Position numbers and translations under genes: made by a program. A stretch of 64,000 bases of DNA. It comes from Costertonia aggregata. GTDB taxonomy: Bacteria; Bacteroidota; Bacteroidia; Flavobacteriales; Flavobacteriaceae. Each line of letters begins with the position of its first letter. The first letter of the stretch is position 1. Below are positions 1 through 64,000 of this stretch, piece by piece. Location of the stretch: NCBI RefSeq assembly GCF_013402795.1, contig NZ_CP058595.1, positions 2,644,001-2,708,000 of the forward strand, given 5' to 3'. The notes below the pieces were generated by a model. The model did no database searches, was not told the DNA's origin, and was given only the letters and a program-made list of their open reading frames with translations.

Positions 1-1
1 A

Positions 2-1354
2 CAGGATTTGACAAAAGAACTTGAAAAGGTAAAAAAAGAGGTCGAGGCTGCAACAGAGGTAATAAAGGCCAGAAACCAAGAAGTGATAGACGGCTTCAAC
101 GCTGCGATAGATAAGGTCAAGGAATTTGGTAAGGAAATAGCGGAAGATGCCAAAAAGGCGCAAGCCATAGCCAACCAAAGGGCTTTGGCTGATAAAAAGG
201 AACGTGAGTTGATAGTTGCAAGGGCTAGGGCTGATAGGAACGCTGCGGATTTACGGGAAAAAGCCGTAAACAAGGAGAAATTCAGTATCGAAGAGAGAAT
301 AAAGTTTCTTGAACAGGCAGCAAGGATTGAAACGGACATTACAAACGCTGAAATATATGCTGCCAAGCTTAGAAGGGATGCAAAGATTGCCGAGAATGCC
401 CTCGCAAAGTCTACCAAAGAGGATTTGGACGAACAGGCCGAACTTACCGCAAAGGTAATCGAACTGGAAACCGCCAGATTGAACAAGCAGAAGGAATTGA
501 CATCCGAAACCTTGGCACTAAAGGCAGAGGAAAAGGCTCTAAGGGATGCAGAACTTGCAGCATTGGAGGCACAAGCCGAAAAAGAAAGGGAAATCGAACG
601 TGCCAGACTGGAATCCATTGATAACATCCGTAAGGAATACAGGGAAAAATTGGAGGATTTACAGGCAGAGGATGAACAGGCTAAACTTGATTTGGAAGAG
701 CAAAGAAAATTAGCGGAACTGGAAGCCTTGAACGCCTCGGAAGAACAGAAAATTGAGGTTAGAAGGTACTACGATGAATTGCAGACCCAACTTGAAAAGG
801 AGCAAAGCGATGAAAGAATAGCAAATGCGTTGGCCGAAAAAGAGGCTAAAGCGCAAATATTCAATGCACAAGCTGATTTGGCTATACAATTCGGTCAGTT
901 CCTTCAACAGATGGGAGAGGAAAACAAGGCACTGGCCATTACGGGAATCATTGTTGAACAAGTTGCATCAGTTGCCAGAATTATATCCAATACTGGAATT
1001 GCCAATGCGAAAGCAGTAGCAGCTTCCCCCTTGACCGCTGGACAGCCTTTTGTTACGCTCAATAGTGTTAGTGCTGGTCTATCCATTGCTTCATCGGTCG
1101 CCAGTGCTGCAAAGGCAATAGGGAAATTAGGTGGAGGTGGTGGAGGTCTACAAAGGGATAATCCCAACGGTGGGAATTCTGCTCAACCGATAGCACCAGA
1201 ATTCAATCTTATCGGCCAAGGTGGAATAAACCAAGTTGCACAATCATTGAACCAACAGGGAAAAACGCCTTTAAAAGCCTATGTGGTGGGTAAGGAGGTA
1301 GATACTCAACAGGAGTTGGATAGGAACAGGCGTGTAACGGCAACCTTTGGCTAA
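2..1354 (+). CDS. Tail tape-measure-like coiled-coil protein, 5' truncated by window edge
   Basis: The frame is open to the first bases of the window, so the TTG at position 8 is probably internal and the protein is longer. Residues 1 to about 290 are almost continuous charged heptads rich in Ala, Glu, Lys and Arg, consistent with a long coiled coil. A more hydrophobic Ala/Ile/Val/Ser-rich stretch follows (about 295-370), then a six-glycine run and a short C-terminal tail with KAYVVGKEVDTQQELDR. That ending resembles the C-termini I associate with tape-measure proteins of Bacteroidota phages, which set tail length and are ejected with DNA. A minor virion or ejection protein is the alternative. 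It lies 33 bp upstream of the protease gene, an unusual position for a tape measure. Confidence 0.6.
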   Translation, partial: QDLTKELEKVKKEVEAATEVIKARNQEVIDGFNAAIDKVKEFGKEIAEDAKKAQAIANQRALADKKERELIVARARADRNAADLREKAVNKEKFSIEERIKFLEQAARIETDITNAEIYAAKLRRDAKIAENALAKSTKEDLDEQAELTAKVIELETARLNKQKELTSETLALKAEEKALRDAELAALEAQAEKEREIERARLESIDNIRKEYREKLEDLQAEDEQAKLDLEEQRKLAELEALNASEEQKIEVRRYYDELQTQLEKEQSDERIANALAEKEAKAQIFNAQADLAIQFGQFLQQMGEENKALAITGIIVEQVASVARIISNTGIANAKAVAASPLTAGQPFVTLNSVSAGLSIASSVASAAKAIGKLGGGGGGLQRDNPNGGNSAQPIAPEFNLIGQGGINQVAQSLNQQGKTPLKAYVVGKEVDTQQELDRNRRVTATFG

Positions 1355-1387
1355 AGTCCACTTTTGACGGTTTTGCATTATTAGGGT

Positions 1388-2491
1388 ATGGAACTTTACG
1401 AAGTACAATTCGACCCGAAAAAAGATACTGGTATTTATGGAATATCGGTAGTGTCCGACCCTGCGATGGAAGGTTTTTTCGTAGCGTTGAACAAAGATGG
1501 GAAACCCGTACCTAACGAAATACAATTGTCGGAGGTAAGCAAGGAGCAAAGGATTCTTTTAGGCGTTGTGGCAATACCAGATAAACCTATTTACAGGAAT
1601 CAAGATGGTAAGGAGTTCTACATAACCTTTCCAAGTGAAACAATCAAACTGGGCGCACATTCCTTTTTAAAGAATCAGTACAACAACAATTCCAGTATCG
1701 AACATGAGGTAAAACTATCAGGTGTTTCAGTGGTGGAATCTTGGATTGTGGAAGATACCGAAAACGATAAATCGAACATACACGGTCTGAAAGCCCCGAG
1801 AGGTTCATGGATAGTTTCAATGAAGGTCGATAACGATGAACTCTGGAACGATTATGTGAAAACTGGAAAAGTAAAAGGCTTTTCATTGGATGGTCTATTC
1901 AGCCTAAACAAACTTGAACTTAAACAAAAATCTATGAGTGATAACAACCAATCGATAGTGGCAGAAATAAAAAAAGGATTTGCCGAATTAAAGAACATAT
2001 TCAGCCCTAAACCAGAAACCAAAGTTAAATTGGCACAAGCCAAATTAGCCGATGGGGAAACCGTTGTTGAATTTGATGGGGAGGAAATAGAGGTCGGTAC
2101 ACAACTTTTTATAGTAAGTGAAGAAGGTAGTATACCAGCACCAGACGGACAACACGAACTGGAAAACGGTATGTTGGTAAGCGTTACCGAGGGAATTGTT
2201 TCAGAGATAATGGAAAAAGAAGTCGATGAGGAAATCGAGGCATCCAAGGACAATCAAGAATGGGAGGCTCTAAAAGAGGCTTTTAAGATTCTCGAAGCCG
2301 AAATGAAAACCGCAAAAGAAGGTTTTGAATCTTCTTTATCCGAAAAGGATAATGAAATAGCCGAATTGAAAACACAACTTTCGGCTACCCCAGCGACAGA
2401 ACCAAAAAAACATACATCGGTCGAACTTTCCACCGAACAGCCCAAAACTTCAAGAGAAAGAATAAAACTAGCATTACAACAAAACAAATAA
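1388..2491 (+). CDS. Prohead protease with scaffold-like C-terminus (XkdF-type)
   Basis: This is a putative phage head-maturation serine protease that processes capsid and scaffold during assembly. The N-terminal 175 residues match the XkdF-like protease pattern: His106 in SSIEHEVKL, then ESWIVEDTENDKSN, then WIVSMKVDNDELWNDYVKTG and Ser166 in GKVKGFSLDG. His106 and Ser166 are the expected catalytic pair. Residues about 180-367 are acidic and helix-rich, with a coiled coil near 280-340, like a scaffolding domain that the protease would remove. A protease-scaffold fusion directly upstream of the capsid gene is a common phage arrangement. The stop lies 3 bp before the capsid ATG, so the two are translationally close. 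Confidence 0.85.
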   Translation: MELYEVQFDPKKDTGIYGISVVSDPAMEGFFVALNKDGKPVPNEIQLSEVSKEQRILLGVVAIPDKPIYRNQDGKEFYITFPSETIKLGAHSFLKNQYNNNSSIEHEVKLSGVSVVESWIVEDTENDKSNIHGLKAPRGSWIVSMKVDNDELWNDYVKTGKVKGFSLDGLFSLNKLELKQKSMSDNNQSIVAEIKKGFAELKNIFSPKPETKVKLAQAKLADGETVVEFDGEEIEVGTQLFIVSEEGSIPAPDGQHELENGMLVSVTEGIVSEIMEKEVDEEIEASKDNQEWEALKEAFKILEAEMKTAKEGFESSLSEKDNEIAELKTQLSATPATEPKKHTSVELSTEQPKTSRERIKLALQQNK

Positions 2492-2494
2492 ATT

Positions 2495-3397
2495 ATGCCT
2501 ACTACACAAACAGTTAATTCAAATTACACTGGCGAAGCTGCTGGTGCAATCATAGGTCAAGCATTCAAGGAAACTAGTACAGTCCAAAGGGGATTGGTTA
2601 CGTTCATGCCTAATGTAAGGTACAAATTGAGCCTTAAAAAAATTCAATACACCAACGGTAAAACAGACTATTCTTGTGGTTTTACCCCAGCAGGTGCAAT
2701 CGTACTTTCTGAAAACCAATTGACCATCAAGGAAATCAAGAACGACCTTGAAATCTGTAAGGACACTTTCAGGGCTACATGGGATGGTCTGGACAATGAT
2801 ATGATGGAAGCTATCGAAGTTGAAGTATTGGCTAACCATTCGGAGGCGTGGGATACTGAAATCTGGACTGGCGACAGTTCAACTGATGGGGAATTTGGCG
2901 GAATCATACCACAATTGGAAGCCGATGATGATGTAATCAAAGCCAACAACGGTATCGTGCCATTGGAAGCAGCTATTACAAAGGAAAACGTATTGGCAGA
3001 ATTGGAAAAAGTTACTGCTGCATTCCCTGTAACCATTAGAAAAAAGCCAGATTTTAAAGTATTGGTTTCTGCAAACGTTGCGGATGCATACGATAAATAC
3101 TTGGTATCTAACGGAATCCAAAACGGAAACGGTGGTGGTTCTATGCAGAGCGTTTATTCCAAATATACTTTGGAAGAAGTCGATACTTTGCCAGACAATA
3201 CAATTATAGCTTATCAAACTAGAAACGTTGTAGTTGCATCAAGTAAATCCAACTCTTCAAACGAACTTACATTGGTAGATACCAGCGAAACCTTGTTGGA
3301 TGGAAATATCAGAGGTAAGGTAGTCTACGGTGCTGATACTGGATATTACAGAGGCGATGAAATAGTTTACTACGTATCGACCGAAGCGGTAGCCTAA
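2495..3397 (+). CDS. Major capsid protein
   Basis: The 300-residue product has the size and position of a major head protein: it directly follows the protease-scaffold gene and is followed by a terminator. The N-terminus (TGEAAGAIIGQAFKETSTVQ) and the ending with TGYYRGDEIVYYVSTEAVA fit capsid proteins of Bacteroidota phages as I know them. The middle is acidic with many Asp/Glu and aromatic residues, and there is no signal peptide or membrane segment. An HK97-type fold is inferred from context, since no short motif defines that fold. The dedicated terminator suggests the transcript is expressed as a high-level unit, as expected for the most abundant virion protein. Confidence 0.8.
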   Translation: MPTTQTVNSNYTGEAAGAIIGQAFKETSTVQRGLVTFMPNVRYKLSLKKIQYTNGKTDYSCGFTPAGAIVLSENQLTIKEIKNDLEICKDTFRATWDGLDNDMMEAIEVEVLANHSEAWDTEIWTGDSSTDGEFGGIIPQLEADDDVIKANNGIVPLEAAITKENVLAELEKVTAAFPVTIRKKPDFKVLVSANVADAYDKYLVSNGIQNGNGGGSMQSVYSKYTLEEVDTLPDNTIIAYQTRNVVVASSKSNSSNELTLVDTSETLLDGNIRGKVVYGADTGYYRGDEIVYYVSTEAVA

Positions 3398-3426
3398 TTG
3401 CCCAAATCTTAACTATTAACTAAATC

Positions 3427-3463
3427 AAGGGATTGGATTGAATTTAATCCTTTCCCTTTTTTT
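3427..3463 (+). terminator. Intrinsic terminator after the capsid gene
   Basis: A hairpin with AAGGGA and GGATT on the left arm and AATCC and TCCCTT on the right arm, around a short AT loop, is followed directly by a run of Ts. It separates the capsid gene from the tail-tube-like gene and probably gives partial termination, because the downstream virion genes have no obvious promoter. Confidence 0.75.
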
Positions 3464-3481
3464 CATAATACCCAAATCAAT

Positions 3482-4015
3482 ATGTGTTTATTAAATTCAG
3501 GTAGGAACGTACCACAATGCAAAGATTCGATTGGTGGGCTAAAAAATGCCTACTTTATCAACTTCTTGGAAGATGCCTTTACGGTGGAGAATGCAGAGGC
3601 AACGGCAATTAACGCTGGTGTGGCCGAAGTTTTCAAATACGGTTTAAGAAATGACGGCAACAATCTTTCCGAAAGTATAGTATCGGATAAAAATACAGGT
3701 ACAACAACCAACACCCAAACATTAACGCTTGCATTGGCCAAACTCGATAAGGACACTGCCTTACAGGTCGATTTGATGAGCAAGGGTAGACCGATAATCA
3801 TAGTACAGGATAGAAACGACAACTATAAAATTGTTGGACTATCGGAAGGATGCGACCTTACAGGTTCTAGCATAGATTCTGGTGGGGCTAGAAGTGATTT
3901 TTCTGGTTTCAACCTCACATTGACAGCTATGGAATCATCCGTTGCACCATTTTTGGATTCTGCAACGATTACAGCGTTGGAAGCCTTGGTAAGTGCTACC
4001 AATATAGCAGCCTAA
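3482..4015 (+). CDS. Tail-tube-like virion protein, copy 1
   Basis: The 177-residue product is paralogous to the protein at 6747-7316. Shared landmarks in the same order are a start with LL-SG, then CKDSIGGLK near the N-terminus, a DRNDNYKIVGL segment in the middle, and a C-terminal RSDFSGFNLTLTAMES segment followed by PF. I associate this family with tail-tube or related tail proteins of Bacteroidota phages, but that role is inferred from size and position and is not proven by a motif. It sits between two terminators, immediately after the capsid gene, which fits a highly expressed structural protein. The C-terminus is an Ala/Thr-rich tail absent from the second copy. Confidence 0.6.
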   Translation: MCLLNSGRNVPQCKDSIGGLKNAYFINFLEDAFTVENAEATAINAGVAEVFKYGLRNDGNNLSESIVSDKNTGTTTNTQTLTLALAKLDKDTALQVDLMSKGRPIIIVQDRNDNYKIVGLSEGCDLTGSSIDSGGARSDFSGFNLTLTAMESSVAPFLDSATITALEALVSATNIAA

Positions 4016-4059
4016 CCTAAACAACCACCCGTACACTTTTCGGGAAATACGGTTTTATA

Positions 4060-4087
4060 CCCTTGCAAATCCTTGCAGGGGTTTTTT
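4060..4087 (+). terminator. Intrinsic terminator after tail-tube-like gene 1
   Basis: CCCTTGCAA and TTGCAGGGG form a 9-bp stem (one T-G wobble) around an ATCC loop, followed by six Ts. Together with the terminator after the capsid gene it isolates this gene as its own transcriptional segment. Confidence 0.8.
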
Positions 4088-4130
4088 GTGTCAAATTCTT
4101 CCACAATACCACAATACGCATTAATACAGT

Positions 4131-4436
4131 ATGAACATATTACAGCCTATATCAACACCCCAGACAATGGTTTTCATACCAAGGTTCGAAGCCGATACGG
4201 TCAATCTTTCACTTTATGATGAACTGAATGATAGAACCTACCCCTATCAATTGGCAGCTATATATTTGGATGGACTTATGGAAGTGGAACTAACTCATAC
4301 TTTCAGCGAGGGCGAGATGTACAGCTTCGAGGTATCGGACAATGGGGATAATCTAATGTATAGGGGCAAAATATTCATTACCGAACAAACCGACCTACAA
4401 AACTACTCAACACACCCAGATTTCCTTTACGATTAA
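4131..4436 (+). CDS. Small virion-associated protein of unknown function
   Basis: The 101-residue acidic protein begins with a segment containing PISTPQTMVFIPR and contains alternating hydrophobic strands (LSLYDELNDRTY, VELTHTFSEGEMYSFEVSD), suggesting a small beta-sandwich. It ends with TEQTDLQNYSTHPDFLYD. I have seen similar short proteins in Bacteroidota phages between a tail-tube-like gene and the portal, but I know of no assigned function. It has no signal peptide or membrane segment, which is consistent with a virion or assembly role. It ends 9 bp before the portal start codon and is probably co-transcribed with it. Confidence 0.6.
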   Translation: MNILQPISTPQTMVFIPRFEADTVNLSLYDELNDRTYPYQLAAIYLDGLMEVELTHTFSEGEMYSFEVSDNGDNLMYRGKIFITEQTDLQNYSTHPDFLYD

Positions 4437-4445
4437 ACCTACCCA

Positions 4446-6194
4446 ATGGACAAAAAGAAAGATAACAATGTTTTAATCAGCAACAATATTGCCGTACTAC
4501 AACTCAACAATTATACAAAGCCTATCATCAAGGAGGTATCTTCGAAGGATTGGGTTTTGAACGGGGATGAAAACAGTCATTTTCAATATCTCATCGATAG
4601 GAAAAACGGTTCTCCCACTAACTCGACCATTATAAAAAAATACATCAGTTTCATTTATGGAAAAGGGCTTACCGTCAATGATGATAAGGATGTTCTAAGA
4701 TTGTTCCCGAAAAAGGAGGTCAGGAAAATAGTGTCTGATTATAAACTTTTCGGTTCTGCAACGTTTCAGGTAATCTATTCAAAGGGAAAGGGTGCTTTAA
4801 GAAAGGTCACTGGTGTTTTCCATATTCCGAGAGAAACCATTGCACCGAACAAAATGAACGATAAAGGGGAGATATTGACCTATTGGTATTGCAAGGATTG
4901 GACTAATCCGAAAAAGAACGTTCCAGAACCGTACCCAGCCTTTGGCACTTCGAAAGAGGCTATCGAAATCTATGAGATAAAGCCATATGAAGCTGGAAAG
5001 CAATATTATGCAAGTGCCGATTATGAAGCTGGTCTGGAATACTGCCAACTCGAAGAGGAAATAAGCCATTATTCCATATCGCACATACAGAACGGATTGA
5101 GTGCTGGATGGGTAATAAATCTCAATAACGGTATTCCCGAAAAGGAATTACAGGATGAAATGGAAAGAGGCATTATGCAAAAGGTTACTGGTTCTAGTGC
5201 TGCTGGTAACGTTATACTATCCTTCAACAATAGTACGGACACCAAAACAACGGTAGAACCCTTTCCGCAAAACGCCAGTCACAAACAATGGGAGTTCTGG
5301 ACACAAGAAGCCAAAACGCAAATAATGGTTTCCCATGAGGTTACGAACCCGATTTTGTTCGGTCTGGAAAAAACAACTGGTTTTGGTAACAATGCCGAAG
5401 AAATCGAAACATCTGCAAAATTCCTTTACGGTACTGTAATCATGCCTTATCAAGAAACTATTCTGGACGCTTTTCAGGAGGTTGCAATGTACAATGGTAA
5501 AGAAGTCGAATTTGAGTTCAAGCCCCTGATAGATTTTTCAAAGAACGATGGAACAACTACTGGTACTGGCGAAAATGTTGAACTATCATCGACAAGTGGA
5601 GATGTAAAAAAAAAGTCCAGTCCAGATTTAGAACTTGACAATTTTACGGCAAATGCCCTAATAGATTCGGGAGAGGATGAATCTTCGATGAAGGGTTACG
5701 AAGTGGTACATGAGTCAATCGTATCGGAAGAACCCACTGATTTGTTCGAAACAAAACTGGCAACGGTAGTAACTGGAAAACCAAATACCAAGTCCGAACA
5801 GGACAATCCATTGTTCAGGGTAAGGTACATATACAGCCCACAAACCGTAAGCAATAATTCACGGGAGTTTTGCCGTAAAATGGTCGGTGCTGGTAAGGTT
5901 TACAGACGTGAGGATATAGAAGCTGCTGGGCAAAAAGTGGTCAATGCTGGACTGGGAGCGAACGGTTCGGACACCTATTCGATATGGAAATATAAAGGAG
6001 GTGTAAACTGCAAACACTTCTGGCAAAGAAGGGTCTATTTAAGAACAAACAACACAATAATAACCGTAAACGAGGCGAGAAGGAAAATTCTTGAACTAGA
6101 GCCAGACCAAAGGGATTTGGTAAGGCTGCCTACGAACGAAAAGGAAGTAGCCCAATCCGCTTCTTCATCAAACAATTTTTGGAAAATAAATTAA
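4446..6194 (+). CDS. Portal protein with a fused C-terminal domain
   Basis: Portal proteins form the dodecameric DNA gate of the head. Residues 1 to about 375 have portal features: an N-terminal clip-forming region, a FIYGKGLTV segment, an AAGNVILSFN segment, and the helical hallmark EKTTGFGNNAEEIETSAKFL followed by YQETILDAFQEV. After a low-complexity linker (about 380-445) comes a separate domain of about 130 residues with NPLFRVRYIYSPQTVSNNSREFC, VYRREDIE and GGVNCKHFWQRRVYLRT. This second part recalls the Arg/His/Cys-rich minor-head (MuF-like) domains of other phages; that link is inferred. At 582 residues it is longer than a plain portal. The connector gene follows after 4 bp. Confidence 0.8.
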   Translation: MDKKKDNNVLISNNIAVLQLNNYTKPIIKEVSSKDWVLNGDENSHFQYLIDRKNGSPTNSTIIKKYISFIYGKGLTVNDDKDVLRLFPKKEVRKIVSDYKLFGSATFQVIYSKGKGALRKVTGVFHIPRETIAPNKMNDKGEILTYWYCKDWTNPKKNVPEPYPAFGTSKEAIEIYEIKPYEAGKQYYASADYEAGLEYCQLEEEISHYSISHIQNGLSAGWVINLNNGIPEKELQDEMERGIMQKVTGSSAAGNVILSFNNSTDTKTTVEPFPQNASHKQWEFWTQEAKTQIMVSHEVTNPILFGLEKTTGFGNNAEEIETSAKFLYGTVIMPYQETILDAFQEVAMYNGKEVEFEFKPLIDFSKNDGTTTGTGENVELSSTSGDVKKKSSPDLELDNFTANALIDSGEDESSMKGYEVVHESIVSEEPTDLFETKLATVVTGKPNTKSEQDNPLFRVRYIYSPQTVSNNSREFCRKMVGAGKVYRREDIEAAGQKVVNAGLGANGSDTYSIWKYKGGVNCKHFWQRRVYLRTNNTIITVNEARRKILELEPDQRDLVRLPTNEKEVAQSASSSNNFWKIN

Positions 6195-6198
6195 GCGA

Positions 6199-6744
6199 AT
6201 GACAACAATACTGATTTCAGCAAGCGACTTGACCAAGCGAACACCTATGGCTGGGAACATAGACCCCAATAAATATACATACTGCATTCGTGAAGCCCAG
6301 ATATTCGTTATCGAACCTATTCTGGGTACTAAACTCTACAAAAAGATAGTAGCCGATTATGAGGCCAATACATTGACTGGGGATTATTTGGAACTAATGG
6401 AAAACTATGTTAAACCAATTTTGATATATACAGTAAGTGCCGAATTTATTTTGGTTCATTCCTACAACGTACAGAACGGGGGTATCTTCAAAAACTCCCC
6501 AGAAAACAGTGAACCAGTAAATAAATCAGAGGTTGACTTCTTGGTACAGAAACAGCACAACAAAGCGGATGCCTACATAGAACGTATGAAAAAGTTCCTA
6601 TCCAGTATCGAACTTCCCGAATACAACACAGTACAGGAGAATAACTATGATACCTATCCAGATAAAACCTTGGATTTCACAGGGGGCTGGAAGTTGGGAA
6701 GTTATTCAAAAGGTAACGATTTCCTTAAACCAAATGAAAGGTAA
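6199..6744 (+). CDS. Head-tail connector-like protein (DUF6712-type)
   Basis: The 181-residue protein begins with a start like those of DUF6712 and head-tail adaptor proteins (TILISASDLTKRTPMAGNID), then has helix-rich segments containing IEPILGTKLYKKIV and ENYVKPILIYTVSAEFI. Known members sit next to portal genes and are thought to form the ring joining portal to tail. Here it lies 4 bp after the portal gene and 2 bp before the second tail-tube-like gene, so the three genes form one tight unit. The C-terminal 50 residues are Asn/Asp/Tyr-rich and look less ordered. Assignment to DUF6712 is from memory of the pattern. Confidence 0.6.
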   Translation: MTTILISASDLTKRTPMAGNIDPNKYTYCIREAQIFVIEPILGTKLYKKIVADYEANTLTGDYLELMENYVKPILIYTVSAEFILVHSYNVQNGGIFKNSPENSEPVNKSEVDFLVQKQHNKADAYIERMKKFLSSIELPEYNTVQENNYDTYPDKTLDFTGGWKLGSYSKGNDFLKPNER

Positions 6745-6746
6745 CA

Positions 6747-7316
6747 ATGGCACTTTTGACATCGGGCAAACGATACGGATGTAAAGATTCTAACGGAGGT
6801 ATAAAGAAAATATACTTGGCTGCCTTTGTTCCTTATAGCAGAAATCTGTTTGGATTTGATGGGGTGTTACTTACCTCGATACCTACAACCTTTGTTTATG
6901 CCTTTGAAATGATAGGGGATAACAACAGTTTCCAACAAAGCTATGACGGTATCGGCTATTCCCAGACCCTCAATGTTGAATTCAAACGTCAGGATGTTGA
7001 TACCGCAATACAGATGCAATCGCTCAACTACATCGAGTTAAGGGCTTTGATACTGGATAAAAACGATAACTATCTAGTATTTGGACTGGATAATGGTCTA
7101 ACGAGCGATTCACTGGAAATACTAACAGGAAACAGCCGTAGTGAATTTAACGGTTACAGGATGATATTTACTGGTAAGGAGAAACATACATCCCCTTTTG
7201 TTTTAGACCCTTTCAACAACGGTTTCATAGAGGTGGACGAAGAGGATGATTTCTACCAGTTCCAGAACCTCGAAGCCTTTATGTTCCAAAATGGGGAACA
7301 ATACTATTTCAATTAA
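6747..7316 (+). CDS. Tail-tube-like virion protein, copy 2
   Basis: This 189-residue protein is the diverged paralogue of 3482-4015. It keeps LLTSGK and CKDSNGGIKKIYL at the N-terminus, a DKNDNYLVFGL segment in the middle, and RSEFNGYRMIFTGKEKHTSPF near the C-terminus. It differs by an acidic, aromatic C-terminal extension with EVDEEDDFYQFQNLEAFMFQ. The paired copies suggest one major tube protein and a second specialised version, for example a tail tip or terminator ring; which is which cannot be decided here. The gene is packed between the connector and the tail fibre, with only 14 bp to the next start. Confidence 0.55.
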   Translation: MALLTSGKRYGCKDSNGGIKKIYLAAFVPYSRNLFGFDGVLLTSIPTTFVYAFEMIGDNNSFQQSYDGIGYSQTLNVEFKRQDVDTAIQMQSLNYIELRALILDKNDNYLVFGLDNGLTSDSLEILTGNSRSEFNGYRMIFTGKEKHTSPFVLDPFNNGFIEVDEEDDFYQFQNLEAFMFQNGEQYYFN

Positions 7317-7330
7317 AACAAAGAAAACCA

Positions 7331-9271
7331 ATGAGTGTATTAACAAGTAAAACCGAACTATCATTCGTAACCGATTTGGATTGGTTTCATGTAGTGGACA
7401 TCAGTGATAACACTGGCAGCCCACAAGGAACATCCAAGAAAATCAGAAGGGGCAATATCCTTTTGGGATATACTGGCTTCGATTCTAGGTACTATACGGA
7501 AACTGAGGTCAACAACTTCTTTTCGGGTACTGTACCTATCGTTGGATATAACAGAGCGGATTGGGATAACGCATTACAACCTGATGGGGATGGTTCACAG
7601 CTTACCAATTTACCCCAAGATTGGGATGGTGTATTGAATGGTCGAAATGTTCAGGTTACAAATTTTCAGGAATTGTACCTACATGGTTACTACGATGGGT
7701 CTGACATTAGCGCAACAAGTGATGCCCCATATATAAATATGCTAAATAATACACTATCAAAGAGCATACAGTTAGGGGTAGGTCAAATTTCTTTGACAAT
7801 TGATGGTGCTAGTATTTATACTGACGATAGCATAGTTGCAAATAATTTTGTTGGTAACGGTAGTAATCTTACTGGGGTAGAACTTTTGTCCAACAAAGGT
7901 CAGGCAAACGGTTATGTACCCCTTAACGGTTTTGGGCTAATCGATTCACAATACTTACCCGATTCTTTAGATGAAATTTTGGAATATGCGGATTTGGCTT
8001 CTTTTCCAACAACGGGAGAAACAGGTAAACTGTATGTTGCACTAGATACGAATTATGTTTACAGATGGTCAGGCTCGACCTTTATCCAAGTAGGGGGAGG
8101 GCAAATACCAGTGGATTCCGTTTTCGGACGTACAGGTGTCATTACTGCACAATCATCAGATTATTCAGCATTTTATTTAGGTCTAACCGATAAAGCTACG
8201 GATTCTGAACTACTTGACGGGCTGAATTCTACACAATTCATTAGAAGTGACCAATCGGACGCTATGAATGGAACACTAACGGCACAAGGTCTAACATTTA
8301 ACCAACCCCTTAATTTTTTCCAGCCCACTACCCACAATGATAAGATACTATTTATCGGTGGTAATGGTTTAGGCGATAGGGATTGGAGTAATATATTCCT
8401 TTATTCTGGTGGTGTATTCAGAATTAATGACAATGATATATGGCACGCTGGTAACGATGGTTCGAATAGTGGACTTGATGCCGATTTGTTGGATGGTCTA
8501 CAAGGTTCACAGTACTTAAATACCAGTTCAACAGCACAAACAAAGTCAGGTTTATTAAACCTTGATGCTTTAAGAGTAAAAGGAGCTAGTGGAAGATTTA
8601 GGAGTGTGTCCGATGGTACTAACGTTATTGAATGGGGTTTAGATAATGGAACACGACAATCCTATTTGGGTAATGTTTCAGGTCAATGGAAATGGCAAAT
8701 TGAATCTGGGGATTGGTATTTTACGGATGGTTCAGCAAATAGAGTATCTATTGGTAGAATCTCTGGGAATATATCAACAGTTGGCAATATAACTTCCAGT
8801 GACAATATATTGGCTAACGGGTCAAGCTCCGATATAAGTGTTGAGGCGAGAAGAGATACGTTAAGATTCTCTAGGCTTAGTGCAAACGGTTCTGGGGGAG
8901 CGTTAGTACTTTCGGACGATTCGATATCCGCCACAATTATTAGGGGCTACGGAAATTCTGATTTTTACAGTACCATAACGGCAACCAACTTTATATTAAG
9001 GTCTGATGAAAGGTTAAAGAATAGTATAGAACCTTATAAATCAAAGCCGATAAATGTACATTGGAAAACTTTCGTATTGGATAGCGATAAAACCGAAAGA
9101 GTACAGTTGGGGGCTATTGCACAAGAACTGGAAAAAGAGCATCCCGAATTTGTAATCACAAGTGATAAAGATGAAAAGTCAATTGCCTACATAGATTTGT
9201 TGATTGCCAAGAACGCTGAATTGGAATCGAGGATTGAAAAACTTGAAAGTCTAATCCTAAACCAAAAATAA
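7331..9271 (+). CDS. Tail fibre/spike with C-terminal S74 intramolecular chaperone
   Basis: The 646-residue host-recognition fibre has a Gly/Asn/Ser/Asp-rich body with repeated fibre motifs: GDGSQLTNLP and GNGSNLTGVEL near residues 95 and 180, and ELLDGLNSTQF and DLLDGLQGSQY further on. The last 90 residues are a peptidase S74 domain. They begin with SDERLKNSIEPYK, in which Ser558 and the following Lys form the expected self-cleavage site, and contain LGAIAQELEKEHPEF and a final heptad helix. Such domains trimerise the fibre and then cut themselves off. The N-terminus presumably attaches to the tail. The stop codon overlaps the start of the next gene by one base (TAATG). Confidence 0.88.
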   Translation: MSVLTSKTELSFVTDLDWFHVVDISDNTGSPQGTSKKIRRGNILLGYTGFDSRYYTETEVNNFFSGTVPIVGYNRADWDNALQPDGDGSQLTNLPQDWDGVLNGRNVQVTNFQELYLHGYYDGSDISATSDAPYINMLNNTLSKSIQLGVGQISLTIDGASIYTDDSIVANNFVGNGSNLTGVELLSNKGQANGYVPLNGFGLIDSQYLPDSLDEILEYADLASFPTTGETGKLYVALDTNYVYRWSGSTFIQVGGGQIPVDSVFGRTGVITAQSSDYSAFYLGLTDKATDSELLDGLNSTQFIRSDQSDAMNGTLTAQGLTFNQPLNFFQPTTHNDKILFIGGNGLGDRDWSNIFLYSGGVFRINDNDIWHAGNDGSNSGLDADLLDGLQGSQYLNTSSTAQTKSGLLNLDALRVKGASGRFRSVSDGTNVIEWGLDNGTRQSYLGNVSGQWKWQIESGDWYFTDGSANRVSIGRISGNISTVGNITSSDNILANGSSSDISVEARRDTLRFSRLSANGSGGALVLSDDSISATIIRGYGNSDFYSTITATNFILRSDERLKNSIEPYKSKPINVHWKTFVLDSDKTERVQLGAIAQELEKEHPEFVITSDKDEKSIAYIDLLIAKNAELESRIEKLESLILNQK

Positions 9272-9690
9272 TGGCAGTTCCCAATACAACTACTTTTTCG
9301 CTTTTAGATGTTTGCAATGAAATTGGTTTAACTGGTTCGAACAGAACTTTATCAAATTGTTTTGGTAGTGCCATAGATAGCGGTTTTGACAATGCCCATA
9401 GAGGTTCAAAGGATAGACTTTTAAACTTTAGGAACTATCAACATTCAATATCTACAAGTAGCCTTTTACTGGTCGATGAAAAAAGTGCTTCCAACGCATG
9501 TGCTAGATGGTCTGACACACCAACATCGAGAATTGTTAGGTATATACCCAGCGGACAAAGCTTCAATAATGCTACTGCTTTATATTCAAATAGTAACGGT
9601 ACGACATTAGCCCCAGCCGATTGGTATTCGAACGGTGTAGTTGCGAGGGCTTGGAACGGTTCAACATTTACATTTACCCAACCATGTTAA
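9271..9690 (+). CDS. Tail-associated protein with C-terminal WNG-type domain
   Basis: The 139-residue protein starts translationally coupled to the fibre gene. Its N-terminal half contains TFSLLDVCNEIG and DNAHRGSKDRLLNFRNYQ, a pattern I associate with tail components of Bacteroidota phages. The C-terminal half (about 75-139) ends in ADWYSNGVVARAWNGSTF followed by a terminal Cys. That block aligns without gaps over 42 residues (92-133) to residues 62-103 of the prophage lipoprotein at 12279-12596, with 17 identities. Its position suggests a fibre accessory, tip or receptor-binding role. The exact function is unknown. Confidence 0.65.
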   Translation: MAVPNTTTFSLLDVCNEIGLTGSNRTLSNCFGSAIDSGFDNAHRGSKDRLLNFRNYQHSISTSSLLLVDEKSASNACARWSDTPTSRIVRYIPSGQSFNNATALYSNSNGTTLAPADWYSNGVVARAWNGSTFTFTQPC

Positions 9691-10259
9691 GATTCAAGAA
9701 ATACATACCCTATGTAATCATTGGTATACTGATAACCATACTTCAATGCAAGGATAAGGAGGTCGTTACAATTGAAGTTCCCGAAAAGAAAGGCAGCTTT
9801 GAGGTAATACAACCAAAACCAGTGGTTGAATATGACACGATTATCGAGCAGGGGAAACCCAGAATCGTTGAGGTAGAAAACCCTATCAATAAAACTTTGT
9901 TGGACAAATACGTTTCGTTGAAGGATTCGATTGATAGGATGGATTTAGTAAAGGATGCCATTACAGAAAGAACATACGTAGAAACTTTTATCGATAGTAA
10001 TCAAACTATCAAAGTCAAATCAAAAGTAATCGGCACTTTGAAGAGCCAGACGGTTGATTATACCATTTACGAAAGGCAGATACCTATTAATCAAAAGAAA
10101 CCTAAATACAGCCTTTATACTGGCGTTAATACCACAGTTCGCCCGATTGTGTCAATACAACCCAATCTAACCTTACAGACCCCTAAAATGCTCTACACGG
10201 TAGGATATAATCTACAAACGGAAGCTTTGACTTTAGGGGCATCCATTAAATTATTTTAG
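9684..10259 (+). CDS. Membrane-anchored protein of the lysis region (spanin-like candidate)
   Basis: I chose the ATG at 9684 over the longer frame because translation from there gives a clear N-terminal membrane anchor (YIPYVIIGILITILQC), while upstream codons encode an unlikely Cys/Tyr-rich start. It overlaps the end of the previous gene by 7 bases. After the anchor come a polar Pro/Val/Glu-rich stretch, a helical section with KYVSLKDSIDRMDLVKDA and a beta-rich C-terminus ending in LGASIKLF, a Phe-terminal strand reminiscent of outer-membrane proteins. Together with its place just before the endolysin, this suggests a protein spanning the envelope, perhaps a one-piece spanin. No family is recognised with confidence. 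The Cys after the anchor has Gln before it, so a lipobox is doubtful. Confidence 0.5.
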   Translation: MLRFKKYIPYVIIGILITILQCKDKEVVTIEVPEKKGSFEVIQPKPVVEYDTIIEQGKPRIVEVENPINKTLLDKYVSLKDSIDRMDLVKDAITERTYVETFIDSNQTIKVKSKVIGTLKSQTVDYTIYERQIPINQKKPKYSLYTGVNTTVRPIVSIQPNLTLQTPKMLYTVGYNLQTEALTLGASIKLF

Positions 10260-10262
10260 CTC

Positions 10263-11009
10263 ATGTCATTTAGTAATACCACCACAACGATATTCCAAAA
10301 AGTAACTCGTAAACAGGCTTTTATATTGGCAATCATATCAGCCCTTTTATTGGGCTTTTATTTTGGCGCACCACCAGTTATTGAATACATAGACAATAGC
10401 GATGAAAGAAAGGAACAGCGTTATCTAAGGGAACTTCAACAGAAAAAGGAATTTGAAAGGAAACTGGATTCTATCGATGAGGTACGGAGAATCGAAAAAT
10501 CGGAACTGTTCATCTACAAGAACAATCAAATCAACGACCTAATTAGCTACCTCGAAAGAAGGTTGCCCGAAAGTTCCCATATAACCATTTGGAACGTACA
10601 TAATCATGGGGGAGTACCTAAAACGGGCAACGATGCCGAAATGAGCGTACTGTATACCGTTGATAACGTAAAAGGTGTCAATATCAAAAAGGAGTATCTC
10701 AATTATCCCTTGCATTCGGGCTACTCGGAACTAGCCTATCAAATGATTGTAAGGGGCGGTAAGGGTTTCTATGTAAAGGATGTTTCAAAGAACAGGGCAA
10801 TTTACATAGGGGAAACAAAGAACAATATGGATTATGTAGGCACAAAATCCATTTATGGGGCTTGGATAAAATCATCCAGCACTGCTACATATTATATTTC
10901 AGTTTCTTTTCCAGTAGTAGATGGAATGCAGTATGGAGGTTACGGGTATTCGGAAACGCTGATATTGAACGCTAGAAACAAATTAATCAATCTATTGGAC
11001 ACGGAATGA
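10263..11009 (+). CDS. Membrane-anchored coiled-coil protein of the lysis region
   Basis: The 248-residue protein has one hydrophobic helix at about 18-38 (AFILAIISALLLGFYFG), then a highly charged helix (about 45-95) with KEQRYLRELQQKKEFERKLD that should form a coiled coil. A globular alpha/beta domain follows, with ITIWNVHNHGGVPKTGND, a hydrophobic core around SVLYTVDNVKG, and a C-terminal segment with YYISVSFPVVDGMQYGGYGYS. The latter two recall GAF-like sensory folds, but no family is firmly recognised. It starts 3 bp after the previous gene and overlaps the endolysin start by 4 bases (ATGA), so it is in the lysis operon. A holin-associated or antiholin-type role is possible but is only inferred from context. 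Confidence 0.5.
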   Translation: MSFSNTTTTIFQKVTRKQAFILAIISALLLGFYFGAPPVIEYIDNSDERKEQRYLRELQQKKEFERKLDSIDEVRRIEKSELFIYKNNQINDLISYLERRLPESSHITIWNVHNHGGVPKTGNDAEMSVLYTVDNVKGVNIKKEYLNYPLHSGYSELAYQMIVRGGKGFYVKDVSKNRAIYIGETKNNMDYVGTKSIYGAWIKSSSTATYYISVSFPVVDGMQYGGYGYSETLILNARNKLINLLDTE

Positions 11010-11458
11010 GAACAAGCAATATAGGAATACAACATATAAAGGATTGGGAACAGCTAAGGTTGAAAGCCTATAAGCCCCTACCTAATGATAGGTGGACTAT
11101 CGGATATGGCAATACATTTTATGAAGATGGAACACCAGTTAGGGAAAATGATGTCATTACCGTTGAAGAGGCAGAAAAACTGTTAAGGATTATATTGGCC
11201 AAATTTGAAAACAGCGTAAATCGATACGTTACTTCGAACATAAACCAATCACAGTTCGATGCCCTTGTTTCATTTGCCTATAACGTTGGTTCACACAATC
11301 TGAAACGTTCGACATTGTTAAGGGTAATCAATTACGACCCGAACGACCTAAAGGAAATAGAAAGGCAGTTCATGCGTTGGGTAAGGTCGAAGGGAAGAAT
11401 TATCAAGGGGTTGATAAATAGAAGGAAATCGGAGTTTGAACTTTATGCTTCAAACTAA
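11006..11458 (+). CDS. Endolysin, T4/P22-type lysozyme (GH24)
   Basis: The 150-residue muramidase cuts peptidoglycan to release phage. It has the GH24 catalytic pattern: Glu15 in IKDWEQLRLKAY, a candidate Asp28 and Thr31 in NDRWTIGYGNT. It also has the QSQFDALVSFAYNVG segment and a basic C-terminal part with FMRWVRSKGRIIKGLINRR, both typical of the family. There is no signal peptide, so export must rely on a holin. Its ATG overlaps the upstream stop (ATGA). An intrinsic terminator follows, ending the late operon. Confidence 0.92.
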   Translation: MRTSNIGIQHIKDWEQLRLKAYKPLPNDRWTIGYGNTFYEDGTPVRENDVITVEEAEKLLRIILAKFENSVNRYVTSNINQSQFDALVSFAYNVGSHNLKRSTLLRVINYDPNDLKEIERQFMRWVRSKGRIIKGLINRRKSEFELYASN

Positions 11459-11506
11459 TCAAATCTACTCAATATCGAAACATAAATATTCAAAATTGAC
11501 CAAGAG

Positions 11507-11535
11507 AACCCCTACCATAATTGGTAGGGTTTTTT
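11507..11535. terminator. Terminator between the lysis operon and the cargo operon
   Basis: CCCTACCA and TGGTAGGG form an 8-bp stem with a TAAT loop and are followed by six Ts on the plus strand. It ends the late operon and lies against the 3' end of the convergent nuclease gene, so it may also stop some minus-strand transcription. Confidence 0.85.
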
Positions 11536-12133
11536 ATTCTAAAACCCCTTTGTGTTTTATAAAGTAAATAAGGTCGGTTGAAAAAGTAACTAAATTGTAA
11601 ATCGTCAATACAAAACTGATTAAAAAAAAGATTGCGTTTAGCCCTTCATCTATTTGGACTAGTTCCCATCCAAATACGAAGGATAAATAAGCCCAAAACA
11701 CAGTAGCAAATAACGTTATCCATTCTCCTTTGTGAAAATATCTAAAGAACAAATACTTGTAATACTTGTTTCTACGGTTTCGAAACTTTTCAACATTAAA
11801 TAGTTGTATCATTTTTGTATGAAAAGCATAGTCCAAAATACCTAATTCATGAGGGTATATAATAATTGTTGGCAACCCGTTCCTGAAATATACTTTTGTT
11901 TTTTCATCGTATTCAAATCTCTTCTCTTTAGTAGAATTATACAATCCATAATATTCAACATATACATCTACATTTTGCAAATAGAAATCTACCCTTCTAT
12001 GTTTTTTGGAGTCATAGCGTAAGTTTTTTAAAACAAATTGCTCTTGGTATCGTATATGAGAATTATCAAAGTAGAATTTGATATAATCTTCTTCACGTGT
12101 AGGTTTGTAAGATTTATACTTTTTACTATCCAT
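11534..12133 (-). CDS. Membrane-anchored PD-(D/E)XK-like nuclease, prophage cargo
   Basis: The 199-residue protein joins two unlike halves. Residues 15-110 match the pattern of small restriction-endonuclease-fold domains: Glu31 in RYQEQFVL, Asp49 and Glu60 in RRVDFYLQNVDVYVEYYG, then KTKVYFRNGLPTIIIYPHELG. Known relatives read PDFYLP--IYIEYFG followed by a K-rich strand and IYP. The second half carries two strongly hydrophobic helices at about 139-157 and 166-186 joined by a short acidic loop, ending in a basic tail. A nuclease fixed to the inner membrane could act on incoming phage DNA; that is inference. It is the last gene of a minus-strand trio, 38 bp after the 34-residue membrane protein. 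The usual catalytic Lys is not in the standard place, so activity is not certain. Confidence 0.6.
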   Translation of the reverse strand: MDSKKYKSYKPTREEDYIKFYFDNSHIRYQEQFVLKNLRYDSKKHRRVDFYLQNVDVYVEYYGLYNSTKEKRFEYDEKTKVYFRNGLPTIIIYPHELGILDYAFHTKMIQLFNVEKFRNRRNKYYKYLFFRYFHKGEWITLFATVFWAYLSFVFGWELVQIDEGLNAIFFLISFVLTIYNLVTFSTDLIYFIKHKGVLE

Positions 12134-12171
12134 CTGTTTTGTCGCTTATTTATACAAAGAAGTAAAGATAT

Positions 12172-12276
12172 TCAGAAAGGATAGGTTTCATACAAATAGA
12201 AACTGGTTAAAACCAAAAAGAGCAGTACAATGATAACGAACGACCAAAACAGAATATCCTTTATCTTCTGTTTCAT
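12172..12276 (-). CDS. Small single-helix membrane protein (34 residues), prophage cargo
   Basis: This short gene lies between the lipoprotein and the nuclease. It starts with ATG two bases after the lipoprotein stop (TGA-TT-ATG) and ends in TGA. The product has a basic start (MKQKIKD), one long hydrophobic helix (about residues 8-28, containing FWSFVIIVLLFLVL), and a short aromatic tail ending YETYPF. The near-overlapping start implies translational coupling. Size, topology and position suggest an accessory of the neighbouring membrane and lipoprotein genes, for example an assembly or toxin-like peptide. There is no family assignment. Its reality is supported by the spacing and codon pattern but is not proven. 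Confidence 0.5.
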   Translation of the reverse strand: MKQKIKDILFWSFVIIVLLFLVLTSFYLYETYPF

Positions 12277-12278
12277 AA

Positions 12279-12596
12279 TCAGTATATAAAGGTTTGACCG
12301 TTCCATAATCTTACAATCCTACCATTGTAGTAATAGTTAGCTTCCGCATATTCAGTACCATCATATACTTTACAGAGTAAATCCGATGTTTCGAATTCCG
12401 AATTCGAAGGCATAAACAATGCACTTACCTTATTTTCATACATCTTTATGGCAGCCTCTTGTGTTTTTCCATAAGCGAGTTTTACGCCAACCGTTTCAAT
12501 CGGTTCTAGTTGCGTTTCAAATTCCATTTCTTTCTCACATGAGATACTAATAATACTTAATGCCAATACAACAGCTACTTTAAATAGGTTTTTCAT
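12279..12596 (-). CDS. Prophage lipoprotein with a WNG domain shared with a tail protein
   Basis: The 105-residue protein has a signal peptide (KNLFKVAVVLALSIISIS) ending at Cys20, followed by EKEMEFE, an acidic start typical of Bacteroidota lipoproteins that may reach the cell surface. The position before Cys is acceptable, although the -3 residue is Ser rather than Leu. The mature part ends with ANYYYNGRIVRLWNGQTF, and residues 62-103 align without gaps to residues 92-133 of the tail protein at 9271-9690 (17 of 42 identical). It is the first gene of the minus-strand cargo trio and starts only 12 bp from the radC remnant on the other strand. A surface role such as masking a phage receptor is inferred. 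Confidence 0.65.
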   Translation of the reverse strand: MKNLFKVAVVLALSIISISCEKEMEFETQLEPIETVGVKLAYGKTQEAAIKMYENKVSALFMPSNSEFETSDLLCKVYDGTEYAEANYYYNGRIVRLWNGQTFIY

Positions 12597-12608
12597 AATT
12601 TTGATTTA

Positions 12609-13094
12609 ATGTTATACATCGAAAAAAACTACACATTAGTAGAAAAGGCAAAGGCCGTTACCATTGCCGCCGCATTGGAGATCGGTAGGCGCAGACGGGG
12701 CGAGGAGGTATTGAAGATAAGCAAGATAAAAAGTAGTCAAGACGCTTTTGAGCTATTATTGCCCAGTATGGGAGATTTACAACACGAGGAATTTTGGATT
12801 TTATATTTAAACAATGCGAACAAGGTATTGTTGTCCTCGCAATTGAGCAAAGGTGGGTTAACAGGTACCTTGGTAGATGTGCGCTTGGTAATGAAACAGG
12901 CTTTGGAGCTAGGTGCTGTGGGTCTCATTTTAGCACATAACCATCCTTCGGGAACCTTAAAACCAAGCCCGGCCGATATTGAGGTTACGCAAAAAATAAA
13001 ACTAGCTTCCGAAGCTTTGGATATAAAAGTGCTGGATCATTTAATCATAACGCAAAAAGAATATTATAGTTTTGCGGAACATAGCCTTTTATAA
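12609..13094 (+). pseudogene. radC: radC C-terminal part (JAB/MPN domain), 5' end replaced by prophage
   Basis: Full RadC is about 225-235 residues, with an N-terminal helix-hairpin-helix region followed by a JAB1/MPN metal-binding domain. Only 161 codons remain. The first 13 come from prophage DNA, and the RadC-like sequence starts at AKAVTIAAALEIG. The whole JAB domain survives, including the zinc motif His110-x-His112-x7-Ser120-x2-Asp123 within AHNHPSGTLKPSPAD. An ATG supplied by the prophage keeps the frame open, so a shortened protein might still be made; whether it functions is unknown. The deacetylase-like gene starts directly after its stop, so the two were an operon. The cellular role of RadC is itself poorly defined despite its DNA-repair name. 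Confidence 0.85.
12640..12660. other. Prophage-chromosome attachment junction inside radC
   Basis: The radC reading frame here starts with a short unrelated segment (MLYIEKNYTLVEK) and then, from codon 14 at 12648, becomes recognisable RadC (AKAVTIAAALEIGRRR). In intact RadC this block is preceded by a helix-hairpin-helix part with GIGE just before AKA. The crossover therefore lies at or just before GCAAAGGCCGTTACC. The matching half-site must be at the left prophage end, outside the window, so the core repeat cannot be delimited. Confidence 0.75.
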
Positions 13095-14390
13095 ATGCTG
13101 TTGATCTATACCCATAAAATTACGCCACGTTTCACTTATATCATGAAGCAGGTTTTTACCCGTATTTTGGGTATTGAAGTATCGTACACAACGAAAGTCG
13201 AAGACTTCATAAAACACACAGGGCCTAAGATAACATATACGAAACAGCCCCTTCAGAACGAATTCTTTGTAAGGAGCAACGATCTTTTATTTGAGCAAGG
13301 AATAAATGATTTTGAAATAGTGATGGGCAATTGGGAAGGTATACCTTGTTTTTTCGCTACAGGCGAAGGCAGCGCACTACCTTTTGATATATTTTCGGCA
13401 AGTTTTTATTTGATTACGAGATACGAGGAATATTTACCTTACGTAAAAGATTCACACGGGCGATTTTCCCCAAAGGAAAGTGTAGGTTACAAAAATAAAT
13501 TTTTACAGATACCTGTTGTTGATTTTTGGGCCTTTAAGCTTTTGGATGCTCTTAAAGAGCGTTTTCCGGATATTGAACGTGAAAAGAGAACGTACAATTA
13601 CCTCTCTGTAATAGACGTCACGTCATCGCATTGTTTTGCGCAAAGGGGCTTTGTAAGAAGTATTGCCGGGTTTTTGTTGGATTTGGGTTCGTTTAAGCTC
13701 AGGCGGGTAGGCCAAAGGATTTCGGTTTGGCTCAACCCCAAAAAAGACCCCTATGATAATTTCTCCACTTTAATTGAAACCCATAAGCAAAAGAATGTAA
13801 AGAGTATGTTCTTTTTTCAGTTTGCGACCTATTCAACTTATGACAAAAATGTATCTACCAATAACAATAAGTTTAGATTTCTTATAAAATCCGTCGCGGA
13901 CTATAGTATCGTTTCCTTGTGTGCGTCTTACAGTTCATTTGATGACATCCATCTATTGAAACAAGAAAAAAAGAACTTGGCCAACGTTATCAATAGGCCC
14001 GTAAATTACTCCAGAATGCGATATAATAGGGTAGATGTGCCCGAAACCTATCGCAATCTCATTAATGCGGAATTTACCGATGACTATACCATGGGGTATA
14101 CCCACGAAATCGGTTTTAGGGCTGGAACTTGTACCTGCTTTTATTTTTATGACCTTCATTTAGAATTGCAACAGCCTATTCGCATACACCCATTTGCAGT
14201 GCATGATTATGCATTGGTAAATGCCAAAAAAAGCGATGAGATCATAAGAAAACTGGATGCGCTTCAACATTCAATAAAAAAGGTACAGGGCGAATTTATA
14301 ACCATTTTCTCCAATGAACTGTTGGGGGGAAGCTCAAGGATAGATTGGAAGGATTTATATGTCCAAATTTTAAATAGATATAACTCATAA
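13095..14390 (+). CDS. Polysaccharide-deacetylase-fold protein, metal site apparently lost
   Basis: The 431-residue protein matches, from memory, the polysaccharide deacetylase family (NodB-like, with a long N-terminal domain) often found next to radC and a YjjG-type gene in Flavobacteriaceae. Family landmarks are visible: FDIFSASFYLITRYEEY, KGFLR-like RGFVRSIAG, YTMGYTHEIGFRAGTC and a PF-V-D-AL-like end. Positions that normally bind metal differ, however. The TIDID-type motif reads VIDVT (Asp174, Thr176), the LHPSY motif reads LCASY (Cys276), and the usual SRQHF reads SRMRY (Arg309). No signal peptide is seen. It is probably an inactive or functionally shifted member. It begins at the base after the radC stop and overlaps the next gene by one base. 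Confidence 0.7.
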   Translation: MLLIYTHKITPRFTYIMKQVFTRILGIEVSYTTKVEDFIKHTGPKITYTKQPLQNEFFVRSNDLLFEQGINDFEIVMGNWEGIPCFFATGEGSALPFDIFSASFYLITRYEEYLPYVKDSHGRFSPKESVGYKNKFLQIPVVDFWAFKLLDALKERFPDIEREKRTYNYLSVIDVTSSHCFAQRGFVRSIAGFLLDLGSFKLRRVGQRISVWLNPKKDPYDNFSTLIETHKQKNVKSMFFFQFATYSTYDKNVSTNNNKFRFLIKSVADYSIVSLCASYSSFDDIHLLKQEKKNLANVINRPVNYSRMRYNRVDVPETYRNLINAEFTDDYTMGYTHEIGFRAGTCTCFYFYDLHLELQQPIRIHPFAVHDYALVNAKKSDEIIRKLDALQHSIKKVQGEFITIFSNELLGGSSRIDWKDLYVQILNRYNS

Positions 14391-15079
14391 TGTATAAAGA
14401 CATAGTAACCGATGTATTTTTTGATCTGGACCATACACTATGGGATTTTGAAAAAAACTCAGCCCTTACTTTCAAAAAAATCCTCAAAGAAAACAATGTA
14501 GACATAGTGTTGTCGGATTTTTTGGAGGTGTATGTTCCGCAAAACCTTATTTTCTGGAAATTATATAGAGAAGAGAAAATCACAAAGGAAGAGTTGAGGT
14601 ACCAACGTCTAAAAACCGTTTTTAATGAGTTGAAATATTCCGTATCGGATGATATGATACACCTTTTATCCAATGAATATATCGCCACACTGTCATCTTT
14701 CAACCATTTATTTCCTTTTGCCATCGAAATATTGGAGTATTTAAGGCCAAAATATAAACTGCACATCATTACCAATGGTTTTCAGGATATTCAGGATAAA
14801 AAGCTAAAAACCTCACATATTTATGATTTTTTTGACCAAATCATAAACTCCGAAATGGCAGGCGTTAAAAAGCCGAATCCTATCATCTTTGAACTAGCGC
14901 TTAAAAAAGCAAAAGTATCCCCAAAAAATGCGATAATGATAGGTGATAGTTTGGAAGCTGACATTCTAGGGGCTAAGTCTTTTGGGCTGAACGCGCTGCA
15001 CTTTGTCGCCAATAACGAACCGGAACACGAAATTTGCCCTATAATTAACGATTTGCGTGAAATAAAACATTATTTGTAG
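14390..15079 (+). CDS. HAD-family pyrimidine nucleotidase, YjjG type
   Basis: The 229-residue HAD phosphatase is of the YjjG/noncanonical pyrimidine nucleotidase group, which dephosphorylates nucleoside monophosphates and clears unwanted ones. All four HAD motifs are present: Asp12 and Asp14 in FFDLDHTLWDF (the nucleophile and acid), IITNGF (motif II), the lysine region AGVKKPNPIIFE (motif III), and IGDSLEADILGAKSFG (motif IV). The helical cap lies between residues 20 and 85. It is cytosolic, with no signal peptide. Its ATG overlaps the preceding stop (TAATG), giving translational coupling with the deacetylase-like gene. The exact substrate cannot be read from sequence. Confidence 0.88.
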   Translation: MYKDIVTDVFFDLDHTLWDFEKNSALTFKKILKENNVDIVLSDFLEVYVPQNLIFWKLYREEKITKEELRYQRLKTVFNELKYSVSDDMIHLLSNEYIATLSSFNHLFPFAIEILEYLRPKYKLHIITNGFQDIQDKKLKTSHIYDFFDQIINSEMAGVKKPNPIIFELALKKAKVSPKNAIMIGDSLEADILGAKSFGLNALHFVANNEPEHEICPIINDLREIKHYL

Positions 15080-15145
15080 AGTTATCATAGTATAATCGAG
15101 ACATTATGCTGGTAAAGACACTATCTAATATTTTAGGTCAATAAA

Positions 15146-15700
15146 ATGAAAAGAGAATTTACATATGTGCCCCCTATTTTTTTGTCATTACTTTTTCTGC
15201 TTTCCTGTATAGAAAAACAAGATTTTAATCAATATGATGAACTTCAAGTAAGGCCAACAGTCGAAGGAAGCATATTATATGTTGAATCACCTGAGAGCTT
15301 GATAAATCTTGTTACCGGAGTGGATATAATTTCCAGGGAATTTAATTTTGACGGTTTTTCAGAAGATTATTTTGCTGAAAGAGTGCTTTCGGGAACAATT
15401 ACCTACGAGGTTGAAAATACCACTAGTAAACAAATGGTGTTGACTGGTGAGCTGCTCGATGAGGCTGGTAATGTGTTGGATTTTGAGACGTTTACCGTTC
15501 CCCCCGCACCACCTTCTTTTATAGAAAGGAGAGAGGTTGCCTACGGTGGTGCGACGGGCAAGAGCATTGAAATCATAAAAAACACTTCGGCCATACGCAT
15601 TAGTGCTACAAATTTAGGGGATAATACAAGTGTGTCTAGCCTCCCTAATCCCGAGATAATTTTTAGATCTAGTGGGAAGTTCATTATCGCTATAAGATGA
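15146..15700 (+). CDS. Lipoprotein of unknown function
   Basis: The 184-residue protein has a signal peptide with a lipobox ending FLLSC (Cys21), followed by IEKQDFNQYDE, so it is anchored in a membrane. The mature part is beta-rich (GSILYVESPESL, SGTITYEVENTTSKQMVLTGELLDEAG) and reads like an immunoglobulin-like or jelly-roll fold. It overlaps the next gene, a DUF5723 outer-membrane protein, by four bases (ATGA), and the two are clearly co-translated. I do not recognise a family with a known role. The pairing suggests it works with that barrel protein at the outer membrane. Confidence 0.7.
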   Translation: MKREFTYVPPIFLSLLFLLSCIEKQDFNQYDELQVRPTVEGSILYVESPESLINLVTGVDIISREFNFDGFSEDYFAERVLSGTITYEVENTTSKQMVLTGELLDEAGNVLDFETFTVPPAPPSFIERREVAYGGATGKSIEIIKNTSAIRISATNLGDNTSVSSLPNPEIIFRSSGKFIIAIR

Positions 15701-17133
15701 GAATATGTAAAGGTTTTTTTCTTTTCATCCTTTTTTTTGGGTGTTATGTAGCGGGCGCACAAAACAAGCAATTGTTATACGACTTCAACGAAATTCCCCA
15801 GGCTTTAATGCTAAACCCTGGAATGGAAACCGATTTTGATTGGTTTGCGGGGATGCCTTTACTTTCGGGAACATCATTTCAGTTTGGCTCCAGTGGTGTA
15901 TCTGTTGACGATATATTCGCTGACGATGGTTTGGATATCAATGATAAAATCCGTGAACGAGTCTTGGGTCAGATGGGTATCAATGACGAACTAAGTGGAA
16001 CTTATCAAATAGAACTGTTGACCGGTGGTTTTAGGGGGAAGAAAAATACGAGAAACTTCTACACTTTCGGTGTTTATCATGAGGGTGACGCTATTGGATA
16101 TTGGTTTAAGGATTTAGCTTTTCTAGCCTTTGAAGGTAATGCAGACCAATTAGGTAAACGGTTTGATTTAAGCCATTTAAAAGCAAGGGGGGAGATGTTG
16201 AATGTTTTCCATTTTGGTGTGAACAAACAGATGGGCCGTAATCTTACCGTTGGGGTAAGAGGAAAAATATATAGTGGTATATTTAACTTTCAATCTACAA
16301 AGAATGAAGGTTATTTTGTGACCGATCAAGGTCAAAACAATTTGTTGGCCAATATTTTGGTAGCAAATATGAGATTGAGAACCTCTGGTATCAACGCAAT
16401 AGAAAATACCTTGGATAATGAAACCGTAGTTGGCGAAGTTATAAAAAGGGGCTTTTTTGGTGGGGATTTAGGTGTTGGTGTCGACCTTGGGTTTACTTAC
16501 AGGTTAAATGAACAAACATATATAACGGGTAGTTTATTAGATTTAGGTTTTCTATATCATACTAACGATATCAAAAGTTTTACACTACAAGGTAATGCTA
16601 CTGTTGAGGGCATAGAACTAATATTGCCCCAGGATGCAGTAAACTCCAATAGGGATTTTTGGCAGGATTTAGTTGACGAAGTTGAAGCCTTGATACCCTT
16701 TGAAGAAAATAATGATGCTTACATATCATTGAGACCCACAAAATTGTATGCCTCACTTAGATATGATTTTGGAAAAAATCTAGAAACGAGAATAAATTGC
16801 GATTGTAGTTACCTATACTCCAGTAGAGATGTTAGAAAACGCTATACAAACAGTATGGGCGGACAGATATATATAGTCAACAGGCCTAGGGGTCCGCAAA
16901 CTGCGGTTACTGCATTTTATCAAAGAAGGTTTGGAAACGGCTTATCGCTAAAGACAACTTATACTGCTGATAAGTTTTCTTTTACCAATATAGGTCTTGG
17001 GATCAATTTGCAAGCCGGTCCGGTAAACCTATATGCTATGGCCGATAATCTTTTGGCATATCAAAATATAGCGGCCAGTAGGTATGCTTCTTTTCAGTTA
17101 GGGGTAAATATCATATCTTGGGGCAGGAAATGA
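15697..17133 (+). CDS. DUF5723-type outer-membrane protein
   Basis: The 478-residue protein has a signal peptide ending CYVAGAQ. The early segment contains NEIPQALMLNPGMETDFDWF and is followed by a GMPLLSG motif, which together are the pattern I know from DUF5723 proteins of Bacteroidota. The rest alternates strands and Gly/Asn turns (NVFHFGVNKQMGRNLTVGVRG, YLYSSRDVRKRYTNSMGGQI) and ends with FQLGVNIISWGRK, consistent with a beta barrel. Function is unknown; several relatives sit in surface or gliding-related contexts, but no such gene is seen here. It is coupled to the lipoprotein upstream, and its stop is followed closely by a secreted protein. Confidence 0.75.
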   Translation: MRICKGFFLFILFFGCYVAGAQNKQLLYDFNEIPQALMLNPGMETDFDWFAGMPLLSGTSFQFGSSGVSVDDIFADDGLDINDKIRERVLGQMGINDELSGTYQIELLTGGFRGKKNTRNFYTFGVYHEGDAIGYWFKDLAFLAFEGNADQLGKRFDLSHLKARGEMLNVFHFGVNKQMGRNLTVGVRGKIYSGIFNFQSTKNEGYFVTDQGQNNLLANILVANMRLRTSGINAIENTLDNETVVGEVIKRGFFGGDLGVGVDLGFTYRLNEQTYITGSLLDLGFLYHTNDIKSFTLQGNATVEGIELILPQDAVNSNRDFWQDLVDEVEALIPFEENNDAYISLRPTKLYASLRYDFGKNLETRINCDCSYLYSSRDVRKRYTNSMGGQIYIVNRPRGPQTAVTAFYQRRFGNGLSLKTTYTADKFSFTNIGLGINLQAGPVNLYAMADNLLAYQNIAASRYASFQLGVNIISWGRK

Positions 17134-17147
17134 TATTTAATATTCCT

Positions 17148-17996
17148 ATGAAAAACGTTTTTTTTCTTTTTTTTCTTTCGATCGTATTTTTCTGTAATGC
17201 CCAATCAAACCTAAATGAGTATAAATATATTATAGTGCCCAAAAAGTTTTCGGATTTTAAAAAGGAGAACCAGTACCAGACCAGTACCATGGTAAAATAT
17301 CTACTTGGGAAAAAAGGGTTTACCGTTTTTTATGATGATGCCTTACCGGAAGATTTGGGGAATAATAGGTGCCTAGGGCTAATTGCCGATTTGCAGGACA
17401 ACTCATCTATGTTCAGCACTAAAACAAAGATTGTTTTTAAAGACTGCAATAATAATGAAGTATTCGCAACTCAAGAAGGTTTTAGCAAGGAAAAGGATTT
17501 TAAAGCGGCCTATTCCGATGCCTTGAAAAAATCAATGAAATCATTGAACGGTTTTCAGCATCAGTATAAAAAAGAGTCTGAGCAATCTGATGAGCCCATT
17601 ACGGTTAGTTTTAAAAACGATGTCAAACAACTTGAGCCCGAAAAGAAAAAGGAAGAGTCTGACGGTCAGGCCCCGAATACGAATCATAAAAAGACAGAAA
17701 GTGTTTCAAATACTGAACGATCGAAATCAATTATCGATAAAAATAGCGATTCAATAGAAAAAATCGGTGCAAGCTCTGCTCTCTATGCCCAAACTACCAC
17801 AAACGGTTACCAGCTTGTTGACAGCACACCAAAAATTATATTTAAAATATTCAAGAGCCCAAATTTAGATGTGTACCATGCGGTCAATGAAGAAACAGGT
17901 GCCAGAGGTTTGATTTATGAACATAACGGTAGGTGGGTTTTTGAACATCAAGAAAAAAGGAAAATTTCGGTTCAAGTTTTGAACATTAAGTTTTAA
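17148..17996 (+). CDS. Secreted/periplasmic protein of unknown function
   Basis: I chose the ATG at 17148 because it gives a classic signal peptide (KNVFFLFFLSIVFFCNAQS); an ATG at 17130, overlapping the DUF5723 stop, is the alternative and would add six residues. Residues 25-135 contain a compact domain with YKYIIVPKKFSDFKKENQY, KKGFTVFYDDALPEDL and GLIADLQDNSSMFSTKTKIV, which I have seen in secreted Bacteroidota proteins without a known role. A disordered Lys/Glu/Ser-rich linker follows (about 145-215), then a C-terminal strand-rich part ending WVFEHQEKRKISVQVLNIKF. The gene is third in the lipoprotein/DUF5723 operon and its stop overlaps that of the convergent rarA by four bases. Confidence 0.65.
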   Translation: MKNVFFLFFLSIVFFCNAQSNLNEYKYIIVPKKFSDFKKENQYQTSTMVKYLLGKKGFTVFYDDALPEDLGNNRCLGLIADLQDNSSMFSTKTKIVFKDCNNNEVFATQEGFSKEKDFKAAYSDALKKSMKSLNGFQHQYKKESEQSDEPITVSFKNDVKQLEPEKKKEESDGQAPNTNHKKTESVSNTERSKSIIDKNSDSIEKIGASSALYAQTTTNGYQLVDSTPKIIFKIFKSPNLDVYHAVNEETGARGLIYEHNGRWVFEHQEKRKISVQVLNIKF

Positions 17997-19270
17997 AGCT
18001 CGTATTTATCTTTCCATCTATTTTTTAAAAAGGTCTTTATCGCATTTTCTCTTTGATTTTTCCCTGGGGTATAAAAAGTTGTTCCACCTAGTTCGCTGGG
18101 CAGAAACTCCTCGTCGGCAAAATTATTTTTGTAATCGTGTGCATATTTATAATCCGTTCCATAGCCAAGGTCTTTCATTAATTTTGTAGGTGCGTTCCTC
18201 AAAGGTAGCGGAACCGAAAGGTCTCCGGTTTGCTTAACGGTCTGTTGCGCCTTGCCAATGGCCATATAACTGGCATTGCTTTTGGGTGAAGTGGCTAAAT
18301 AAATAGCGCATTGGCTCAAAATAATGCGCGCTTCAGGATAGCCTATCGTGGTGACCGCTTGGAACGTGGTATTTGCGATTACCAAAGCCGTAGGATTGGC
18401 AAGACCTATATCTTCGGATGCGGATATCAACATGCGCCTTGCAATAAATTTAACGTCCTCCCCACCTTCTATCATTCTAGCCAGCCAATATACGGCACCG
18501 TTTGGGTCGCTCCCCCTTATCGATTTTATAAAAGCCGAAATTATATCATAATGTTGTTCGCCGGTTTTATCGTAGAGAACCGTATTTTTTTGGATTTTGC
18601 CCAATACCAGATCATCGGTTATAGTAACGGAATCACTTTTTTCCGAATTGATGACCAGCTCAAAAATGTTGAGAAGCTTCCTGCCATCGCCTCCGGAAAG
18701 TCTCAAAAGGGCCTCGGTTTCTTTTAGCTTGATTTTTTTTGATTTTAAGACCTGATCTTCTTTTAAGGCCCTTTGTAAGAGCGTTTCCAAATCTTCTTTC
18801 CCGAACGGGTTCAAAATATATACTTGACATCTGGAGAGCAGTGCAGGAATGACTTCAAAACTGGGATTTTCAGTGGTAGCACCAATCAAGGTTACCCAAC
18901 CTTTTTCAACGGCACCTAAAAGTGAGTCTTGCTGTGATTTGCTAAACCTGTGTATTTCGTCAATAAAAAGTATAGGATTTTTAGAGGTAAATAACCCACC
19001 GCTTTGTTTGGCTTTGTCAATTACTTCTCGAATGTCTTTCACACCACTGTTAATGGCGCTTAATATGTAAAAAGGCCTATTGCTCTCATTGGCGATAATA
19101 TTGGCCAACGTGGTTTTCCCTGTGCCCGGTTGCCCCCAGAGAATCAACGAGGGTATGATTCCCTGTTTTATCTGATGCGTTAATGAGCCTTTCTCGCCGA
19201 CTAGATGGTGCTGGCTTATATAGTCATCAAGGGTTTTGGGACGTACTCTTTCTGCTAACGGTTCGTTCAT
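17993..19270 (-). CDS. rarA: Replication-associated recombination protein A (RarA/MgsA)
   Basis: The 425-residue AAA+ ATPase of the RarA/MgsA/WRNIP1 family acts at stalled replication forks and is related to clamp-loader subunits. The start reads PLAERVRPKTLDDYISQHH, then Walker A is GQPGTGKTT (Lys52) and Walker B is ILFIDEIHRF (Asp104-Glu105). The sensor segment VTLIGATTENPSFEVIPALLSRC and the C-terminal tetramerisation part (GEDVKFIARRMLISASEDIGLANP, then YKYAHDYKNNF) are standard. Length fits the family. It is divergent from the rhomboid gene and convergent with the secreted-protein gene, so it is probably its own transcription unit. Confidence 0.95.
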   Translation of the reverse strand: MNEPLAERVRPKTLDDYISQHHLVGEKGSLTHQIKQGIIPSLILWGQPGTGKTTLANIIANESNRPFYILSAINSGVKDIREVIDKAKQSGGLFTSKNPILFIDEIHRFSKSQQDSLLGAVEKGWVTLIGATTENPSFEVIPALLSRCQVYILNPFGKEDLETLLQRALKEDQVLKSKKIKLKETEALLRLSGGDGRKLLNIFELVINSEKSDSVTITDDLVLGKIQKNTVLYDKTGEQHYDIISAFIKSIRGSDPNGAVYWLARMIEGGEDVKFIARRMLISASEDIGLANPTALVIANTTFQAVTTIGYPEARIILSQCAIYLATSPKSNASYMAIGKAQQTVKQTGDLSVPLPLRNAPTKLMKDLGYGTDYKYAHDYKNNFADEEFLPSELGGTTFYTPGKNQRENAIKTFLKNRWKDKYEL

Positions 19271-19420
19271 GACGTAAATTTATAATAAAGTTGCTATTCG
19301 CATGTTTTTATTAAAAAGACTTTGAATAGTTTAACGACCTAACAGTTGTGAGAATGACAATATATCCGATTTTTGGTTTTTGGTCAATTTTTTGAATTAT
19401 ATATAATATATTCTGGTTCA

Positions 19421-20152
19421 ATGTCCAACGATAATCATTTTAAGTTTACCAACACCGTTTTAATAGTACCTATGTCTGTAGTGCTATTGATATGGGTGGT
19501 TTTTTGGATTGAGGTAACATTTAAATTGAACTTAAACCACTTCGGAGTATATCCCCGAAGTCTATCGGGAATAAAAGGAGTCTTTTTAAGTCCATTTATC
19601 CATGCATCTTTGGAGCATCTCTATAATAATACCATTCCCATAGCCATACTTACGGCATCATTGGTATATTTCTATAAAAAAGATTGGATAAAGGTATTGA
19701 CCATGGGCATCGTGTTTTCCGGTTTTTTAACTTGGAGCATAGCAAGACCTTCGTATCATATAGGTATCAGCGGGCTTATATATGTATTGGTCAGTTTTAT
19801 TTTTTTCAAAGGGATATTTACGAAGTACTATCGTTTGGTAGCATTGTCTTTGTTCGTGGTTTTTATTTATGGTAGTCTACTATGGTATATATTCCCTGTA
19901 AAAGGCAATATTTCTTGGGAAGGGCATTTGTCGGGATTTATCACGGGATTATTATTGGCCGTTTTTATAAAATCCAAAATACCGGACATAAAAAAATATG
20001 CATGGGAAAAAGAAGATTATAAAGAGGGAGAAGATGAGTTTTTGAAACATTTTGATGAAGACGGGAATTTCATCGAAACCAAATCAAAAGATGAAACAGA
20101 TAGTTTATTGATCTCATACGATTACAAAGAAAATAGCGATAAAAAAGATTAA
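19421..20152 (+). CDS. Rhomboid-family intramembrane serine protease
   Basis: The start at 19421 (MSNDNHFKF) is preferred over the TTG-like longer frame, giving 243 residues. Six hydrophobic helices are visible. The early HASLEHLYNN segment supplies the conserved His/Asn region. The catalytic dyad is Ser117 in HIGISGLIY and His169 in WEGHLSGFITG. The C-terminal 55 residues are a charged cytosolic tail with EKEDYKEGEDEFLKHFDEDGN. Rhomboids cut membrane proteins within the bilayer; the substrate here is unknown. The gene ends with its stop overlapping the convergent rlmB stop by four bases. Confidence 0.9.
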   Translation: MSNDNHFKFTNTVLIVPMSVVLLIWVVFWIEVTFKLNLNHFGVYPRSLSGIKGVFLSPFIHASLEHLYNNTIPIAILTASLVYFYKKDWIKVLTMGIVFSGFLTWSIARPSYHIGISGLIYVLVSFIFFKGIFTKYYRLVALSLFVVFIYGSLLWYIFPVKGNISWEGHLSGFITGLLLAVFIKSKIPDIKKYAWEKEDYKEGEDEFLKHFDEDGNFIETKSKDETDSLLISYDYKENSDKKD

Positions 20153-20889
20153 TTTCTCAACCTTTGGCGCACTACCTCATAAAGAAATACCCCACATGCC
20201 ACTGATACATTTAGGGACTCTATCTCCCCGAGCAAAGGAAGTTTGGCGGTATGGTCGGCTGTTTTTAGGATAGACGGTGATATGCCAATATCCTCAGAGC
20301 CCATTACAATGGCACACGGCCCTGTAAAATCAATGTCATAAAGCATGTTCTGCGTTTTTTCCGTAGCTGCTATTATTTTAACTCCGGAAGCCTGTAGATA
20401 GTGAACGGCATCTTTTAGGTGGTCAACTTTGGTAATGGGAACTTTAAAAGCGGCACCAGCAGAAGTTTTTATGGTATCTGCCGTTACAGGGGCAGCACCT
20501 TTTTTTTGTATGATGATGGCATCTACGCCTGTACATTCGGCGGATCGTATAACAGCACCAAAGTTGCGTACGTCTGAAAGTTGATCCAAGAGTAGAAATA
20601 TTGGTGATTCTTTAGTTCTGGTGATTTCTTCTATAATCTCCTCAAAAGCTGGATATGAAATAGGGGAGATGTTGGCTACCACACCTTGATGGTTGTTTTT
20701 GGTCAGCCGGTTCAACTTTTCAATGGGCACATAAGAAACACTAATTTTATTTTTTCTGATAATGCCATCCAGCTCCTTTGAAAGTTCACCTTTAAGGCCT
20801 TTTTGAATAAAAACCTTATCTATGGTCTCATTGGAATATATCGCTTCGATAACGGCTCTAATACCGTAGATTTGACTTGTTTTTTGCAT
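20149..20889 (-). CDS. rlmB: 23S rRNA 2'-O-methyltransferase, RlmB/TrmH family
   Basis: The 246-residue SpoU (SPOUT-fold) methyltransferase matches RlmB, which methylates the ribose of G2251 of 23S rRNA. An N-terminal substrate-binding domain (IYGIRAVIEAIYSNETIDKVF, then NHQGVVA) precedes the three SPOUT motifs: NFGAVIRSAECTGVDA, AIVMGSEDIGIS and LPLLGEIESLNVSVACGVFLYE, which form the knotted SAM site. The exact target base cannot be proved from sequence. A TATTTTTG box at 20902-20895 (minus strand) lies only six bases before the start codon, so the mRNA may have almost no leader. Confidence 0.9.
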   Translation of the reverse strand: MQKTSQIYGIRAVIEAIYSNETIDKVFIQKGLKGELSKELDGIIRKNKISVSYVPIEKLNRLTKNNHQGVVANISPISYPAFEEIIEEITRTKESPIFLLLDQLSDVRNFGAVIRSAECTGVDAIIIQKKGAAPVTADTIKTSAGAAFKVPITKVDHLKDAVHYLQASGVKIIAATEKTQNMLYDIDFTGPCAIVMGSEDIGISPSILKTADHTAKLPLLGEIESLNVSVACGVFLYEVVRQRLRN

Positions 20890-21094
20890 AAGTACAAAAA
20901 TAGGTAAATGGCGAGTTTTAAAATTGAAATTGATAAGATTTACAAATCATTTTGCATTATTGGTTTGGTTCGATACTATTACACTTATTCCTAAGCTAAA
21001 ATTTTCATGGCTTCACGTTACAATAAAAGAATGTTCGTTTAAACTTATTTTTTATCTTTAAAACGATAGACTATCATTAATCAAAATAATAAAG

Positions 21095-21835
21095 ATGAGA
21101 CATACTATGGCATGTTTTTTATTGGTGCAATTTTTTTTTCAATCTGTAACGGCTCAGGCTCCTTCCAATTATAATGCGGACAATGAGTCTTTTGGGATGC
21201 AACCTGCCCTGCAGTATGCATTTCAACAGTTGAACAGTAAATCACTCAAAAACCTTGATAAAACAAATATAAAAGGTTCTCCTTTTTATAGGGAAGGCTT
21301 TGTAAAGGGGCTTATATATAGTCAGGACGGTTTAGAAGGTCAGGGGTTTATGCGATATGACGGTTACAATGATGAAGTACAATTAAAAAGTTCTACTACC
21401 GACACCACTATTTTTAAATTGACCCAAAGTAAAGACTTGCATTGCATTTTGGGAAAAGAAAAGGTCGTTTACAGAAAATATTTTGATAAAAATGATGAAG
21501 TGGTCGAAGGTCACTTATTTGAATTGGTGCGCAGTGATGATATTGTTTTGTACGAGCGTAGAATGAAAAAGTATAAAGAAGGTAAAGAAGCAACTACTTC
21601 TTTTGAACTGCCCGTTGCAAATCGTTTCGTACTGCAAACCGAACTTTATTACAGTAATCAAAAAGATAAAGAAATACGGTTTTTAAAGCCCTCCAAAAAA
21701 AAAGTATTGGATTTGTTTAAAACAGAAGACAAGATAAAAAACGACAAGCTAAAAAAATTCATATCTGGCAACAGGTTAAATTACAAAGATGCTAGAGATG
21801 TTGTACAGATTTTCTATTATTACGACAATCTATAA
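21095..21835 (+). CDS. Secreted protein of unknown function
   Basis: The 246-residue protein has a signal peptide (ACFLLVQFFFQSVTAQA) and therefore leaves the cytosol. The mature part is Lys/Asp-rich, with beta-type stretches (VKGLIYSQDGLEGQGFMRYDG, KEKVVYRKYFDKND) and a basic C-terminus with SKKKVLDLFKTEDKIKNDKLK. No transmembrane or lipobox signals appear after cleavage. I recognise no family. It stands alone, with about 200 bp of AT-rich DNA upstream holding a possible promoter (TATCTTTA at 21053) and a strong palindromic terminator downstream. Confidence 0.65.
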   Translation: MRHTMACFLLVQFFFQSVTAQAPSNYNADNESFGMQPALQYAFQQLNSKSLKNLDKTNIKGSPFYREGFVKGLIYSQDGLEGQGFMRYDGYNDEVQLKSSTTDTTIFKLTQSKDLHCILGKEKVVYRKYFDKNDEVVEGHLFELVRSDDIVLYERRMKKYKEGKEATTSFELPVANRFVLQTELYYSNQKDKEIRFLKPSKKKVLDLFKTEDKIKNDKLKKFISGNRLNYKDARDVVQIFYYYDNL

Positions 21836-21860
21836 AACGTCAATCCGAAAGTGCAACATA

Positions 21861-21896
21861 AAAAAAGGTTCGGAGCATATGCTCCGAACCTTTTTT
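21861..21896. terminator. Bidirectional terminator between convergent genes
   Basis: A perfect 36-bp palindrome with arms AAAAAAGGTTCGGAGCAT and its complement gives a strong stem with A-tract and T-tract on either side, so it can stop transcription from both strands. It separates the unknown secreted-protein gene from the leftward Sus operon. Confidence 0.92.
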
Positions 21897-21915
21897 ATAA
21901 AGTAATGTGATTTAC

Positions 21916-22947
21916 TTAGTCGTTGTTAGCAGTAAAAATTACCGGCCAGTCAACATTACCTTCCCTAGTAAGTACGACCGTGCCTCTATCTCCGGCAGAG
22001 TTTGCGAATTCAATAGTCATATCAGCTCCGCTAACATTGGTGATTGTGTAACTGTAAGTTACCTCGGCATCTTCGTCATCGTCGCTAGGTATCACTACAC
22101 CCTCTTTCAAGTAAACTTCACCATCGGGAGAAAGATTCGTACAATCCCATTCAATTTCAATATCCTCTCCGGTTGCAGGTCCTCTGCCCGTATAGCAGTC
22201 ATCAAATTGTCCAAAACCCATATCTGAAGAGGTGTACACCCCTTCATCATCGGTCTCCGACCATGTTACCGTACCCGATAAGTCGCCACCAGAACATGCT
22301 CCACCGCCACCAGGGGCAGGAATAATGCCTGTAGCTACATAACTATGTGTACCTGCAAGACTTTCCGTTATTGAGCAGGCAATTACCGGAAAATATTCAA
22401 AAGGTGCAGAAAAATATGACCCTCCACTTACAGGACCACCAACATCGGTGTTCGTATAAACTTCACCATTGGTAAGCGTGAGGACCATTCTAAATTCAAA
22501 TCGGTCCTTACCTACGACCAGTGACTCGTCAATACCGGTAGCGGCTATCAATTCATCTGAGGTATAAGAAACCGTAGTCTGAGGTAAGCCCCTATCTCCG
22601 GTAGTAAAGTCACTAGCGGCCAATGTTTGTAAAGAAACTTCAGTTGTTGACATATCTGTACCACCTTCGGAGTTATCATCAAAATTCACGAAAATTTCAA
22701 CAGATTCCAAAAGGGCTCCCCCCTCTTCATCTTGCTCTTCAAGAACAATGGTATATGCCGAACCAGCATCAAAAGCATCTGTTTCATCATTAAAGACGAG
22801 TTCATTGTCTTCATCGATAGTTCTAAGAACGGCTCCGGTTCCTACCTGTGCCAAAATCTCGTCTACTACCTTTTCATCGGTATCACACGAATAGGCGATA
22901 CAGAGTGCTGAGCCTATAATTGCAATTTTATTTATATATTTTTTCAT
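21916..22947 (-). CDS. Lipoprotein encoded with a SusC/SusD pair
   Basis: The 343-residue protein has a signal peptide ending IAYSC (Cys21), followed by DTDEK, an acidic stretch typical of surface-exposed Bacteroidota lipoproteins. The mature part is very acidic (Asp/Glu/Gly/Thr-rich) and beta-rich, with a Gly/Cys segment (PAPGGGGACSGGD) and a later cysteine pair, so a disulfide-stabilised beta fold is plausible. It is third after SusC and SusD, where SusE/SusF-like glycan-binding lipoproteins often sit, but it is not a recognisable member of those families. A substrate-binding accessory role is therefore inferred. The bidirectional terminator follows it. Confidence 0.7.
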   Translation of the reverse strand: MKKYINKIAIIGSALCIAYSCDTDEKVVDEILAQVGTGAVLRTIDEDNELVFNDETDAFDAGSAYTIVLEEQDEEGGALLESVEIFVNFDDNSEGGTDMSTTEVSLQTLAASDFTTGDRGLPQTTVSYTSDELIAATGIDESLVVGKDRFEFRMVLTLTNGEVYTNTDVGGPVSGGSYFSAPFEYFPVIACSITESLAGTHSYVATGIIPAPGGGGACSGGDLSGTVTWSETDDEGVYTSSDMGFGQFDDCYTGRGPATGEDIEIEWDCTNLSPDGEVYLKEGVVIPSDDDEDAEVTYSYTITNVSGADMTIEFANSAGDRGTVVLTREGNVDWPVIFTANND

Positions 22948-22968
22948 AGTTCTTATGAATTTATTTTA

Positions 22969-24678
22969 TTAATTAGACGGTGGAAATGTTGGTGCAGCTG
23001 GGTTGGTGTCCCAAAACACCTGTACCTCTTGATTAGGTTTAGGGTCAACAGAAGAATTGTTGTTCACAAAATCTGCAGGATAGTTTAATGATCTAACAAA
23101 AGCACCCGGTTCCGGTTCCAGATTAGGTTGCAATGTTGTAGGAAACCCTGTTCTTCTATAGAAATTGTAACCATCTATCCCGTTTCCAAACAACGATACA
23201 AAATATTGTTCTGCCAATACATCCCACTTGCCATCATCATCGGCATTGGTAAATAGGGTATCTATATTGTTAATAAAATTATCAATATTTCCTTGAGTAG
23301 GGGCGAACGAAAGATCGGCACCGCTGTCCAGCGTACCAAAAGAAGTTACCTTGGCTACGGATTTTGTGATACCTGCCAACACTAAGTCTTTTGCTGCGGT
23401 TGGATTTGTAAGCATCGCCACCTCAGCTCTCATGAAGTCTACCCAAGATGCCAATAAAATCGGGGTGATACCAGCACCAGCACCACCTGAACCTACTGAG
23501 ATACCTTTAAAGCTACTATCATCAAATTTACCTCCAGAAGGATAAACACCGTAAACTGTTCTGGTAAAACCATCTGGTGGTATACCAGCGTTTTGACCAT
23601 GATCTCTACCCCAATAACCGTTTGGCAGTGTACAGAAGGTAAAACCACCATCAGTGTAATGTTGGGGAGTAGGCTCTAAAGAACAGGCCAAAGTCTCTTC
23701 ATTTGGTGGTACCTCTTCACCAGGTACGGCATTTACCTGACGGTAAAAATAGTATCTGGTTCTCGGGTCTTCGTTTATATTCATGTAGTTCATTAACCAA
23801 TTGGGTAGGTAATCGACACCTCCTGATGGGGTGTAGTTATCCGCATATCTAGGATGTCTAACGTCAGGCTGTACGGCATTGGTGCCCCATCGAAATTGCA
23901 AATCTTCAGAAGATTCGCTAATGTAGTTACCTGATGTGACAATTGCGTTGAAATTATCCACAGCACTAGGATCTACCAAACGACGCTGTAAATAGATTTT
24001 CATTTTTAATGTATTGGCCGCTTTAATCCAATTGTCCCAATTACCGCCGTAATAAAAATCGTTGGCAGGCTCTGTAACAACATCCCTTTCGAAATTGGCG
24101 ATGGCATCATCCAACAACTGCAATGCAGCATCGTAAATACTGGCCCCTGAGTCAACATTAGGGTTTAGAATAGGGGTCTCTGCATCGCCTTGAATGGCTT
24201 CGGAATAGGGAACGTCACCAAAAAAGTCTACCAGGGTAACCATGGTGTAAGCCTCTATGAACTGCCCAATGGCAGTATGATGAAACAATTCGGTTTCTTC
24301 GGCTACGGGTGCCATCGCTCTAATATCAGCAAGTATACCGTTTACTTCAAGACCACTCGCCAAAACTTCACCATTGTCGCCTTGATACGCTATATTCCAT
24401 TCTAGATTTAACTGCGCTGGGGCATAATTGGCAATATTTTGATAGTTACGTCCATTCAAATAACTGATTCGTACCAAATCACCCCCGTTCCAACTCATCA
24501 GCTCAGTGAAAGTTGCAAAATCTGTTTGTATCGAATTCAAGAACAAATCCGGACTTGATTGATCGGGCGTCAACTCGTTTGGATTACCCGCTAAATCTAA
24601 TTCTACGCTTTCGCACGATGTTACTAAAAGTAACCCTGCAAACATTGCTAGACTTATATATTTAAAGATATTTTTCAT
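22969..24678 (-). CDS. SusD/RagB-family outer-membrane lipoprotein
   Basis: The 569-residue nutrient-binding lipoprotein forms the lid of the SusC barrel. The signal peptide ends LLVTSC, with an acidic start after Cys (ESVELDLAGNPNELTPDQ). SusD-type elements are present: a TPR-like helical part (NGILADIRAMAPVAEET, AAIGQFIEAYT-like segment and YDAALQLLDDAIANFERD), NWIKAANTLKMKIYLQRRLV, and the late AEQYFVSLFGNGIDGYNFYRRTGFPTT. The type resembles the SusD-like members without a close CAZyme neighbour. The imported substrate is unknown. It lies 22 bp after the susC-like gene and 22 bp before the lipoprotein gene, so the three are one operon. Confidence 0.9.
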   Translation of the reverse strand: MKNIFKYISLAMFAGLLLVTSCESVELDLAGNPNELTPDQSSPDLFLNSIQTDFATFTELMSWNGGDLVRISYLNGRNYQNIANYAPAQLNLEWNIAYQGDNGEVLASGLEVNGILADIRAMAPVAEETELFHHTAIGQFIEAYTMVTLVDFFGDVPYSEAIQGDAETPILNPNVDSGASIYDAALQLLDDAIANFERDVVTEPANDFYYGGNWDNWIKAANTLKMKIYLQRRLVDPSAVDNFNAIVTSGNYISESSEDLQFRWGTNAVQPDVRHPRYADNYTPSGGVDYLPNWLMNYMNINEDPRTRYYFYRQVNAVPGEEVPPNEETLACSLEPTPQHYTDGGFTFCTLPNGYWGRDHGQNAGIPPDGFTRTVYGVYPSGGKFDDSSFKGISVGSGGAGAGITPILLASWVDFMRAEVAMLTNPTAAKDLVLAGITKSVAKVTSFGTLDSGADLSFAPTQGNIDNFINNIDTLFTNADDDGKWDVLAEQYFVSLFGNGIDGYNFYRRTGFPTTLQPNLEPEPGAFVRSLNYPADFVNNNSSVDPKPNQEVQVFWDTNPAAPTFPPSN

Positions 24679-24699
24679 TTTACTTATTTTTCAATTTAA

Positions 24700-27600
24700 T
24701 TAAAAGGTAGCTTTTAGGCTAAAACCATATCTTCTTCCACTAGGACCTGCTAAATAATCAAATCCTCTACCATTACCTACACCTAGTCCTGCTTGATTAG
24801 GATCAAAGTTTGTACCCTCTGGCACATTTAACGCCTTAAAATATAAGTTTTGTCCGGATACTGTGAAAGTCAAAGAACCAAAAGGTGTTTTCTCTAAAAA
24901 TTTAGAAGGAACGGAATATCCTAACGCAACTTCTTGAAGTCGTATAACCGTACCATCAAAAACTCCCAATTCATCAGGTCCAAAAAGGACATTGTTAAAA
25001 TAAAAGGTTGAGTTGTTGATCTGCTTGGTATTTACACTGCCATCTTCTTGTTGAACACCAGGCAAGATAAATGTGTTGATTCTATCAACGGTATCCGTAG
25101 TTAAACCTCTACCTAATAATGTGGATACGGTTCTGGAATAAATATCCCCTCCTTGTGTGTAATTTATCAAAAATGAAAAGTTGAAATTCTTGTACGAGAA
25201 ATTGTTGTTTACGTTCAATACCCAATCTGGATTAGGGTCACCGATTACAAATTGACCCTGTTCCTCTACATAGTCACCTGCACTATCAACAAGAAAATCC
25301 CCATTTTCATTGGTGGCGATTTTACTACCCACGATAACCCCAAGTTGCTCACCTTCGATAGCGGCATTACCTAAATTACCGTTTGCACCTGCAAATACTA
25401 TAATATCCGCATCTTGACCCAGATCTACTACCTCAGAATTGTTGGTTGTGAAATTACTGTTTATAGACCAATTTACTCCATCACCATCATTTCTGAAGAT
25501 ATCAACACCTAAGTCAACTTCCAATCCATCTCCTTGAATTTCACCTACGTTGGTTTGTTGTGCCGTAAACCCTGTGGAAGGATCTAATGGTCGGTCAACA
25601 ATTAAGTCTGTAGTAGTTCTTTTGTAATAAGAAGCATCTAAAGTTACACGATTGTTGAACAACCTAGACTCTATACCTACTTCAAATTCCGCTAAAAGCT
25701 CAGGTTTTAAATCTGGATTCCCTAACCTGTTACCTACAGAATTAGTCACGATATCAACTCCTTCATCTTGAAAGAACTGCGTATTGATGTTCAACACTGA
25801 AACTGTTGGAAAACCTGTTGGAAAGTTGGCGGAAGTACCATAACCGGCCCTGACCTTTAAATAATTAAGACCTTTTTCGCTTTTAATACCTTGTATAAAG
25901 GTTGTTGGTATCAAAGATACACTTGCACTGGGGTAAAAGGCCGATCTATTATCTGCCGATAAATTGGATACCCAGTCGTTTCTGGCGGCCAATGTTAAAT
26001 AAGCCCAACGGTCATAGTCAAAATCTGTTTGTGCGAATACACCGGCAATATTACGCTCTTGCAGAAACTGTATTTCGTTTTGGTTTGCAAAGTTTACATG
26101 CCTCAATACATTAAATACTTGTTGCCCGTTACTCGATACACCGTTTCTATCCAAAATCTCTCTTCTTGATGTTGCACCAAGGTTAAACGTCATTCCTATT
26201 TTTTCCGAAAGGTCATAATCACCGTTCAATATGAAATCGTGGTTTTGGATTGTATTGGTATTGTTCCAGGTTTGGTAAATACCACTTACCAATGCCGCAT
26301 CTTCTTGGCCACGACCACCTTTGTTCTGGAAGTTGACGTTGTTTTCACTGAATACATCCAAACCAAAACGATATAGTATATTAAGGTTATCATTTATATT
26401 GTAGGTAAGGGAGGTCTGTCCAAAAACTCTATTGGTTACTTGTTCAAAACCTGCATTGTTGATGGTCCATAACGGGTGTTGAATACTGTTGTTTTGACGG
26501 TAGTATACACTGGAACCGTCAATAGGATTTTGAAAAGGTAATCCCAAAAGGTCAACACTACGGGGTGTGAAGAAAAGTTCTCCAAAAACTGACGATCCCG
26601 TACCAAAGGCACCGTTACCTGTACTTGCTGCAACTGGAGGTGTCTTAAAATTGGTATTGGAAAAATTCAATGTTCCTGCTACGGTAAATTTATTGGAAAG
26701 AATAGCTCTACCCCCTACGCCTAAGGTATATCTTTGTACACCGTTTCCGGGTGTAAACCCTTGGTCGTCCAGATGTCCCACATTGGCATTATAGGATACT
26801 TTTCCGTCGTCCGAGGAGCCTCTAACGTTCAAGGAATTGGAAGTTACTAAACCAACCCTAAAAAAGTTTTCGACACTATCATAAGGTCTCCATTCATAAC
26901 GAGCGCCAGCAAATTCTGGAAATGCTGCGGGAATTCCTGTTGCTGATGAAGCGGTTGAATAAGGATGGGCCAATGTACCGTTTTCGTCAAACCCTACATT
27001 TGGTCTTGAATCTATACCATTACCCCAACCAGCTACGCCGTTTCTGTCAAAGCCTGGCCCCCAGTTACTGAAGAACCAACCGAACGCTTGGTCAAAACCA
27101 TTACCAAATTCATCTTGGTAATCCGGTAATGAAGCAATCTCATTAAAGAATACCGATGAATTTAAAGTGATTTCAGTCTTTTTCACCGCACCGGCAGAAG
27201 AACCATTTTTTGTGGTTATCAATATAACACCGTTACGTCCTTGCGTACCATATAGGGTAGCAGCTGCCAATCCTTTTAATACGTTAACACTTTCTATATT
27301 GTTTGGATCTAAATCCAAAAATCTACTTGATCCTGAGTTACCATTTAAGAAATCATCCTCTGCGTTTCCCGTTGCGGCGCCCGAGGAGTTGGTTTCGCTC
27401 GAAAACGGAACCCCGTCAACTATGAATAAAGGTTGGTTACTACCACTAAAAGAACTAAATCCCCTAATAATGATATTGGTACCTGAGCCGGAAAGTCCAC
27501 TCTGTTGTGTAATGTTCAATCCCGAAGCCTTACCTGTAAGAACCCGCCCTACATCACCCTCTGGACGCTGCTCTAATTGATCGCTACTTACCTCGGAAAC

Positions 27601-27966
27601 TGCATATCCAAGAGCCTGTTTCTCTCTTTTGATACCTTGGGCGGTTACGATTACCTCTTCCAAGGCTTGGGCATCTTCGGTCATTTGCACATTGATTGTA
27701 CTTTCTGCCCCGATCGTTCTTCGAGTCTCTTTTTGACCGATGTACGTAAACAGTAACGTTTGTCCTGGGCTACCTTGAATCGTGTAGTTTCCGTCAAAAT
27801 CTGTTTGTGTGCCATTTGTAGTACCTTCAATGACAATGTTTACTCCAGGTAACGGAATACCATCTTGATCGGTTACCGTTCCTGAAATCGTTTTGTCTTG
27901 TGCAAAAGTGAGATGCACAACAAACGCCATGAATAGCGTTAAGATTCCATTTAGATTTGTTCTCAT
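24700..27966 (-). CDS. SusC/RagA-family TonB-linked outer-membrane transporter
   Basis: The 1088-residue TonB-dependent barrel imports large nutrients with its SusD partner. The order is signal peptide (FMAFVVHLTFAQ), a carboxypeptidase-regulatory-like domain (SGTVTDQDGIPLPGVNIVIEG, residues about 25-110), a TonB-box/plug start (LEEVIVTAQGIKREKQALGY), the plug with NIIIRGFSSFSGSNQPLFIVDGVPF and LYGTQGRNGVILITTK, then a long beta barrel ending YGFSLKATF. No sigma/anti-sigma pair or glycoside hydrolase is next to it, so it is an orphan utilisation locus of unknown substrate. The upstream gap to rpsL should contain its promoter, but none matches the consensus well. Confidence 0.93.
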   Translation of the reverse strand: MRTNLNGILTLFMAFVVHLTFAQDKTISGTVTDQDGIPLPGVNIVIEGTTNGTQTDFDGNYTIQGSPGQTLLFTYIGQKETRRTIGAESTINVQMTEDAQALEEVIVTAQGIKREKQALGYAVSEVSSDQLEQRPEGDVGRVLTGKASGLNITQQSGLSGSGTNIIIRGFSSFSGSNQPLFIVDGVPFSSETNSSGAATGNAEDDFLNGNSGSSRFLDLDPNNIESVNVLKGLAAATLYGTQGRNGVILITTKNGSSAGAVKKTEITLNSSVFFNEIASLPDYQDEFGNGFDQAFGWFFSNWGPGFDRNGVAGWGNGIDSRPNVGFDENGTLAHPYSTASSATGIPAAFPEFAGARYEWRPYDSVENFFRVGLVTSNSLNVRGSSDDGKVSYNANVGHLDDQGFTPGNGVQRYTLGVGGRAILSNKFTVAGTLNFSNTNFKTPPVAASTGNGAFGTGSSVFGELFFTPRSVDLLGLPFQNPIDGSSVYYRQNNSIQHPLWTINNAGFEQVTNRVFGQTSLTYNINDNLNILYRFGLDVFSENNVNFQNKGGRGQEDAALVSGIYQTWNNTNTIQNHDFILNGDYDLSEKIGMTFNLGATSRREILDRNGVSSNGQQVFNVLRHVNFANQNEIQFLQERNIAGVFAQTDFDYDRWAYLTLAARNDWVSNLSADNRSAFYPSASVSLIPTTFIQGIKSEKGLNYLKVRAGYGTSANFPTGFPTVSVLNINTQFFQDEGVDIVTNSVGNRLGNPDLKPELLAEFEVGIESRLFNNRVTLDASYYKRTTTDLIVDRPLDPSTGFTAQQTNVGEIQGDGLEVDLGVDIFRNDGDGVNWSINSNFTTNNSEVVDLGQDADIIVFAGANGNLGNAAIEGEQLGVIVGSKIATNENGDFLVDSAGDYVEEQGQFVIGDPNPDWVLNVNNNFSYKNFNFSFLINYTQGGDIYSRTVSTLLGRGLTTDTVDRINTFILPGVQQEDGSVNTKQINNSTFYFNNVLFGPDELGVFDGTVIRLQEVALGYSVPSKFLEKTPFGSLTFTVSGQNLYFKALNVPEGTNFDPNQAGLGVGNGRGFDYLAGPSGRRYGFSLKATF

Positions 27967-28328
27967 GTTTTAATTATTTGAATTAGCTAACTGCTAAAAT
28001 CTTAAATACATGTTAATAATCCAAGCTAATTTTAATAAAACTTTAAGGAAAAATAACATTAATACAAATTCCACATTAAAACACCATCATTTTTTTGTTT
28101 TGTAAATTAGTCAATCCCGTATTTGAGATTTTGATAAATCTTTGAATTGATCGGTTTGTTTAATTGGTGTTTATCGTAATTATTTTCAAGGCATTTGCAG
28201 CGAGATTATTTACCTTCTGGCAAACTAGTTTTGCATTCATTCAAAGAACTTCAAACCATGTCGAGCGAAACGTATGTAGCGGGAATTCCTCATGTTTTCC
28301 ATTTTTTTTTAAAATTAATACTTGATGG
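27967..28328. other. Long AT-rich gap between the susC-like gene and rpsL
   Basis: About 360 bases without a gene separate the divergent sus and ribosomal operons. It is dominated by A and T tracts. I see no ORF with coding character, no tRNA and no clear inverted repeat. It should contain the leftward susC promoter and upstream activating DNA for rpsL, but I cannot identify a sus promoter that fits the consensus. Confidence 0.5.
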
Positions 28329-28359
28329 TTTGAATTATTGTGAAATATTACTACATTTG
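28329..28359 (+). promoter_or_regulatory. Consensus flavobacterial promoter for the ribosomal superoperon
   Basis: TTTG at 28329-28332 and TACATTTG at 28352-28359 are 19 bp apart, exactly matching the Bacteroidota sigma-A pattern TTTG-N19-TAnnTTTG. The predicted start leaves a leader of about 40 bases before rpsL that contains a weak CCCT/AGGG hairpin. A perfect match is expected for the most strongly transcribed operon of the cell. Confidence 0.88.
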
Positions 28360-28406
28360 CCAGCCCTTAAAAGAGGGTAGTTTTTATATATACATATTAA
28401 TATAGT

Positions 28407-28781
28407 ATGCCAACAATTTCACAATTAGTACGAAAAGGAAGAGTCACAATTACTAAGAAGAGTAAATCGGCTGCTTTGGATTCGTGTCCTCAAAGAAGAG
28501 GTGTATGTACGCGTGTTTACACTACCACACCAAAAAAACCTAATTCGGCGATGCGTAAAGTCGCTAGGGTTAGGTTGACCAATGGTAAGGAAGTGAACGC
28601 TTACATACCTGGAGAGGGACACAATTTGCAAGAGCACTCGATAGTATTAGTAAGAGGCGGAAGGGTAAAAGATTTACCGGGAGTTAGATACCACATCGTA
28701 AGAGGTGCTTTGGATACTGCAGGTGTTGCAGGGAGAACCCAAAGGAGGTCTAAGTACGGAGCTAAACGCCCTAAGAAGTAA
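28407..28781 (+). CDS. rpsL: 30S ribosomal protein S12 (uS12)
   Basis: The 124-residue decoding-centre protein is the first gene of the superoperon. It has the expected [17 protein letters not shown] segment and [17 protein letters not shown]. The lysines in KKPNS and RVKDLPG, sites where changes give streptomycin resistance, are the normal residues. It ends with [15 protein letters not shown], the usual basic tail. It sits 24 bp upstream of rpsG and is led by a consensus promoter. Confidence 0.99.
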
Positions 28782-28804
28782 TCAAAACTTTTTAAGTAGA
28801 AGAG

Positions 28805-29281
28805 ATGAGAAAAAAGCAGGCCAAAAAAAGGCCACTATTACCAGATCCAAGATTTAACGATCAGCTCGTAACACGTTTCGTCAACATGATGATGTGGGAT
28901 GGGAAAAAGTCGATAGCCTTCAAGGTATTTTACGATGCGATTGATATCGTTGACGAAAAGAAAACAGATGATGAAAAGTCTGGTTTGGAACTTTGGAAAG
29001 ATGCATTGAGCAATGTAATGCCTCACGTGGAAGTTAGAAGTAGAAGAGTGGGTGGTGCAACATTCCAAATTCCGATGCAAATAAGGCCCGACCGTAAAAT
29101 ATCGACCGCAATGAAATGGTTGATAAGCTATGCAAGAAAGAGAAATGAAAAGTCCATGGCTCAAAAACTTGCAGCAGAAGTATTGGCCGCAGCAAAAGAA
29201 GAAGGTGCTGCAGTCAAGAAAAGAGTGGACACCCACAAAATGGCCGAAGCAAACAAAGCATTCTCCCACTTTAGATTTTAA
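28805..29281 (+). CDS. rpsG: 30S ribosomal protein S7 (uS7)
   Basis: The 158-residue head-assembly protein binds the 3' major domain of 16S rRNA. It has the family segments [35 protein letters not shown] and [17 protein letters not shown], and ends with [14 protein letters not shown]. Compared with E. coli the short insertion after [10 protein letters not shown] is lineage-typical. It lies between rpsL and fusA as in other str operons, with 9 bp to fusA. Confidence 0.98.
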
Positions 29282-29290
29282 GAATTAGAA

Positions 29291-31423
29291 ATGGCAAGAG
29301 ATTTAAAATATACAAGAAACATAGGTATTGCCGCTCATATTGATGCGGGTAAAACCACAACCACCGAACGTATCTTGTTCTACACTGGTGTAAGTCACAA
29401 AATTGGAGAGGTACACGATGGTGCCGCTACTATGGATTGGATGGAGCAAGAACAAGAGCGAGGAATAACCATTACTTCTGCTGCAACAACTTGTGAGTGG
29501 GTCTTTCCTATGGAAAACGCAAAGCCTACCGCAGATGCAAAACCATATCATTTTAATATTATAGATACTCCTGGCCACGTTGACTTTACCGTAGAGGTGA
29601 ATAGATCATTACGTGTTCTCGACGGATTGGTCTTTTTGTTCAGCGCGGTTGATGGCGTTGAGCCACAATCTGAAACTAACTGGAGGTTGGCCGATAATTA
29701 TAAAGTGCCGCGCATTGGTTTTGTCAATAAAATGGATCGTCAAGGTTCTAATTTTTTGATGGTATGCAAGCAGGTCAAACAAATGTTGGGGTCCAATGCC
29801 GTTCCCATTGTTTTACCGATAGGTGAAGAGGCCGATTTTAAAGGAATCGTTGATTTGGCAAAGAACAGGGCCATCGTATGGCACGAAGAAGGCTTTGGTT
29901 CAACTTTTGATGTTGTTGATATTCCCGAGGAGATGAAGGCTGAAGTGAAGGAGTATAGGGCTGCATTAATCGAAGCTGTTGCGGAATATGATGAAGAGTT
30001 GATGGAAAAGTTCTTCGAAGATGAAGATTCTATTACGGAAGAAGAGGTGCACGCGGCGTTAAGAGCAGCGGTTATGGATAGGGCGATTATACCTATGATA
30101 TGTGGTTCTTCATTTAAAAATAAAGGCGTTCAGTTTTTATTGGACGCGGTATGTAGGTACTTGCCATCCCCAATTGATAAAGACGCTATTGTTGGTACCG
30201 ATCCTGAAACCGGAAAGGAAATCAGCAGAAAACCAGACGTGAAAGAACCTTTCTCGGCATTGGCATTTAAAATAGCTACCGATCCGTTTGTAGGTCGTTT
30301 GGCTTTCTTTAGAACCTATTCGGGCCGTTTGGATGCAGGTTCTTATATTTTGAACAACCGTTCGGGTAAAAAAGAGCGTATCTCACGTATATATCAAATG
30401 CACTCCAATAAACAAAATGCTATTGATTATATTGAGGCTGGAGATATTGGTGCAGCCGTAGGATTTAAGGACATTAAGACGGGTGATACCATGTCTTCCG
30501 AGAAACATCCGATTATACTGGAAAGTATGGACTTTCCAGATCCCGTAATCGGTATTGCTGTTGAGCCCAAGACCAAGGTCGATGTTGAAAAACTAGGTAT
30601 GGCTTTGGCAAAGTTGGCCGAAGAAGATCCTACTTTTCAGGTAAAGACCGATGAGGCATCCGGACAGACCATTATTTCTGGTATGGGAGAGCTTCACTTA
30701 GATATTATCGTTGATCGCTTGAAACGCGAATTTAAGGTTGAGGTCAACCAAGGTGAACCACAGGTAGAGTACAAAGAAGCCTTGACCAAGCTGGCTTCAC
30801 ACAGAGAAACCTATAAAAAGCAATCAGGAGGTCGTGGTAAATTTGGTGATATCGTATTCGAGATGGGGCCCGCAGATGATGATTTTGAAGGCACTGGGTT
30901 ACAGTTTGTCGATGAAATCAAAGGTGGTCGTATACCAAAAGAATTTATTCCTTCGGTAGAAAAAGGTTTTGCTACAGCGATGCAAAACGGTCCGTTGGCC
31001 GGTTATGAAATGGATACTATGAAAGTAGTATTGAAAGATGGTTCGTTCCACCCGGTGGATTCCGATCAGCTATCTTTTGAATTGGCAGCAAAAATGGGGT
31101 ATAAAGCAGCTGGTAAAGCAGCTGGAGCCGTCATCATGGAGCCAATTATGAAAATAGAGGTTTTGACACCTGAGGAAAACATGGGTGATATTGTTGGCGA
31201 TTTGAACAGGCGAAGAGGAACAATTTCCAATATGAGCGATAGGGCAGGTGCCAAAGTTATCAAAGGTGAGGTGCCGTTATCAGAAATGTTCGGTTACGTA
31301 ACATCGTTAAGGACATTGTCATCTGGCCGTGCTACATCTACTATGGAATTTTCACACTATGCCGAAACCCCATCAAATATTTCAGAGGAAGTAATAAAGG
31401 CAGCTAAAGGTGTAACCGCTTAA
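29291..31423 (+). CDS. fusA: Elongation factor G
   Basis: The 710-residue translocase GTPase moves tRNAs and mRNA after peptide-bond formation and helps recycle ribosomes. G1 is [14 protein letters not shown]3 is [12 protein letters not shown] and G4 is NKMDR. Domains II to V follow, with QVEYKEAL and the C-terminal [20 protein letters not shown]. Length and motifs fit full-length EF-G. It is the third gene of the str part of the operon, directly followed by rpsJ, so the str and S10 operons are joined here. Confidence 0.98.
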
Positions 31424-31433
31424 TTTTAAGAAA

Positions 31434-31739
31434 ATGAGTCAGAAAATCAGAATAAAATTGAAGTCTTACGATTATAACCTAGTGGATAAATCTGCTGAGA
31501 AAATCGTAAAAACGGTAAAGACTACTGGAGCGGTTGTAACAGGTCCCATTCCTTTGCCAACACATAAAAAAATATTTACGGTTTTGCGTTCTCCACATGT
31601 GAACAAAAAGTCTAGGGAGCAGTTTCAGTTAAGTTCATACAAAAGATTATTGGACATATACAGCTCTTCGTCAAAAACAATTGATGCTTTAATGAAACTT
31701 GAGCTCCCAAGTGGTGTAGAAGTCGAAATAAAAGTATAA
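31434..31739 (+). CDS. rpsJ: 30S ribosomal protein S10 (uS10)
   Basis: The 101-residue protein of the 30S head (also NusE in antitermination complexes) begins with [20 protein letters not shown] and carries the [28 protein letters not shown] segment, here cited as its landmarks IPLPTHKK and [12 protein letters not shown]. It opens the S10 cluster, 10 bp after fusA. A 159-base structured gap separates it from rplC, unlike the tight spacing elsewhere, so expression of the downstream genes may be controlled there. Confidence 0.98.
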
Positions 31740-31740
31740 A

Positions 31741-31845
31741 TTTGCACTCCTTTAAAAAAGGGGTAACATGTCCGGAGCTGCGTGCAAAGGAAAAACGGTA
31801 AAAGAACACATTCAGGGCTGGATGATTTCTTTGCCCTGTTTTTGT
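31741..31845 (+). promoter_or_regulatory. Structured leader between rpsJ and rplC
   Basis: Two inverted repeats occupy the 159-base gap. TTTGCAC (31741-31747) pairs with GTGCAAA (31782-31788), enclosing a smaller CCTTT/AAGGG element. Then CAGGGC (31813-31818) pairs with GCCCTG (31833-31838), which is followed by a T-rich tract. The second looks like an attenuator or weak terminator. It is a candidate site for feedback by a ribosomal protein such as L4, as happens in the E. coli S10 leader, although that leader lies before rpsJ. Confidence 0.5.
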
Positions 31846-31898
31846 ACCATTGAATTGGTGAAACCAAAAGAAAAGTTAAACAAATAATTAGTATAAAT

Positions 31899-32516
31899 AT
31901 GTCTGGGTTAATAGGAAAAAAAGTAGGCATGACCAGCATCTTTGATGAGAATGGGAAGAATATCCCATGCACCGTAATCGAAGCTGGCCCATGTGTAGTT
32001 ACCCAAGTCAGAACCGATGAGGTAGACGGGTATAGTGCCCTTCAACTTGGTTTCGATGACAAGGCAGAGAAACGTGCAAATAAGGCCGAGACAGGTCATT
32101 TTAAGAAAGCAGGTTCTTCTCCCAAGAAAAAAGTCGTTGAGTTCCAAGGTTTTGAAGGAGATTACAAATTGGGAGATACCATAGGTGTCGATGTTTTTGT
32201 AGAGGGAGAGTTTGTTGATGTCGTAGGTACATCAAAAGGTAAAGGCTTTGCCGGTGTTGTAAAAAGGCATGGGTTTGGAGGAGTTGGACAAGCCACACAC
32301 GGTCAGCACAATAGATTAAGAGCTCCCGGTTCAATCGGAGCCGCTTCATATCCAGCAAGAGTTTTTAAGGGTATGAGAATGGCCGGTAGAATGGGTGGTG
32401 GCAGAGTAACTGTTCAAAACCTTAGAGTTTTAAAGGTAGTTCCTGAGAAAAACCTAATCGTAGTCAAAGGTTGTGTTCCAGGACATAAAAACGCTTACGT
32501 AACTATTGAGAAGTAA
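31899..32516 (+). CDS. rplC: 50S ribosomal protein L3 (uL3)
   Basis: The 205-residue protein sits near the peptidyl-transferase centre. It starts [19 protein letters not shown] and contains [22 protein letters not shown], the loop that reaches the catalytic site, and [15 protein letters not shown]. Length fits the family. Its stop overlaps the start of rplD by one base (TAATG), so the two are translationally coupled. A structured 159-base leader precedes it. Confidence 0.98.
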
Positions 32517-33145
32517 TGAAGGTAGCAGTTTTAGATATCAAAGGAAAAGATACGGGAAGAAAGGTAGACCTTTCGGATTCCGTTTTCGCTATAGAACCGA
32601 ACAATCATGCGATTTACTTAGATGTAAAACAGTATTTGGCGCATCAAAGACAAGGTACGCACAAATCTAAGGAAAGAGCCGAAATCGCTGGTAGTACCAG
32701 AAAGATAAAAAAGCAAAAGGGTACGGGTACCGCTCGTGCTGGTAGTATTAAATCCCCGATCTTTAGAGGGGGTGGTCGTATATTCGGCCCAAGGCCCAAG
32801 GATTATACCCAAAAGTTGAACAAAAATGTGAAGCGTTTGGCAAGAAAATCCGCTTTTAGTTTAAAGTCTAAAGAGAAATCAATTTTCGTCTTGGAGGACT
32901 TTACTTTTGAGACTCCTAAAACCAAAGATTTTATCAATGTTTTGAAGTCTTTGGGATTGGAAAACAAAAAATCCTTATTTGTGTTGGGCGATTCAAATAA
33001 TAGCGTATATTTGTCGTCACGCAATTTGAAGCAATCTGAAGTCATAATCAACTCAGAATTAAGTACTTACAAAATACTAAATGCCAATAGTATTGTGCTT
33101 ACCGAAGGAGCTTTAGAAGAAATCGAATCAAATTTAAACAAGTAG
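32516..33145 (+). CDS. rplD: 50S ribosomal protein L4 (uL4)
   Basis: The 209-residue exit-tunnel protein has the family elements HQRQGTHKSKERAEIAGSTRK, of which the GTHKSKERAE loop lines the tunnel, and KKQKGTGTARAGSIKSPIFRGGG. In E. coli L4 represses its own operon; whether it does so here is unknown. It overlaps rplC by one base and ends 6 bp before rplW. Confidence 0.97.
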   Translation: MKVAVLDIKGKDTGRKVDLSDSVFAIEPNNHAIYLDVKQYLAHQRQGTHKSKERAEIAGSTRKIKKQKGTGTARAGSIKSPIFRGGGRIFGPRPKDYTQKLNKNVKRLARKSAFSLKSKEKSIFVLEDFTFETPKTKDFINVLKSLGLENKKSLFVLGDSNNSVYLSSRNLKQSEVIINSELSTYKILNANSIVLTEGALEEIESNLNK

Positions 33146-33151
33146 AGAACC

Positions 33152-33442
33152 ATGAGTGTGTTGATAAAGCCAATTATTACCGAAAAGATGACCGCTGATA
33201 GTGAGTTATTTAATCGATATGGTTTCGTTGTTGATACGAAGGCTAATAAATTGCAGATAAAAGATGCGGTTGAAGCTACGTACGGTGTATCTGTTAAAAA
33301 GGTTCGTACTATGAATTACGGCCCAAACCGTAAATCACGTTACACCAAAACCGGTGTACAGCATGGCAAGACAAATGCTTACAAGAAAGCAATTGTTGAT
33401 GTGGTTGAAGGAGATATAATTGATTTTTACAGTAATCTATAA
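33152..33442 (+). CDS. rplW: 50S ribosomal protein L23 (uL23)
   Basis: The 96-residue protein at the tunnel exit is a docking site for trigger factor and SRP. It begins SVLIKPIITEKMTADSE and has RYGFVVDTKANKLQIKDAVE and VKKVRTMNYGPNRKSRY. It is standard in size and order, 9 bp before rplB. Confidence 0.97.
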   Translation: MSVLIKPIITEKMTADSELFNRYGFVVDTKANKLQIKDAVEATYGVSVKKVRTMNYGPNRKSRYTKTGVQHGKTNAYKKAIVDVVEGDIIDFYSNL

Positions 33443-33451
33443 AGACAACAA

Positions 33452-34276
33452 ATGTCAGTTAGGAAATTAAAACCAATCACTCCCGGACAGCGTTTTAGAG
33501 TAGTCAATGGATTTGACGCCATTACTACTGATAAGCCGGAGAAAAGTTTACTTGCTCCGTTAAAAAAGTCGGGAGGTAGAAACAGTCAAGGAAAAATGAC
33601 CATGCGCCATAGAGGTGGTGGGCATAAAAGAAGGTATCGTATCATAGATTTTAAAAGAGACAAGCAAGGAGTAGCTGCCACTGTAAAATCTATTCAGTAC
33701 GATCCCAACAGAACGGCTTTTATCGCTTTGTTGGAGTATGTAGATGGCGAGAAAAAATACATAATTGCCCAAAATGGTCTTCAGGTAGGTCAACAAGTTT
33801 CATCAGGAACTGGAGTGGCTCCCGAAATTGGGAATGCCTTGCCATTGAGCGAGATTCCTTTGGGTACAATTATATCTTGTATTGAATTGCGACCAGGACA
33901 AGGTGCCGTAATGGCAAGAAGTGCTGGTACTTTTGCGCAGCTTATGGCTAAGGAAGGCAAGTTTGTTACCGTAAAATTGCCATCTGGTGAAACAAGGTTG
34001 ATTTTGGCCAATTGCTTGGCCACAGTTGGAGCAATATCCAATTCAGATCATCAATTGCTTGTGTCCGGTAAAGCCGGTAGAAGTAGATGGTTGGGCAGAA
34101 GACCTAGAACAAGACCGGTAGCAATGAACCCTGTTGATCACCCAATGGGTGGTGGTGAAGGTCGTGCTTCTGGTGGGCATCCAAGATCTAAAAATGGTAT
34201 TCCTGCAAAAGGTTTTAGAACACGTTCCAAGACTAAGGACACCAACAGATATATCATAGAACGTAGAAAGAAATAA
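33452..34276 (+). CDS. rplB: 50S ribosomal protein L2 (uL2)
   Basis: The 274-residue protein is essential for subunit joining and peptidyl transfer. Landmarks are [40 protein letters not shown] and the C-terminal [16 protein letters not shown], whose histidine (DHPMGGG) is the functionally important one. It ends [15 protein letters not shown]. Size and motifs are normal. Confidence 0.99.
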
Positions 34277-34289
34277 TAAATTAAGAGAA

Positions 34290-34568
34290 ATGGCACGTTC
34301 ATTAAAAAAAGGACCTTACGTTCATCATAGTTTGGATAAAAAAGTTCAGCAAAATGTTGAATCTGGTAAGAAAACGGTAATCAAGACATGGTCTAGGGCT
34401 TCCATGATAACACCAGATTTTGTTGGTCAAACAATAGCTGTTCACAATGGTAGGCAATTTGTACCAGTATACGTAACAGAGAACATGGTGGGACACAAAT
34501 TAGGGGAATTTTCACCAACGCGTTCCTTCAGGGGGCATGCAGGTGCTAAGAATAAAGGTAAAAAGTAA
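34290..34568 (+). CDS. rpsS: 30S ribosomal protein S19 (uS19)
   Basis: The 92-residue 30S head protein begins [19 protein letters not shown], has [19 protein letters not shown] and ends with [21 protein letters not shown]. It contacts the A-site finger of 23S rRNA in the intersubunit bridge. It occupies the usual place between rplB and rplV. Confidence 0.98.
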
Positions 34569-34574
34569 GAAGCT

Positions 34575-34982
34575 ATGGGAGTTCGAAAGAGACAGATGGC
34601 CGAAAGAATAAAGGCTGAGAAAAAGCAGATGGCTTTTGCAAAACTGAATAATTGCCCAACTTCTCCAAGGAAAATGCGGTTGGTCGCTGATTTGATAAGA
34701 GGTAAGCAAATAGAAACTGCTTTGGCCACTTTGAAATTCAGCCAAAAAGAGGCTTCCAGAAAAGTGGAGAAACTGTTATTGTCCGCTATTGCAAATTGGC
34801 AAGCCAAAAACGAAGATGCAAATGTTGAGGATGCTGACCTTTTTGTAAAGGAGATTACAGTAGATAGTGGCGCTATGTTGAAAAGATTGAGACCTGCTCC
34901 TCAAGGAAGGGCGCATAGAATAAGAAAACGTTCCAACCATGTGACTTTGGTTTTGGGATCTAACAATAATACAGAAAGCTAG
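34575..34982 (+). CDS. rplV: 50S ribosomal protein L22 (uL22)
   Basis: The 135-residue tunnel protein has the family parts [40 protein letters not shown] and the beta-hairpin [20 protein letters not shown] that reaches into the exit tunnel, a site of macrolide resistance changes. The N-terminus carries about 20 extra residues ([18 protein letters not shown]) relative to E. coli, so an internal start is possible. Confidence 0.96.
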
Positions 34983-34991
34983 AGCATCAAT

Positions 34992-35708
34992 ATGGGACAG
35001 AAAACAAATCCGATAGGAAATCGCTTAGGAATTATTTTAGGATGGGAATCCAACTGGTACGGTGGTAATGATTACGGTGATAAGTTGGCCGAAGATGATA
35101 AAATCAGAAAATATATCCATGCACGTCTTGCGAAAGCTAGCGTTTCCAGAGTAATTATAGAGCGTACCTTAAAATTGATAACCATTACCATTACAACAGC
35201 CAGACCTGGTATAATAATAGGTAAAGGTGGTCAAGAGGTGGATAAACTCAAAGAAGAGCTCAAAAAAATCACCAACAAAGAGGTCCAAATCAACATATTT
35301 GAAATTAAAAGGCCTGAGCTTGATGCCAATTTAGTTGCAGCGAGTATCGCTCGTCAGATAGAAAGTAGGATATCATACAGGAGAGCCATCAAAATGGCTA
35401 TCGCAGCTACAATGCGTATGAATGCTGAAGGAATCAAAGTTCAAATCTCAGGCAGATTGAATGGTGCGGAGATGGCGCGATCGGAATCTTTTAAAGATGG
35501 TAGAATTCCATTATCCACTTTCAGAGCAGAGATTGACTATGCTCTACAAGAAGCTCAAACTACCTATGGTAAACTAGGTATAAAGGTTTGGATAATGAAA
35601 GGCGAAGTATATGGTAAGAGAGAATTATCACCTTTGGTAGGCATGTCAAAAAGCCAAGGTAAAGGCGGTAAGCAAGATGGACCAAAGAAACCTCGTCGTA
35701 GAAAGTAA
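34992..35708 (+). CDS. rpsC: 30S ribosomal protein S3 (uS3)
   Basis: The 238-residue protein at the mRNA entry channel begins [20 protein letters not shown]. The KH domain carries [20 protein letters not shown] with the GxxG loop (GKGG), followed by the C-terminal domain with [20 protein letters not shown] and the helicase-associated basic residues. It has a Lys/Arg-rich tail, and is placed before rplP as usual. Confidence 0.98.
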
Positions 35709-35729
35709 TTTTAAAGAAAGTACAAAAAG

Positions 35730-36152
35730 ATGTTACAGCCAAAAAGAACGAAATATCGCAAGATGCAGAAAGGCCGCATGAAGGGGATTTCCCAAAGGGG
35801 TCATCAACTTTCAAACGGTATGTTCGGTATTAAATCCTTAGATACGAATTTTGTGACTGCACGTCAGATTGAAGCTGCACGTATCGCTGCCACAAGATTT
35901 ATGAAAAGACAGGGCCAATTGTGGATTAAAATTTTTCCGGATAAGCCTATTACCAAAAAACCATTGGAAGTGCGTATGGGAAAAGGTAAGGGTGCCCCGG
36001 AATATTTTGTTGCCGTCGTCCAGCCCGGGAGGATAATCTTTGAAGTGGCAGGTGTACCAATGGATGTTGCCAAAGAAGCACTTCGTCTTGCGGCCCAAAA
36101 GTTACCTGTGAAGACCAAATTTATAGTTGCTAGAGATTATTCAGCACAATAA
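35730..36152 (+). CDS. rplP: 50S ribosomal protein L16 (uL16)
   Basis: The 140-residue protein helps position A-site tRNA. It begins [18 protein letters not shown] and contains [10 protein letters not shown]-like [19 protein letters not shown] and [19 protein letters not shown]. The arginine-containing loop, hydroxylated in some bacteria, is present within [13 protein letters not shown]. It has normal length and position. Confidence 0.98.
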
Positions 36153-36164
36153 AAGTAAGGAACT

Positions 36165-36356
36165 ATGAAACAATCAGAGATAAAAGAATTATCGGTAGAA
36201 GAGCTAAAAGCTAAACTGGCTGAATACAAGAAGCAAAATTCGGATTTGAAGATATCACACTCCGTGACTCCTTTGGAAAATCCGCTTCTCATTAGAAAAA
36301 CTAGAAAGACGGTTGCAAGATTGGCTACCGAATTAACGAAAAGGGAAAACCAATAA
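36165..36356 (+). CDS. rpmC: 50S ribosomal protein L29 (uL29)
   Basis: The 63-residue two-helix protein sits near the tunnel exit and contacts L23. It begins [20 protein letters not shown] and ends with [16 protein letters not shown]. Size and fold signature are standard. It lies between rplP and rpsQ, 13 bp from each. Confidence 0.95.
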
Positions 36357-36369
36357 CTGGTTCTGCTTT

Positions 36370-36627
36370 ATGGAAAATAGAAATTTAAGAAAAGAAAGAG
36401 TAGGGGTAGTAACAAGTAACAAAATGGAGAAGTCCATTGTCGTTGCTGAGGTCAAACGTGTAAAGCACCCTATGTACGGTAAGTTCGTTTTGAGAACCAA
36501 AAAGTATGTTGCGCACGACGAAACAAATGACTGCAATATCGGCGATACGGTCAAGATAATGGAAACACGCCCATTGAGCAAGACCAAATGTTGGAGGTTA
36601 GTTGAAATTTTAGAAAGAGCTAAATAA
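36370..36627 (+). CDS. rpsQ: 30S ribosomal protein S17 (uS17)
   Basis: The 85-residue OB-fold protein binds 16S rRNA early in assembly. The core reads [19 protein letters not shown] and [20 protein letters not shown], with the final [19 protein letters not shown]. It stops 1 bp before the rplN start codon, so the genes are tightly coupled. Confidence 0.97.
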
Positions 36628-36628
36628 T

Positions 36629-36997
36629 ATGTTACAGCAAGAATCTAGATTAAAGGTAGCGGATAATACAGGAGCCAAAGAGGTTTTGACCATTAGGGTA
36701 TTAGGTGGTACAAAAAGAAGATATGCCTCGGTTGGTGATAAAATTGTGGTTACCGTTAAAGAGGCAACCCCAAACGGTGGTATCAAAAAGGGTGCGGTTT
36801 CAACGGCGGTTGTTGTTCGTACAAAAAAAGAAGTCAGAAGACCTGATGGCTCTTATATTCGATTTGATGATAATGCTTGTGTTCTTCTAAACCCAACGGG
36901 CGAAATGAGGGGTACCAGGGTTTTTGGACCGGTAGCAAGAGAATTGCGCGACAAGCAGTTCATGAAAATTGTTTCATTGGCACCAGAAGTACTTTAA
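36629..36997 (+). CDS. rplN: 50S ribosomal protein L14 (uL14)
   Basis: The 122-residue protein at the subunit interface is the binding site of silencing factor RsfS. It begins [20 protein letters not shown], contains [20 protein letters not shown] and ends [20 protein letters not shown] plus PEVL. Length is the usual 122 residues. Confidence 0.98.
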
Positions 36998-37010
36998 TAC
37001 AGTCTAAGAG

Positions 37011-37322
37011 ATGAAGAAGTTAAAAGTTAAAACAGGAGATACGGTAAGAATCATAGCCGGTGACCATAAAGGTACTGAGGGTAAAATCTTGTCCGTGAAC
37101 TTAGAGAAGAACAAAGCGATAGTTGAAGGGGCCAATATGGTGTCCAAACATCAAAAACCGAGTGCTCAAAACCCACAAGGTGGTATCGTAAAAATGGAGG
37201 CACCCATTCATGTATCCAATTTATCCTTAATCGATAAATCCGGAGAGACAACAAGGGTGGGTTATGAAATAAGAGATGGAAAAAAGGTTAGAGTTTCCAA
37301 AAAATCCAATGAAGTAATTTAG
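37011..37322 (+). CDS. rplX: 50S ribosomal protein L24 (uL24)
   Basis: The 103-residue KOW-domain protein initiates 50S assembly. It begins [20 protein letters not shown] and continues [20 protein letters not shown], the KOW segment. It ends [13 protein letters not shown]. It ends 2 bp before rplE. Confidence 0.97.
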
Positions 37323-37324
37323 TT

Positions 37325-37876
37325 ATGGCATACGTTCCAAGATTAAAAACAGAATATAAAGAGCGTGTAATCGGTTCTTTGAAAGAAGAGTTTGGTTATA
37401 AAAACGTTATGGAAGTTCCTAAACTTCAAAAGATAGTGGTTTCTAGAGGTGTTGGTGCCGCAGTCGCCGATAAGAAATTGATAGATCACGCAGTTGAAGA
37501 GTTAACGAATATAACCGGACAAAGAGCAATTGCAACTATGTCCAAAAAAGATGTTGCCGCTTTCAAGTTGCGTAAAGGTATGCCCATCGGTGCCAAGGTA
37601 ACCTTACGTGGAGAACGCATGTACGAATTCTTGGATAGGTTGGTAACTACGGCTTTACCGCGTGTTAGGGATTTTCAAGGCATACGGGCCACCGGGTTTG
37701 ATGGTCGTGGAAACTACAGTTTAGGCGTAACCGAACAAATCATTTTTCCCGAAATCAATATCGATAAGATAAATAGGATTAACGGAATGGATATCACCTT
37801 TGTGACAACAGCCCAAACGGATAAGGAAGCAAAATCATTATTAACTGAATTGGGATTACCTTTTAAAAAGAATTAG
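37325..37876 (+). CDS. rplE: 50S ribosomal protein L5 (uL5)
   Basis: The 183-residue protein binds 5S rRNA and contacts the P-site tRNA. Landmarks are [60 protein letters not shown] and [16 protein letters not shown]. Size is standard. It is followed after 1 bp by rpsN. Confidence 0.98.
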
Positions 37877-37877
37877 T

Positions 37878-38147
37878 ATGGCTAAAGAATCAATGAAGGC
37901 CCGTGAACGTAAAAGGGCAAAAACCGTGGCTAAATATGCTGAAAAAAGAAAGGCTTTGAAAGAAGCTGGTGATTATGAAGCATTACAAAAGCTACCTAAA
38001 AACGCCTCCCCTGTTCGTATGCACAACCGTTGTAAACTAACAGGTAGACCCAAGGGATATATGAGAACCTTTGGGATATCCAGGGTCATGTTCAGGGAAA
38101 TGGCCAATAAAGGTCTTATACCAGGTGTTAAAAAAGCTAGCTGGTAA
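37878..38147 (+). CDS. rpsN: 30S ribosomal protein S14, zinc-free type (uS14)
   Basis: The 89-residue protein is of the longer C-minus type. It lacks the CxxC pairs of the zinc-binding short form and reads [20 protein letters not shown] and [20 protein letters not shown], ending [12 protein letters not shown] 68-base gap with a small hairpin separates it from rpsH, longer than the neighbouring spacers. Confidence 0.97.
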
Positions 38148-38215
38148 CAATATAATTAAAAACTGGTTTTAGGTCTGGCGCCAATTGCTGGAAACCGCTA
38201 CCGAAATATATAAGA

Positions 38216-38614
38216 ATGTTTACAGATACTATATCAGATTACTTAACAAGAATTAGAAATGCAAGTAGGGCAGGCCATAGGGTCGTTGAAATCCCTGCTT
38301 CTAATTTAAAGAAGGAAATTACAAAAATATTGTTCGACCAAGGCTATATTCTTAGCTATAAGTTTGAGGACAGCTCCGTTCAAGGAACTATCAAAATAGC
38401 CTTAAAATACGATAAGTTCACTAAAGAGCCTGTCATAAAGAAAATACAGAGAATAAGTAAGCCCGGTCTTCGTAAATATGCTGGCTCAGATGATTTACCA
38501 AGGGTTCTTAACGGTCTAGGTATTGCAATAGTTTCTACATCGCATGGTGTAATGACAAGTAAGCAGGCCAAAGCCGAAAAAGTAGGTGGTGAGGTTTTGT
38601 GTTACGTTTATTAA
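38216..38614 (+). CDS. rpsH: 30S ribosomal protein S8 (uS8)
   Basis: The 132-residue primary rRNA-binding protein begins FTDTISDYLTRIRNASRAGH, has RISKPGLRKYAGSDDLPRVL and ends GVMTSKQAKAEKVGGEVLCY plus VY. In E. coli S8 controls the spc operon. The hairpin-containing 68-base gap just before it (GGTTT at about 38165, AAACC at about 38192) could be its site here, but this is unproven. Confidence 0.98.
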   Translation: MFTDTISDYLTRIRNASRAGHRVVEIPASNLKKEITKILFDQGYILSYKFEDSSVQGTIKIALKYDKFTKEPVIKKIQRISKPGLRKYAGSDDLPRVLNGLGIAIVSTSHGVMTSKQAKAEKVGGEVLCYVY

Positions 38615-38635
38615 TTGAATTAAAGAGATATAATA

Positions 38636-39178
38636 ATGTCTAGAATAGGTAATAATCCAGTTGCGATTCCTGAAGGAGTAACCGTTGAGGTCGCTGATAA
38701 CGTAGTTACCGTTAAGGGTAAATTGGGAGAGCTGACCCAGGAATATTCGAGTGTTTCCGTCAAAGTTGAAGACGGGCAACTTTGGGTGACCAGACCTTCC
38801 GATTCCAAAGACCACAAAGCTAAACACGGTCTGTACAGGTCCTTGATGTTGAATATGATAGAAGGAGTTTCTAAAGGATGGACCAAAGAACTTGAATTGG
38901 TAGGTGTAGGATATCGTGCCAATAACCAAGGGCAAAAGTTGGATTTGGCCTTAGGTTTCTCACATAATATCGTTTTGGATTTGGCTCCCGAAGTAAAAGT
39001 CGAAACGGTTTCAGAAAAAGGAAAAAATCCTATCATAAAACTCACTTCGCACGATAAGCAGTTAGTGGGTCAGATAGCGGCAAAAATAAGAGGCTTCCGT
39101 AAGCCAGAACCTTACAAAGGAAAGGGTATCAGGTTTGTTGGTGAGCAATTAAGAAGAAAAGCAGGTAAATCGGCCTAA
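38636..39178 (+). CDS. rplF: 50S ribosomal protein L6 (uL6)
   Basis: The 180-residue two-domain protein lies near the GTPase centre. It begins [20 protein letters not shown] and contains [20 protein letters not shown], and ends with [20 protein letters not shown] followed by a Lys/Arg tail. Length and repeats are normal. Confidence 0.98.
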
Positions 39179-39189
39179 TATATAGCATC

Positions 39190-39543
39190 ATGGGATTATC
39201 GAAAATAGAAAGAAGACAACGCATAAGAAGGAGAATCCGTAAGGTATCCGTTGGAACTGCGGAAAGACCAAGACTATCCGTTTTTAGAAGTAACAAAGAG
39301 ATTTACGCTCAATTGATAGACGATACCAAAGGCGTTACCTTGTTGGCCGTATCATCTAGGGATAAAGATTTGGATGTTAAGGGAACTAAGACAGAAATAG
39401 CCAATTTGGTTGGTAAAGCTGTTGCGGAAAAAGCAAAAAAGGCTGGTATTGAAGCCGTTGCTTTTGATAGGGGCGGCAATCTATATCATGGTAGGGTAAA
39501 ATCATTGGCTGAAGGGGCTAGAGAAGCAGGACTTAAATTCTAA
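39190..39543 (+). CDS. rplR: 50S ribosomal protein L18 (uL18)
   Basis: The 117-residue protein carries 5S rRNA to the ribosome. It begins [20 protein letters not shown] and has [20 protein letters not shown] and [20 protein letters not shown]. Normal size, 6 bp before rpsE. Confidence 0.97.
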
Positions 39544-39549
39544 AATATT

Positions 39550-40074
39550 ATGTACCAAAAGTATAAAAGCGTAGAAACAGTAAAACCAGGTGGTCTTGAT
39601 TTAAAAGACAGGTTGGTAGGCGTTCAAAGGGTTACTAAAGTTACTAAAGGTGGTAGGGCATTCGGTTTTTCAGCTATTGTTGTAGTTGGCGATGAAAACG
39701 GTGTGGTAGGTCACGGTCTTGGTAAATCCAAAGAGGTTGCCACTGCTATTGCCAAAGCGATAGAAGATGCCAAAAAAAACCTGATTAGAATACCTCTTAA
39801 TAGAGGGACCTTGCCTCATGAACAAAAAGGTAAGTTTGGCGGTGCACGCGTATATATTCAACCGGCTTCCCATGGTACGGGAGTAATAGCTGGTGGTGCC
39901 GTTAGAGCGGTTTTGGAAGCAGTAGGGGTTCATGACGTATTGTCAAAATCGCAAGGTTCTTCAAACCCACATAATGTAGTTAAAGCCACTTTTGATGCTT
40001 TACTTCAATTACGTGACGCTAGAACTGTGGCCAATCAAAGAGGAGTTTCCTTAGAAAAAGTTTTTAAAGGATAA
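39550..40074 (+). CDS. rpsE: 30S ribosomal protein S5 (uS5)
   Basis: The 174-residue fidelity protein has [40 protein letters not shown] and [20 protein letters not shown]. These are the double-stranded-RNA-binding domain and the S5 C-terminal domain. Mutations near the first loop give spectinomycin resistance in other bacteria; this sequence looks wild-type. It is followed after 11 bp by rpmD. Confidence 0.98.
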
Positions 40075-40085
40075 GAAAGGATAGT

Positions 40086-40265
40086 ATGGCAAAGATTAAA
40101 GTAAAACAGATAAAGAGTAGCATCAAGAAACCTCAAAATCAAAAGAGAACTCTTGTGGCACTTGGTTTAAAAGGTATCGGTCAAGTAGTAGAACATGAAG
40201 CTACTCCCAATATCCTTGGAATGATAGATAAAGTACAACATTTGGTCTCGACAGAAGAGGCCTAA
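40086..40265 (+). CDS. rpmD: 50S ribosomal protein L30 (uL30)
   Basis: I read this 59-residue gene directly between rpsE and rplO. It starts [20 protein letters not shown] and continues [20 protein letters not shown], ending QHLVSTEEA. This is the ferredoxin-like L30 fold. Position and length match the conserved spc order exactly. Confidence 0.96.
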
Positions 40266-40278
40266 ACAAGATAATAGA

Positions 40279-40731
40279 ATGAATTTAAGCAATCTAAAGC
40301 CAGCTGAAGGTTCCGCTCACAGAGAAGGCAAAAGAGTGGGTAGAGGTCAGGGATCCGGAAAAGGTGGTACGGCAACCCGAGGACATAAAGGCGCAAAGTC
40401 CCGTTCGGGATACTCAAAAAAACTGGGTTTTGAAGGTGGTCAAATGCCATTGCAACGTAGGGTTCCTAAATTTGGATTTACCAACATTAACAGAAAAGAA
40501 TACAGAGGCATAAATTTGGATACTTTACAAGAGTTGGTAGACAACAAAGTAGTCAAGGATACTGTTACTTTTGAAATGCTGGTTGAAAAGGGATTGGCCC
40601 ATAAAAACGATTTAGTCAAGATTTTGGGAAGGGGAGAGTTAAAAACTTCCTTGAAAATTTCTGTACATAAATTTACTGCTAGTGCCAAATCGGCAATCGA
40701 AGCTGCCGGTGGAGAAGCGATAAATTTATAA
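40279..40731 (+). CDS. rplO: 50S ribosomal protein L15 (uL15)
   Basis: The 150-residue protein begins [20 protein letters not shown] and has the Gly/Arg/Lys-rich [20 protein letters not shown] that threads into rRNA, then [18 protein letters not shown]. The C-terminal globular part ends [12 protein letters not shown]. It stops 13 bp before secY. Confidence 0.98.
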
Positions 40732-40744
40732 GCGAAATCAGATT

Positions 40745-42094
40745 ATGAAGAAATTTTTCGAGACCATATCCAATATCTGGAAGATTGATGAACTAAAGGG
40801 TAGAATCATAATGACCCTCGGCTTATTACTGGTATATCGTTTTGGTGCACAGATAGTACTTCCTGGTATCGATTCTACTCAATTGGCTCAACTTGCTTCC
40901 AATACAGGAACCGACCAGGGTATTTTTGGATTGTTGAATGCCTTTACGGGCGGAGCTTTCTCAAATGCATCTGTTTTTGCTTTAGGCATAATGCCATATA
41001 TATCGGCCTCCATTGTGGTTCAGTTGATGGGTATTGCAATTCCTTATCTTCAAAAATTACAAAAAGAAGGGGAGAGCGGTAGAAAGACCATCAATCAAAT
41101 AACACGATGGCTGACCATTGGTATATGTATCGTTCAAGCACCGGCTTACTTATATGGTTTAGGCGCTTTAGGCGTTCCGGACAGTGCTTTTTTATTGGGT
41201 AAGGGTCTTAATTTCATAGTTCCATCTGTAATCATTTTGGTGACCGGTTGTGTATTTGCAATGTGGTTGGGAGAAAAAATTACGGATAAAGGTATAGGTA
41301 ATGGTATCTCGTTATTGATTATGATCGGTATTATAGCTACAATGCCACAATCCTTTATTCAGGAATTTGTTTCAAGAACCGATAACAATAATGGCGGACT
41401 CATGTTTATCTTGATTGAAGTTATTGTTTGGTTTTTGGTTATTTTGGCAAGTGTACTTTTAGTTATGGCAACCAGGCAAATACCTGTTCAATACGCACGA
41501 AGAACAGCATCGGGAGGGTATGAAAAGAATATCATGGGATCTAGACAGTATATTCCGTTAAAGTTGAATGCATCAGGTGTAATGCCAATAATTTTTGCAC
41601 AAGCAATCATGTTTGCACCAGGTTTGATAGGTAAATCTTTTAATGATACTGCCGTAGGCCAGTGGATGGAAGTTCAGTTCAGTGATATTTTTGGATTGGC
41701 ATACAACATTTTGTTTGGTTTGTTGATTATTATATTCACTTATTTCTATACGGCGATCACAGTACCGACCAATAAAATGGCAGATGATCTAAAACGTAGC
41801 GGTGGTTTTATACCCGGTATTCGGCCAGGTAAAGAAACAGGTGATTATTTAGATAAAATAATGTCATTGATTACGTTACCAGGTTCTATTTTCTTAGCTT
41901 TGCTCGCTGTTTTACCGGCAGTGGTCGTTAAGTTGGGTGATGTGCAACCAGGGTGGGCATTATTTTATGGTGGAACATCGCTTTTGATTATGGTAGGTGT
42001 CGCTATTGATACAGTTCAACAAGTAAATTCATATTTATTAAATCGCCATTATGATGGTTTAATGAAAACAGGTAAAAATAGAAAAGTGGCATAA
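40745..42094 (+). CDS. secY: Protein translocase channel subunit SecY
   Basis: The 449-residue protein-conducting channel has ten predicted transmembrane helices. Landmarks are GLLLVYRFGAQIVLPGIDST, the plug region GGAFSNASVFALGIMPYISA, KLQKEGESGRKTINQITRWL, and the ribosome-contacting loops with RQIPVQYARRTASGGYEKNI and GGFIPGIRPGKETGDYLDKI. It ends with NRHYDGLMKTGKNRKVA. It works with SecE, SecG and SecA, not in this window. A long inverted repeat separates it from infA. Confidence 0.98.
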   Translation: MKKFFETISNIWKIDELKGRIIMTLGLLLVYRFGAQIVLPGIDSTQLAQLASNTGTDQGIFGLLNAFTGGAFSNASVFALGIMPYISASIVVQLMGIAIPYLQKLQKEGESGRKTINQITRWLTIGICIVQAPAYLYGLGALGVPDSAFLLGKGLNFIVPSVIILVTGCVFAMWLGEKITDKGIGNGISLLIMIGIIATMPQSFIQEFVSRTDNNNGGLMFILIEVIVWFLVILASVLLVMATRQIPVQYARRTASGGYEKNIMGSRQYIPLKLNASGVMPIIFAQAIMFAPGLIGKSFNDTAVGQWMEVQFSDIFGLAYNILFGLLIIIFTYFYTAITVPTNKMADDLKRSGGFIPGIRPGKETGDYLDKIMSLITLPGSIFLALLAVLPAVVVKLGDVQPGWALFYGGTSLLIMVGVAIDTVQQVNSYLLNRHYDGLMKTGKNRKVA

Positions 42095-42101
42095 AAAGAA
42101 A

Positions 42102-42176
42102 TTAGTACGTAGACCTTAGACGTTAGAATATTTTATTCGGGAACGAATTTTATTGAAACTAACGACTACCGACTAA
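42102..42176. repeat. Imperfect inverted repeat between secY and infA
   Basis: TTAGT and GTAG (42102-42112) pair with CTAC and ACTAA (42166-42176), and inside them CGTTAG (42121-42126) pairs with CTAACG (42159-42164). The loop is AT-rich. It could be an RNA processing or transcript-stabilising hairpin, or an old intergenic repeat element. A similar-looking element lies between rpsM and rpsK. Confidence 0.55.
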
Positions 42177-42194
42177 AAATCAAATACTAATAAA

Positions 42195-42410
42195 ATGGCT
42201 AAACAAGCAGCAATAGAGCAAGACGGAACAATCATCGAGGCATTGTCAAACGCAATGTTCAGGGTAGAATTGGAGAATGGTCATGTAGTTACTGCACATA
42301 TTTCTGGAAAAATGAGAATGCATTATATCAAATTGCTTCCAGGAGATAAAGTAAAATTAGAAATGAGTCCTTACGATTTGACTAAGGCGAGAATTACATA
42401 TAGATACTAA
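42195..42410 (+). CDS. infA: Translation initiation factor IF-1
   Basis: The 71-residue OB-fold factor binds the A site during initiation. It begins [20 protein letters not shown], contains [20 protein letters not shown] and ends [13 protein letters not shown]. It is followed by rpmJ after one base (ATG at 42412). Confidence 0.97.
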
Positions 42411-42411
42411 G

Positions 42412-42528
42412 ATGAAGGTTAGAGCATCAGTAAAAAAGAGAAGTGCCGACTGCAAAATAGTACGCAGAAAGGGCAGATTGTACGTAATTAACAAAAAGAA
42501 TCCTAGATTTAAACAAAGACAAGGGTAA
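42412..42528 (+). CDS. rpmJ: 50S ribosomal protein L36, zinc-free type (bL36)
   Basis: The 38-residue gene reads [20 protein letters not shown] and then [17 protein letters not shown]. Of the four usual zinc ligands only the second cysteine (Cys14) remains; the others are Ser, Asn and Phe. This is the C-minus form. It begins one base after the infA stop and ends 2 bp before rpsM, exactly where bL36 belongs. Confidence 0.96.
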
Positions 42529-42530
42529 TT

Positions 42531-42905
42531 ATGGCAAGAATTGCAGGTATAGACATACCAAAACAGAAAAGAGGAGTTATAGCCCTTACCTATATTTTTG
42601 GTATCGGTAATAGTAGGGCCAAGGAAATTTTGGCAACCGCTAAAGTAAGTGAAGATACCAAAGTATCGGACTGGAACGATGATGAGATAGGAAAAATCCG
42701 TGATGCGGTCTCTTCCTATACAATTGAAGGGGAATTGCGTTCTGAAACCCAATTGAACATCAAGCGCTTGATGGATATTGGTTGTTATAGGGGTATACGT
42801 CACAGATCTGGTTTGCCGTTAAGAGGACAGCGTACCAAAAACAACTCAAGAACAAGAAAAGGGAAAAGAAAAACTGTTGCCAATAAGAAGAAGGCGACTA
42901 AATAA
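42531..42905 (+). CDS. rpsM: 30S ribosomal protein S13 (uS13)
   Basis: The 124-residue head protein forms bridges to the 50S subunit. It begins [20 protein letters not shown], then [20 protein letters not shown], and has [20 protein letters not shown] and [20 protein letters not shown]. Length and motif order are normal. Confidence 0.98.
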
Positions 42906-42907
42906 TA

Positions 42908-43005
42908 TAAAGTACCTGATACTGAGTAACTAGTATTGACCAAGGCGCTTGAGAGTCATTGCGCAACCATATACTAACTACTCAATACTAGTACTAAATA
43001 CTTTA
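42908..43005. repeat. Long inverted repeat between rpsM and rpsK
   Basis: A perfect 11-bp arm ACTAGTATTGA (42929-42939) pairs with TCAATACTAGT (42982-42992), and outside it TAAAGTA (42908-42914) pairs with TACTTTA (42999-43005). The transcript would fold into a large stem just before the rpsK start. It resembles intergenic repeats seen in other genomes, but no other copy was found in this window apart from the loosely similar one before infA. Confidence 0.6.
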
Positions 43006-43008
43006 GAT

Positions 43009-43401
43009 ATGGCAAAAACGAGTGCTAAAACAACAAAAAAGCGTAAGGTTATTGTAGAGTCTGTGGGTGAAGCTCACATCACTGCATCTTTCAATAACAT
43101 CATTATTTCCTTGACCAATAAAAAGGGAGATGTTATTTCTTGGTCCTCTGCTGGAAAGCAAGGTTTTAGAGGGTCTAAGAAAAACACCCCCTATGCTGCC
43201 CAAGTAGCATCGGAAGATTGTGCAAAAATAGCGCATGAAGCTGGTCTTAGAAAAGTAAAGGTTTACGTAAAGGGGCCAGGTAACGGTAGGGAATCAGCAA
43301 TACGATCCTTACACAATTCTGGTATAGAGGTAACAGAAATTATTGACGTTACACCGTTACCGCACAATGGTTGTAGACCTCCAAAAAGAAGAAGAGTTTA
43401 A
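43009..43401 (+). CDS. rpsK: 30S ribosomal protein S11 (uS11)
   Basis: The start at 43009 ([13 protein letters not shown]) is chosen because the frame upstream lies within the inverted repeat and encodes no S11-like residues. The product is 130 residues, with [40 protein letters not shown] and [20 protein letters not shown] at the end. S11 lies on the platform of the 30S subunit near the mRNA exit. Confidence 0.97.
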
Positions 43402-43420
43402 TCAATTTAATAATTTTCAA

Positions 43421-43475
43421 GGGATTGTAGTTACGATTATCGAAGGATTAAGCCTTAATTCATAATCACAATCCC
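43421..43475 (+). promoter_or_regulatory. Three-tier hairpin leader of rpsD (candidate S4 autoregulatory RNA)
   Basis: GGGATTGT (43421-43428) pairs with ACAATCCC (43468-43475). Inside it GATTAT (43435-43440) pairs with ATAATC (43462-43467), with an AGTTAC bulge on the left only. AAGG (43443-43446) pairs with CCTT (43453-43456) at the tip. The RNA lies immediately before rpsD. In E. coli S4 represses this operon by binding a leader; this hairpin is a likely equivalent, by inference. Confidence 0.7.
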
Positions 43476-43488
43476 AAAACAAAAGAAG

Positions 43489-44094
43489 ATGGCAAGATAC
43501 ACAGGACCAAAATCAAAAATTGCACGTAAGTTCGGAGAAGCAATTTTTGGAGACGATAAGTCTTTCGAAAAGAAAAATTTTCCTCCAGGACAACACGGAA
43601 ACGCAAGACGTCGCGGAAAAAAATCCGAATATGCTATCCAATTAATGGAAAAGCAGAAAGCTAAATACACCTATGGCATTTTAGAACGTCAATTTAGAAA
43701 TATTTTTGCAAAAGCGAATAGAAGCAAGGGAGTTACCGGTGAGGTATTGCTTCAATTGTGCGAATCAAGATTGGATAACGTGGTTTACAGAATGGGCATT
43801 TCCCCAACAAGAAGCGGAGCCAGACAATTGGTTTCCCACAGACACATCACTGTCAACGGTGAGTTGGTAAACATACCTTCATATTCGTTAAAAGCCGGTG
43901 ACGTCGTAGGAGTTAGGGAGAAATCAAAATCTTTGCAGGCCATACAGGACGCCTTGGCGGCAAATAGTAGTGTTTACGAATGGATTACTTGGAACTCGGA
44001 AAAAAAGGAAGGTACTTTTGTCTCTGTTCCGGAAAGACTTCAGATTCCTGAAAATATCAAAGAACAATTAATAGTCGAGTTATACTCAAAATAA
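43489..44094 (+). CDS. rpsD: 30S ribosomal protein S4 (uS4)
   Basis: The 201-residue protein nucleates 30S assembly and takes part in fidelity. It begins [20 protein letters not shown], has [20 protein letters not shown], and the S4 RNA-binding domain [20 protein letters not shown] followed by [20 protein letters not shown]. The family-typical zinc cysteines are absent, as in many bacteria. A strong hairpin leader precedes it. Confidence 0.98.
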
Positions 44095-44112
44095 AACAAC
44101 ACTGATCCAATT

Positions 44113-45105
44113 ATGGCATTATTAAATTTTCAAAAACCAGATAAAGTTATAATGATTGATTCTTCAGATTTTGAAGGGAAATTTGAATTTCGCCCTTTAG
44201 AACCTGGTTATGGATTGACTGTCGGTAACGCACTTAGAAGAGTACTGCTTTCCGCTTTAGAAGGTTTTGCTATAACATCTGTTAGGATAGACCAAGTAGA
44301 ACACGAGTTTTCTGTTATACCCGGTGTCGTAGAAGATGTAACGGAAATTATTTTGAACTTAAAACAAGTTCGCTTTAAAAGGCAAATTGAGGATACAGAG
44401 GCCGAGGTCGTTTCCATTTCATTAAGTGGAAAGGATAAACTAACTGCTGGCGACTTTCAAAAATTTATTTCGGGATATCAAGTTTTAAATCCTGATTTGG
44501 TGATTTGTAATATGGATGCCAAGGTCAATATCAACATGGAAATCGTTATCGATAAAGGACGCGGGTACGTTCCGGCCGAAGAAAACAAAAAATCAAATGC
44601 GCCTTTAGGTACCATTGCGGTAGATTCTATTTTCACACCTATCAAAAACGTGAAATACAGTATCGAAAACTTCCGTGTAGAGCAAAAAACCGATTATGAG
44701 AAATTGGTTTTTGAAATCGTGTCCGATGGTTCTATACACCCAAAAGACGCCTTGACCGAAGCTGCCAAGGTTTTGATACATCACTTTATGCTATTCTCGG
44801 ATGAGCGTATCACTTTGGAAGCTGACGAAATTGCACAGACCGAAACATACGATGAAGAGTCACTTCACATGCGCCAATTGTTAAAGACCAAATTGGTTGA
44901 TATGGATTTGTCCGTTCGTGCCTTGAATTGTTTGAAAGCGGCTGAAGTCGATACTTTAGGCGATTTGGTCTCTTTCAATAAAAATGATTTGATGAAGTTC
45001 AGAAACTTTGGAAAAAAATCTTTGACAGAGTTGGAAGAGCTTGTAATCAACAAAGGTTTAAGCTTTGGAATGGATTTGTCAAAATATAAATTAGATAAAG
45101 ATTAG
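44113..45105 (+). CDS. rpoA: RNA polymerase alpha subunit
   Basis: The 330-residue subunit has the N-terminal assembly domain ([40 protein letters not shown]) and the C-terminal domain that contacts DNA and activators ([40 protein letters not shown]). It sits between rpsD and rplQ, as in other alpha operons. Confidence 0.98.
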
Positions 45106-45165
45106 AGTATTCATATTTTGCTCCTCGTTCAATCGGGTTTGGTAGCAAGATGATAAAACAAAAAC

Positions 45166-45681
45166 ATGAGACACGGTAAAAAAGTAAACCATTTAGGAAG
45201 AAAGACGGCACATAGAAAAGCCATGTTGGCCAATATGGCCTGTTCCCTGATAGAGCACAAGAGAATCAATACAACGGTTGCCAAAGCAAAAGCTTTAAAG
45301 CAATTTATTGAGCCATTGATCACAAAGTCCAAAGCAGAAAATAACCAGACTGTAGAAAAAGGTACGCACAATAGGCGTTTGGCTTTCAAAAACCTGAGGG
45401 ATAAATATGCTGTTACAGAACTTTTTAGTGTAGTGTCTGAAAAAGTGGCGGACAGGCCTGGGGGCTATACCAGAATTATCAAACTTGGAAATCGTTTAGG
45501 TGACAATGCCGACATGGCGATGATTGAGTTGGTAGATTTCAACGAACTTTACAATGCCGATAAGCCTAAGAAGAAAACTACAAGAAGAAGTAGAAGAGGC
45601 GGTGGAGCAAAAGCAGCTGCGCCAGTTGCTACGGAAGCCCAAACAGATACAGAAGCCAAAGCCGATGACTCTGAAGAATAA
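45166..45681 (+). CDS. rplQ: 50S ribosomal protein L17 (bL17) with C-terminal extension
   Basis: The 171-residue protein has the L17 core ([40 protein letters not shown], then [20 protein letters not shown]). After residue 130 it carries a low-complexity tail, [20 protein letters not shown] and then Glu/Asp-rich residues, which is common in Bacteroidota and not in E. coli. It is the last gene of the superoperon and is followed by a terminator. Confidence 0.97.
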
Positions 45682-45706
45682 AATGTCAATAAATATTGAT
45701 AATTAT

Positions 45707-45739
45707 AAAAGGATAAGCCTAAAAGCTTATCCTTTTTTT
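45707..45739 (+). terminator. Terminator of the ribosomal superoperon
   Basis: AAAAGGATAAGC and GCTTATCCTTTT form a 12-bp stem around a six-base loop and are followed by more Ts. It ends the long ribosomal transcript after rplQ. Confidence 0.9.
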
Positions 45740-45777
45740 ATGTTTTTTTGTGAATAGATTTAATAAGAAAGACACTT

Positions 45778-46905
45778 ATGAAGTATCAAACTAAAAAGAA
45801 AGCACTATTGTTGTTAGCGGATGGGACTATTTTTTACGGTAAGTCCGTAGGTAACAAAGAAGGTACTGCCTTTGGTGAGGTTTGTTTTAATACGGGAATG
45901 ACCGGTTATCAGGAAATTTTTACGGATCCCTCCTATTTTGGACAGTTAATGGTCACAACGAACGCCCATATTGGTAACTATGGTACAAATTCAGATGAAG
46001 TGGAATCGGATTCTACCAAAATATCGGGCCTTATCTGTAAAAACTTTAGTTATGAATATTCAAGGCCTATTGCTGACGCTAGTTTGGAGGAATTTTTGAA
46101 CCACAACCAACTCTTTGCAATTTCTGATGTTGATACCAGGGCATTGGTAAATTATATTCGGGATAATGGTGCGATGAATGCCGTTATTTCAACAGATGTT
46201 GACAACATTGAACAATTAAAACAAAAATTGGAAGAAGTTCCAAGTATGGAGGGGCTGGAGTTGGCTTCAAAAGTATCTACCAAAGAACCTTATTTTTTCG
46301 GTGATGAAAATGCTACCTACAAGATAGCCGCGTTGGATATTGGTGTGAAAAAGAACATTCTCAGAAATTTGGCCAAGCGCAACGCTTACATTAAAGTATT
46401 TCCGTACAATACCAATTTTGAAGAAATGTCGGCTTGGAATCCCGATGCCTACTTTATTTCAAATGGGCCGGGAGATCCAGAACCGTTAACTGAAGCAATA
46501 ACAACTGCTAAGGAAATCATAAAGACCAATAAACCTCTTTTTGGTATTTGTCTAGGACACCAAATCATTGCATTGGCTAACGGAGTGTCAACGTATAAAA
46601 TGCACAACGGGCATAGGGGTATCAATCATCCTATTTTGAATTTGTTAACGGGCAAGGGAGAGATAACCTCACAAAACCATGGTTTTGCCATCAATAGGGA
46701 AGAGACCGAATCAAACACCGATTTGGAAATTACGCATGTTCATTTAAACGATAATACAGTTGCAGGAATACGAATGAAGGGTAAAGACGTATTTTCAGTT
46801 CAATATCATCCTGAAGCTAGCCCCGGGCCACACGATGCGGATTATCTTTTTGATGATTTTTTCAAACTGATAGAGAAAACTGCAAGGCAAACGGCAGAAG
46901 TTTAA
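45778..46905 (+). CDS. carA: Carbamoyl-phosphate synthase small (glutaminase) subunit
   Basis: The 375-residue subunit supplies ammonia from glutamine for carbamoyl phosphate, the precursor of pyrimidines and arginine. The N-terminal domain (ALLLLADGTIFYGKSVGNKE, FNTGMTGYQEIFTDPSYFGQ) is followed by a class I glutamine amidotransferase with the nucleophile in FGICLGHQIIALANG and His/Glu in SVQYHPEASPGPHD. The large subunit carB is not adjacent. It stands alone after the ribosomal terminator. Confidence 0.97.
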   Translation: MKYQTKKKALLLLADGTIFYGKSVGNKEGTAFGEVCFNTGMTGYQEIFTDPSYFGQLMVTTNAHIGNYGTNSDEVESDSTKISGLICKNFSYEYSRPIADASLEEFLNHNQLFAISDVDTRALVNYIRDNGAMNAVISTDVDNIEQLKQKLEEVPSMEGLELASKVSTKEPYFFGDENATYKIAALDIGVKKNILRNLAKRNAYIKVFPYNTNFEEMSAWNPDAYFISNGPGDPEPLTEAITTAKEIIKTNKPLFGICLGHQIIALANGVSTYKMHNGHRGINHPILNLLTGKGEITSQNHGFAINREETESNTDLEITHVHLNDNTVAGIRMKGKDVFSVQYHPEASPGPHDADYLFDDFFKLIEKTARQTAEV

Positions 46906-46965
46906 ATAATCGTTATTTTATTGGGAAATACCATCAGTTCTCCTTTTACCGCAAAAAGGGTTTTG

Positions 46966-46973
46966 TATCTTTG
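46966..46973 (+). promoter_or_regulatory. -7 box upstream of eno
   Basis: TATCTTTG matches TAnnTTTG and lies 38 bases before the eno ATG. At the usual 19-bp distance upstream only a weak TTTT is found, so the -33 region is poor. It is the best promoter candidate in the gap. Confidence 0.55.
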
Positions 46974-46984
46974 CCATTCGTTAA

Positions 46985-48304
<1,320 letters not shown>

Positions 48305-48321
48305 AACGTTCAAAACCCACC

Positions 48322-48354
48322 AAAAGCCTTTTTATCGTCAAAAGGCTTTTTTTT
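48322..48354 (+). terminator. Terminator after eno
   Basis: AAAAGCCTTTT and AAAAGGCTTTT pair around an ATCGTC loop, extended outward by CACC/GGTG, and a run of Ts follows. Confidence 0.85.
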
Positions 48355-48383
48355 GGTGCAAACTTAAAATTTGATTACCTTTT
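48352..48383 (+). promoter_or_regulatory. Promoter candidate for the GT5 synthase gene
   Basis: TTTG at 48352-48355 and TACCTTTT at 48376-48383 are 20 bp apart, near the Bacteroidota consensus. The -33 element lies within the downstream edge of the eno terminator. The start codon is 29 bases past the -7 box. Confidence 0.6.
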
Positions 48384-48411
48384 TGAAATACATCAAGACC
48401 ATACTAATTAT

Positions 48412-49947
48412 ATGAATAACTTTCTTTTTGTTTCCGCAGAGAACGATGCCATTCCCGATTGCAAAGCAGGTGGTATGGGTGATGTTGTGAGAGATGTGCC
48501 AAGAGAAATATCCAAACGCGGAGACAAGGTACAAGTTGTAGTTCCATCCTATTCTAGATTACATCATAACGCAACCTTTAGGACCAATATAAATTTTCTG
48601 CTAAGAGGGCAGACGTATATAGCCGAGCTATATGAGGTAGCGCCAAAAAAGGAATTCAACAATGTAAGCCATTATGTAATACATCACCCTGAAATCGAAG
48701 AAGGCGGTATTGCCCATATTTATCACGATGACCCCGAAGAACCATTTTATACGGATTTTATCAAGTATATGATTTTTTGCACAGCAGTTGCAGAATCCAT
48801 TAAAATGGGCGCTTTTGGTCAATTGGACGTGGTGCACATGCACGATTGGCATTCAAGCGCATTGTTATTCCTAAAGGAATACCACCCAAGTTATAAAGAC
48901 TTGATTAAAATGCGCTATGTGTATAGCATTCATAATTTGGCCATTCAAGGCATTCGCCCTTTTTATGATAATTATGCATCGGTCGGGAACTGGTTTCCAG
49001 AAGTTCCTTTGGATTTTAAGGTATTGCAAGACCCAAGATACAAGGATTGTATAAATTTAATGGCCGTGGGTATACGTTTGGCAGATGCCGTACACACAGT
49101 TTCCCCATCATACAAAGAGGATGTTTTATTGCCCAGTGCCAGACCTGAGTTTGTTGGCGGGGAGAGCCTCGAAATTGATTTACAGCAAGCGGACAATGAA
49201 GGTAGGCTTTTTGGGATACTCAATGCTTCGAATTATGGTAACGTACGTGAGGCCGAAAAAGGACAGTTATATCGCAACACTGTAAAGGCTTTGTTTAGGT
49301 GGTTGCAAGATGAATCCAAAAAATACAAAGCCGATTTTCTGGCACACACCGGGGAAAAAATAATGGAGTTCGTGGGAAATAGGCCAAAATTCATAGTCTC
49401 AAGTGTAGCACGCTTGACCGAGCAAAAGTTTTATTTTTTTAAACGCTCGCCAGAAGCATTTGAAAAAATACTGGAACGCCTAAGAAAAATTGATGGTATC
49501 TTTATATTGTTAGGTACTGGGGACCCAGATTATGAAGATTTTTTTAGGGAAATGAGCTACAAGCATAAAAACTTTGTTTTCACGAATGGCCAATCCGAAG
49601 ATTTGATAGATTCTATGTATTTGGAAACAAATCTATACTTTATGCCCAGTCTGTTTGAACCTTGTGGCATAAGTCAAATGCTCGCAATGCGAAATGGTAA
49701 TCCTTGTTTGGTGCATCACACTGGAGGGCTAAAGGATACAGTAGAACCGATGAAAACGGGTTTTGCCTTTGACGGTAAAACATATGACATCAAAATTAAG
49801 AATATGATCAAGAGTTTTGACGAAGCTCTAAAGGTCTGGGAGAATGATAAACCCAAATGGAAACGCATACAGAACAATGCAAAAAAAATGCGATTTACAT
49901 GGGATAAATCTGTTGATGAATACTACAGGTCACTTTATTTACTCTAG
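48412..49947 (+). CDS. Glycogen/starch synthase-type glycosyltransferase (GT5)
   Basis: The 511-residue GT5-family enzyme should transfer glucose from ADP- or UDP-glucose to a growing alpha-1,4-glucan. The N-terminal substrate loop reads CKAGGMGDVVRDVPREISKR, the KxGG motif of the family. MHDWHSSALLFL and YSIHNLAIQGIRPFY are typical. The C-terminal half has SSVARLTEQK, then FILLGTGDPDYEDFF and PSLFEPCGISQMLAMRNGNP, with the catalytic Glu and Cys. It is somewhat longer than E. coli GlgA, and the C-terminal loop is diverged, so glycogen synthase versus another glucan synthase is not settled. No other glycogen genes are adjacent. Confidence 0.85.
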   Translation: MNNFLFVSAENDAIPDCKAGGMGDVVRDVPREISKRGDKVQVVVPSYSRLHHNATFRTNINFLLRGQTYIAELYEVAPKKEFNNVSHYVIHHPEIEEGGIAHIYHDDPEEPFYTDFIKYMIFCTAVAESIKMGAFGQLDVVHMHDWHSSALLFLKEYHPSYKDLIKMRYVYSIHNLAIQGIRPFYDNYASVGNWFPEVPLDFKVLQDPRYKDCINLMAVGIRLADAVHTVSPSYKEDVLLPSARPEFVGGESLEIDLQQADNEGRLFGILNASNYGNVREAEKGQLYRNTVKALFRWLQDESKKYKADFLAHTGEKIMEFVGNRPKFIVSSVARLTEQKFYFFKRSPEAFEKILERLRKIDGIFILLGTGDPDYEDFFREMSYKHKNFVFTNGQSEDLIDSMYLETNLYFMPSLFEPCGISQMLAMRNGNPCLVHHTGGLKDTVEPMKTGFAFDGKTYDIKIKNMIKSFDEALKVWENDKPKWKRIQNNAKKMRFTWDKSVDEYYRSLYLL

Positions 49948-50062
49948 AACTGGGCACCCTCTCTACACCTTGTTAATATTTGCCTAAAGACAGTTGTTAA
50001 ATTGTTAAAACAACACGTTTTTCTTAAATTTACCTTTCACAATTTAATACATAATACTATAT

Positions 50063-51349
50063 ATGTCAGATAAAGCTACTCTAGAATATAATGGTCAAAA
50101 ATATGAGTTTCCCATAGTGAAGGGAACCGAAGATGAACTGGGCATTGATATCAAAACATTACGCTCCGCAACTGGAGGTATGATCACTTTAGATCCGGGG
50201 TATAAAAATACAGGAGCCTGTGAAAGTGCCATTACTTTTTTGGACGGTGAGAAAGGAATTTTGCGATATCGGGGATATTCTATTGAGGAATTGGCCGAAA
50301 AGGCCGATTTTTTAGAGGTAGCTTATTTGTTGATTTTTGGTGAATTGCCAAATAAGGAACAATTGGAGGCATTTCATGTAGATATCAAAAACGAGTCGCA
50401 TGTTGATGAGGAAATGAAGAAGATATTGGATGCGTTTCCAAAATCGGCCCATCCTATGGGCGTACTTTCTTCCTTAACGAGTGCACTTATTGCATTCAAT
50501 CCCATCTCGGTAAACGTTACTTCAAAAGATGAAATGTACGGGGCCATTGTTCGTATTATGGCAAAGTTCCCGGTTTTGGTGGCTTGGACTTTGCGTAAGA
50601 AAAAAGGCCTGCCTTTGGATTATGGCGATGATGAGTTAGGGTATGTTGAAAATATCCATAAGATGATGTTCAAAAGGCCTTCCCAAGAATACAAGAGAAA
50701 TAAGATTGTTATTGATGCGTTGGATCAATTATTGATTCTTCATGCAGATCACGAACAAAACTGCTCTACTTCTACGGTAAGAATAGTAGGGTCTTCACAT
50801 GCGGGATTATTTGCATCGCTCTCTGCGGGTATTTCAGCTCTCTGGGGCCCATTGCACGGTGGTGCCAATCAAGCCGTATTGGAAATGTTGGAAGCTATCG
50901 AAGCCGATGGTGGCGACACTAAAAAATATATGGCAAAAGCCAAGGACAAAAACGATCCATTTAGATTAATGGGCTTTGGGCACAGAGTGTACAAAAACTT
51001 TGACCCAAGGGCCAAAATCATAAAGAAGGCCGCTGAGGAAGTATTGGGAGATTTGGGAATAGAAGATCCTATTTTGGAAATAGCCAAAGGTCTTGCCAAA
51101 GAGGCTTTGGAAGACGAATATTTCGTGAAGCGAAAGCTATACCCCAATGTTGATTTTTACTCGGGCATCATATACAGGGCTTTGGGCATACCGACTGAAA
51201 TGTTTACGGTAATGTTCGCCTTGGGAAGATTACCGGGCTGGATTGCCCAATGGAGGGAAATGAGACTTCGCAGTGAGCCTATAGGAAGGCCAAGACAAAT
51301 ATATATAGGTGAAAACCAACGCCCCTTTGTCGAAGTTGACAAAAGGTAG
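50063..51349 (+). CDS. gltA: Citrate synthase, type II
   Basis: The 428-residue enzyme condenses acetyl-CoA with oxaloacetate in the TCA cycle. An N-terminal extension of the Gram-negative type (ATLEYNGQKYEFPIVKGTED) precedes the core. Active-site histidines lie in WGPLHGGANQAVLEMLEAIE and MGFGHRVYKNFDPRAKIIKK, and the Asp in the YPNVDFYSGIIYRALGIP segment. It ends with the arginine-containing LPGWIAQWREMRLRSEPIGR. Length fits hexameric, NADH-regulated relatives, but regulation was not tested. Confidence 0.98.
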   Translation: MSDKATLEYNGQKYEFPIVKGTEDELGIDIKTLRSATGGMITLDPGYKNTGACESAITFLDGEKGILRYRGYSIEELAEKADFLEVAYLLIFGELPNKEQLEAFHVDIKNESHVDEEMKKILDAFPKSAHPMGVLSSLTSALIAFNPISVNVTSKDEMYGAIVRIMAKFPVLVAWTLRKKKGLPLDYGDDELGYVENIHKMMFKRPSQEYKRNKIVIDALDQLLILHADHEQNCSTSTVRIVGSSHAGLFASLSAGISALWGPLHGGANQAVLEMLEAIEADGGDTKKYMAKAKDKNDPFRLMGFGHRVYKNFDPRAKIIKKAAEEVLGDLGIEDPILEIAKGLAKEALEDEYFVKRKLYPNVDFYSGIIYRALGIPTEMFTVMFALGRLPGWIAQWREMRLRSEPIGRPRQIYIGENQRPFVEVDKR

Positions 51350-51373
51350 ATTGCTACCTATAAAAACAATTGG

Positions 51374-51403
51374 AGCCCTTTTCTTTTTAAAAGGGCTTTT
51401 TTT
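51374..51403 (+). terminator. Terminator after gltA
   Basis: AGCCCTTTT and AAAAGGGCT form a 9-bp stem with a CTTTTT loop, followed by a T tract ending at 51403. The next gene's predicted promoter region begins immediately after it. Confidence 0.88.
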
Positions 51404-51440
51404 ATGCTAAAAATGAATTTTACCTTTATTGAAAAATACA

Positions 51441-52352
51441 ATGTTACATCTTAACATCAATGATGAGATCTCACCCTTAAAAGTAGTGGTGTTGGGTACG
51501 GCAAAGAGTTGTGGCCCGACCCCAAAGCCCGAAGATGCTTATGATCCTAAGTCTTTGGAGCACATATTGGCCGGGACTTACCCAAATGAAGATGATATGG
51601 TCGATGAAATGGAAGCTTTTGCTTCCGTTTTTGAACAGTATAATGTAAAGGTATACCGACCGGAAGTACTAAAGGATTGTAATCAAATTTTTTCCCGAGA
51701 TATCGCTTTCGTCATAGAAAACAAATTGATAATAGCCAATATACTCCCGGATAGGGAGAAAGAGGTTGAGGCTATCTTACATGTACTGGATAAGATAGAA
51801 GAGGAAAACATACTACATCCGCCAGAAAAAGTACATGTGGAAGGTGGTGATGTAATGCCTTGGAACGACTATGTTTTTGTAGGGACCTATACCGCCGAAG
51901 ACTATGCCGAACATATAACGGCTAGGACCAATATACATGCCGTACAGTATTTAAAAGAGCAGTTTCCACATAAAAACATAAAGTCTTTTGAATTGCGAAA
52001 ATCAGTCAATGCGCGAGAGAATGCCCTGCACCTGGACTGTTGTTTTCAGCCTTTGGGCAAAGGCAAGGCCATTCTTCATAAAAATGGCTTTTTAGTTGAG
52101 GAAGAATATCAATGGCTGGTCAATTTTTTTGGGCGGGAAAACATTTTTGAAATCACCGCGGATGAAATGTATCAAATGTTCAGCAATGTTTTTTCAATAT
52201 CGCCAGAAGTAGTGGTTTCTGAAAAGAACTTTACAAGGTTGAACAATTGGTTAAGAGAACAGGGGTTTGTTGTTGAGGAAATTCCCTATTCGGAAATATC
52301 AAAACAAGAAGGACTTTTACGCTGCAGTACCCTACCCTTAATAAGAACATAA
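51441..52352 (+). CDS. Dimethylarginine-dimethylaminohydrolase-like amidinohydrolase
   Basis: The start at 51441 (MLHLNINDE) is preferred to the TTG at 51429, giving 303 residues. The protein belongs to the guanidine-modifying superfamily: NQIFSRDIAFVIENKLIIAN, PEKVHVEGGDVMPWNDYVFV, the catalytic His in ENALHLDCCFQPLGKGKAIL, and a C-terminal nucleophile in LLRCSTLPLIR. Relatives hydrolyse methylated arginine or transfer amidino groups; DDAH-like is a family-level call and the substrate is not certain. It forms a tandem pair with a CtlX-like gene (2-bp gap). A weak TACCTTTA box lies at 51421. Confidence 0.8.
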   Translation: MLHLNINDEISPLKVVVLGTAKSCGPTPKPEDAYDPKSLEHILAGTYPNEDDMVDEMEAFASVFEQYNVKVYRPEVLKDCNQIFSRDIAFVIENKLIIANILPDREKEVEAILHVLDKIEEENILHPPEKVHVEGGDVMPWNDYVFVGTYTAEDYAEHITARTNIHAVQYLKEQFPHKNIKSFELRKSVNARENALHLDCCFQPLGKGKAILHKNGFLVEEEYQWLVNFFGRENIFEITADEMYQMFSNVFSISPEVVVSEKNFTRLNNWLREQGFVVEEIPYSEISKQEGLLRCSTLPLIRT

Positions 52353-52353
52353 A

Positions 52354-53289
52354 ATGAAGATGCAGATTACCAATACCATATTGATGATTCGTCCCGTGCG
52401 TTTTCGTATGAACGAGCAGACTTCTGTAAATAATTACTTTATGGAAGATATTGATATAAAGAACAATACCATTAATGAAAAGGCTCAGTTCGAGTTTGAT
52501 ACTTTTGTTTCTGTTCTCAAAGGTAAAGGGGTGAATGTCATTGTGGTGAACGATACACAAGAACCTGACACACCGGATAGCATATTTCCCAATAATTGGG
52601 TTTCATTTCATAGTGATGGTACGGTAGGTCTTTACCCTATGTTTGCGGAAAATCGCAGAAGCGAGCGTCGGGAAGATATTTTGGACATTTTGGAAAAAGA
52701 AGGTTTTGTCATAAAATCGGTGATGGATTATACTTCTGCCGAAGCCGAAAATCTATTTTTGGAAGGTACAGGGAGCATATTGATGGATAGGGTAAACCAA
52801 AAAGCTTACTGTGCCCTATCGGATAGGGCTAACGAAGCCTTGTTCATTGAATTTTGTGAGGATTTTGATTGCTTTCCGGTCATTTTCACGGCTAATCAAT
52901 CTGTAGATGGTAAACGTCTGCCGATCTACCATACCAATGTAATGATGGCGTTAGGTGAAAATTTCTCCATCATTTGTTTGGATACCATTGATGACAAAAA
53001 AGAACGAAAAAATGTGGTGGACCATTTAAAAAGGGACGGTAAGGAAATCATCAAGATCACCGAAGAGCAAATGCACAGGTTTGCTGGCAATATGCTCCAA
53101 GTATTAGGGGCTGAAAACAAAAGATATTTGGTCATGAGTTCCGCAGCTTTTCATAGTTTGGAACCCGATCAAATAAAGGCCATTGAAAATCATTGTGAAA
53201 TTCTACACAGCTCTTTGGATACTATTGAAACTTGTGGTGGTGGAAGCGCACGCTGCATGATGGCAGAAGTGTTTTTACCAAAAAAATAA
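52354..53289 (+). CDS. CtlX-like guanidine-modifying enzyme (citrulline hydrolase family)
   Basis: The 311-residue protein has the amidinotransferase-fold motifs SIFPNNWVSFHSDGTVGLYP, MFAENRRSERREDILDILEK and LEGTGSILMDRVNQKAYCAL, and ends with a nucleophile segment ETCGGGSARCMMAEVFLPKK. These fit the group named citrulline utilisation hydrolase CtlX in databases, which hydrolyses citrulline to ornithine. The call rests on remembered motif pattern, and arginine deiminase-like or amidinotransferase activity is the alternative. It overlaps functionally with the DDAH-like gene just upstream, suggesting a short arginine/citrulline catabolic unit. It is convergent with the aldehyde dehydrogenase gene (16-bp gap). 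Confidence 0.78.
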   Translation: MKMQITNTILMIRPVRFRMNEQTSVNNYFMEDIDIKNNTINEKAQFEFDTFVSVLKGKGVNVIVVNDTQEPDTPDSIFPNNWVSFHSDGTVGLYPMFAENRRSERREDILDILEKEGFVIKSVMDYTSAEAENLFLEGTGSILMDRVNQKAYCALSDRANEALFIEFCEDFDCFPVIFTANQSVDGKRLPIYHTNVMMALGENFSIICLDTIDDKKERKNVVDHLKRDGKEIIKITEEQMHRFAGNMLQVLGAENKRYLVMSSAAFHSLEPDQIKAIENHCEILHSSLDTIETCGGGSARCMMAEVFLPKK

Positions 53290-53305
53290 AGATTGGGAAA
53301 TTTGA

Positions 53306-54700
53306 TCAGATAAAGTATTTGATTTTTTTCGCCCATTTCAAAGGGATTGTATACGGGGCATATCGTACTGTAAGATCTAGCCAATTCGCTTTTTTAAGGA
53401 CGGCCTTTTTATGGGAAAAAGTATCAAACGTGTATTTACCGTGATAATTGCCTATTCCCGAGCTGCCAATTCCGCCGAAGGGTAAATTTTTATTGGCGAT
53501 GTGCATGAGCGTATCATTGATACAGCCACCCCCAAAAGAATATTTTCTGGAAATTGTCTTTTGAAATTTTTTATTCTTCGAAAAAACATACAGGGAAAGG
53601 GGTTTTTCAAACTGTGTTAAATAGGTGTCGATATCGCTTTCGTTTTCATAGGAAATAATAGGGAGGACCGGTCCAAAAATTTCTTCTGCCATAGCTTTAC
53701 TATCTATTTTGGGTTCATCCAATAGGGTTGGACTCAAAAACAGACCATCATCCTTATAATGTCCACCAAATAAAATAGTTTGGTCAATCAGCATATGTTT
53801 TAATCTCTCGTAATGATCTTTGGTCACTATTCTCGCCAAATCAGGTGATTGTTCAGGGTTTTCTCCATAAAATTCCCTTATGGCTAATTTGAGATGATGT
53901 ACCAATTTTTGTTTTACAGATGTATGCACCAGAATATAGTCTGGAGCAATACAAGTTTGACCATTATTGATGAATTTTCCCCAGGCGATTCTCTTTGCAG
54001 CCAGCTTTATTTTTGCCGTGCTATCCACAATACAGGGGCTTTTTCCCCCTAACTCCAAAGTGACCGGCGTAAGGTTCTCGGCTGCGCTTTTATAAATTAT
54101 TTTCCCCACACGGGTGCTTCCGGTAAAGAAAATATAGTCCCATTTTAGGTTCAATAGTTCTTGTGATACCTTTACACCACCCTCTACGACAGACACATAT
54201 TCGCCATTATAGGCGGCTTTTATCAGTTCGGCAATGACTTTAGATGTGTTGGGTGTGAGTTCGGACGGTTTGACCACAGCTGTATTCCCCGCAGCCAAAG
54301 CTCCTATCAACGGAGAAATGGCGAGCATAAAAGGATAATTCCAAGGAGCTATAATAAGTGTATTACCATAGGGTTCTGAAACGATATAATCCTTTGAAGG
54401 AAAATTTGCCCAAACAAAAGGTACTTGTTTAGGGCTACACCATTCCTCAATATTTTTGAGTATATAATCCAATTCGGAAAGCACGAACTGTGTCTCGGTA
54501 ATCAGGGTTTCAAACCTTGGTTTTTTAAAATCCTCGTATATGGCATCGCAAATAACGTCTTCTCTTTTGACTATTTCATCCCTTAATTTTCGTAATCCCA
54601 TTTTCCTATAACCAAGGTCTTTTGTTTTTTGGGACAGAAAGAATTTTCGTTGATTTTTAAGTATAGTTTCAACCATAGCACTGTTATTACTTTTTTGCAA
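53306..54700 (-). CDS. Aldehyde dehydrogenase (family 3-like)
   Basis: The 464-residue enzyme oxidises an aldehyde with NAD(P). The N-terminal Rossmann segment is followed by GNTLIIAPWNYPFMLAISPL, the glycine-rich FFTGSTRVGKIIYKSAAENL, the general-base Glu in TLELGGKSPCIVDSTAKIK, and the catalytic Cys in FINNGQTCIAPDYILV. Length of about 460 and the absence of the longer N-terminal arm fit class 3 (fatty-aldehyde or aromatic) enzymes. The substrate is unknown. Its first 14 bases overlap the end of the upstream DUF2867 gene, so the two are likely co-translated. Confidence 0.9.
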   Translation of the reverse strand: MQKSNNSAMVETILKNQRKFFLSQKTKDLGYRKMGLRKLRDEIVKREDVICDAIYEDFKKPRFETLITETQFVLSELDYILKNIEEWCSPKQVPFVWANFPSKDYIVSEPYGNTLIIAPWNYPFMLAISPLIGALAAGNTAVVKPSELTPNTSKVIAELIKAAYNGEYVSVVEGGVKVSQELLNLKWDYIFFTGSTRVGKIIYKSAAENLTPVTLELGGKSPCIVDSTAKIKLAAKRIAWGKFINNGQTCIAPDYILVHTSVKQKLVHHLKLAIREFYGENPEQSPDLARIVTKDHYERLKHMLIDQTILFGGHYKDDGLFLSPTLLDEPKIDSKAMAEEIFGPVLPIISYENESDIDTYLTQFEKPLSLYVFSKNKKFQKTISRKYSFGGGCINDTLMHIANKNLPFGGIGSSGIGNYHGKYTFDTFSHKKAVLKKANWLDLTVRYAPYTIPLKWAKKIKYFI

Positions 54701-56111
54701 TATTTCGTATCATACCACCAAATATAAAATAATGAAAAGGTACTATGCTGTACCAATACAGTCTACCGCTTAGCCCCCTGGGCCTAAAAGTTGCCGTTTG
54801 GTGCAATATGTTATCATCATCTATCTTAAATTCCAACCAAGCTTCACCGGGCAGTTTCATTTCAGCGAACAATAAAAGCCGTTTTGCCTTTTTATCGGCC
54901 AATAGTACACGCCAAAAATCAAGGGCATCACCAGGAAAAATTTTATCTGGATGCGTTCGCCCTCGTCTCAAGCCTACACCACCGGTCAACTTATCGATGA
55001 AACCACGTATTTTCCACAACCAATCCCCGTAGTACCAACCCGTTTTACCTCCGATTTTCCAAATTCTTTTAAGTACCCTGGAGGAATCATCGATTTTCAT
55101 TTTTTTAACATCTTTGAGCACGCCGTATTTTGGTACCTGAATATATTTTTCCAGGTTTTTTTTAAAACGACCACTGACCATGCTGTCTTTCCAGCTACTG
55201 ACAACAAGATTCTGTTCAATTTTTTTGAACGCCATTTCAATGGCTTCTTTATAGGTATGTGTTTTGATGTTTAGGATTTTTGCCAATCTGTTGTCTTTTG
55301 CCACTACTTCGATCTTCATACTGTCCACTAAATTCAGGGCCAATTTATAAGAAGTTGAGGTTACAAAATAGAGCCAGTAAGAGGATAATTTTGGTGTCAT
55401 CACGGGCACGGTATATATCCAATTTTTAAATCCTCTTGCCTTGGCGTATTGATGAAGCATTTCTTTATAGGTAAGTACATCGGGGCCTGCAATATCAAAA
55501 GATTCGCCATAGGTTTTTGTGTTCCCCAGCACACCGGTAAGAAATTTGATGACGTCACGTATGGCTATAGGCTGCGTTTTGGTGAGCACCCACTTTGGTG
55601 TTATCATGACAGGTAGTTTTTCACACAAATCCCGTATTATCTCAAAAGAAGAACTTCCCGAACCCACGATTATGCCCGCCTTGAGCACCGTAAGGCTAAA
55701 AGGGCCTTGGTATAATATTTCTTCCACATTTCTTCGGGACCACAAGTGTTTGGAGAGGTTTTCATCGTTGACGATACCACTCAAATATATTACCTGTTTT
55801 ATATTGGTGTTTTTTACATACAGATTGAAATTTTTAGCAGTCTTGGCTTCCATCTCGTCAAAATCCTTTGTGGACGAGCTCATGGAATGAATCAAAAAAT
55901 AAGCGGCATCAATGTCTTTGGGAATTTTAGTCTCTTCTACGTCTTTCAAAAAATCAATTTCGACAATATCGACCTTCTCCCTGGTTTCTTTATCTACCGA
56001 AAGGCGTGATGCATCCCGAACTGCACATACCACTTCGTGACCCATATCCAATAATTGGGGGAGAATACGCATGCCAATGTAACCGTTGGCGCCCGTGACA
56101 AGAATTTTCAT
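54687..56111 (-). CDS. NAD(P)-binding oxidoreductase with DUF2867 domain
   Basis: The 474-residue protein has an SDR-type Rossmann start (KILVTGANGYIGMRILPQLL, the GxxGxxG motif) and AYFLIHSMSSSTKDFDEMEA, as in NmrA-like or atypical SDR enzymes. The C-terminal 150 residues (IWKIGGKTGWYYGDWLWKIR, GVGLRRGRTHPDKIFPGDAL, then RPRGLSGRLYWYSIVPFHYF) match the DUF2867 domain I know from such proteins. The substrate is unknown. It overlaps the aldehyde dehydrogenase by 14 bases and the upstream small gene by 4 bases, giving a three-gene operon. Confidence 0.85.
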   Translation of the reverse strand: MKILVTGANGYIGMRILPQLLDMGHEVVCAVRDASRLSVDKETREKVDIVEIDFLKDVEETKIPKDIDAAYFLIHSMSSSTKDFDEMEAKTAKNFNLYVKNTNIKQVIYLSGIVNDENLSKHLWSRRNVEEILYQGPFSLTVLKAGIIVGSGSSSFEIIRDLCEKLPVMITPKWVLTKTQPIAIRDVIKFLTGVLGNTKTYGESFDIAGPDVLTYKEMLHQYAKARGFKNWIYTVPVMTPKLSSYWLYFVTSTSYKLALNLVDSMKIEVVAKDNRLAKILNIKTHTYKEAIEMAFKKIEQNLVVSSWKDSMVSGRFKKNLEKYIQVPKYGVLKDVKKMKIDDSSRVLKRIWKIGGKTGWYYGDWLWKIRGFIDKLTGGVGLRRGRTHPDKIFPGDALDFWRVLLADKKAKRLLLFAEMKLPGEAWLEFKIDDDNILHQTATFRPRGLSGRLYWYSIVPFHYFIFGGMIRNIAKK

Positions 56112-56533
56112 AGGTCTTCAATAGAAGTTGGTGAGTTGTCCGCTTTGTAATCCAATATCTTTTTAAAGAATTTTTGAACCGCTTTTGTATCGGACCGCAC
56201 TTTAATAAAGTGATTGTCCCTATATATGGAATATACTGCAAAGTCCCCTTTATATATGGTAAGTTTATAGTAGGGTATAATTAGTGCAAACGTTTCAAGA
56301 AGCGACCTAAACCTGACAATGATGCCTTTTGGCCGCATTTCTACGTTGCAAACGTCGCGGTTGTTGTCCAAAACCAAAAGGTTCCTGATTTCGATGCTTG
56401 TCTCGGTAATGACCAATTTTGGTGAGCCAATACCAGATAGGGCCCATCTTTCCTTTAGCGTAAAGGGCTTCCCTACTTCATCATCTATTTTACGGGTAAT
56501 TTCTTTGTTGTTATAGGATACGTTAAGTAGCAT
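56108..56533 (-). CDS. Small protein of unknown function, first gene of the DUF2867/ALDH operon
   Basis: The 141-residue protein has no signal peptide. It contains a beta-rich centre (WALSGIGSPKLVITETSIEI, RNLLVLDNNRDVCNVEMRPK, GIIVRFRSLLETFALIIPYY) and a C-terminal helix with KAVQKFFKKILDYKA. It may be a small regulatory or binding domain. I do not recognise a family. It overlaps the DUF2867 gene by 4 bases and is divergent from argS. Confidence 0.6.
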   Translation of the reverse strand: MLLNVSYNNKEITRKIDDEVGKPFTLKERWALSGIGSPKLVITETSIEIRNLLVLDNNRDVCNVEMRPKGIIVRFRSLLETFALIIPYYKLTIYKGDFAVYSIYRDNHFIKVRSDTKAVQKFFKKILDYKADNSPTSIEDL

Positions 56534-56595
56534 AGTATTTCTTTTTCCAGCTTTTTTCCTAAAGTTAATTAAAAGGTAAGGGATAAACGAGAGAA

Positions 56596-56627
56596 TTGAG
56601 TAATAAGGGCAAAATTGATTAGTTTTG
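56596..56627 (+). promoter_or_regulatory. Promoter candidate for argS
   Basis: TTG at 56596-56598 and TAGTTTTG at 56620-56627 are 21 bp apart, matching the loose Bacteroidota pattern. The argS start is about 22 bases past the box, so the leader is short. Confidence 0.6.
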
Positions 56628-56648
56628 CAGCCTTAATAAATTGTGTTG

Positions 56649-58430
56649 ATGAATATTCAGGGAGTCCTTACCGCCAAAGTCAAAGAAGCTGTTTTATCTA
56701 TGTACAAAGTTGATTTGCCAACAGTGGAGTTTCAACCCACCCGCAAGGATTTTGAGGGTGATATAACCGCGGTGATTTTTCCTATGCTCAGGTTTGTGAA
56801 AGATAATCCGGTTCAGATAGGGGAACAAATCGGGGGTTACTTACAGGAGCAAGTAAATGCTGTTTCGGGTTTTAATGTGATCAAAGGTTTTCTGAATATT
56901 GTTATAGATGATGGTTTTTACCTTGACTTCTTCAACGATGTAAAAGACGATAAAAGGTATGGTTTTGTAAAACCATCTGATAATGCCGTAATGGTAGAGT
57001 ACTCATCGCCAAACACCAATAAACCTCTGCATCTAGGCCATATTCGCAATAACCTCTTGGGCTATTCCGTAGCTGAAATATTGAAGGCTTCGGGCAAAAA
57101 AGTATACAAGACCCAAATCATCAACGACCGCGGTATTCATATTTGTAAGAGCATGCTGGCATGGCAGCGATTTGGAAATGGTGAGACTCCGCAAAGTACA
57201 GGTCTTAAAGGGGATAAATTGGTAGGTAACTATTATGTGGCTTTTGATAAGGCATATAAGGAGCAAATAGCTCAAAAAGTGGCTTTGGGCATTGACTCAA
57301 AAGTAGCCGAAAAAGAGGCACCAATTTTGTTGGAAGCCCAAGAGATGCTACAAAAATGGGAAGCTGGTGACGAAGAAATAGTTGCTTTATGGAAAAAAAT
57401 GAACGGTTGGGTGTATGAGGGGTTTGAAGAAACCTATAAAAACCTTGGGGTTGATTTTGATACATACTATTATGAAAGTGATACCTATCTTTTGGGAAAG
57501 GATGTGGTTGCGGCCGGTATTGAAAAAGGCGTTTTTTACGAAAAGGAAGATGGTAGTGTTTGGATAGACCTTACCGATGAAGGTTTGGACGAAAAAATTG
57601 TGTTACGTTCAGATGGTACGGCCGTTTACATGACCCAGGATATAGGTACTGCCATACAACGTGTTACCGATTATCCCGATGTAAATGGTATGGTGTATAC
57701 CGTGGGCAACGAACAAGACTACCATTTTAAGGTGCTTTTTCTCATTTTAAAAAAACTTGGTTTTTCTTGGGCAGAAAAATTGTACCACCTAAGTTATGGT
57801 ATGGTCGATTTGCCAAGCGGAAAAATGAAGAGCAGGGAAGGTACGGTTGTAGATGCCGATGATTTGATGAAGGATATGACCCAAACCGCTGCCCATATAT
57901 CCGAAGAATTGGGTAAACTTGATGACTACTCCGAAGCTGAAAAACAAGACCTATATAAAATGATAGGCTTGGGTGCGTTGAAATACTATATTTTAAAAGT
58001 AGACCCGAAAAAACGTATTCTTTTTAATCCAGAGGAGTCGGTTGATTTTCAGGGGAATACCGGCCCTTTCATACAATATACCTATGCTAGGATACAATCA
58101 ATTCTTAGAAAGGCAGATGAACTGAAAATAAAATTGCAAGACCATGTGAGCCTCGGAACTTTGCATCCAAAGGAAAAAGAACTTATAAAACATATTCAGT
58201 TATTTCCGGAAACCATTCAGTTGGCAGCAGAAAATTATAGTCCGGCATTAATTGCCAATTACACTTATGATTTGGTAAAGGAATTCAATTCATTCTATCA
58301 ACAGGTATCCATCCTGGGCGAATCGGATCAGCACAAAAAGGTACTACGTGTTCAATTATCCCAGAAAGTTGGGGAGGTCATACAATCCGCTTTTGGTTTA
58401 TTGGGTATAAATGTTCCCGAACGTATGTAG
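56649..58430 (+). CDS. argS: Arginyl-tRNA synthetase
   Basis: The start at 56649 (MNIQGVLTAKVK) is preferred over the GTG two codons upstream. The 593-residue enzyme charges tRNA-Arg. The class I HIGH motif appears as SPNTNKPLHLGHIRNN, and the KMSKS region as LPSGKMKSREGTVV. The N-terminal add-1 domain precedes it, and the C-terminal anticodon-binding helical part contains GNTGPFIQYTYARIQSILRK. The normal size fits the family. Confidence 0.97.
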   Translation: MNIQGVLTAKVKEAVLSMYKVDLPTVEFQPTRKDFEGDITAVIFPMLRFVKDNPVQIGEQIGGYLQEQVNAVSGFNVIKGFLNIVIDDGFYLDFFNDVKDDKRYGFVKPSDNAVMVEYSSPNTNKPLHLGHIRNNLLGYSVAEILKASGKKVYKTQIINDRGIHICKSMLAWQRFGNGETPQSTGLKGDKLVGNYYVAFDKAYKEQIAQKVALGIDSKVAEKEAPILLEAQEMLQKWEAGDEEIVALWKKMNGWVYEGFEETYKNLGVDFDTYYYESDTYLLGKDVVAAGIEKGVFYEKEDGSVWIDLTDEGLDEKIVLRSDGTAVYMTQDIGTAIQRVTDYPDVNGMVYTVGNEQDYHFKVLFLILKKLGFSWAEKLYHLSYGMVDLPSGKMKSREGTVVDADDLMKDMTQTAAHISEELGKLDDYSEAEKQDLYKMIGLGALKYYILKVDPKKRILFNPEESVDFQGNTGPFIQYTYARIQSILRKADELKIKLQDHVSLGTLHPKEKELIKHIQLFPETIQLAAENYSPALIANYTYDLVKEFNSFYQQVSILGESDQHKKVLRVQLSQKVGEVIQSAFGLLGINVPERM

Positions 58431-58457
58431 AGCTGAATCTAATTTTGGGCAATTTAA

Positions 58458-59321
58458 ATGTTTTTTTACAGTTGTAAACCTATGTTTACGGTAGAAACTT
58501 TTGGGAAGGTTTTCATAATTTATGTCGTTTGTTATCTATTGTACATTATTTACTATGCTGTTGGGCTATATCAATTTAATCCTTTCGTAAAATTAAAACC
58601 CTTGTCCGATGCCGAAAAGGCAATATTAAGTGAACATTTTCCATTTTACGATAGGTTGCCTAATATTTATAAAGAAAGGTGTAACTCAAGAATTGTTTGG
58701 TTTCGTAGCAAAAAGAAATTTGTGTTTTACGGGAATGTAAATAGGCGTGAGGAACTTAAGCTTGTATTGAGCGCAAGTGCGGTAATGATGACCTTAGGTC
58801 TCAAGAATTTTAGGATGATGCGCTCATTGTTACGCATCATCATTTACCCATCGCAATATTATTCCAGAATAAAAAAGAGGCATCATCTCGGGGAGTACAA
58901 TCCCAAATTTAAGACAGTGATTTTTTCTGCGGACAGAATATGGGATGGTTTTGAGGTTTTGGACGATAATGTAAACTTGGCCATGCACGAGTTTGCACAT
59001 GTACTCTGTTTTGAAATGAGCGGGAAGCGTAGTTGGGAAGCTCGAAGGTTTCGGGTTGGCCTCAAAAAAATAAGGGCTCTTTTTGAAGAGGAAGCATTTC
59101 GTCTAAAACTGGTAGAGTCTAATTATTTTAGGGAGTATGGTATGACGAACCTACACGAGTTTTTTTCGGTCGCTTCCGAAAATTATTTTGAGACCCCATC
59201 TATTTTTCATAAAGATTTTCCTGAGCTTTTTTATATCATTCAACGTATGCTCAATTTTGATTTTGAGGTTTCTTGTATTATCAATCCGTTTAGTGCGGAT
59301 GATGAAAAACAGCACCTATAA
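58458..59321 (+). CDS. MtfA-like zinc metallopeptidase (M90)
   Basis: The 287-residue protein has an N-terminal transmembrane helix (about 16-38, containing FIIYVVCYLLYIIYYAV), then a cytosolic domain with the zinc motif HEFAH (His177-Glu178-x2-His181) in NVNLAMHEFAHVLCF. The downstream MTNLHEFFSVASENYFE supplies the third ligand region. E. coli MtfA is a peptidase affecting the Mlc glucose regulator. Relatives in Bacteroidota carry a membrane anchor, as here. A second ATG at 58482 would shorten the N-terminus by 8 residues. A bidirectional palindromic terminator follows. Confidence 0.85.
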   Translation: MFFYSCKPMFTVETFGKVFIIYVVCYLLYIIYYAVGLYQFNPFVKLKPLSDAEKAILSEHFPFYDRLPNIYKERCNSRIVWFRSKKKFVFYGNVNRREELKLVLSASAVMMTLGLKNFRMMRSLLRIIIYPSQYYSRIKKRHHLGEYNPKFKTVIFSADRIWDGFEVLDDNVNLAMHEFAHVLCFEMSGKRSWEARRFRVGLKKIRALFEEEAFRLKLVESNYFREYGMTNLHEFFSVASENYFETPSIFHKDFPELFYIIQRMLNFDFEVSCIINPFSADDEKQHL

Positions 59322-59351
59322 AAAAACACCGTTCCTAGGAACGGTGTTTTT
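59322..59351. terminator. Bidirectional terminator between mtfA-like and proteorhodopsin genes
   Basis: A perfect 30-bp palindrome with arms AAAAACACCGTTCCT and its complement carries A- and T-tracts on both ends, so it can stop transcripts of both convergent genes. Confidence 0.92.
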
Positions 59352-59400
59352 CACAACCAACTAAATATGGACGTTGAACTGTCCATTTTTTAAGAGGGTA

Positions 59401-60138
59401 TTAAGCCTCCAAAGTTTTATTGCTTTGGGATACGGCCAAAGAATAAATCACCAGACCAAATCCTATCTTATTGATAGCATCACCAATGTTGTATACCACG
59501 TTCAAATCCAGTCCACCAAATATGCCTTCGTACCAACCTGGGGTTCCTGCCATGTAACCAATAGGATAAATAGCCCAACCTACAAGCACGAACCAGCACA
59601 ATGTTTTGTGGGCCGTCAACACGGCACCACCAGCTTCGACCGCAAGCTTTTTAGCTTTTCCTAACCAAATGTCATACACGATAACAAAGTAAGCGATACC
59701 TGAAATCAATCCCCATAACCATGCATTATCCCTATCTACCGCCTCACCTATGTACCCGGTAACGAGCATCACAACAGACAATACGATGAGCCTCCACATT
59801 AAAGAGGTTTTTGCTCCTGCGACTTTTAGGATCAAAAAGAATTCAACGCACATTAAGGGAACTGTAAGAATCCAGTCTACATACCTGAAGAATGTTGGAG
59901 ATTCAGCAAACCCTGACCAGTAATCACGCATGTACCAATAATGTACCGCAGCGATGAAGGTAATTAGGCCCGACACCAATATCGATGTTCTCCATTTTCT
60001 GTCGAAACTGTTCATCGATAAAAAGAAAAAAGCAGATGCCGCCATCATGGCCATACACCCAACAAAGAATGTAAAACCTACATAATCATCGGTAGCCATT
60101 TTGGCTACCATAGAAATTGAACCGAAAAAATTTTCCAT
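59401..60138 (-). CDS. Proteorhodopsin, outward proton pump
   Basis: The 245-residue seven-helix retinal protein pumps protons outward in light, feeding the proton gradient. Helix C reads RYVDWILTVPLMCVE, giving the proton-pump triad Asp88, Thr92 and Glu99 (the DTE motif; the acceptor, its partner and the donor). His66 matches the histidine next to the Schiff-base counterion. The retinal Lys224 lies in NIGDAINKIGFGLVIYSL. The spectral-tuning position (Met96, equivalent to residue 105 of proteorhodopsin) fits green-absorbing flavobacterial pumps. A short N-terminal stretch precedes helix A. It is divergent from blh, which makes the retinal. Confidence 0.96.
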   Translation of the reverse strand: MENFFGSISMVAKMATDDYVGFTFFVGCMAMMAASAFFFLSMNSFDRKWRTSILVSGLITFIAAVHYWYMRDYWSGFAESPTFFRYVDWILTVPLMCVEFFLILKVAGAKTSLMWRLIVLSVVMLVTGYIGEAVDRDNAWLWGLISGIAYFVIVYDIWLGKAKKLAVEAGGAVLTAHKTLCWFVLVGWAIYPIGYMAGTPGWYEGIFGGLDLNVVYNIGDAINKIGFGLVIYSLAVSQSNKTLEA

Positions 60139-60178
60139 AACAACTTAGTTTTTAGTTTTTGTTTAAGTAAATTTACAT

Positions 60179-60205
60179 ATTGTTAAACATATTTTGTCTA
60201 ACAAT
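60179..60205. promoter_or_regulatory. Dyad in the proteorhodopsin-blh divergent promoter region
   Basis: ATTGTTA (60179-60185) and TAACAAT (60199-60205) are perfect 7-bp inverted arms with 13 bp between them, within the 88-bp gap of the divergent pair. The spacing and position suggest an operator for a dimeric regulator, for example a light- or redox-responsive one. No binding protein is known from this window. Confidence 0.5.
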
Positions 60206-60226
60206 TATGTTAAAATATTAAACAGC

Positions 60227-61129
60227 ATGAAAAAAAGGCCTACTTATTTTACTCAATTGAACAGTTTGGCGATTGTAGGGACCTTTTTTTCACTTTGGTT
60301 GGCGGTCTTTTTTGATGATGATGTAGAAAACATGCTGGCCTATTTTTTAATATTGACGTTTGGTATGCTGCACGGCGCCAATGACATAAAATTGATACAA
60401 TATTCTCGACACACGGCACAAAGCACATTTCCGTTCCTCAAAGTATTGGCTAGTTATATATTGGTAGTGCTTTTTGGCTTGGCCTTATTCTACTTTTTGC
60501 CAACCCTTGCCTTTATTTTCTTTTTGGTGGTGAGCGGTTATCATTTTGGTGAGCAGCACTGGGTTTCAAAACTGAAACCAAGTTCTATATGGGCCAGTTT
60601 GTTTTTTTGCAGCTACGGTCTTTTTGTGCTCTTTTTATTGTTTTACCAACATGTTGATACGGTATCGGAGGTTATTCTCAAGCTTACAAATGTGAATACC
60701 CAATCGATTCATTTTTATTATATGGTATTGCTTACCGGTATTTCAAGTTTATTCCTGTTCGTTGTTTTAAAAATCAGAAAAGAACTGAGTGCTCACATCA
60801 TTAAGGAGTTATTTTTTCTGGCTATATTCTTTGTGGTTTTTAATACAGCTTCTTTATTATGGTCTTTTGCGATTTATTTCATTCTATGGCATTCATTACC
60901 TTCAATAGCGGACCAGATTACTTTCTTATACGGTAAGCCCAATAAACACAGTATCATAAAATATTTGAAGTCATCACTATTATATTGGATACTCGCTGCG
61001 TTATCTTCGGCTATGCTATTGTATATTTTTAGGGACGATATGGAGTTGGCACTTTCTTTTTTTATCGCTTTTTTGGCAGCGATTACATTTCCCCACGTTT
61101 TTGTCATCAGTAGATTGAACAAAAATTAA
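60227..61129 (+). CDS. blh: Beta-carotene 15,15'-dioxygenase, Brp/Blh family
   Basis: The start at 60227 (MKKRPTYFTQ) is preferred over the TTG 11 codons upstream. The 300-residue integral membrane enzyme cleaves beta-carotene to retinal, the chromophore for proteorhodopsin. Family histidines are in FGMLHGANDIKL, VSGYHFGEQHWVSKL, FILWHSLPSIADQ and ITFPHVFVISRL. Several hydrophobic helices match the known topology. The divergent proteorhodopsin gene supports this role. The carotenoid biosynthesis genes must be elsewhere. Confidence 0.95.
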   Translation: MKKRPTYFTQLNSLAIVGTFFSLWLAVFFDDDVENMLAYFLILTFGMLHGANDIKLIQYSRHTAQSTFPFLKVLASYILVVLFGLALFYFLPTLAFIFFLVVSGYHFGEQHWVSKLKPSSIWASLFFCSYGLFVLFLLFYQHVDTVSEVILKLTNVNTQSIHFYYMVLLTGISSLFLFVVLKIRKELSAHIIKELFFLAIFFVVFNTASLLWSFAIYFILWHSLPSIADQITFLYGKPNKHSIIKYLKSSLLYWILAALSSAMLLYIFRDDMELALSFFIAFLAAITFPHVFVISRLNKN

Positions 61130-63693
61130 AAAGATACCCGAAAACTAAAATTGGGCGTAATACCCAATGAGACGTTTTCAACAGTTTCGATACCATCAGA
61201 ATCGGTAATGCGGTAATAGGTATTCAGAATATTCTCTCGGTCAGTGAAATTAAGTACAGAGGCTCCAAACGTAGCCTTAATGTTGCTGCTCAAATCAAAA
61301 CTATAAATGGCCGATGCATCTGCACGTAGGTATTCCGGTAGTTGGCTGCTATTGGGTTCGGCATAGTTTATTCGATTTGGAAAAACAGAGGTGTTTATGG
61401 GGGTATTGGCATCAGGCTGGGTGAATGGTCTTCCGCTTCGGTAGTTCAACCCCAAACTGAGTTTAAAATTATTGTAAATGTAGGTGCCGGCAAACGTCAC
61501 ATTATGGCGTACATCTAGATTATTAGGGAACGTATCGGGAATAATGGCATCAAAAGTATAATTGTTCGTGTTGTAGGTATAGCTTAACCATGCGCTGTAG
61601 TCATTGGTTTTTTTGTTGATAAGAAACTCCACTCCCTTGATTGTATATTCACCTATTTCCCCATTAAATTGATTTTGGTTCTGAAAACCTTGCGTGGCAG
61701 TGCTGACACCGTTAACTTTCTTATAAAAGCCCTCAAGACCAATATATATCTTGGGCCTATCATAGTTAAAACCTATAGATCCTTGCTTGCTTTTGGTAAT
61801 GGGCAAGGTGCTACCGTTAGATAAGATCCACCTTCGTTTTTCGATACCCAAAAAATTCTGTTCTAGGTCTACTACCTGATTGGTCGTCTGATTTTTATAT
61901 TCACCCAGTAACTCTACCGCAAAATGTTTTCCCAATGCATAGTTTATGTTTAGCCGTGGCTCTAGAATGTATTCATCAAAAGTGCCCAAATTTTGAATAT
62001 AATTGAGTCTGACACCCACTCTAGCTTTGAGTTTTTGGTCAGAAGAGATATAATCTATCTCGTTAAAAATGGCATGGTTTCGTATGACTCCTTTTGTATT
62101 TTGGCTAAACGGTGGTTGGGTTACATTGGTAAAATTGATGATACCGACCTCGTTAAATTGGTATCCGTTAAGTATATGTATCCTATCCGATATCATATAA
62201 TTTGTATTTATTTTCAACGCAGTTTCAAAAACTTGGTTGTTTTGGTCCAATTGCTGTAGGGGATCGGGAAAAACACTCTGGGAGTCCAAGTTGTATTTTG
62301 TGTAATACGTATTAACTACAGATGATAATCTTTCTGTCCATTTACTTTCAAGATTCCCACCAAAGGATAAATTGGTCTGGTCCAAAAAACTAAAAACCGA
62401 TTCATCGGAATTGATATCGGTCTCTTGGTAATCCAAATTATTATTGATGTTCAAAAAGCTTAGACGTATTTTTTGATTATCGTTTATATCGTAGAGTATT
62501 TTAGCCGTAAAGTCATAAAAATAAAAATTTTCGTCGCGTATAATTTCACGATTGGTAGAAGGGCTGTTGTTCACCTTTAACTCACTATCTTGAAAAACCC
62601 TGTCAAAAAATTGGTCGTAGGTCGGGGTGTTGAAAAAATCGGTCGCGGAACGTCTAGCGGAAAACTGAAAACCCCATTTATCATTTACAGGTATTTGCCC
62701 GTAGGCATCCCCGTTAATAAGGTTGAAACCTGCCCCGCCAAAGGGTTTATCCGATATTTTGTTTATGGATTCCATGCTGATGACACCGCTAACGCCATCC
62801 CCATATTGGGCACTTGTTCCGTTTTTAATAATGGTGACTTTTTCGGTCAAATATGGGTTAAAGGCAGATATCAAACCAAAAAAATGACCGGATTGATATA
62901 CTTTGATACCATCCCAAAGTATTAGGTTTTGGTCATTCGTACCTCCCCTTATATTGATGTCGGATACGGTTTCGTTAATACTTTTGATGCCGGGCAGGGC
63001 CTGCACGGTCTGAAGCACATCTGGCTCTATCAATCCGGGAAGTATGCCAAATTCATTGGTGTTCAATTGAATGCTACCATCATCTTTTTTGGCCAGTCCC
63101 GTGGTAAGAAATTGATAAACGATAACTTCTTCCAGCTCCTCTACCCGTGGTGCCAATAAAATGGATTTACAGGGGCTTGAACGTATCAAATCCTCTGCGT
63201 TTATGAATTTGGTTCTAAACCCTAAATATTTGATTTGAAGAATGGCCTTCCTCGGAATATCGGTCAGGGTAAAACTGCCATCTACATCAGTAATCAAGGC
63301 CGTATCGCTATCCAATATTTCAATTGATGCACCAGCAACCGTATTTTTTTCAAAATTATCCAATACCGTTCCACAGATAGTTATCAAGCTACGTTTGGAG
63401 ATGGTGTAATAGCGATTATCAATCTTATCGATTTTAATGACGGGAACTTGTTTCTGGATATCCTGCAGAATTTTATCCAAGTCTATCGCCTTTGGTTTTG
63501 AAATTTTCAAACTATCGATGTCTTCGTCGAGATACGAGAATTTGATTTCAAAATCATTTTCCAATGCTTGTAAATAAATAGCAAGGGATACTACGTCAGA
63601 AGCGTTGTCCTGCGCATGAATCCCATATAAAAAAGGGAGCAGAAGCAATAAAATGAATAAGGATACCTTTTTTTTAAGGTGCGTTTTCAGCAT
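61126..63693 (-). CDS. TonB-dependent receptor with N-terminal signalling-type domain
   Basis: The 855-residue outer-membrane receptor has a signal peptide (LFILLLLLPFLYGIHAQ), a secretin/TonB short N-terminal domain (about 30-105, with SLAIYLQALENDFEIKFSYL), a carboxypeptidase-regulatory-like domain (CGTVLDNFEKNTVAGASIEI), and then the plug (DVLQTVQALPGIKSI, INIRGGTNDQNLILWDGIKV) and a beta barrel ending with ITPNFSFRVSF. The N-terminal domain and the FecR neighbour suggest cell-surface signalling to an ECF sigma factor. The substrate is unknown. It overlaps the FecR gene by 20 bases. Confidence 0.88.
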   Translation of the reverse strand: MLKTHLKKKVSLFILLLLLPFLYGIHAQDNASDVVSLAIYLQALENDFEIKFSYLDEDIDSLKISKPKAIDLDKILQDIQKQVPVIKIDKIDNRYYTISKRSLITICGTVLDNFEKNTVAGASIEILDSDTALITDVDGSFTLTDIPRKAILQIKYLGFRTKFINAEDLIRSSPCKSILLAPRVEELEEVIVYQFLTTGLAKKDDGSIQLNTNEFGILPGLIEPDVLQTVQALPGIKSINETVSDINIRGGTNDQNLILWDGIKVYQSGHFFGLISAFNPYLTEKVTIIKNGTSAQYGDGVSGVISMESINKISDKPFGGAGFNLINGDAYGQIPVNDKWGFQFSARRSATDFFNTPTYDQFFDRVFQDSELKVNNSPSTNREIIRDENFYFYDFTAKILYDINDNQKIRLSFLNINNNLDYQETDINSDESVFSFLDQTNLSFGGNLESKWTERLSSVVNTYYTKYNLDSQSVFPDPLQQLDQNNQVFETALKINTNYMISDRIHILNGYQFNEVGIINFTNVTQPPFSQNTKGVIRNHAIFNEIDYISSDQKLKARVGVRLNYIQNLGTFDEYILEPRLNINYALGKHFAVELLGEYKNQTTNQVVDLEQNFLGIEKRRWILSNGSTLPITKSKQGSIGFNYDRPKIYIGLEGFYKKVNGVSTATQGFQNQNQFNGEIGEYTIKGVEFLINKKTNDYSAWLSYTYNTNNYTFDAIIPDTFPNNLDVRHNVTFAGTYIYNNFKLSLGLNYRSGRPFTQPDANTPINTSVFPNRINYAEPNSSQLPEYLRADASAIYSFDLSSNIKATFGASVLNFTDRENILNTYYRITDSDGIETVENVSLGITPNFSFRVSF

Positions 63694-64000
63694 AGAACAG
63701 CACTTTATTCCCCTCTAATTTAAACTTTATTTGAGAAGGAACACTTATACTCCGTAACGCTATATTTTTATCGGTATTGCTGAAAGAACCGGTATATAGC
63801 TGTTGGGTATCGACATTTTTTGTTTCAACGGTAATATTGTGCTGTCTTTGGAACTCTGCCAAAACATATTTTAGGGGAATACTTGTAAAAGAGCTTTCGT
63901 TGTTTAGCCAACTTGGTTGGGCCGTATCGGGAGTATTGGCACTTTGTATCTCATTATTGATGACCAAAAAAGTTGTGCCTGCCGGCAATTTGGTTTCTTT
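63674..64000 (-). CDS. FecR-type anti-sigma regulator, C-terminal part, cut by window edge
   Basis: The frame is open to the window end and the TTG at 63988 is internal. The visible 108 residues match the C-terminal DUF4974 part of Bacteroidota FecR proteins: FTSIPLKYVLAEFQRQHNIT, LYTGSFSNTDKNIALRSIS and a final VLFYAENAP. FecR anti-sigma factors span the inner membrane and relay signals from the receptor to an ECF sigma factor, here presumably upstream beyond the window. It overlaps the receptor gene by 20 bases, so co-translation is likely. Confidence 0.8.
   Translation of the reverse strand, partial: KETKLPAGTTFLVINNEIQSANTPDTAQPSWLNNESSFTSIPLKYVLAEFQRQHNITVETKNVDTQQLYTGSFSNTDKNIALRSISVPSQIKFKLEGNKVLFYAENAP

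Follow-up and report, generated by a model that had tools for sequence, protein, structure and literature searches.

A predicted membrane-anchored nuclease of the PD-(D/E)XK type encoded near the end of a Costertonia aggregata prophage

A recently demonstrated means of discriminating foreign from own DNA is to cut DNA at the membrane while it is entering, as in the system SNIPE (PMC13190303). As described there, SNIPE lacking the anchor was toxic and cleaved host DNA; when anchored, it cuts phage DNA during injection. A single helix is predicted for 59% of SNIPE homologues and a pair for 7%, with none for the remainder (PMC13190303); two are predicted in the protein described here. In a review, SNIPE, Zorya and Kiwa are given as membrane-placed systems (PMC12904381). 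In the open-licence papers surveyed we found no nuclease of the Vsr or PD-(D/E)XK type described with such a membrane architecture, which is not proof of absence.

We analysed a window of 64,000 nucleotides from the genome (3.91 Mb in a single contig) of Costertonia aggregata, a member of the Flavobacteriaceae; other loci are cited by L numbers. The gene at 11534-12133 on the reverse strand encodes 199 aa counted from ATG, in the position and orientation given in the initial annotation. Its product holds a PD-(D/E)XK nuclease core (residues 13-112; 11798-12097, reverse strand) followed by a predicted two-helix membrane hairpin (residues 137-196; 11546-11725, reverse strand). The gene is AT-rich, with a G+C content of 0.288 versus 0.400 in the prophage part of the window (1-11533) and 0.391 in the flanking chromosome (13001-64000).

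Nuclease core and hydrophobic tail

The initial annotation had proposed a small nuclease fold around Asp49 and Glu60 from the letters alone. Both residues are at the positions named, and RVDFYL, VEYYG and IIYPHELG are all present in the 199-aa sequence. Asp49 and Glu60 are also kept in all five full-length homologues; in fact, E15, D49, E60 and K78 are invariant in the six family members (the window protein and these homologues). A superfamily test found the motif I Glu, motif II Asp and motif III Glu all present, as E15, D49 and E60. Position 62, which fills the place of the E-x-K lysine, is Tyr in all six members.

Related sequences were sought in viral contigs, where protein searches found no member of this family, with the DNA pattern D-F-(Y/F)-L-x6-(V/I/M)-E-Y-(Y/F)-G. 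This gave 28 loci, 27 of which resemble the nuclease domain by eye. One locus with a 28-aa frame (L064) was dropped and ten were duplicate fragments; the 17 viral rows left, the window protein and L002 together made an alignment of 19 rows. Asp49, Glu60 and Tyr/Phe62 are fixed by the pattern in the viral rows, and Glu15 and Lys78 are free in it. Position 78 is Lys in 19 of 19 rows, and Glu15 is present in 18, the sole miss being a frame without that region. An identical 91-aa nuclease frame without the Glu15 region occurs in three viral contigs (L071, L072 and L078) and is possibly truncated.

The structure of the domain was predicted with AF2 from these 19 sequences (pLDDT 86.3, pTM 0.72), and mean pLDDT is above 90 in each block of residues 11-120. 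A model from two sequences (the window protein and L002) was too weak for use (pLDDT 57.6, pTM 0.40). The modelled core runs in the order helix 13-24, strands 29-36, 45-52 and 57-61, helix 69-84, strand 89-92 and helix 94-112. E15 is placed in the first helix, D49 in strand 45-52, E60 in strand 57-61 and K78 in helix 69-84, 16 residues past the place of the E-x-K lysine. In some PD-(D/E)XK families the active-site lysine can migrate to the motif IV helix (PMC1913061), and K78, in the helix after the third core strand, would represent this variation. Glu15 and Lys78, neither of them named in the initial annotation, are candidate catalytic residues in addition to Asp49 and Glu60.

Comparison with VIA-align gave the catalytic domain of I-Bth0305I (3r3p) as the best named match (Z 9.3, 92 of 97 residues, rmsd 3.1), followed by 3hrl (Z 8.5) and Vsr (1cw0, Z 8.2). 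These three named nucleases lie just above 8, below which Z may mean little, and a best Z of 7 to 8 is typical of models that, like this one, lack a clear Foldseek match. The highest score belongs to a Toxoplasma mitoribosome chain (9i05, Z 9.8); 3r3p is less than 1 Z below it, and a second mitoribosome chain (9g6k, Z 9.1) ranks among the nucleases. Rows covering residues 136-199 alone are helix pairs and were set aside. More than 90 residues align with nuclease folds of the EDxHD / Vsr type. Foldseek against the PDB found nothing at E <= 0.001, the first row being PvuRts1I (E 0.17). Against BFVD there are 23 matches at E <= 0.001, some named DUF559, restriction enzyme or homing endonuclease.

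Sequence profiles agree with the model. A profile of the 17 viral nuclease-domain fragments alone scores the window ORF at 36.6 bits (E 4e-10), part of which is circular because the fragments were found by a pattern containing D and E. This ORF alone exceeded the threshold of that profile among 276 window frames of at least 60 aa, and 1,000 shuffled versions of the window protein scored 8.9 bits at most. Free of such circularity are the matches of the window protein by itself to two PADLOC models, PDC-S69 over residues 45-110 (E 4.6e-6) and HEAT_CxxC_PDDEXK over residues 26-98 (E 1.1e-4); six of six family members match both. All six viral nucleases scanned also hit both models, with E values as low as 2e-17 for PDC-S69, so the PADLOC label marks the domain and no role. 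The 19-sequence profile also picks up T7 endonuclease I among PDB sequences (E 8e-4); in the alignment the E, D and E of the two coincide, and the lysine of T7 endonuclease I falls opposite Tyr62. The PD-(D/E)XK assignment follows from the Z values taken together with the topology, the residues and the sequence profiles. It bears out the core proposed at first and refines it, in that the fold most resembles the Vsr / EDxHD homing-endonuclease branch. Neither outcome named at first as a refutation was encountered: the predicted structure does not lack the core, and the homologues do not lack Asp49 and Glu60.

Annotation databases recognise little of the protein. The window protein has no match in Pfam (up to E 5) or NCBIfam and only partial ones in PHROG, among them PHROG 22655 (E 2e-4), a group without annotated function. 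Two further PHROG profiles match relatives and not the window protein: phrog_559, called HNH endonuclease (five of six members), and phrog_9084, 'homing endonuclease' (three of six). Over the six members, Pfam gave weak matches to PvuRts1I-like_N (two members, best E 0.005) and DUF6526 (one member, E 0.26), and NCBIfam gave three unrelated single-member matches (E 0.097 to 0.18). There was no match by phmmer with the window protein as query. A second profile (A1) found only reaction-centre M subunits among PDB sequences (4 rows, best E 0.96), via the membrane part, a matter of composition. The nuclease domain also occurs in phage homing-type endonucleases and in UvrD-type helicases.

The two membrane helices proposed at first are recovered as model helices 137-161 and 165-196, and a hydrophobic two-segment tail is present across the family. 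Both segments exceed the hydropathy cut (19-residue mean >= 1.6) in five of six members; in the window protein only the second does, the first falling below the cut yet forming a helix in the model. Net charge changes from +7 ahead of the hairpin to -2 in its loop, and the tail carries +1. By the positive-inside rule, this charge pattern would place both protein ends, the nuclease included, in the cytoplasm. Helices, hydropathy and charge predict a protein anchored in the inner membrane with a cytoplasmic nuclease. The hairpin is also the less conserved part, with a mean pairwise identity of 0.30 versus 0.54 for the nuclease.

Prophage setting and relatives

The gene lies close to the right-hand end of a prophage of about 32.9 kb (a length obtained by subtracting junction positions), in keeping with the prophage setting first proposed. 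This prophage carries a large serine recombinase and splits radC. The 5' part of radC, which lies upstream of the window (L015:17489-17752, UPF0758_N), is followed by the recombinase (Resolvase, Recombinase and Zn ribbon domains), and the 3' part is at 12609-13094 on the forward strand (Pfam RadC). The radC frame stops directly after GEAKA on the left and resumes with KAVTIAA on the right, with junctions near L015:17744 and window position 12651. Thus, radC is interrupted in the lysogen. The prophage also encodes a terminase (L016), an S74-chaperone protein and a lysozyme; a portal-like protein reached 28.8 bits, under the Pfam cut-off of 39.1. In the one related prophage whose lysis region was read (L052), that region has no such nuclease gene.

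The nuclease gene runs opposite to the lysis genes and converges with the phage lysozyme gene at 11006-11458 on the forward strand (Pfam Phage_lysozyme, E 3.8e-39). A terminator-like hairpin lies between the two at 11510-11529. In a consensus scan of 11400-12750, three terminator-like sites were found versus 0.6 expected, two of them representing this same hairpin, once per strand. Promoter-like sites of the types covered by the scan numbered three versus 6.3 expected, a count not above chance. The position, AT-richness and convergence with the lysozyme gene would fit the usual picture of a cargo gene expressed in the lysogen. Against Rfam at the gathering score, the whole window gave a single match, to an S4-Flavobacteria ribosomal protein leader at 43435-43467 on the forward strand, and no intron.

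Only two ORFs, both on the nuclease strand, stand between the nuclease gene and the right end of the prophage. The one closer to the prophage end, at 12279-12596 and with no further ORF beyond it on this strand, encodes a putative lipoprotein of 105 aa without a Pfam match, with a signal-like start and ISISC recognised by eye. In tandem between it and the nuclease gene is a mini ORF at 12172-12306 (44 aa, or 34 aa from the second ATG) with a single helix, which may be a small partner or a chance frame. Neither is supported as a conserved partner of the nuclease, as one homologue (L012) starts 35 bp from an integrase gene, which leaves no room. By eye, the C-terminal stretch of the lipoprotein ORF (YYNGRIVRLWNGQTFIY) is like that of a phage protein at 9271-9690 on the forward strand (YSNGVVARAWNGSTFTF), which suggests that the two may share a small domain.

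Full-length relatives were identified by a single-sequence search in five of 396 other genomes sampled from the family, and are 39-42% identical to the window protein. Mariniflexile is a named relative. With its own genome the count is six of 397, consistent with the original remark that fusions of a nuclease to a membrane part are uncommon. A sample of 395 genomes of the order gave two of the same homologues and no new full-length member, and a sample of 60 relatives gave the own copy only; the counts are not independent, because the samples overlap. The own copy was likewise the only one among the matches listed for a profile search (E 1e-10) of 370 genomes of the phylum. With profile A1, the matches listed include 13 genomes. 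Six of these have full-length members; five (L023-L027) match via the nuclease part of other proteins and two (L028, L029) via the membrane part of unrelated proteins. Absences from the profile A1 and phylum searches, which scored no more than 8 candidates per genome in the matches listed, are less firm than those from the single-sequence search of 397 genomes. L008 and L009, from the order sample, are other proteins by eye, and L004, the same contig stretch as L002, was counted once. Plasmid records gave no match, and phage records gave only weak ones (12 Staphylococcus phages, E 0.1 to 0.9, in some of which the annotation reads intron-encoded nuclease).

All five homologues (L010-L014) are near tRNA genes, tRNA-Asp in L010 and tRNA-Asn in the other four, at a distance of 167-242 bp in four loci and 2,114 bp in L014. 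A tyrosine integrase gene or its N-terminal remnant is present in four of the five: L012 and L014 encode integrases with all three domains, and L010 and L011 have remnants. None was recognised within the 18 kb read of L013. In three loci the homologue starts beside the integrase gene or remnant and is divergent from it. Four of the five tRNA sites adjoin the same protease gene by eye (one was tested: Peptidase_M50), so the five loci are not independent; one favoured site or common descent may account for this neighbour.

The clearest island is in L010 (L010:3912-8257), where 4,252 bp from repeat to repeat are bounded by a pair of identical 94-bp repeats, each of which takes in the tRNA end. 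Besides the nuclease, its ORFs of at least 60 aa comprise the integrase remnant and a GmrSD-like gene, the latter being the only other full ORF. The island is apparently recent, judging by the repeats, yet has no working integrase of its own. No comparable repeat was found around the tRNA genes of L011, L012 and L013 (18-19 kb read); in L014 the tRNA end recurs over 15 bp at 3682. In L012 (L012:1194-7092), genes for a caspase-domain protein, a GmrSD-like protein and DUF2971 (PDC-S31) stand beside the integrase and nuclease genes; this is likely a defence island. Nine neighbouring proteins of L010, L012 and L014 were scanned against each of PADLOC and Pfam (eight common to both); in L011 the integrase remnant alone was scanned. 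Each database matched four of its nine, the same four proteins, all of L010 and L012, and the L014 neighbours (three proteins in Pfam, two in PADLOC) had no defence label. Restriction- or defence-like genes are near two of the five homologues.

Possible role at the membrane

The gene and its homologues are AT-rich cargo on different mobile elements. The presence of the homologues in or beside mobile islands suggests that the protein may cut foreign DNA at entry, and a role against invaders is the most likely one. The charge pattern, the residues and the gene neighbourhood are the grounds for the predicted topology, the presumed nuclease activity and the putative role against competing phages. 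The full reading that we prefer, to which we give about half of our confidence, is of a stand-alone nuclease of the Vsr/EDxHD branch that is tethered by its C-terminal hairpin, carried as cargo by mobile elements and active on incoming DNA, which it would cut in a metal-dependent manner.

The hairpin would hold the nuclease at the inner membrane with its catalytic domain in the cytoplasm. Tethering would keep a poorly selective nuclease off the nucleoid and place it where phage or conjugative DNA enters. A lysogen or island carrier could thereby exclude competing elements, as in SNIPE, which has a different nuclease and, in addition, a sensing domain. Recognition at the entry site without a sensing domain might depend on placement alone, on contact via the hairpin, or on a preference for free ends or branched DNA; the last is conceivable because of the likeness to T7 endonuclease I. 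A more specific proposal, which we hold tentatively, is that mobile elements of this bacterial family carry a minimal entry-site nuclease, of the Vsr/EDxHD type and joined to a membrane hairpin, that separates self from non-self by place alone, without the sensor of SNIPE or the partners of Zorya and Kiwa.

Among the alternatives, the one that survives best, although we consider it unlikely, is that the protein processes the DNA of its own element, as a membrane-tethered junction or flap nuclease that aids excision, replication or transfer. Two observations agree with this: the profile matches T7 endonuclease I, which resolves Holliday junctions, and three homologues are divergent from an adjacent integrase gene or remnant. 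However, the nuclease is kept beside truncated integrases (L010, L011) and where none is recognised (L013, 18 kb), it accompanies two unrelated types of recombinase (serine and tyrosine), and its membrane anchor has no evident use in excision.

Next in rank, and also doubtful, is a suicide effector that attacks host DNA once infection disturbs the membrane, so that cell death stops phage growth. Two-helix membrane parts are common in effectors, and the caspase and GmrSD-like genes near the L012 homologue fit the defence islands that house them. In the ORF lists of the six loci, however, no recurrent sensor or signal-producing partner was recognised by eye, and tethering would hold the nuclease away from host DNA.

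It is quite improbable that the protein is catalytically dead, with a fold that serves solely for nucleic-acid binding or for inhibition of phage entry. Tyr62 in place of the motif III lysine would be expected of such a protein, but none of E15, D49, E60 and K78 varies in the family, as would be expected of an active site. Least credible of all is a homing endonuclease, or a remnant of one, that mobilises its own gene: the fold is near I-Bth0305I and PHROG endonuclease profiles match relatives, but no DNA-binding domain was found, Rfam identified no intron in the window, and none of the six loci is inside conserved phage genes, all being near tRNA genes or the ends of elements.

Should this protein of 199 residues act like SNIPE, with an unrelated nuclease and no sensing domain, the entry-site principle has evolved more than once, and its simplest form becomes open to study. 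Otherwise, the protein shows what else a membrane-tethered nuclease serves.

Comparison with known systems

T7 endonuclease I has the region of E, D and E in common with the window protein (E 8e-4), and its E-x-K lysine corresponds to Tyr62. The nuclease domain of PDC-S69 and HEAT_CxxC_PDDEXK is common to all six family members, but the window protein covers only the C-terminal part of these models (219-283 of 289 and 209-274 of 288, respectively), and the hairpin lies outside. Their N-terminal parts are not mentioned in the relevant passages of PMC8565338.

The EDxHD / Vsr-type nucleases (3r3p and 1cw0) share their fold with the window protein (Z 9.3 and 8.2), a likeness at the level of the catalytic-domain fold. 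No elongated DNA-binding region of the I-Bth0305I type was found in the window protein, whose sole other part is a predicted membrane hairpin and which matches no Pfam domain up to E 5.

In outline the window protein would be like SNIPE if, as helices, hydropathy and charge predict, it joins a membrane anchor to a cytoplasmic nuclease in one protein. SNIPE has a GIY-YIG nuclease, an N-terminal anchor and DUF4041, whereas the window protein has another nuclease fold, a predicted C-terminal anchor and no sensor domain like DUF4041 recognised by Pfam. Pfam includes models for both DUF4041 and GIY-YIG, and neither matches the protein up to E 5; thus, it is not a member of SNIPE.

The UvrD-type helicases (L074, named by PHROG, and L026, L027 and L062, named by eye) also contain this domain, and the order of its E, D, E and K is unchanged. 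In these proteins the domain is inserted inside the helicase, whereas in the window protein it stands alone with a predicted membrane anchor.
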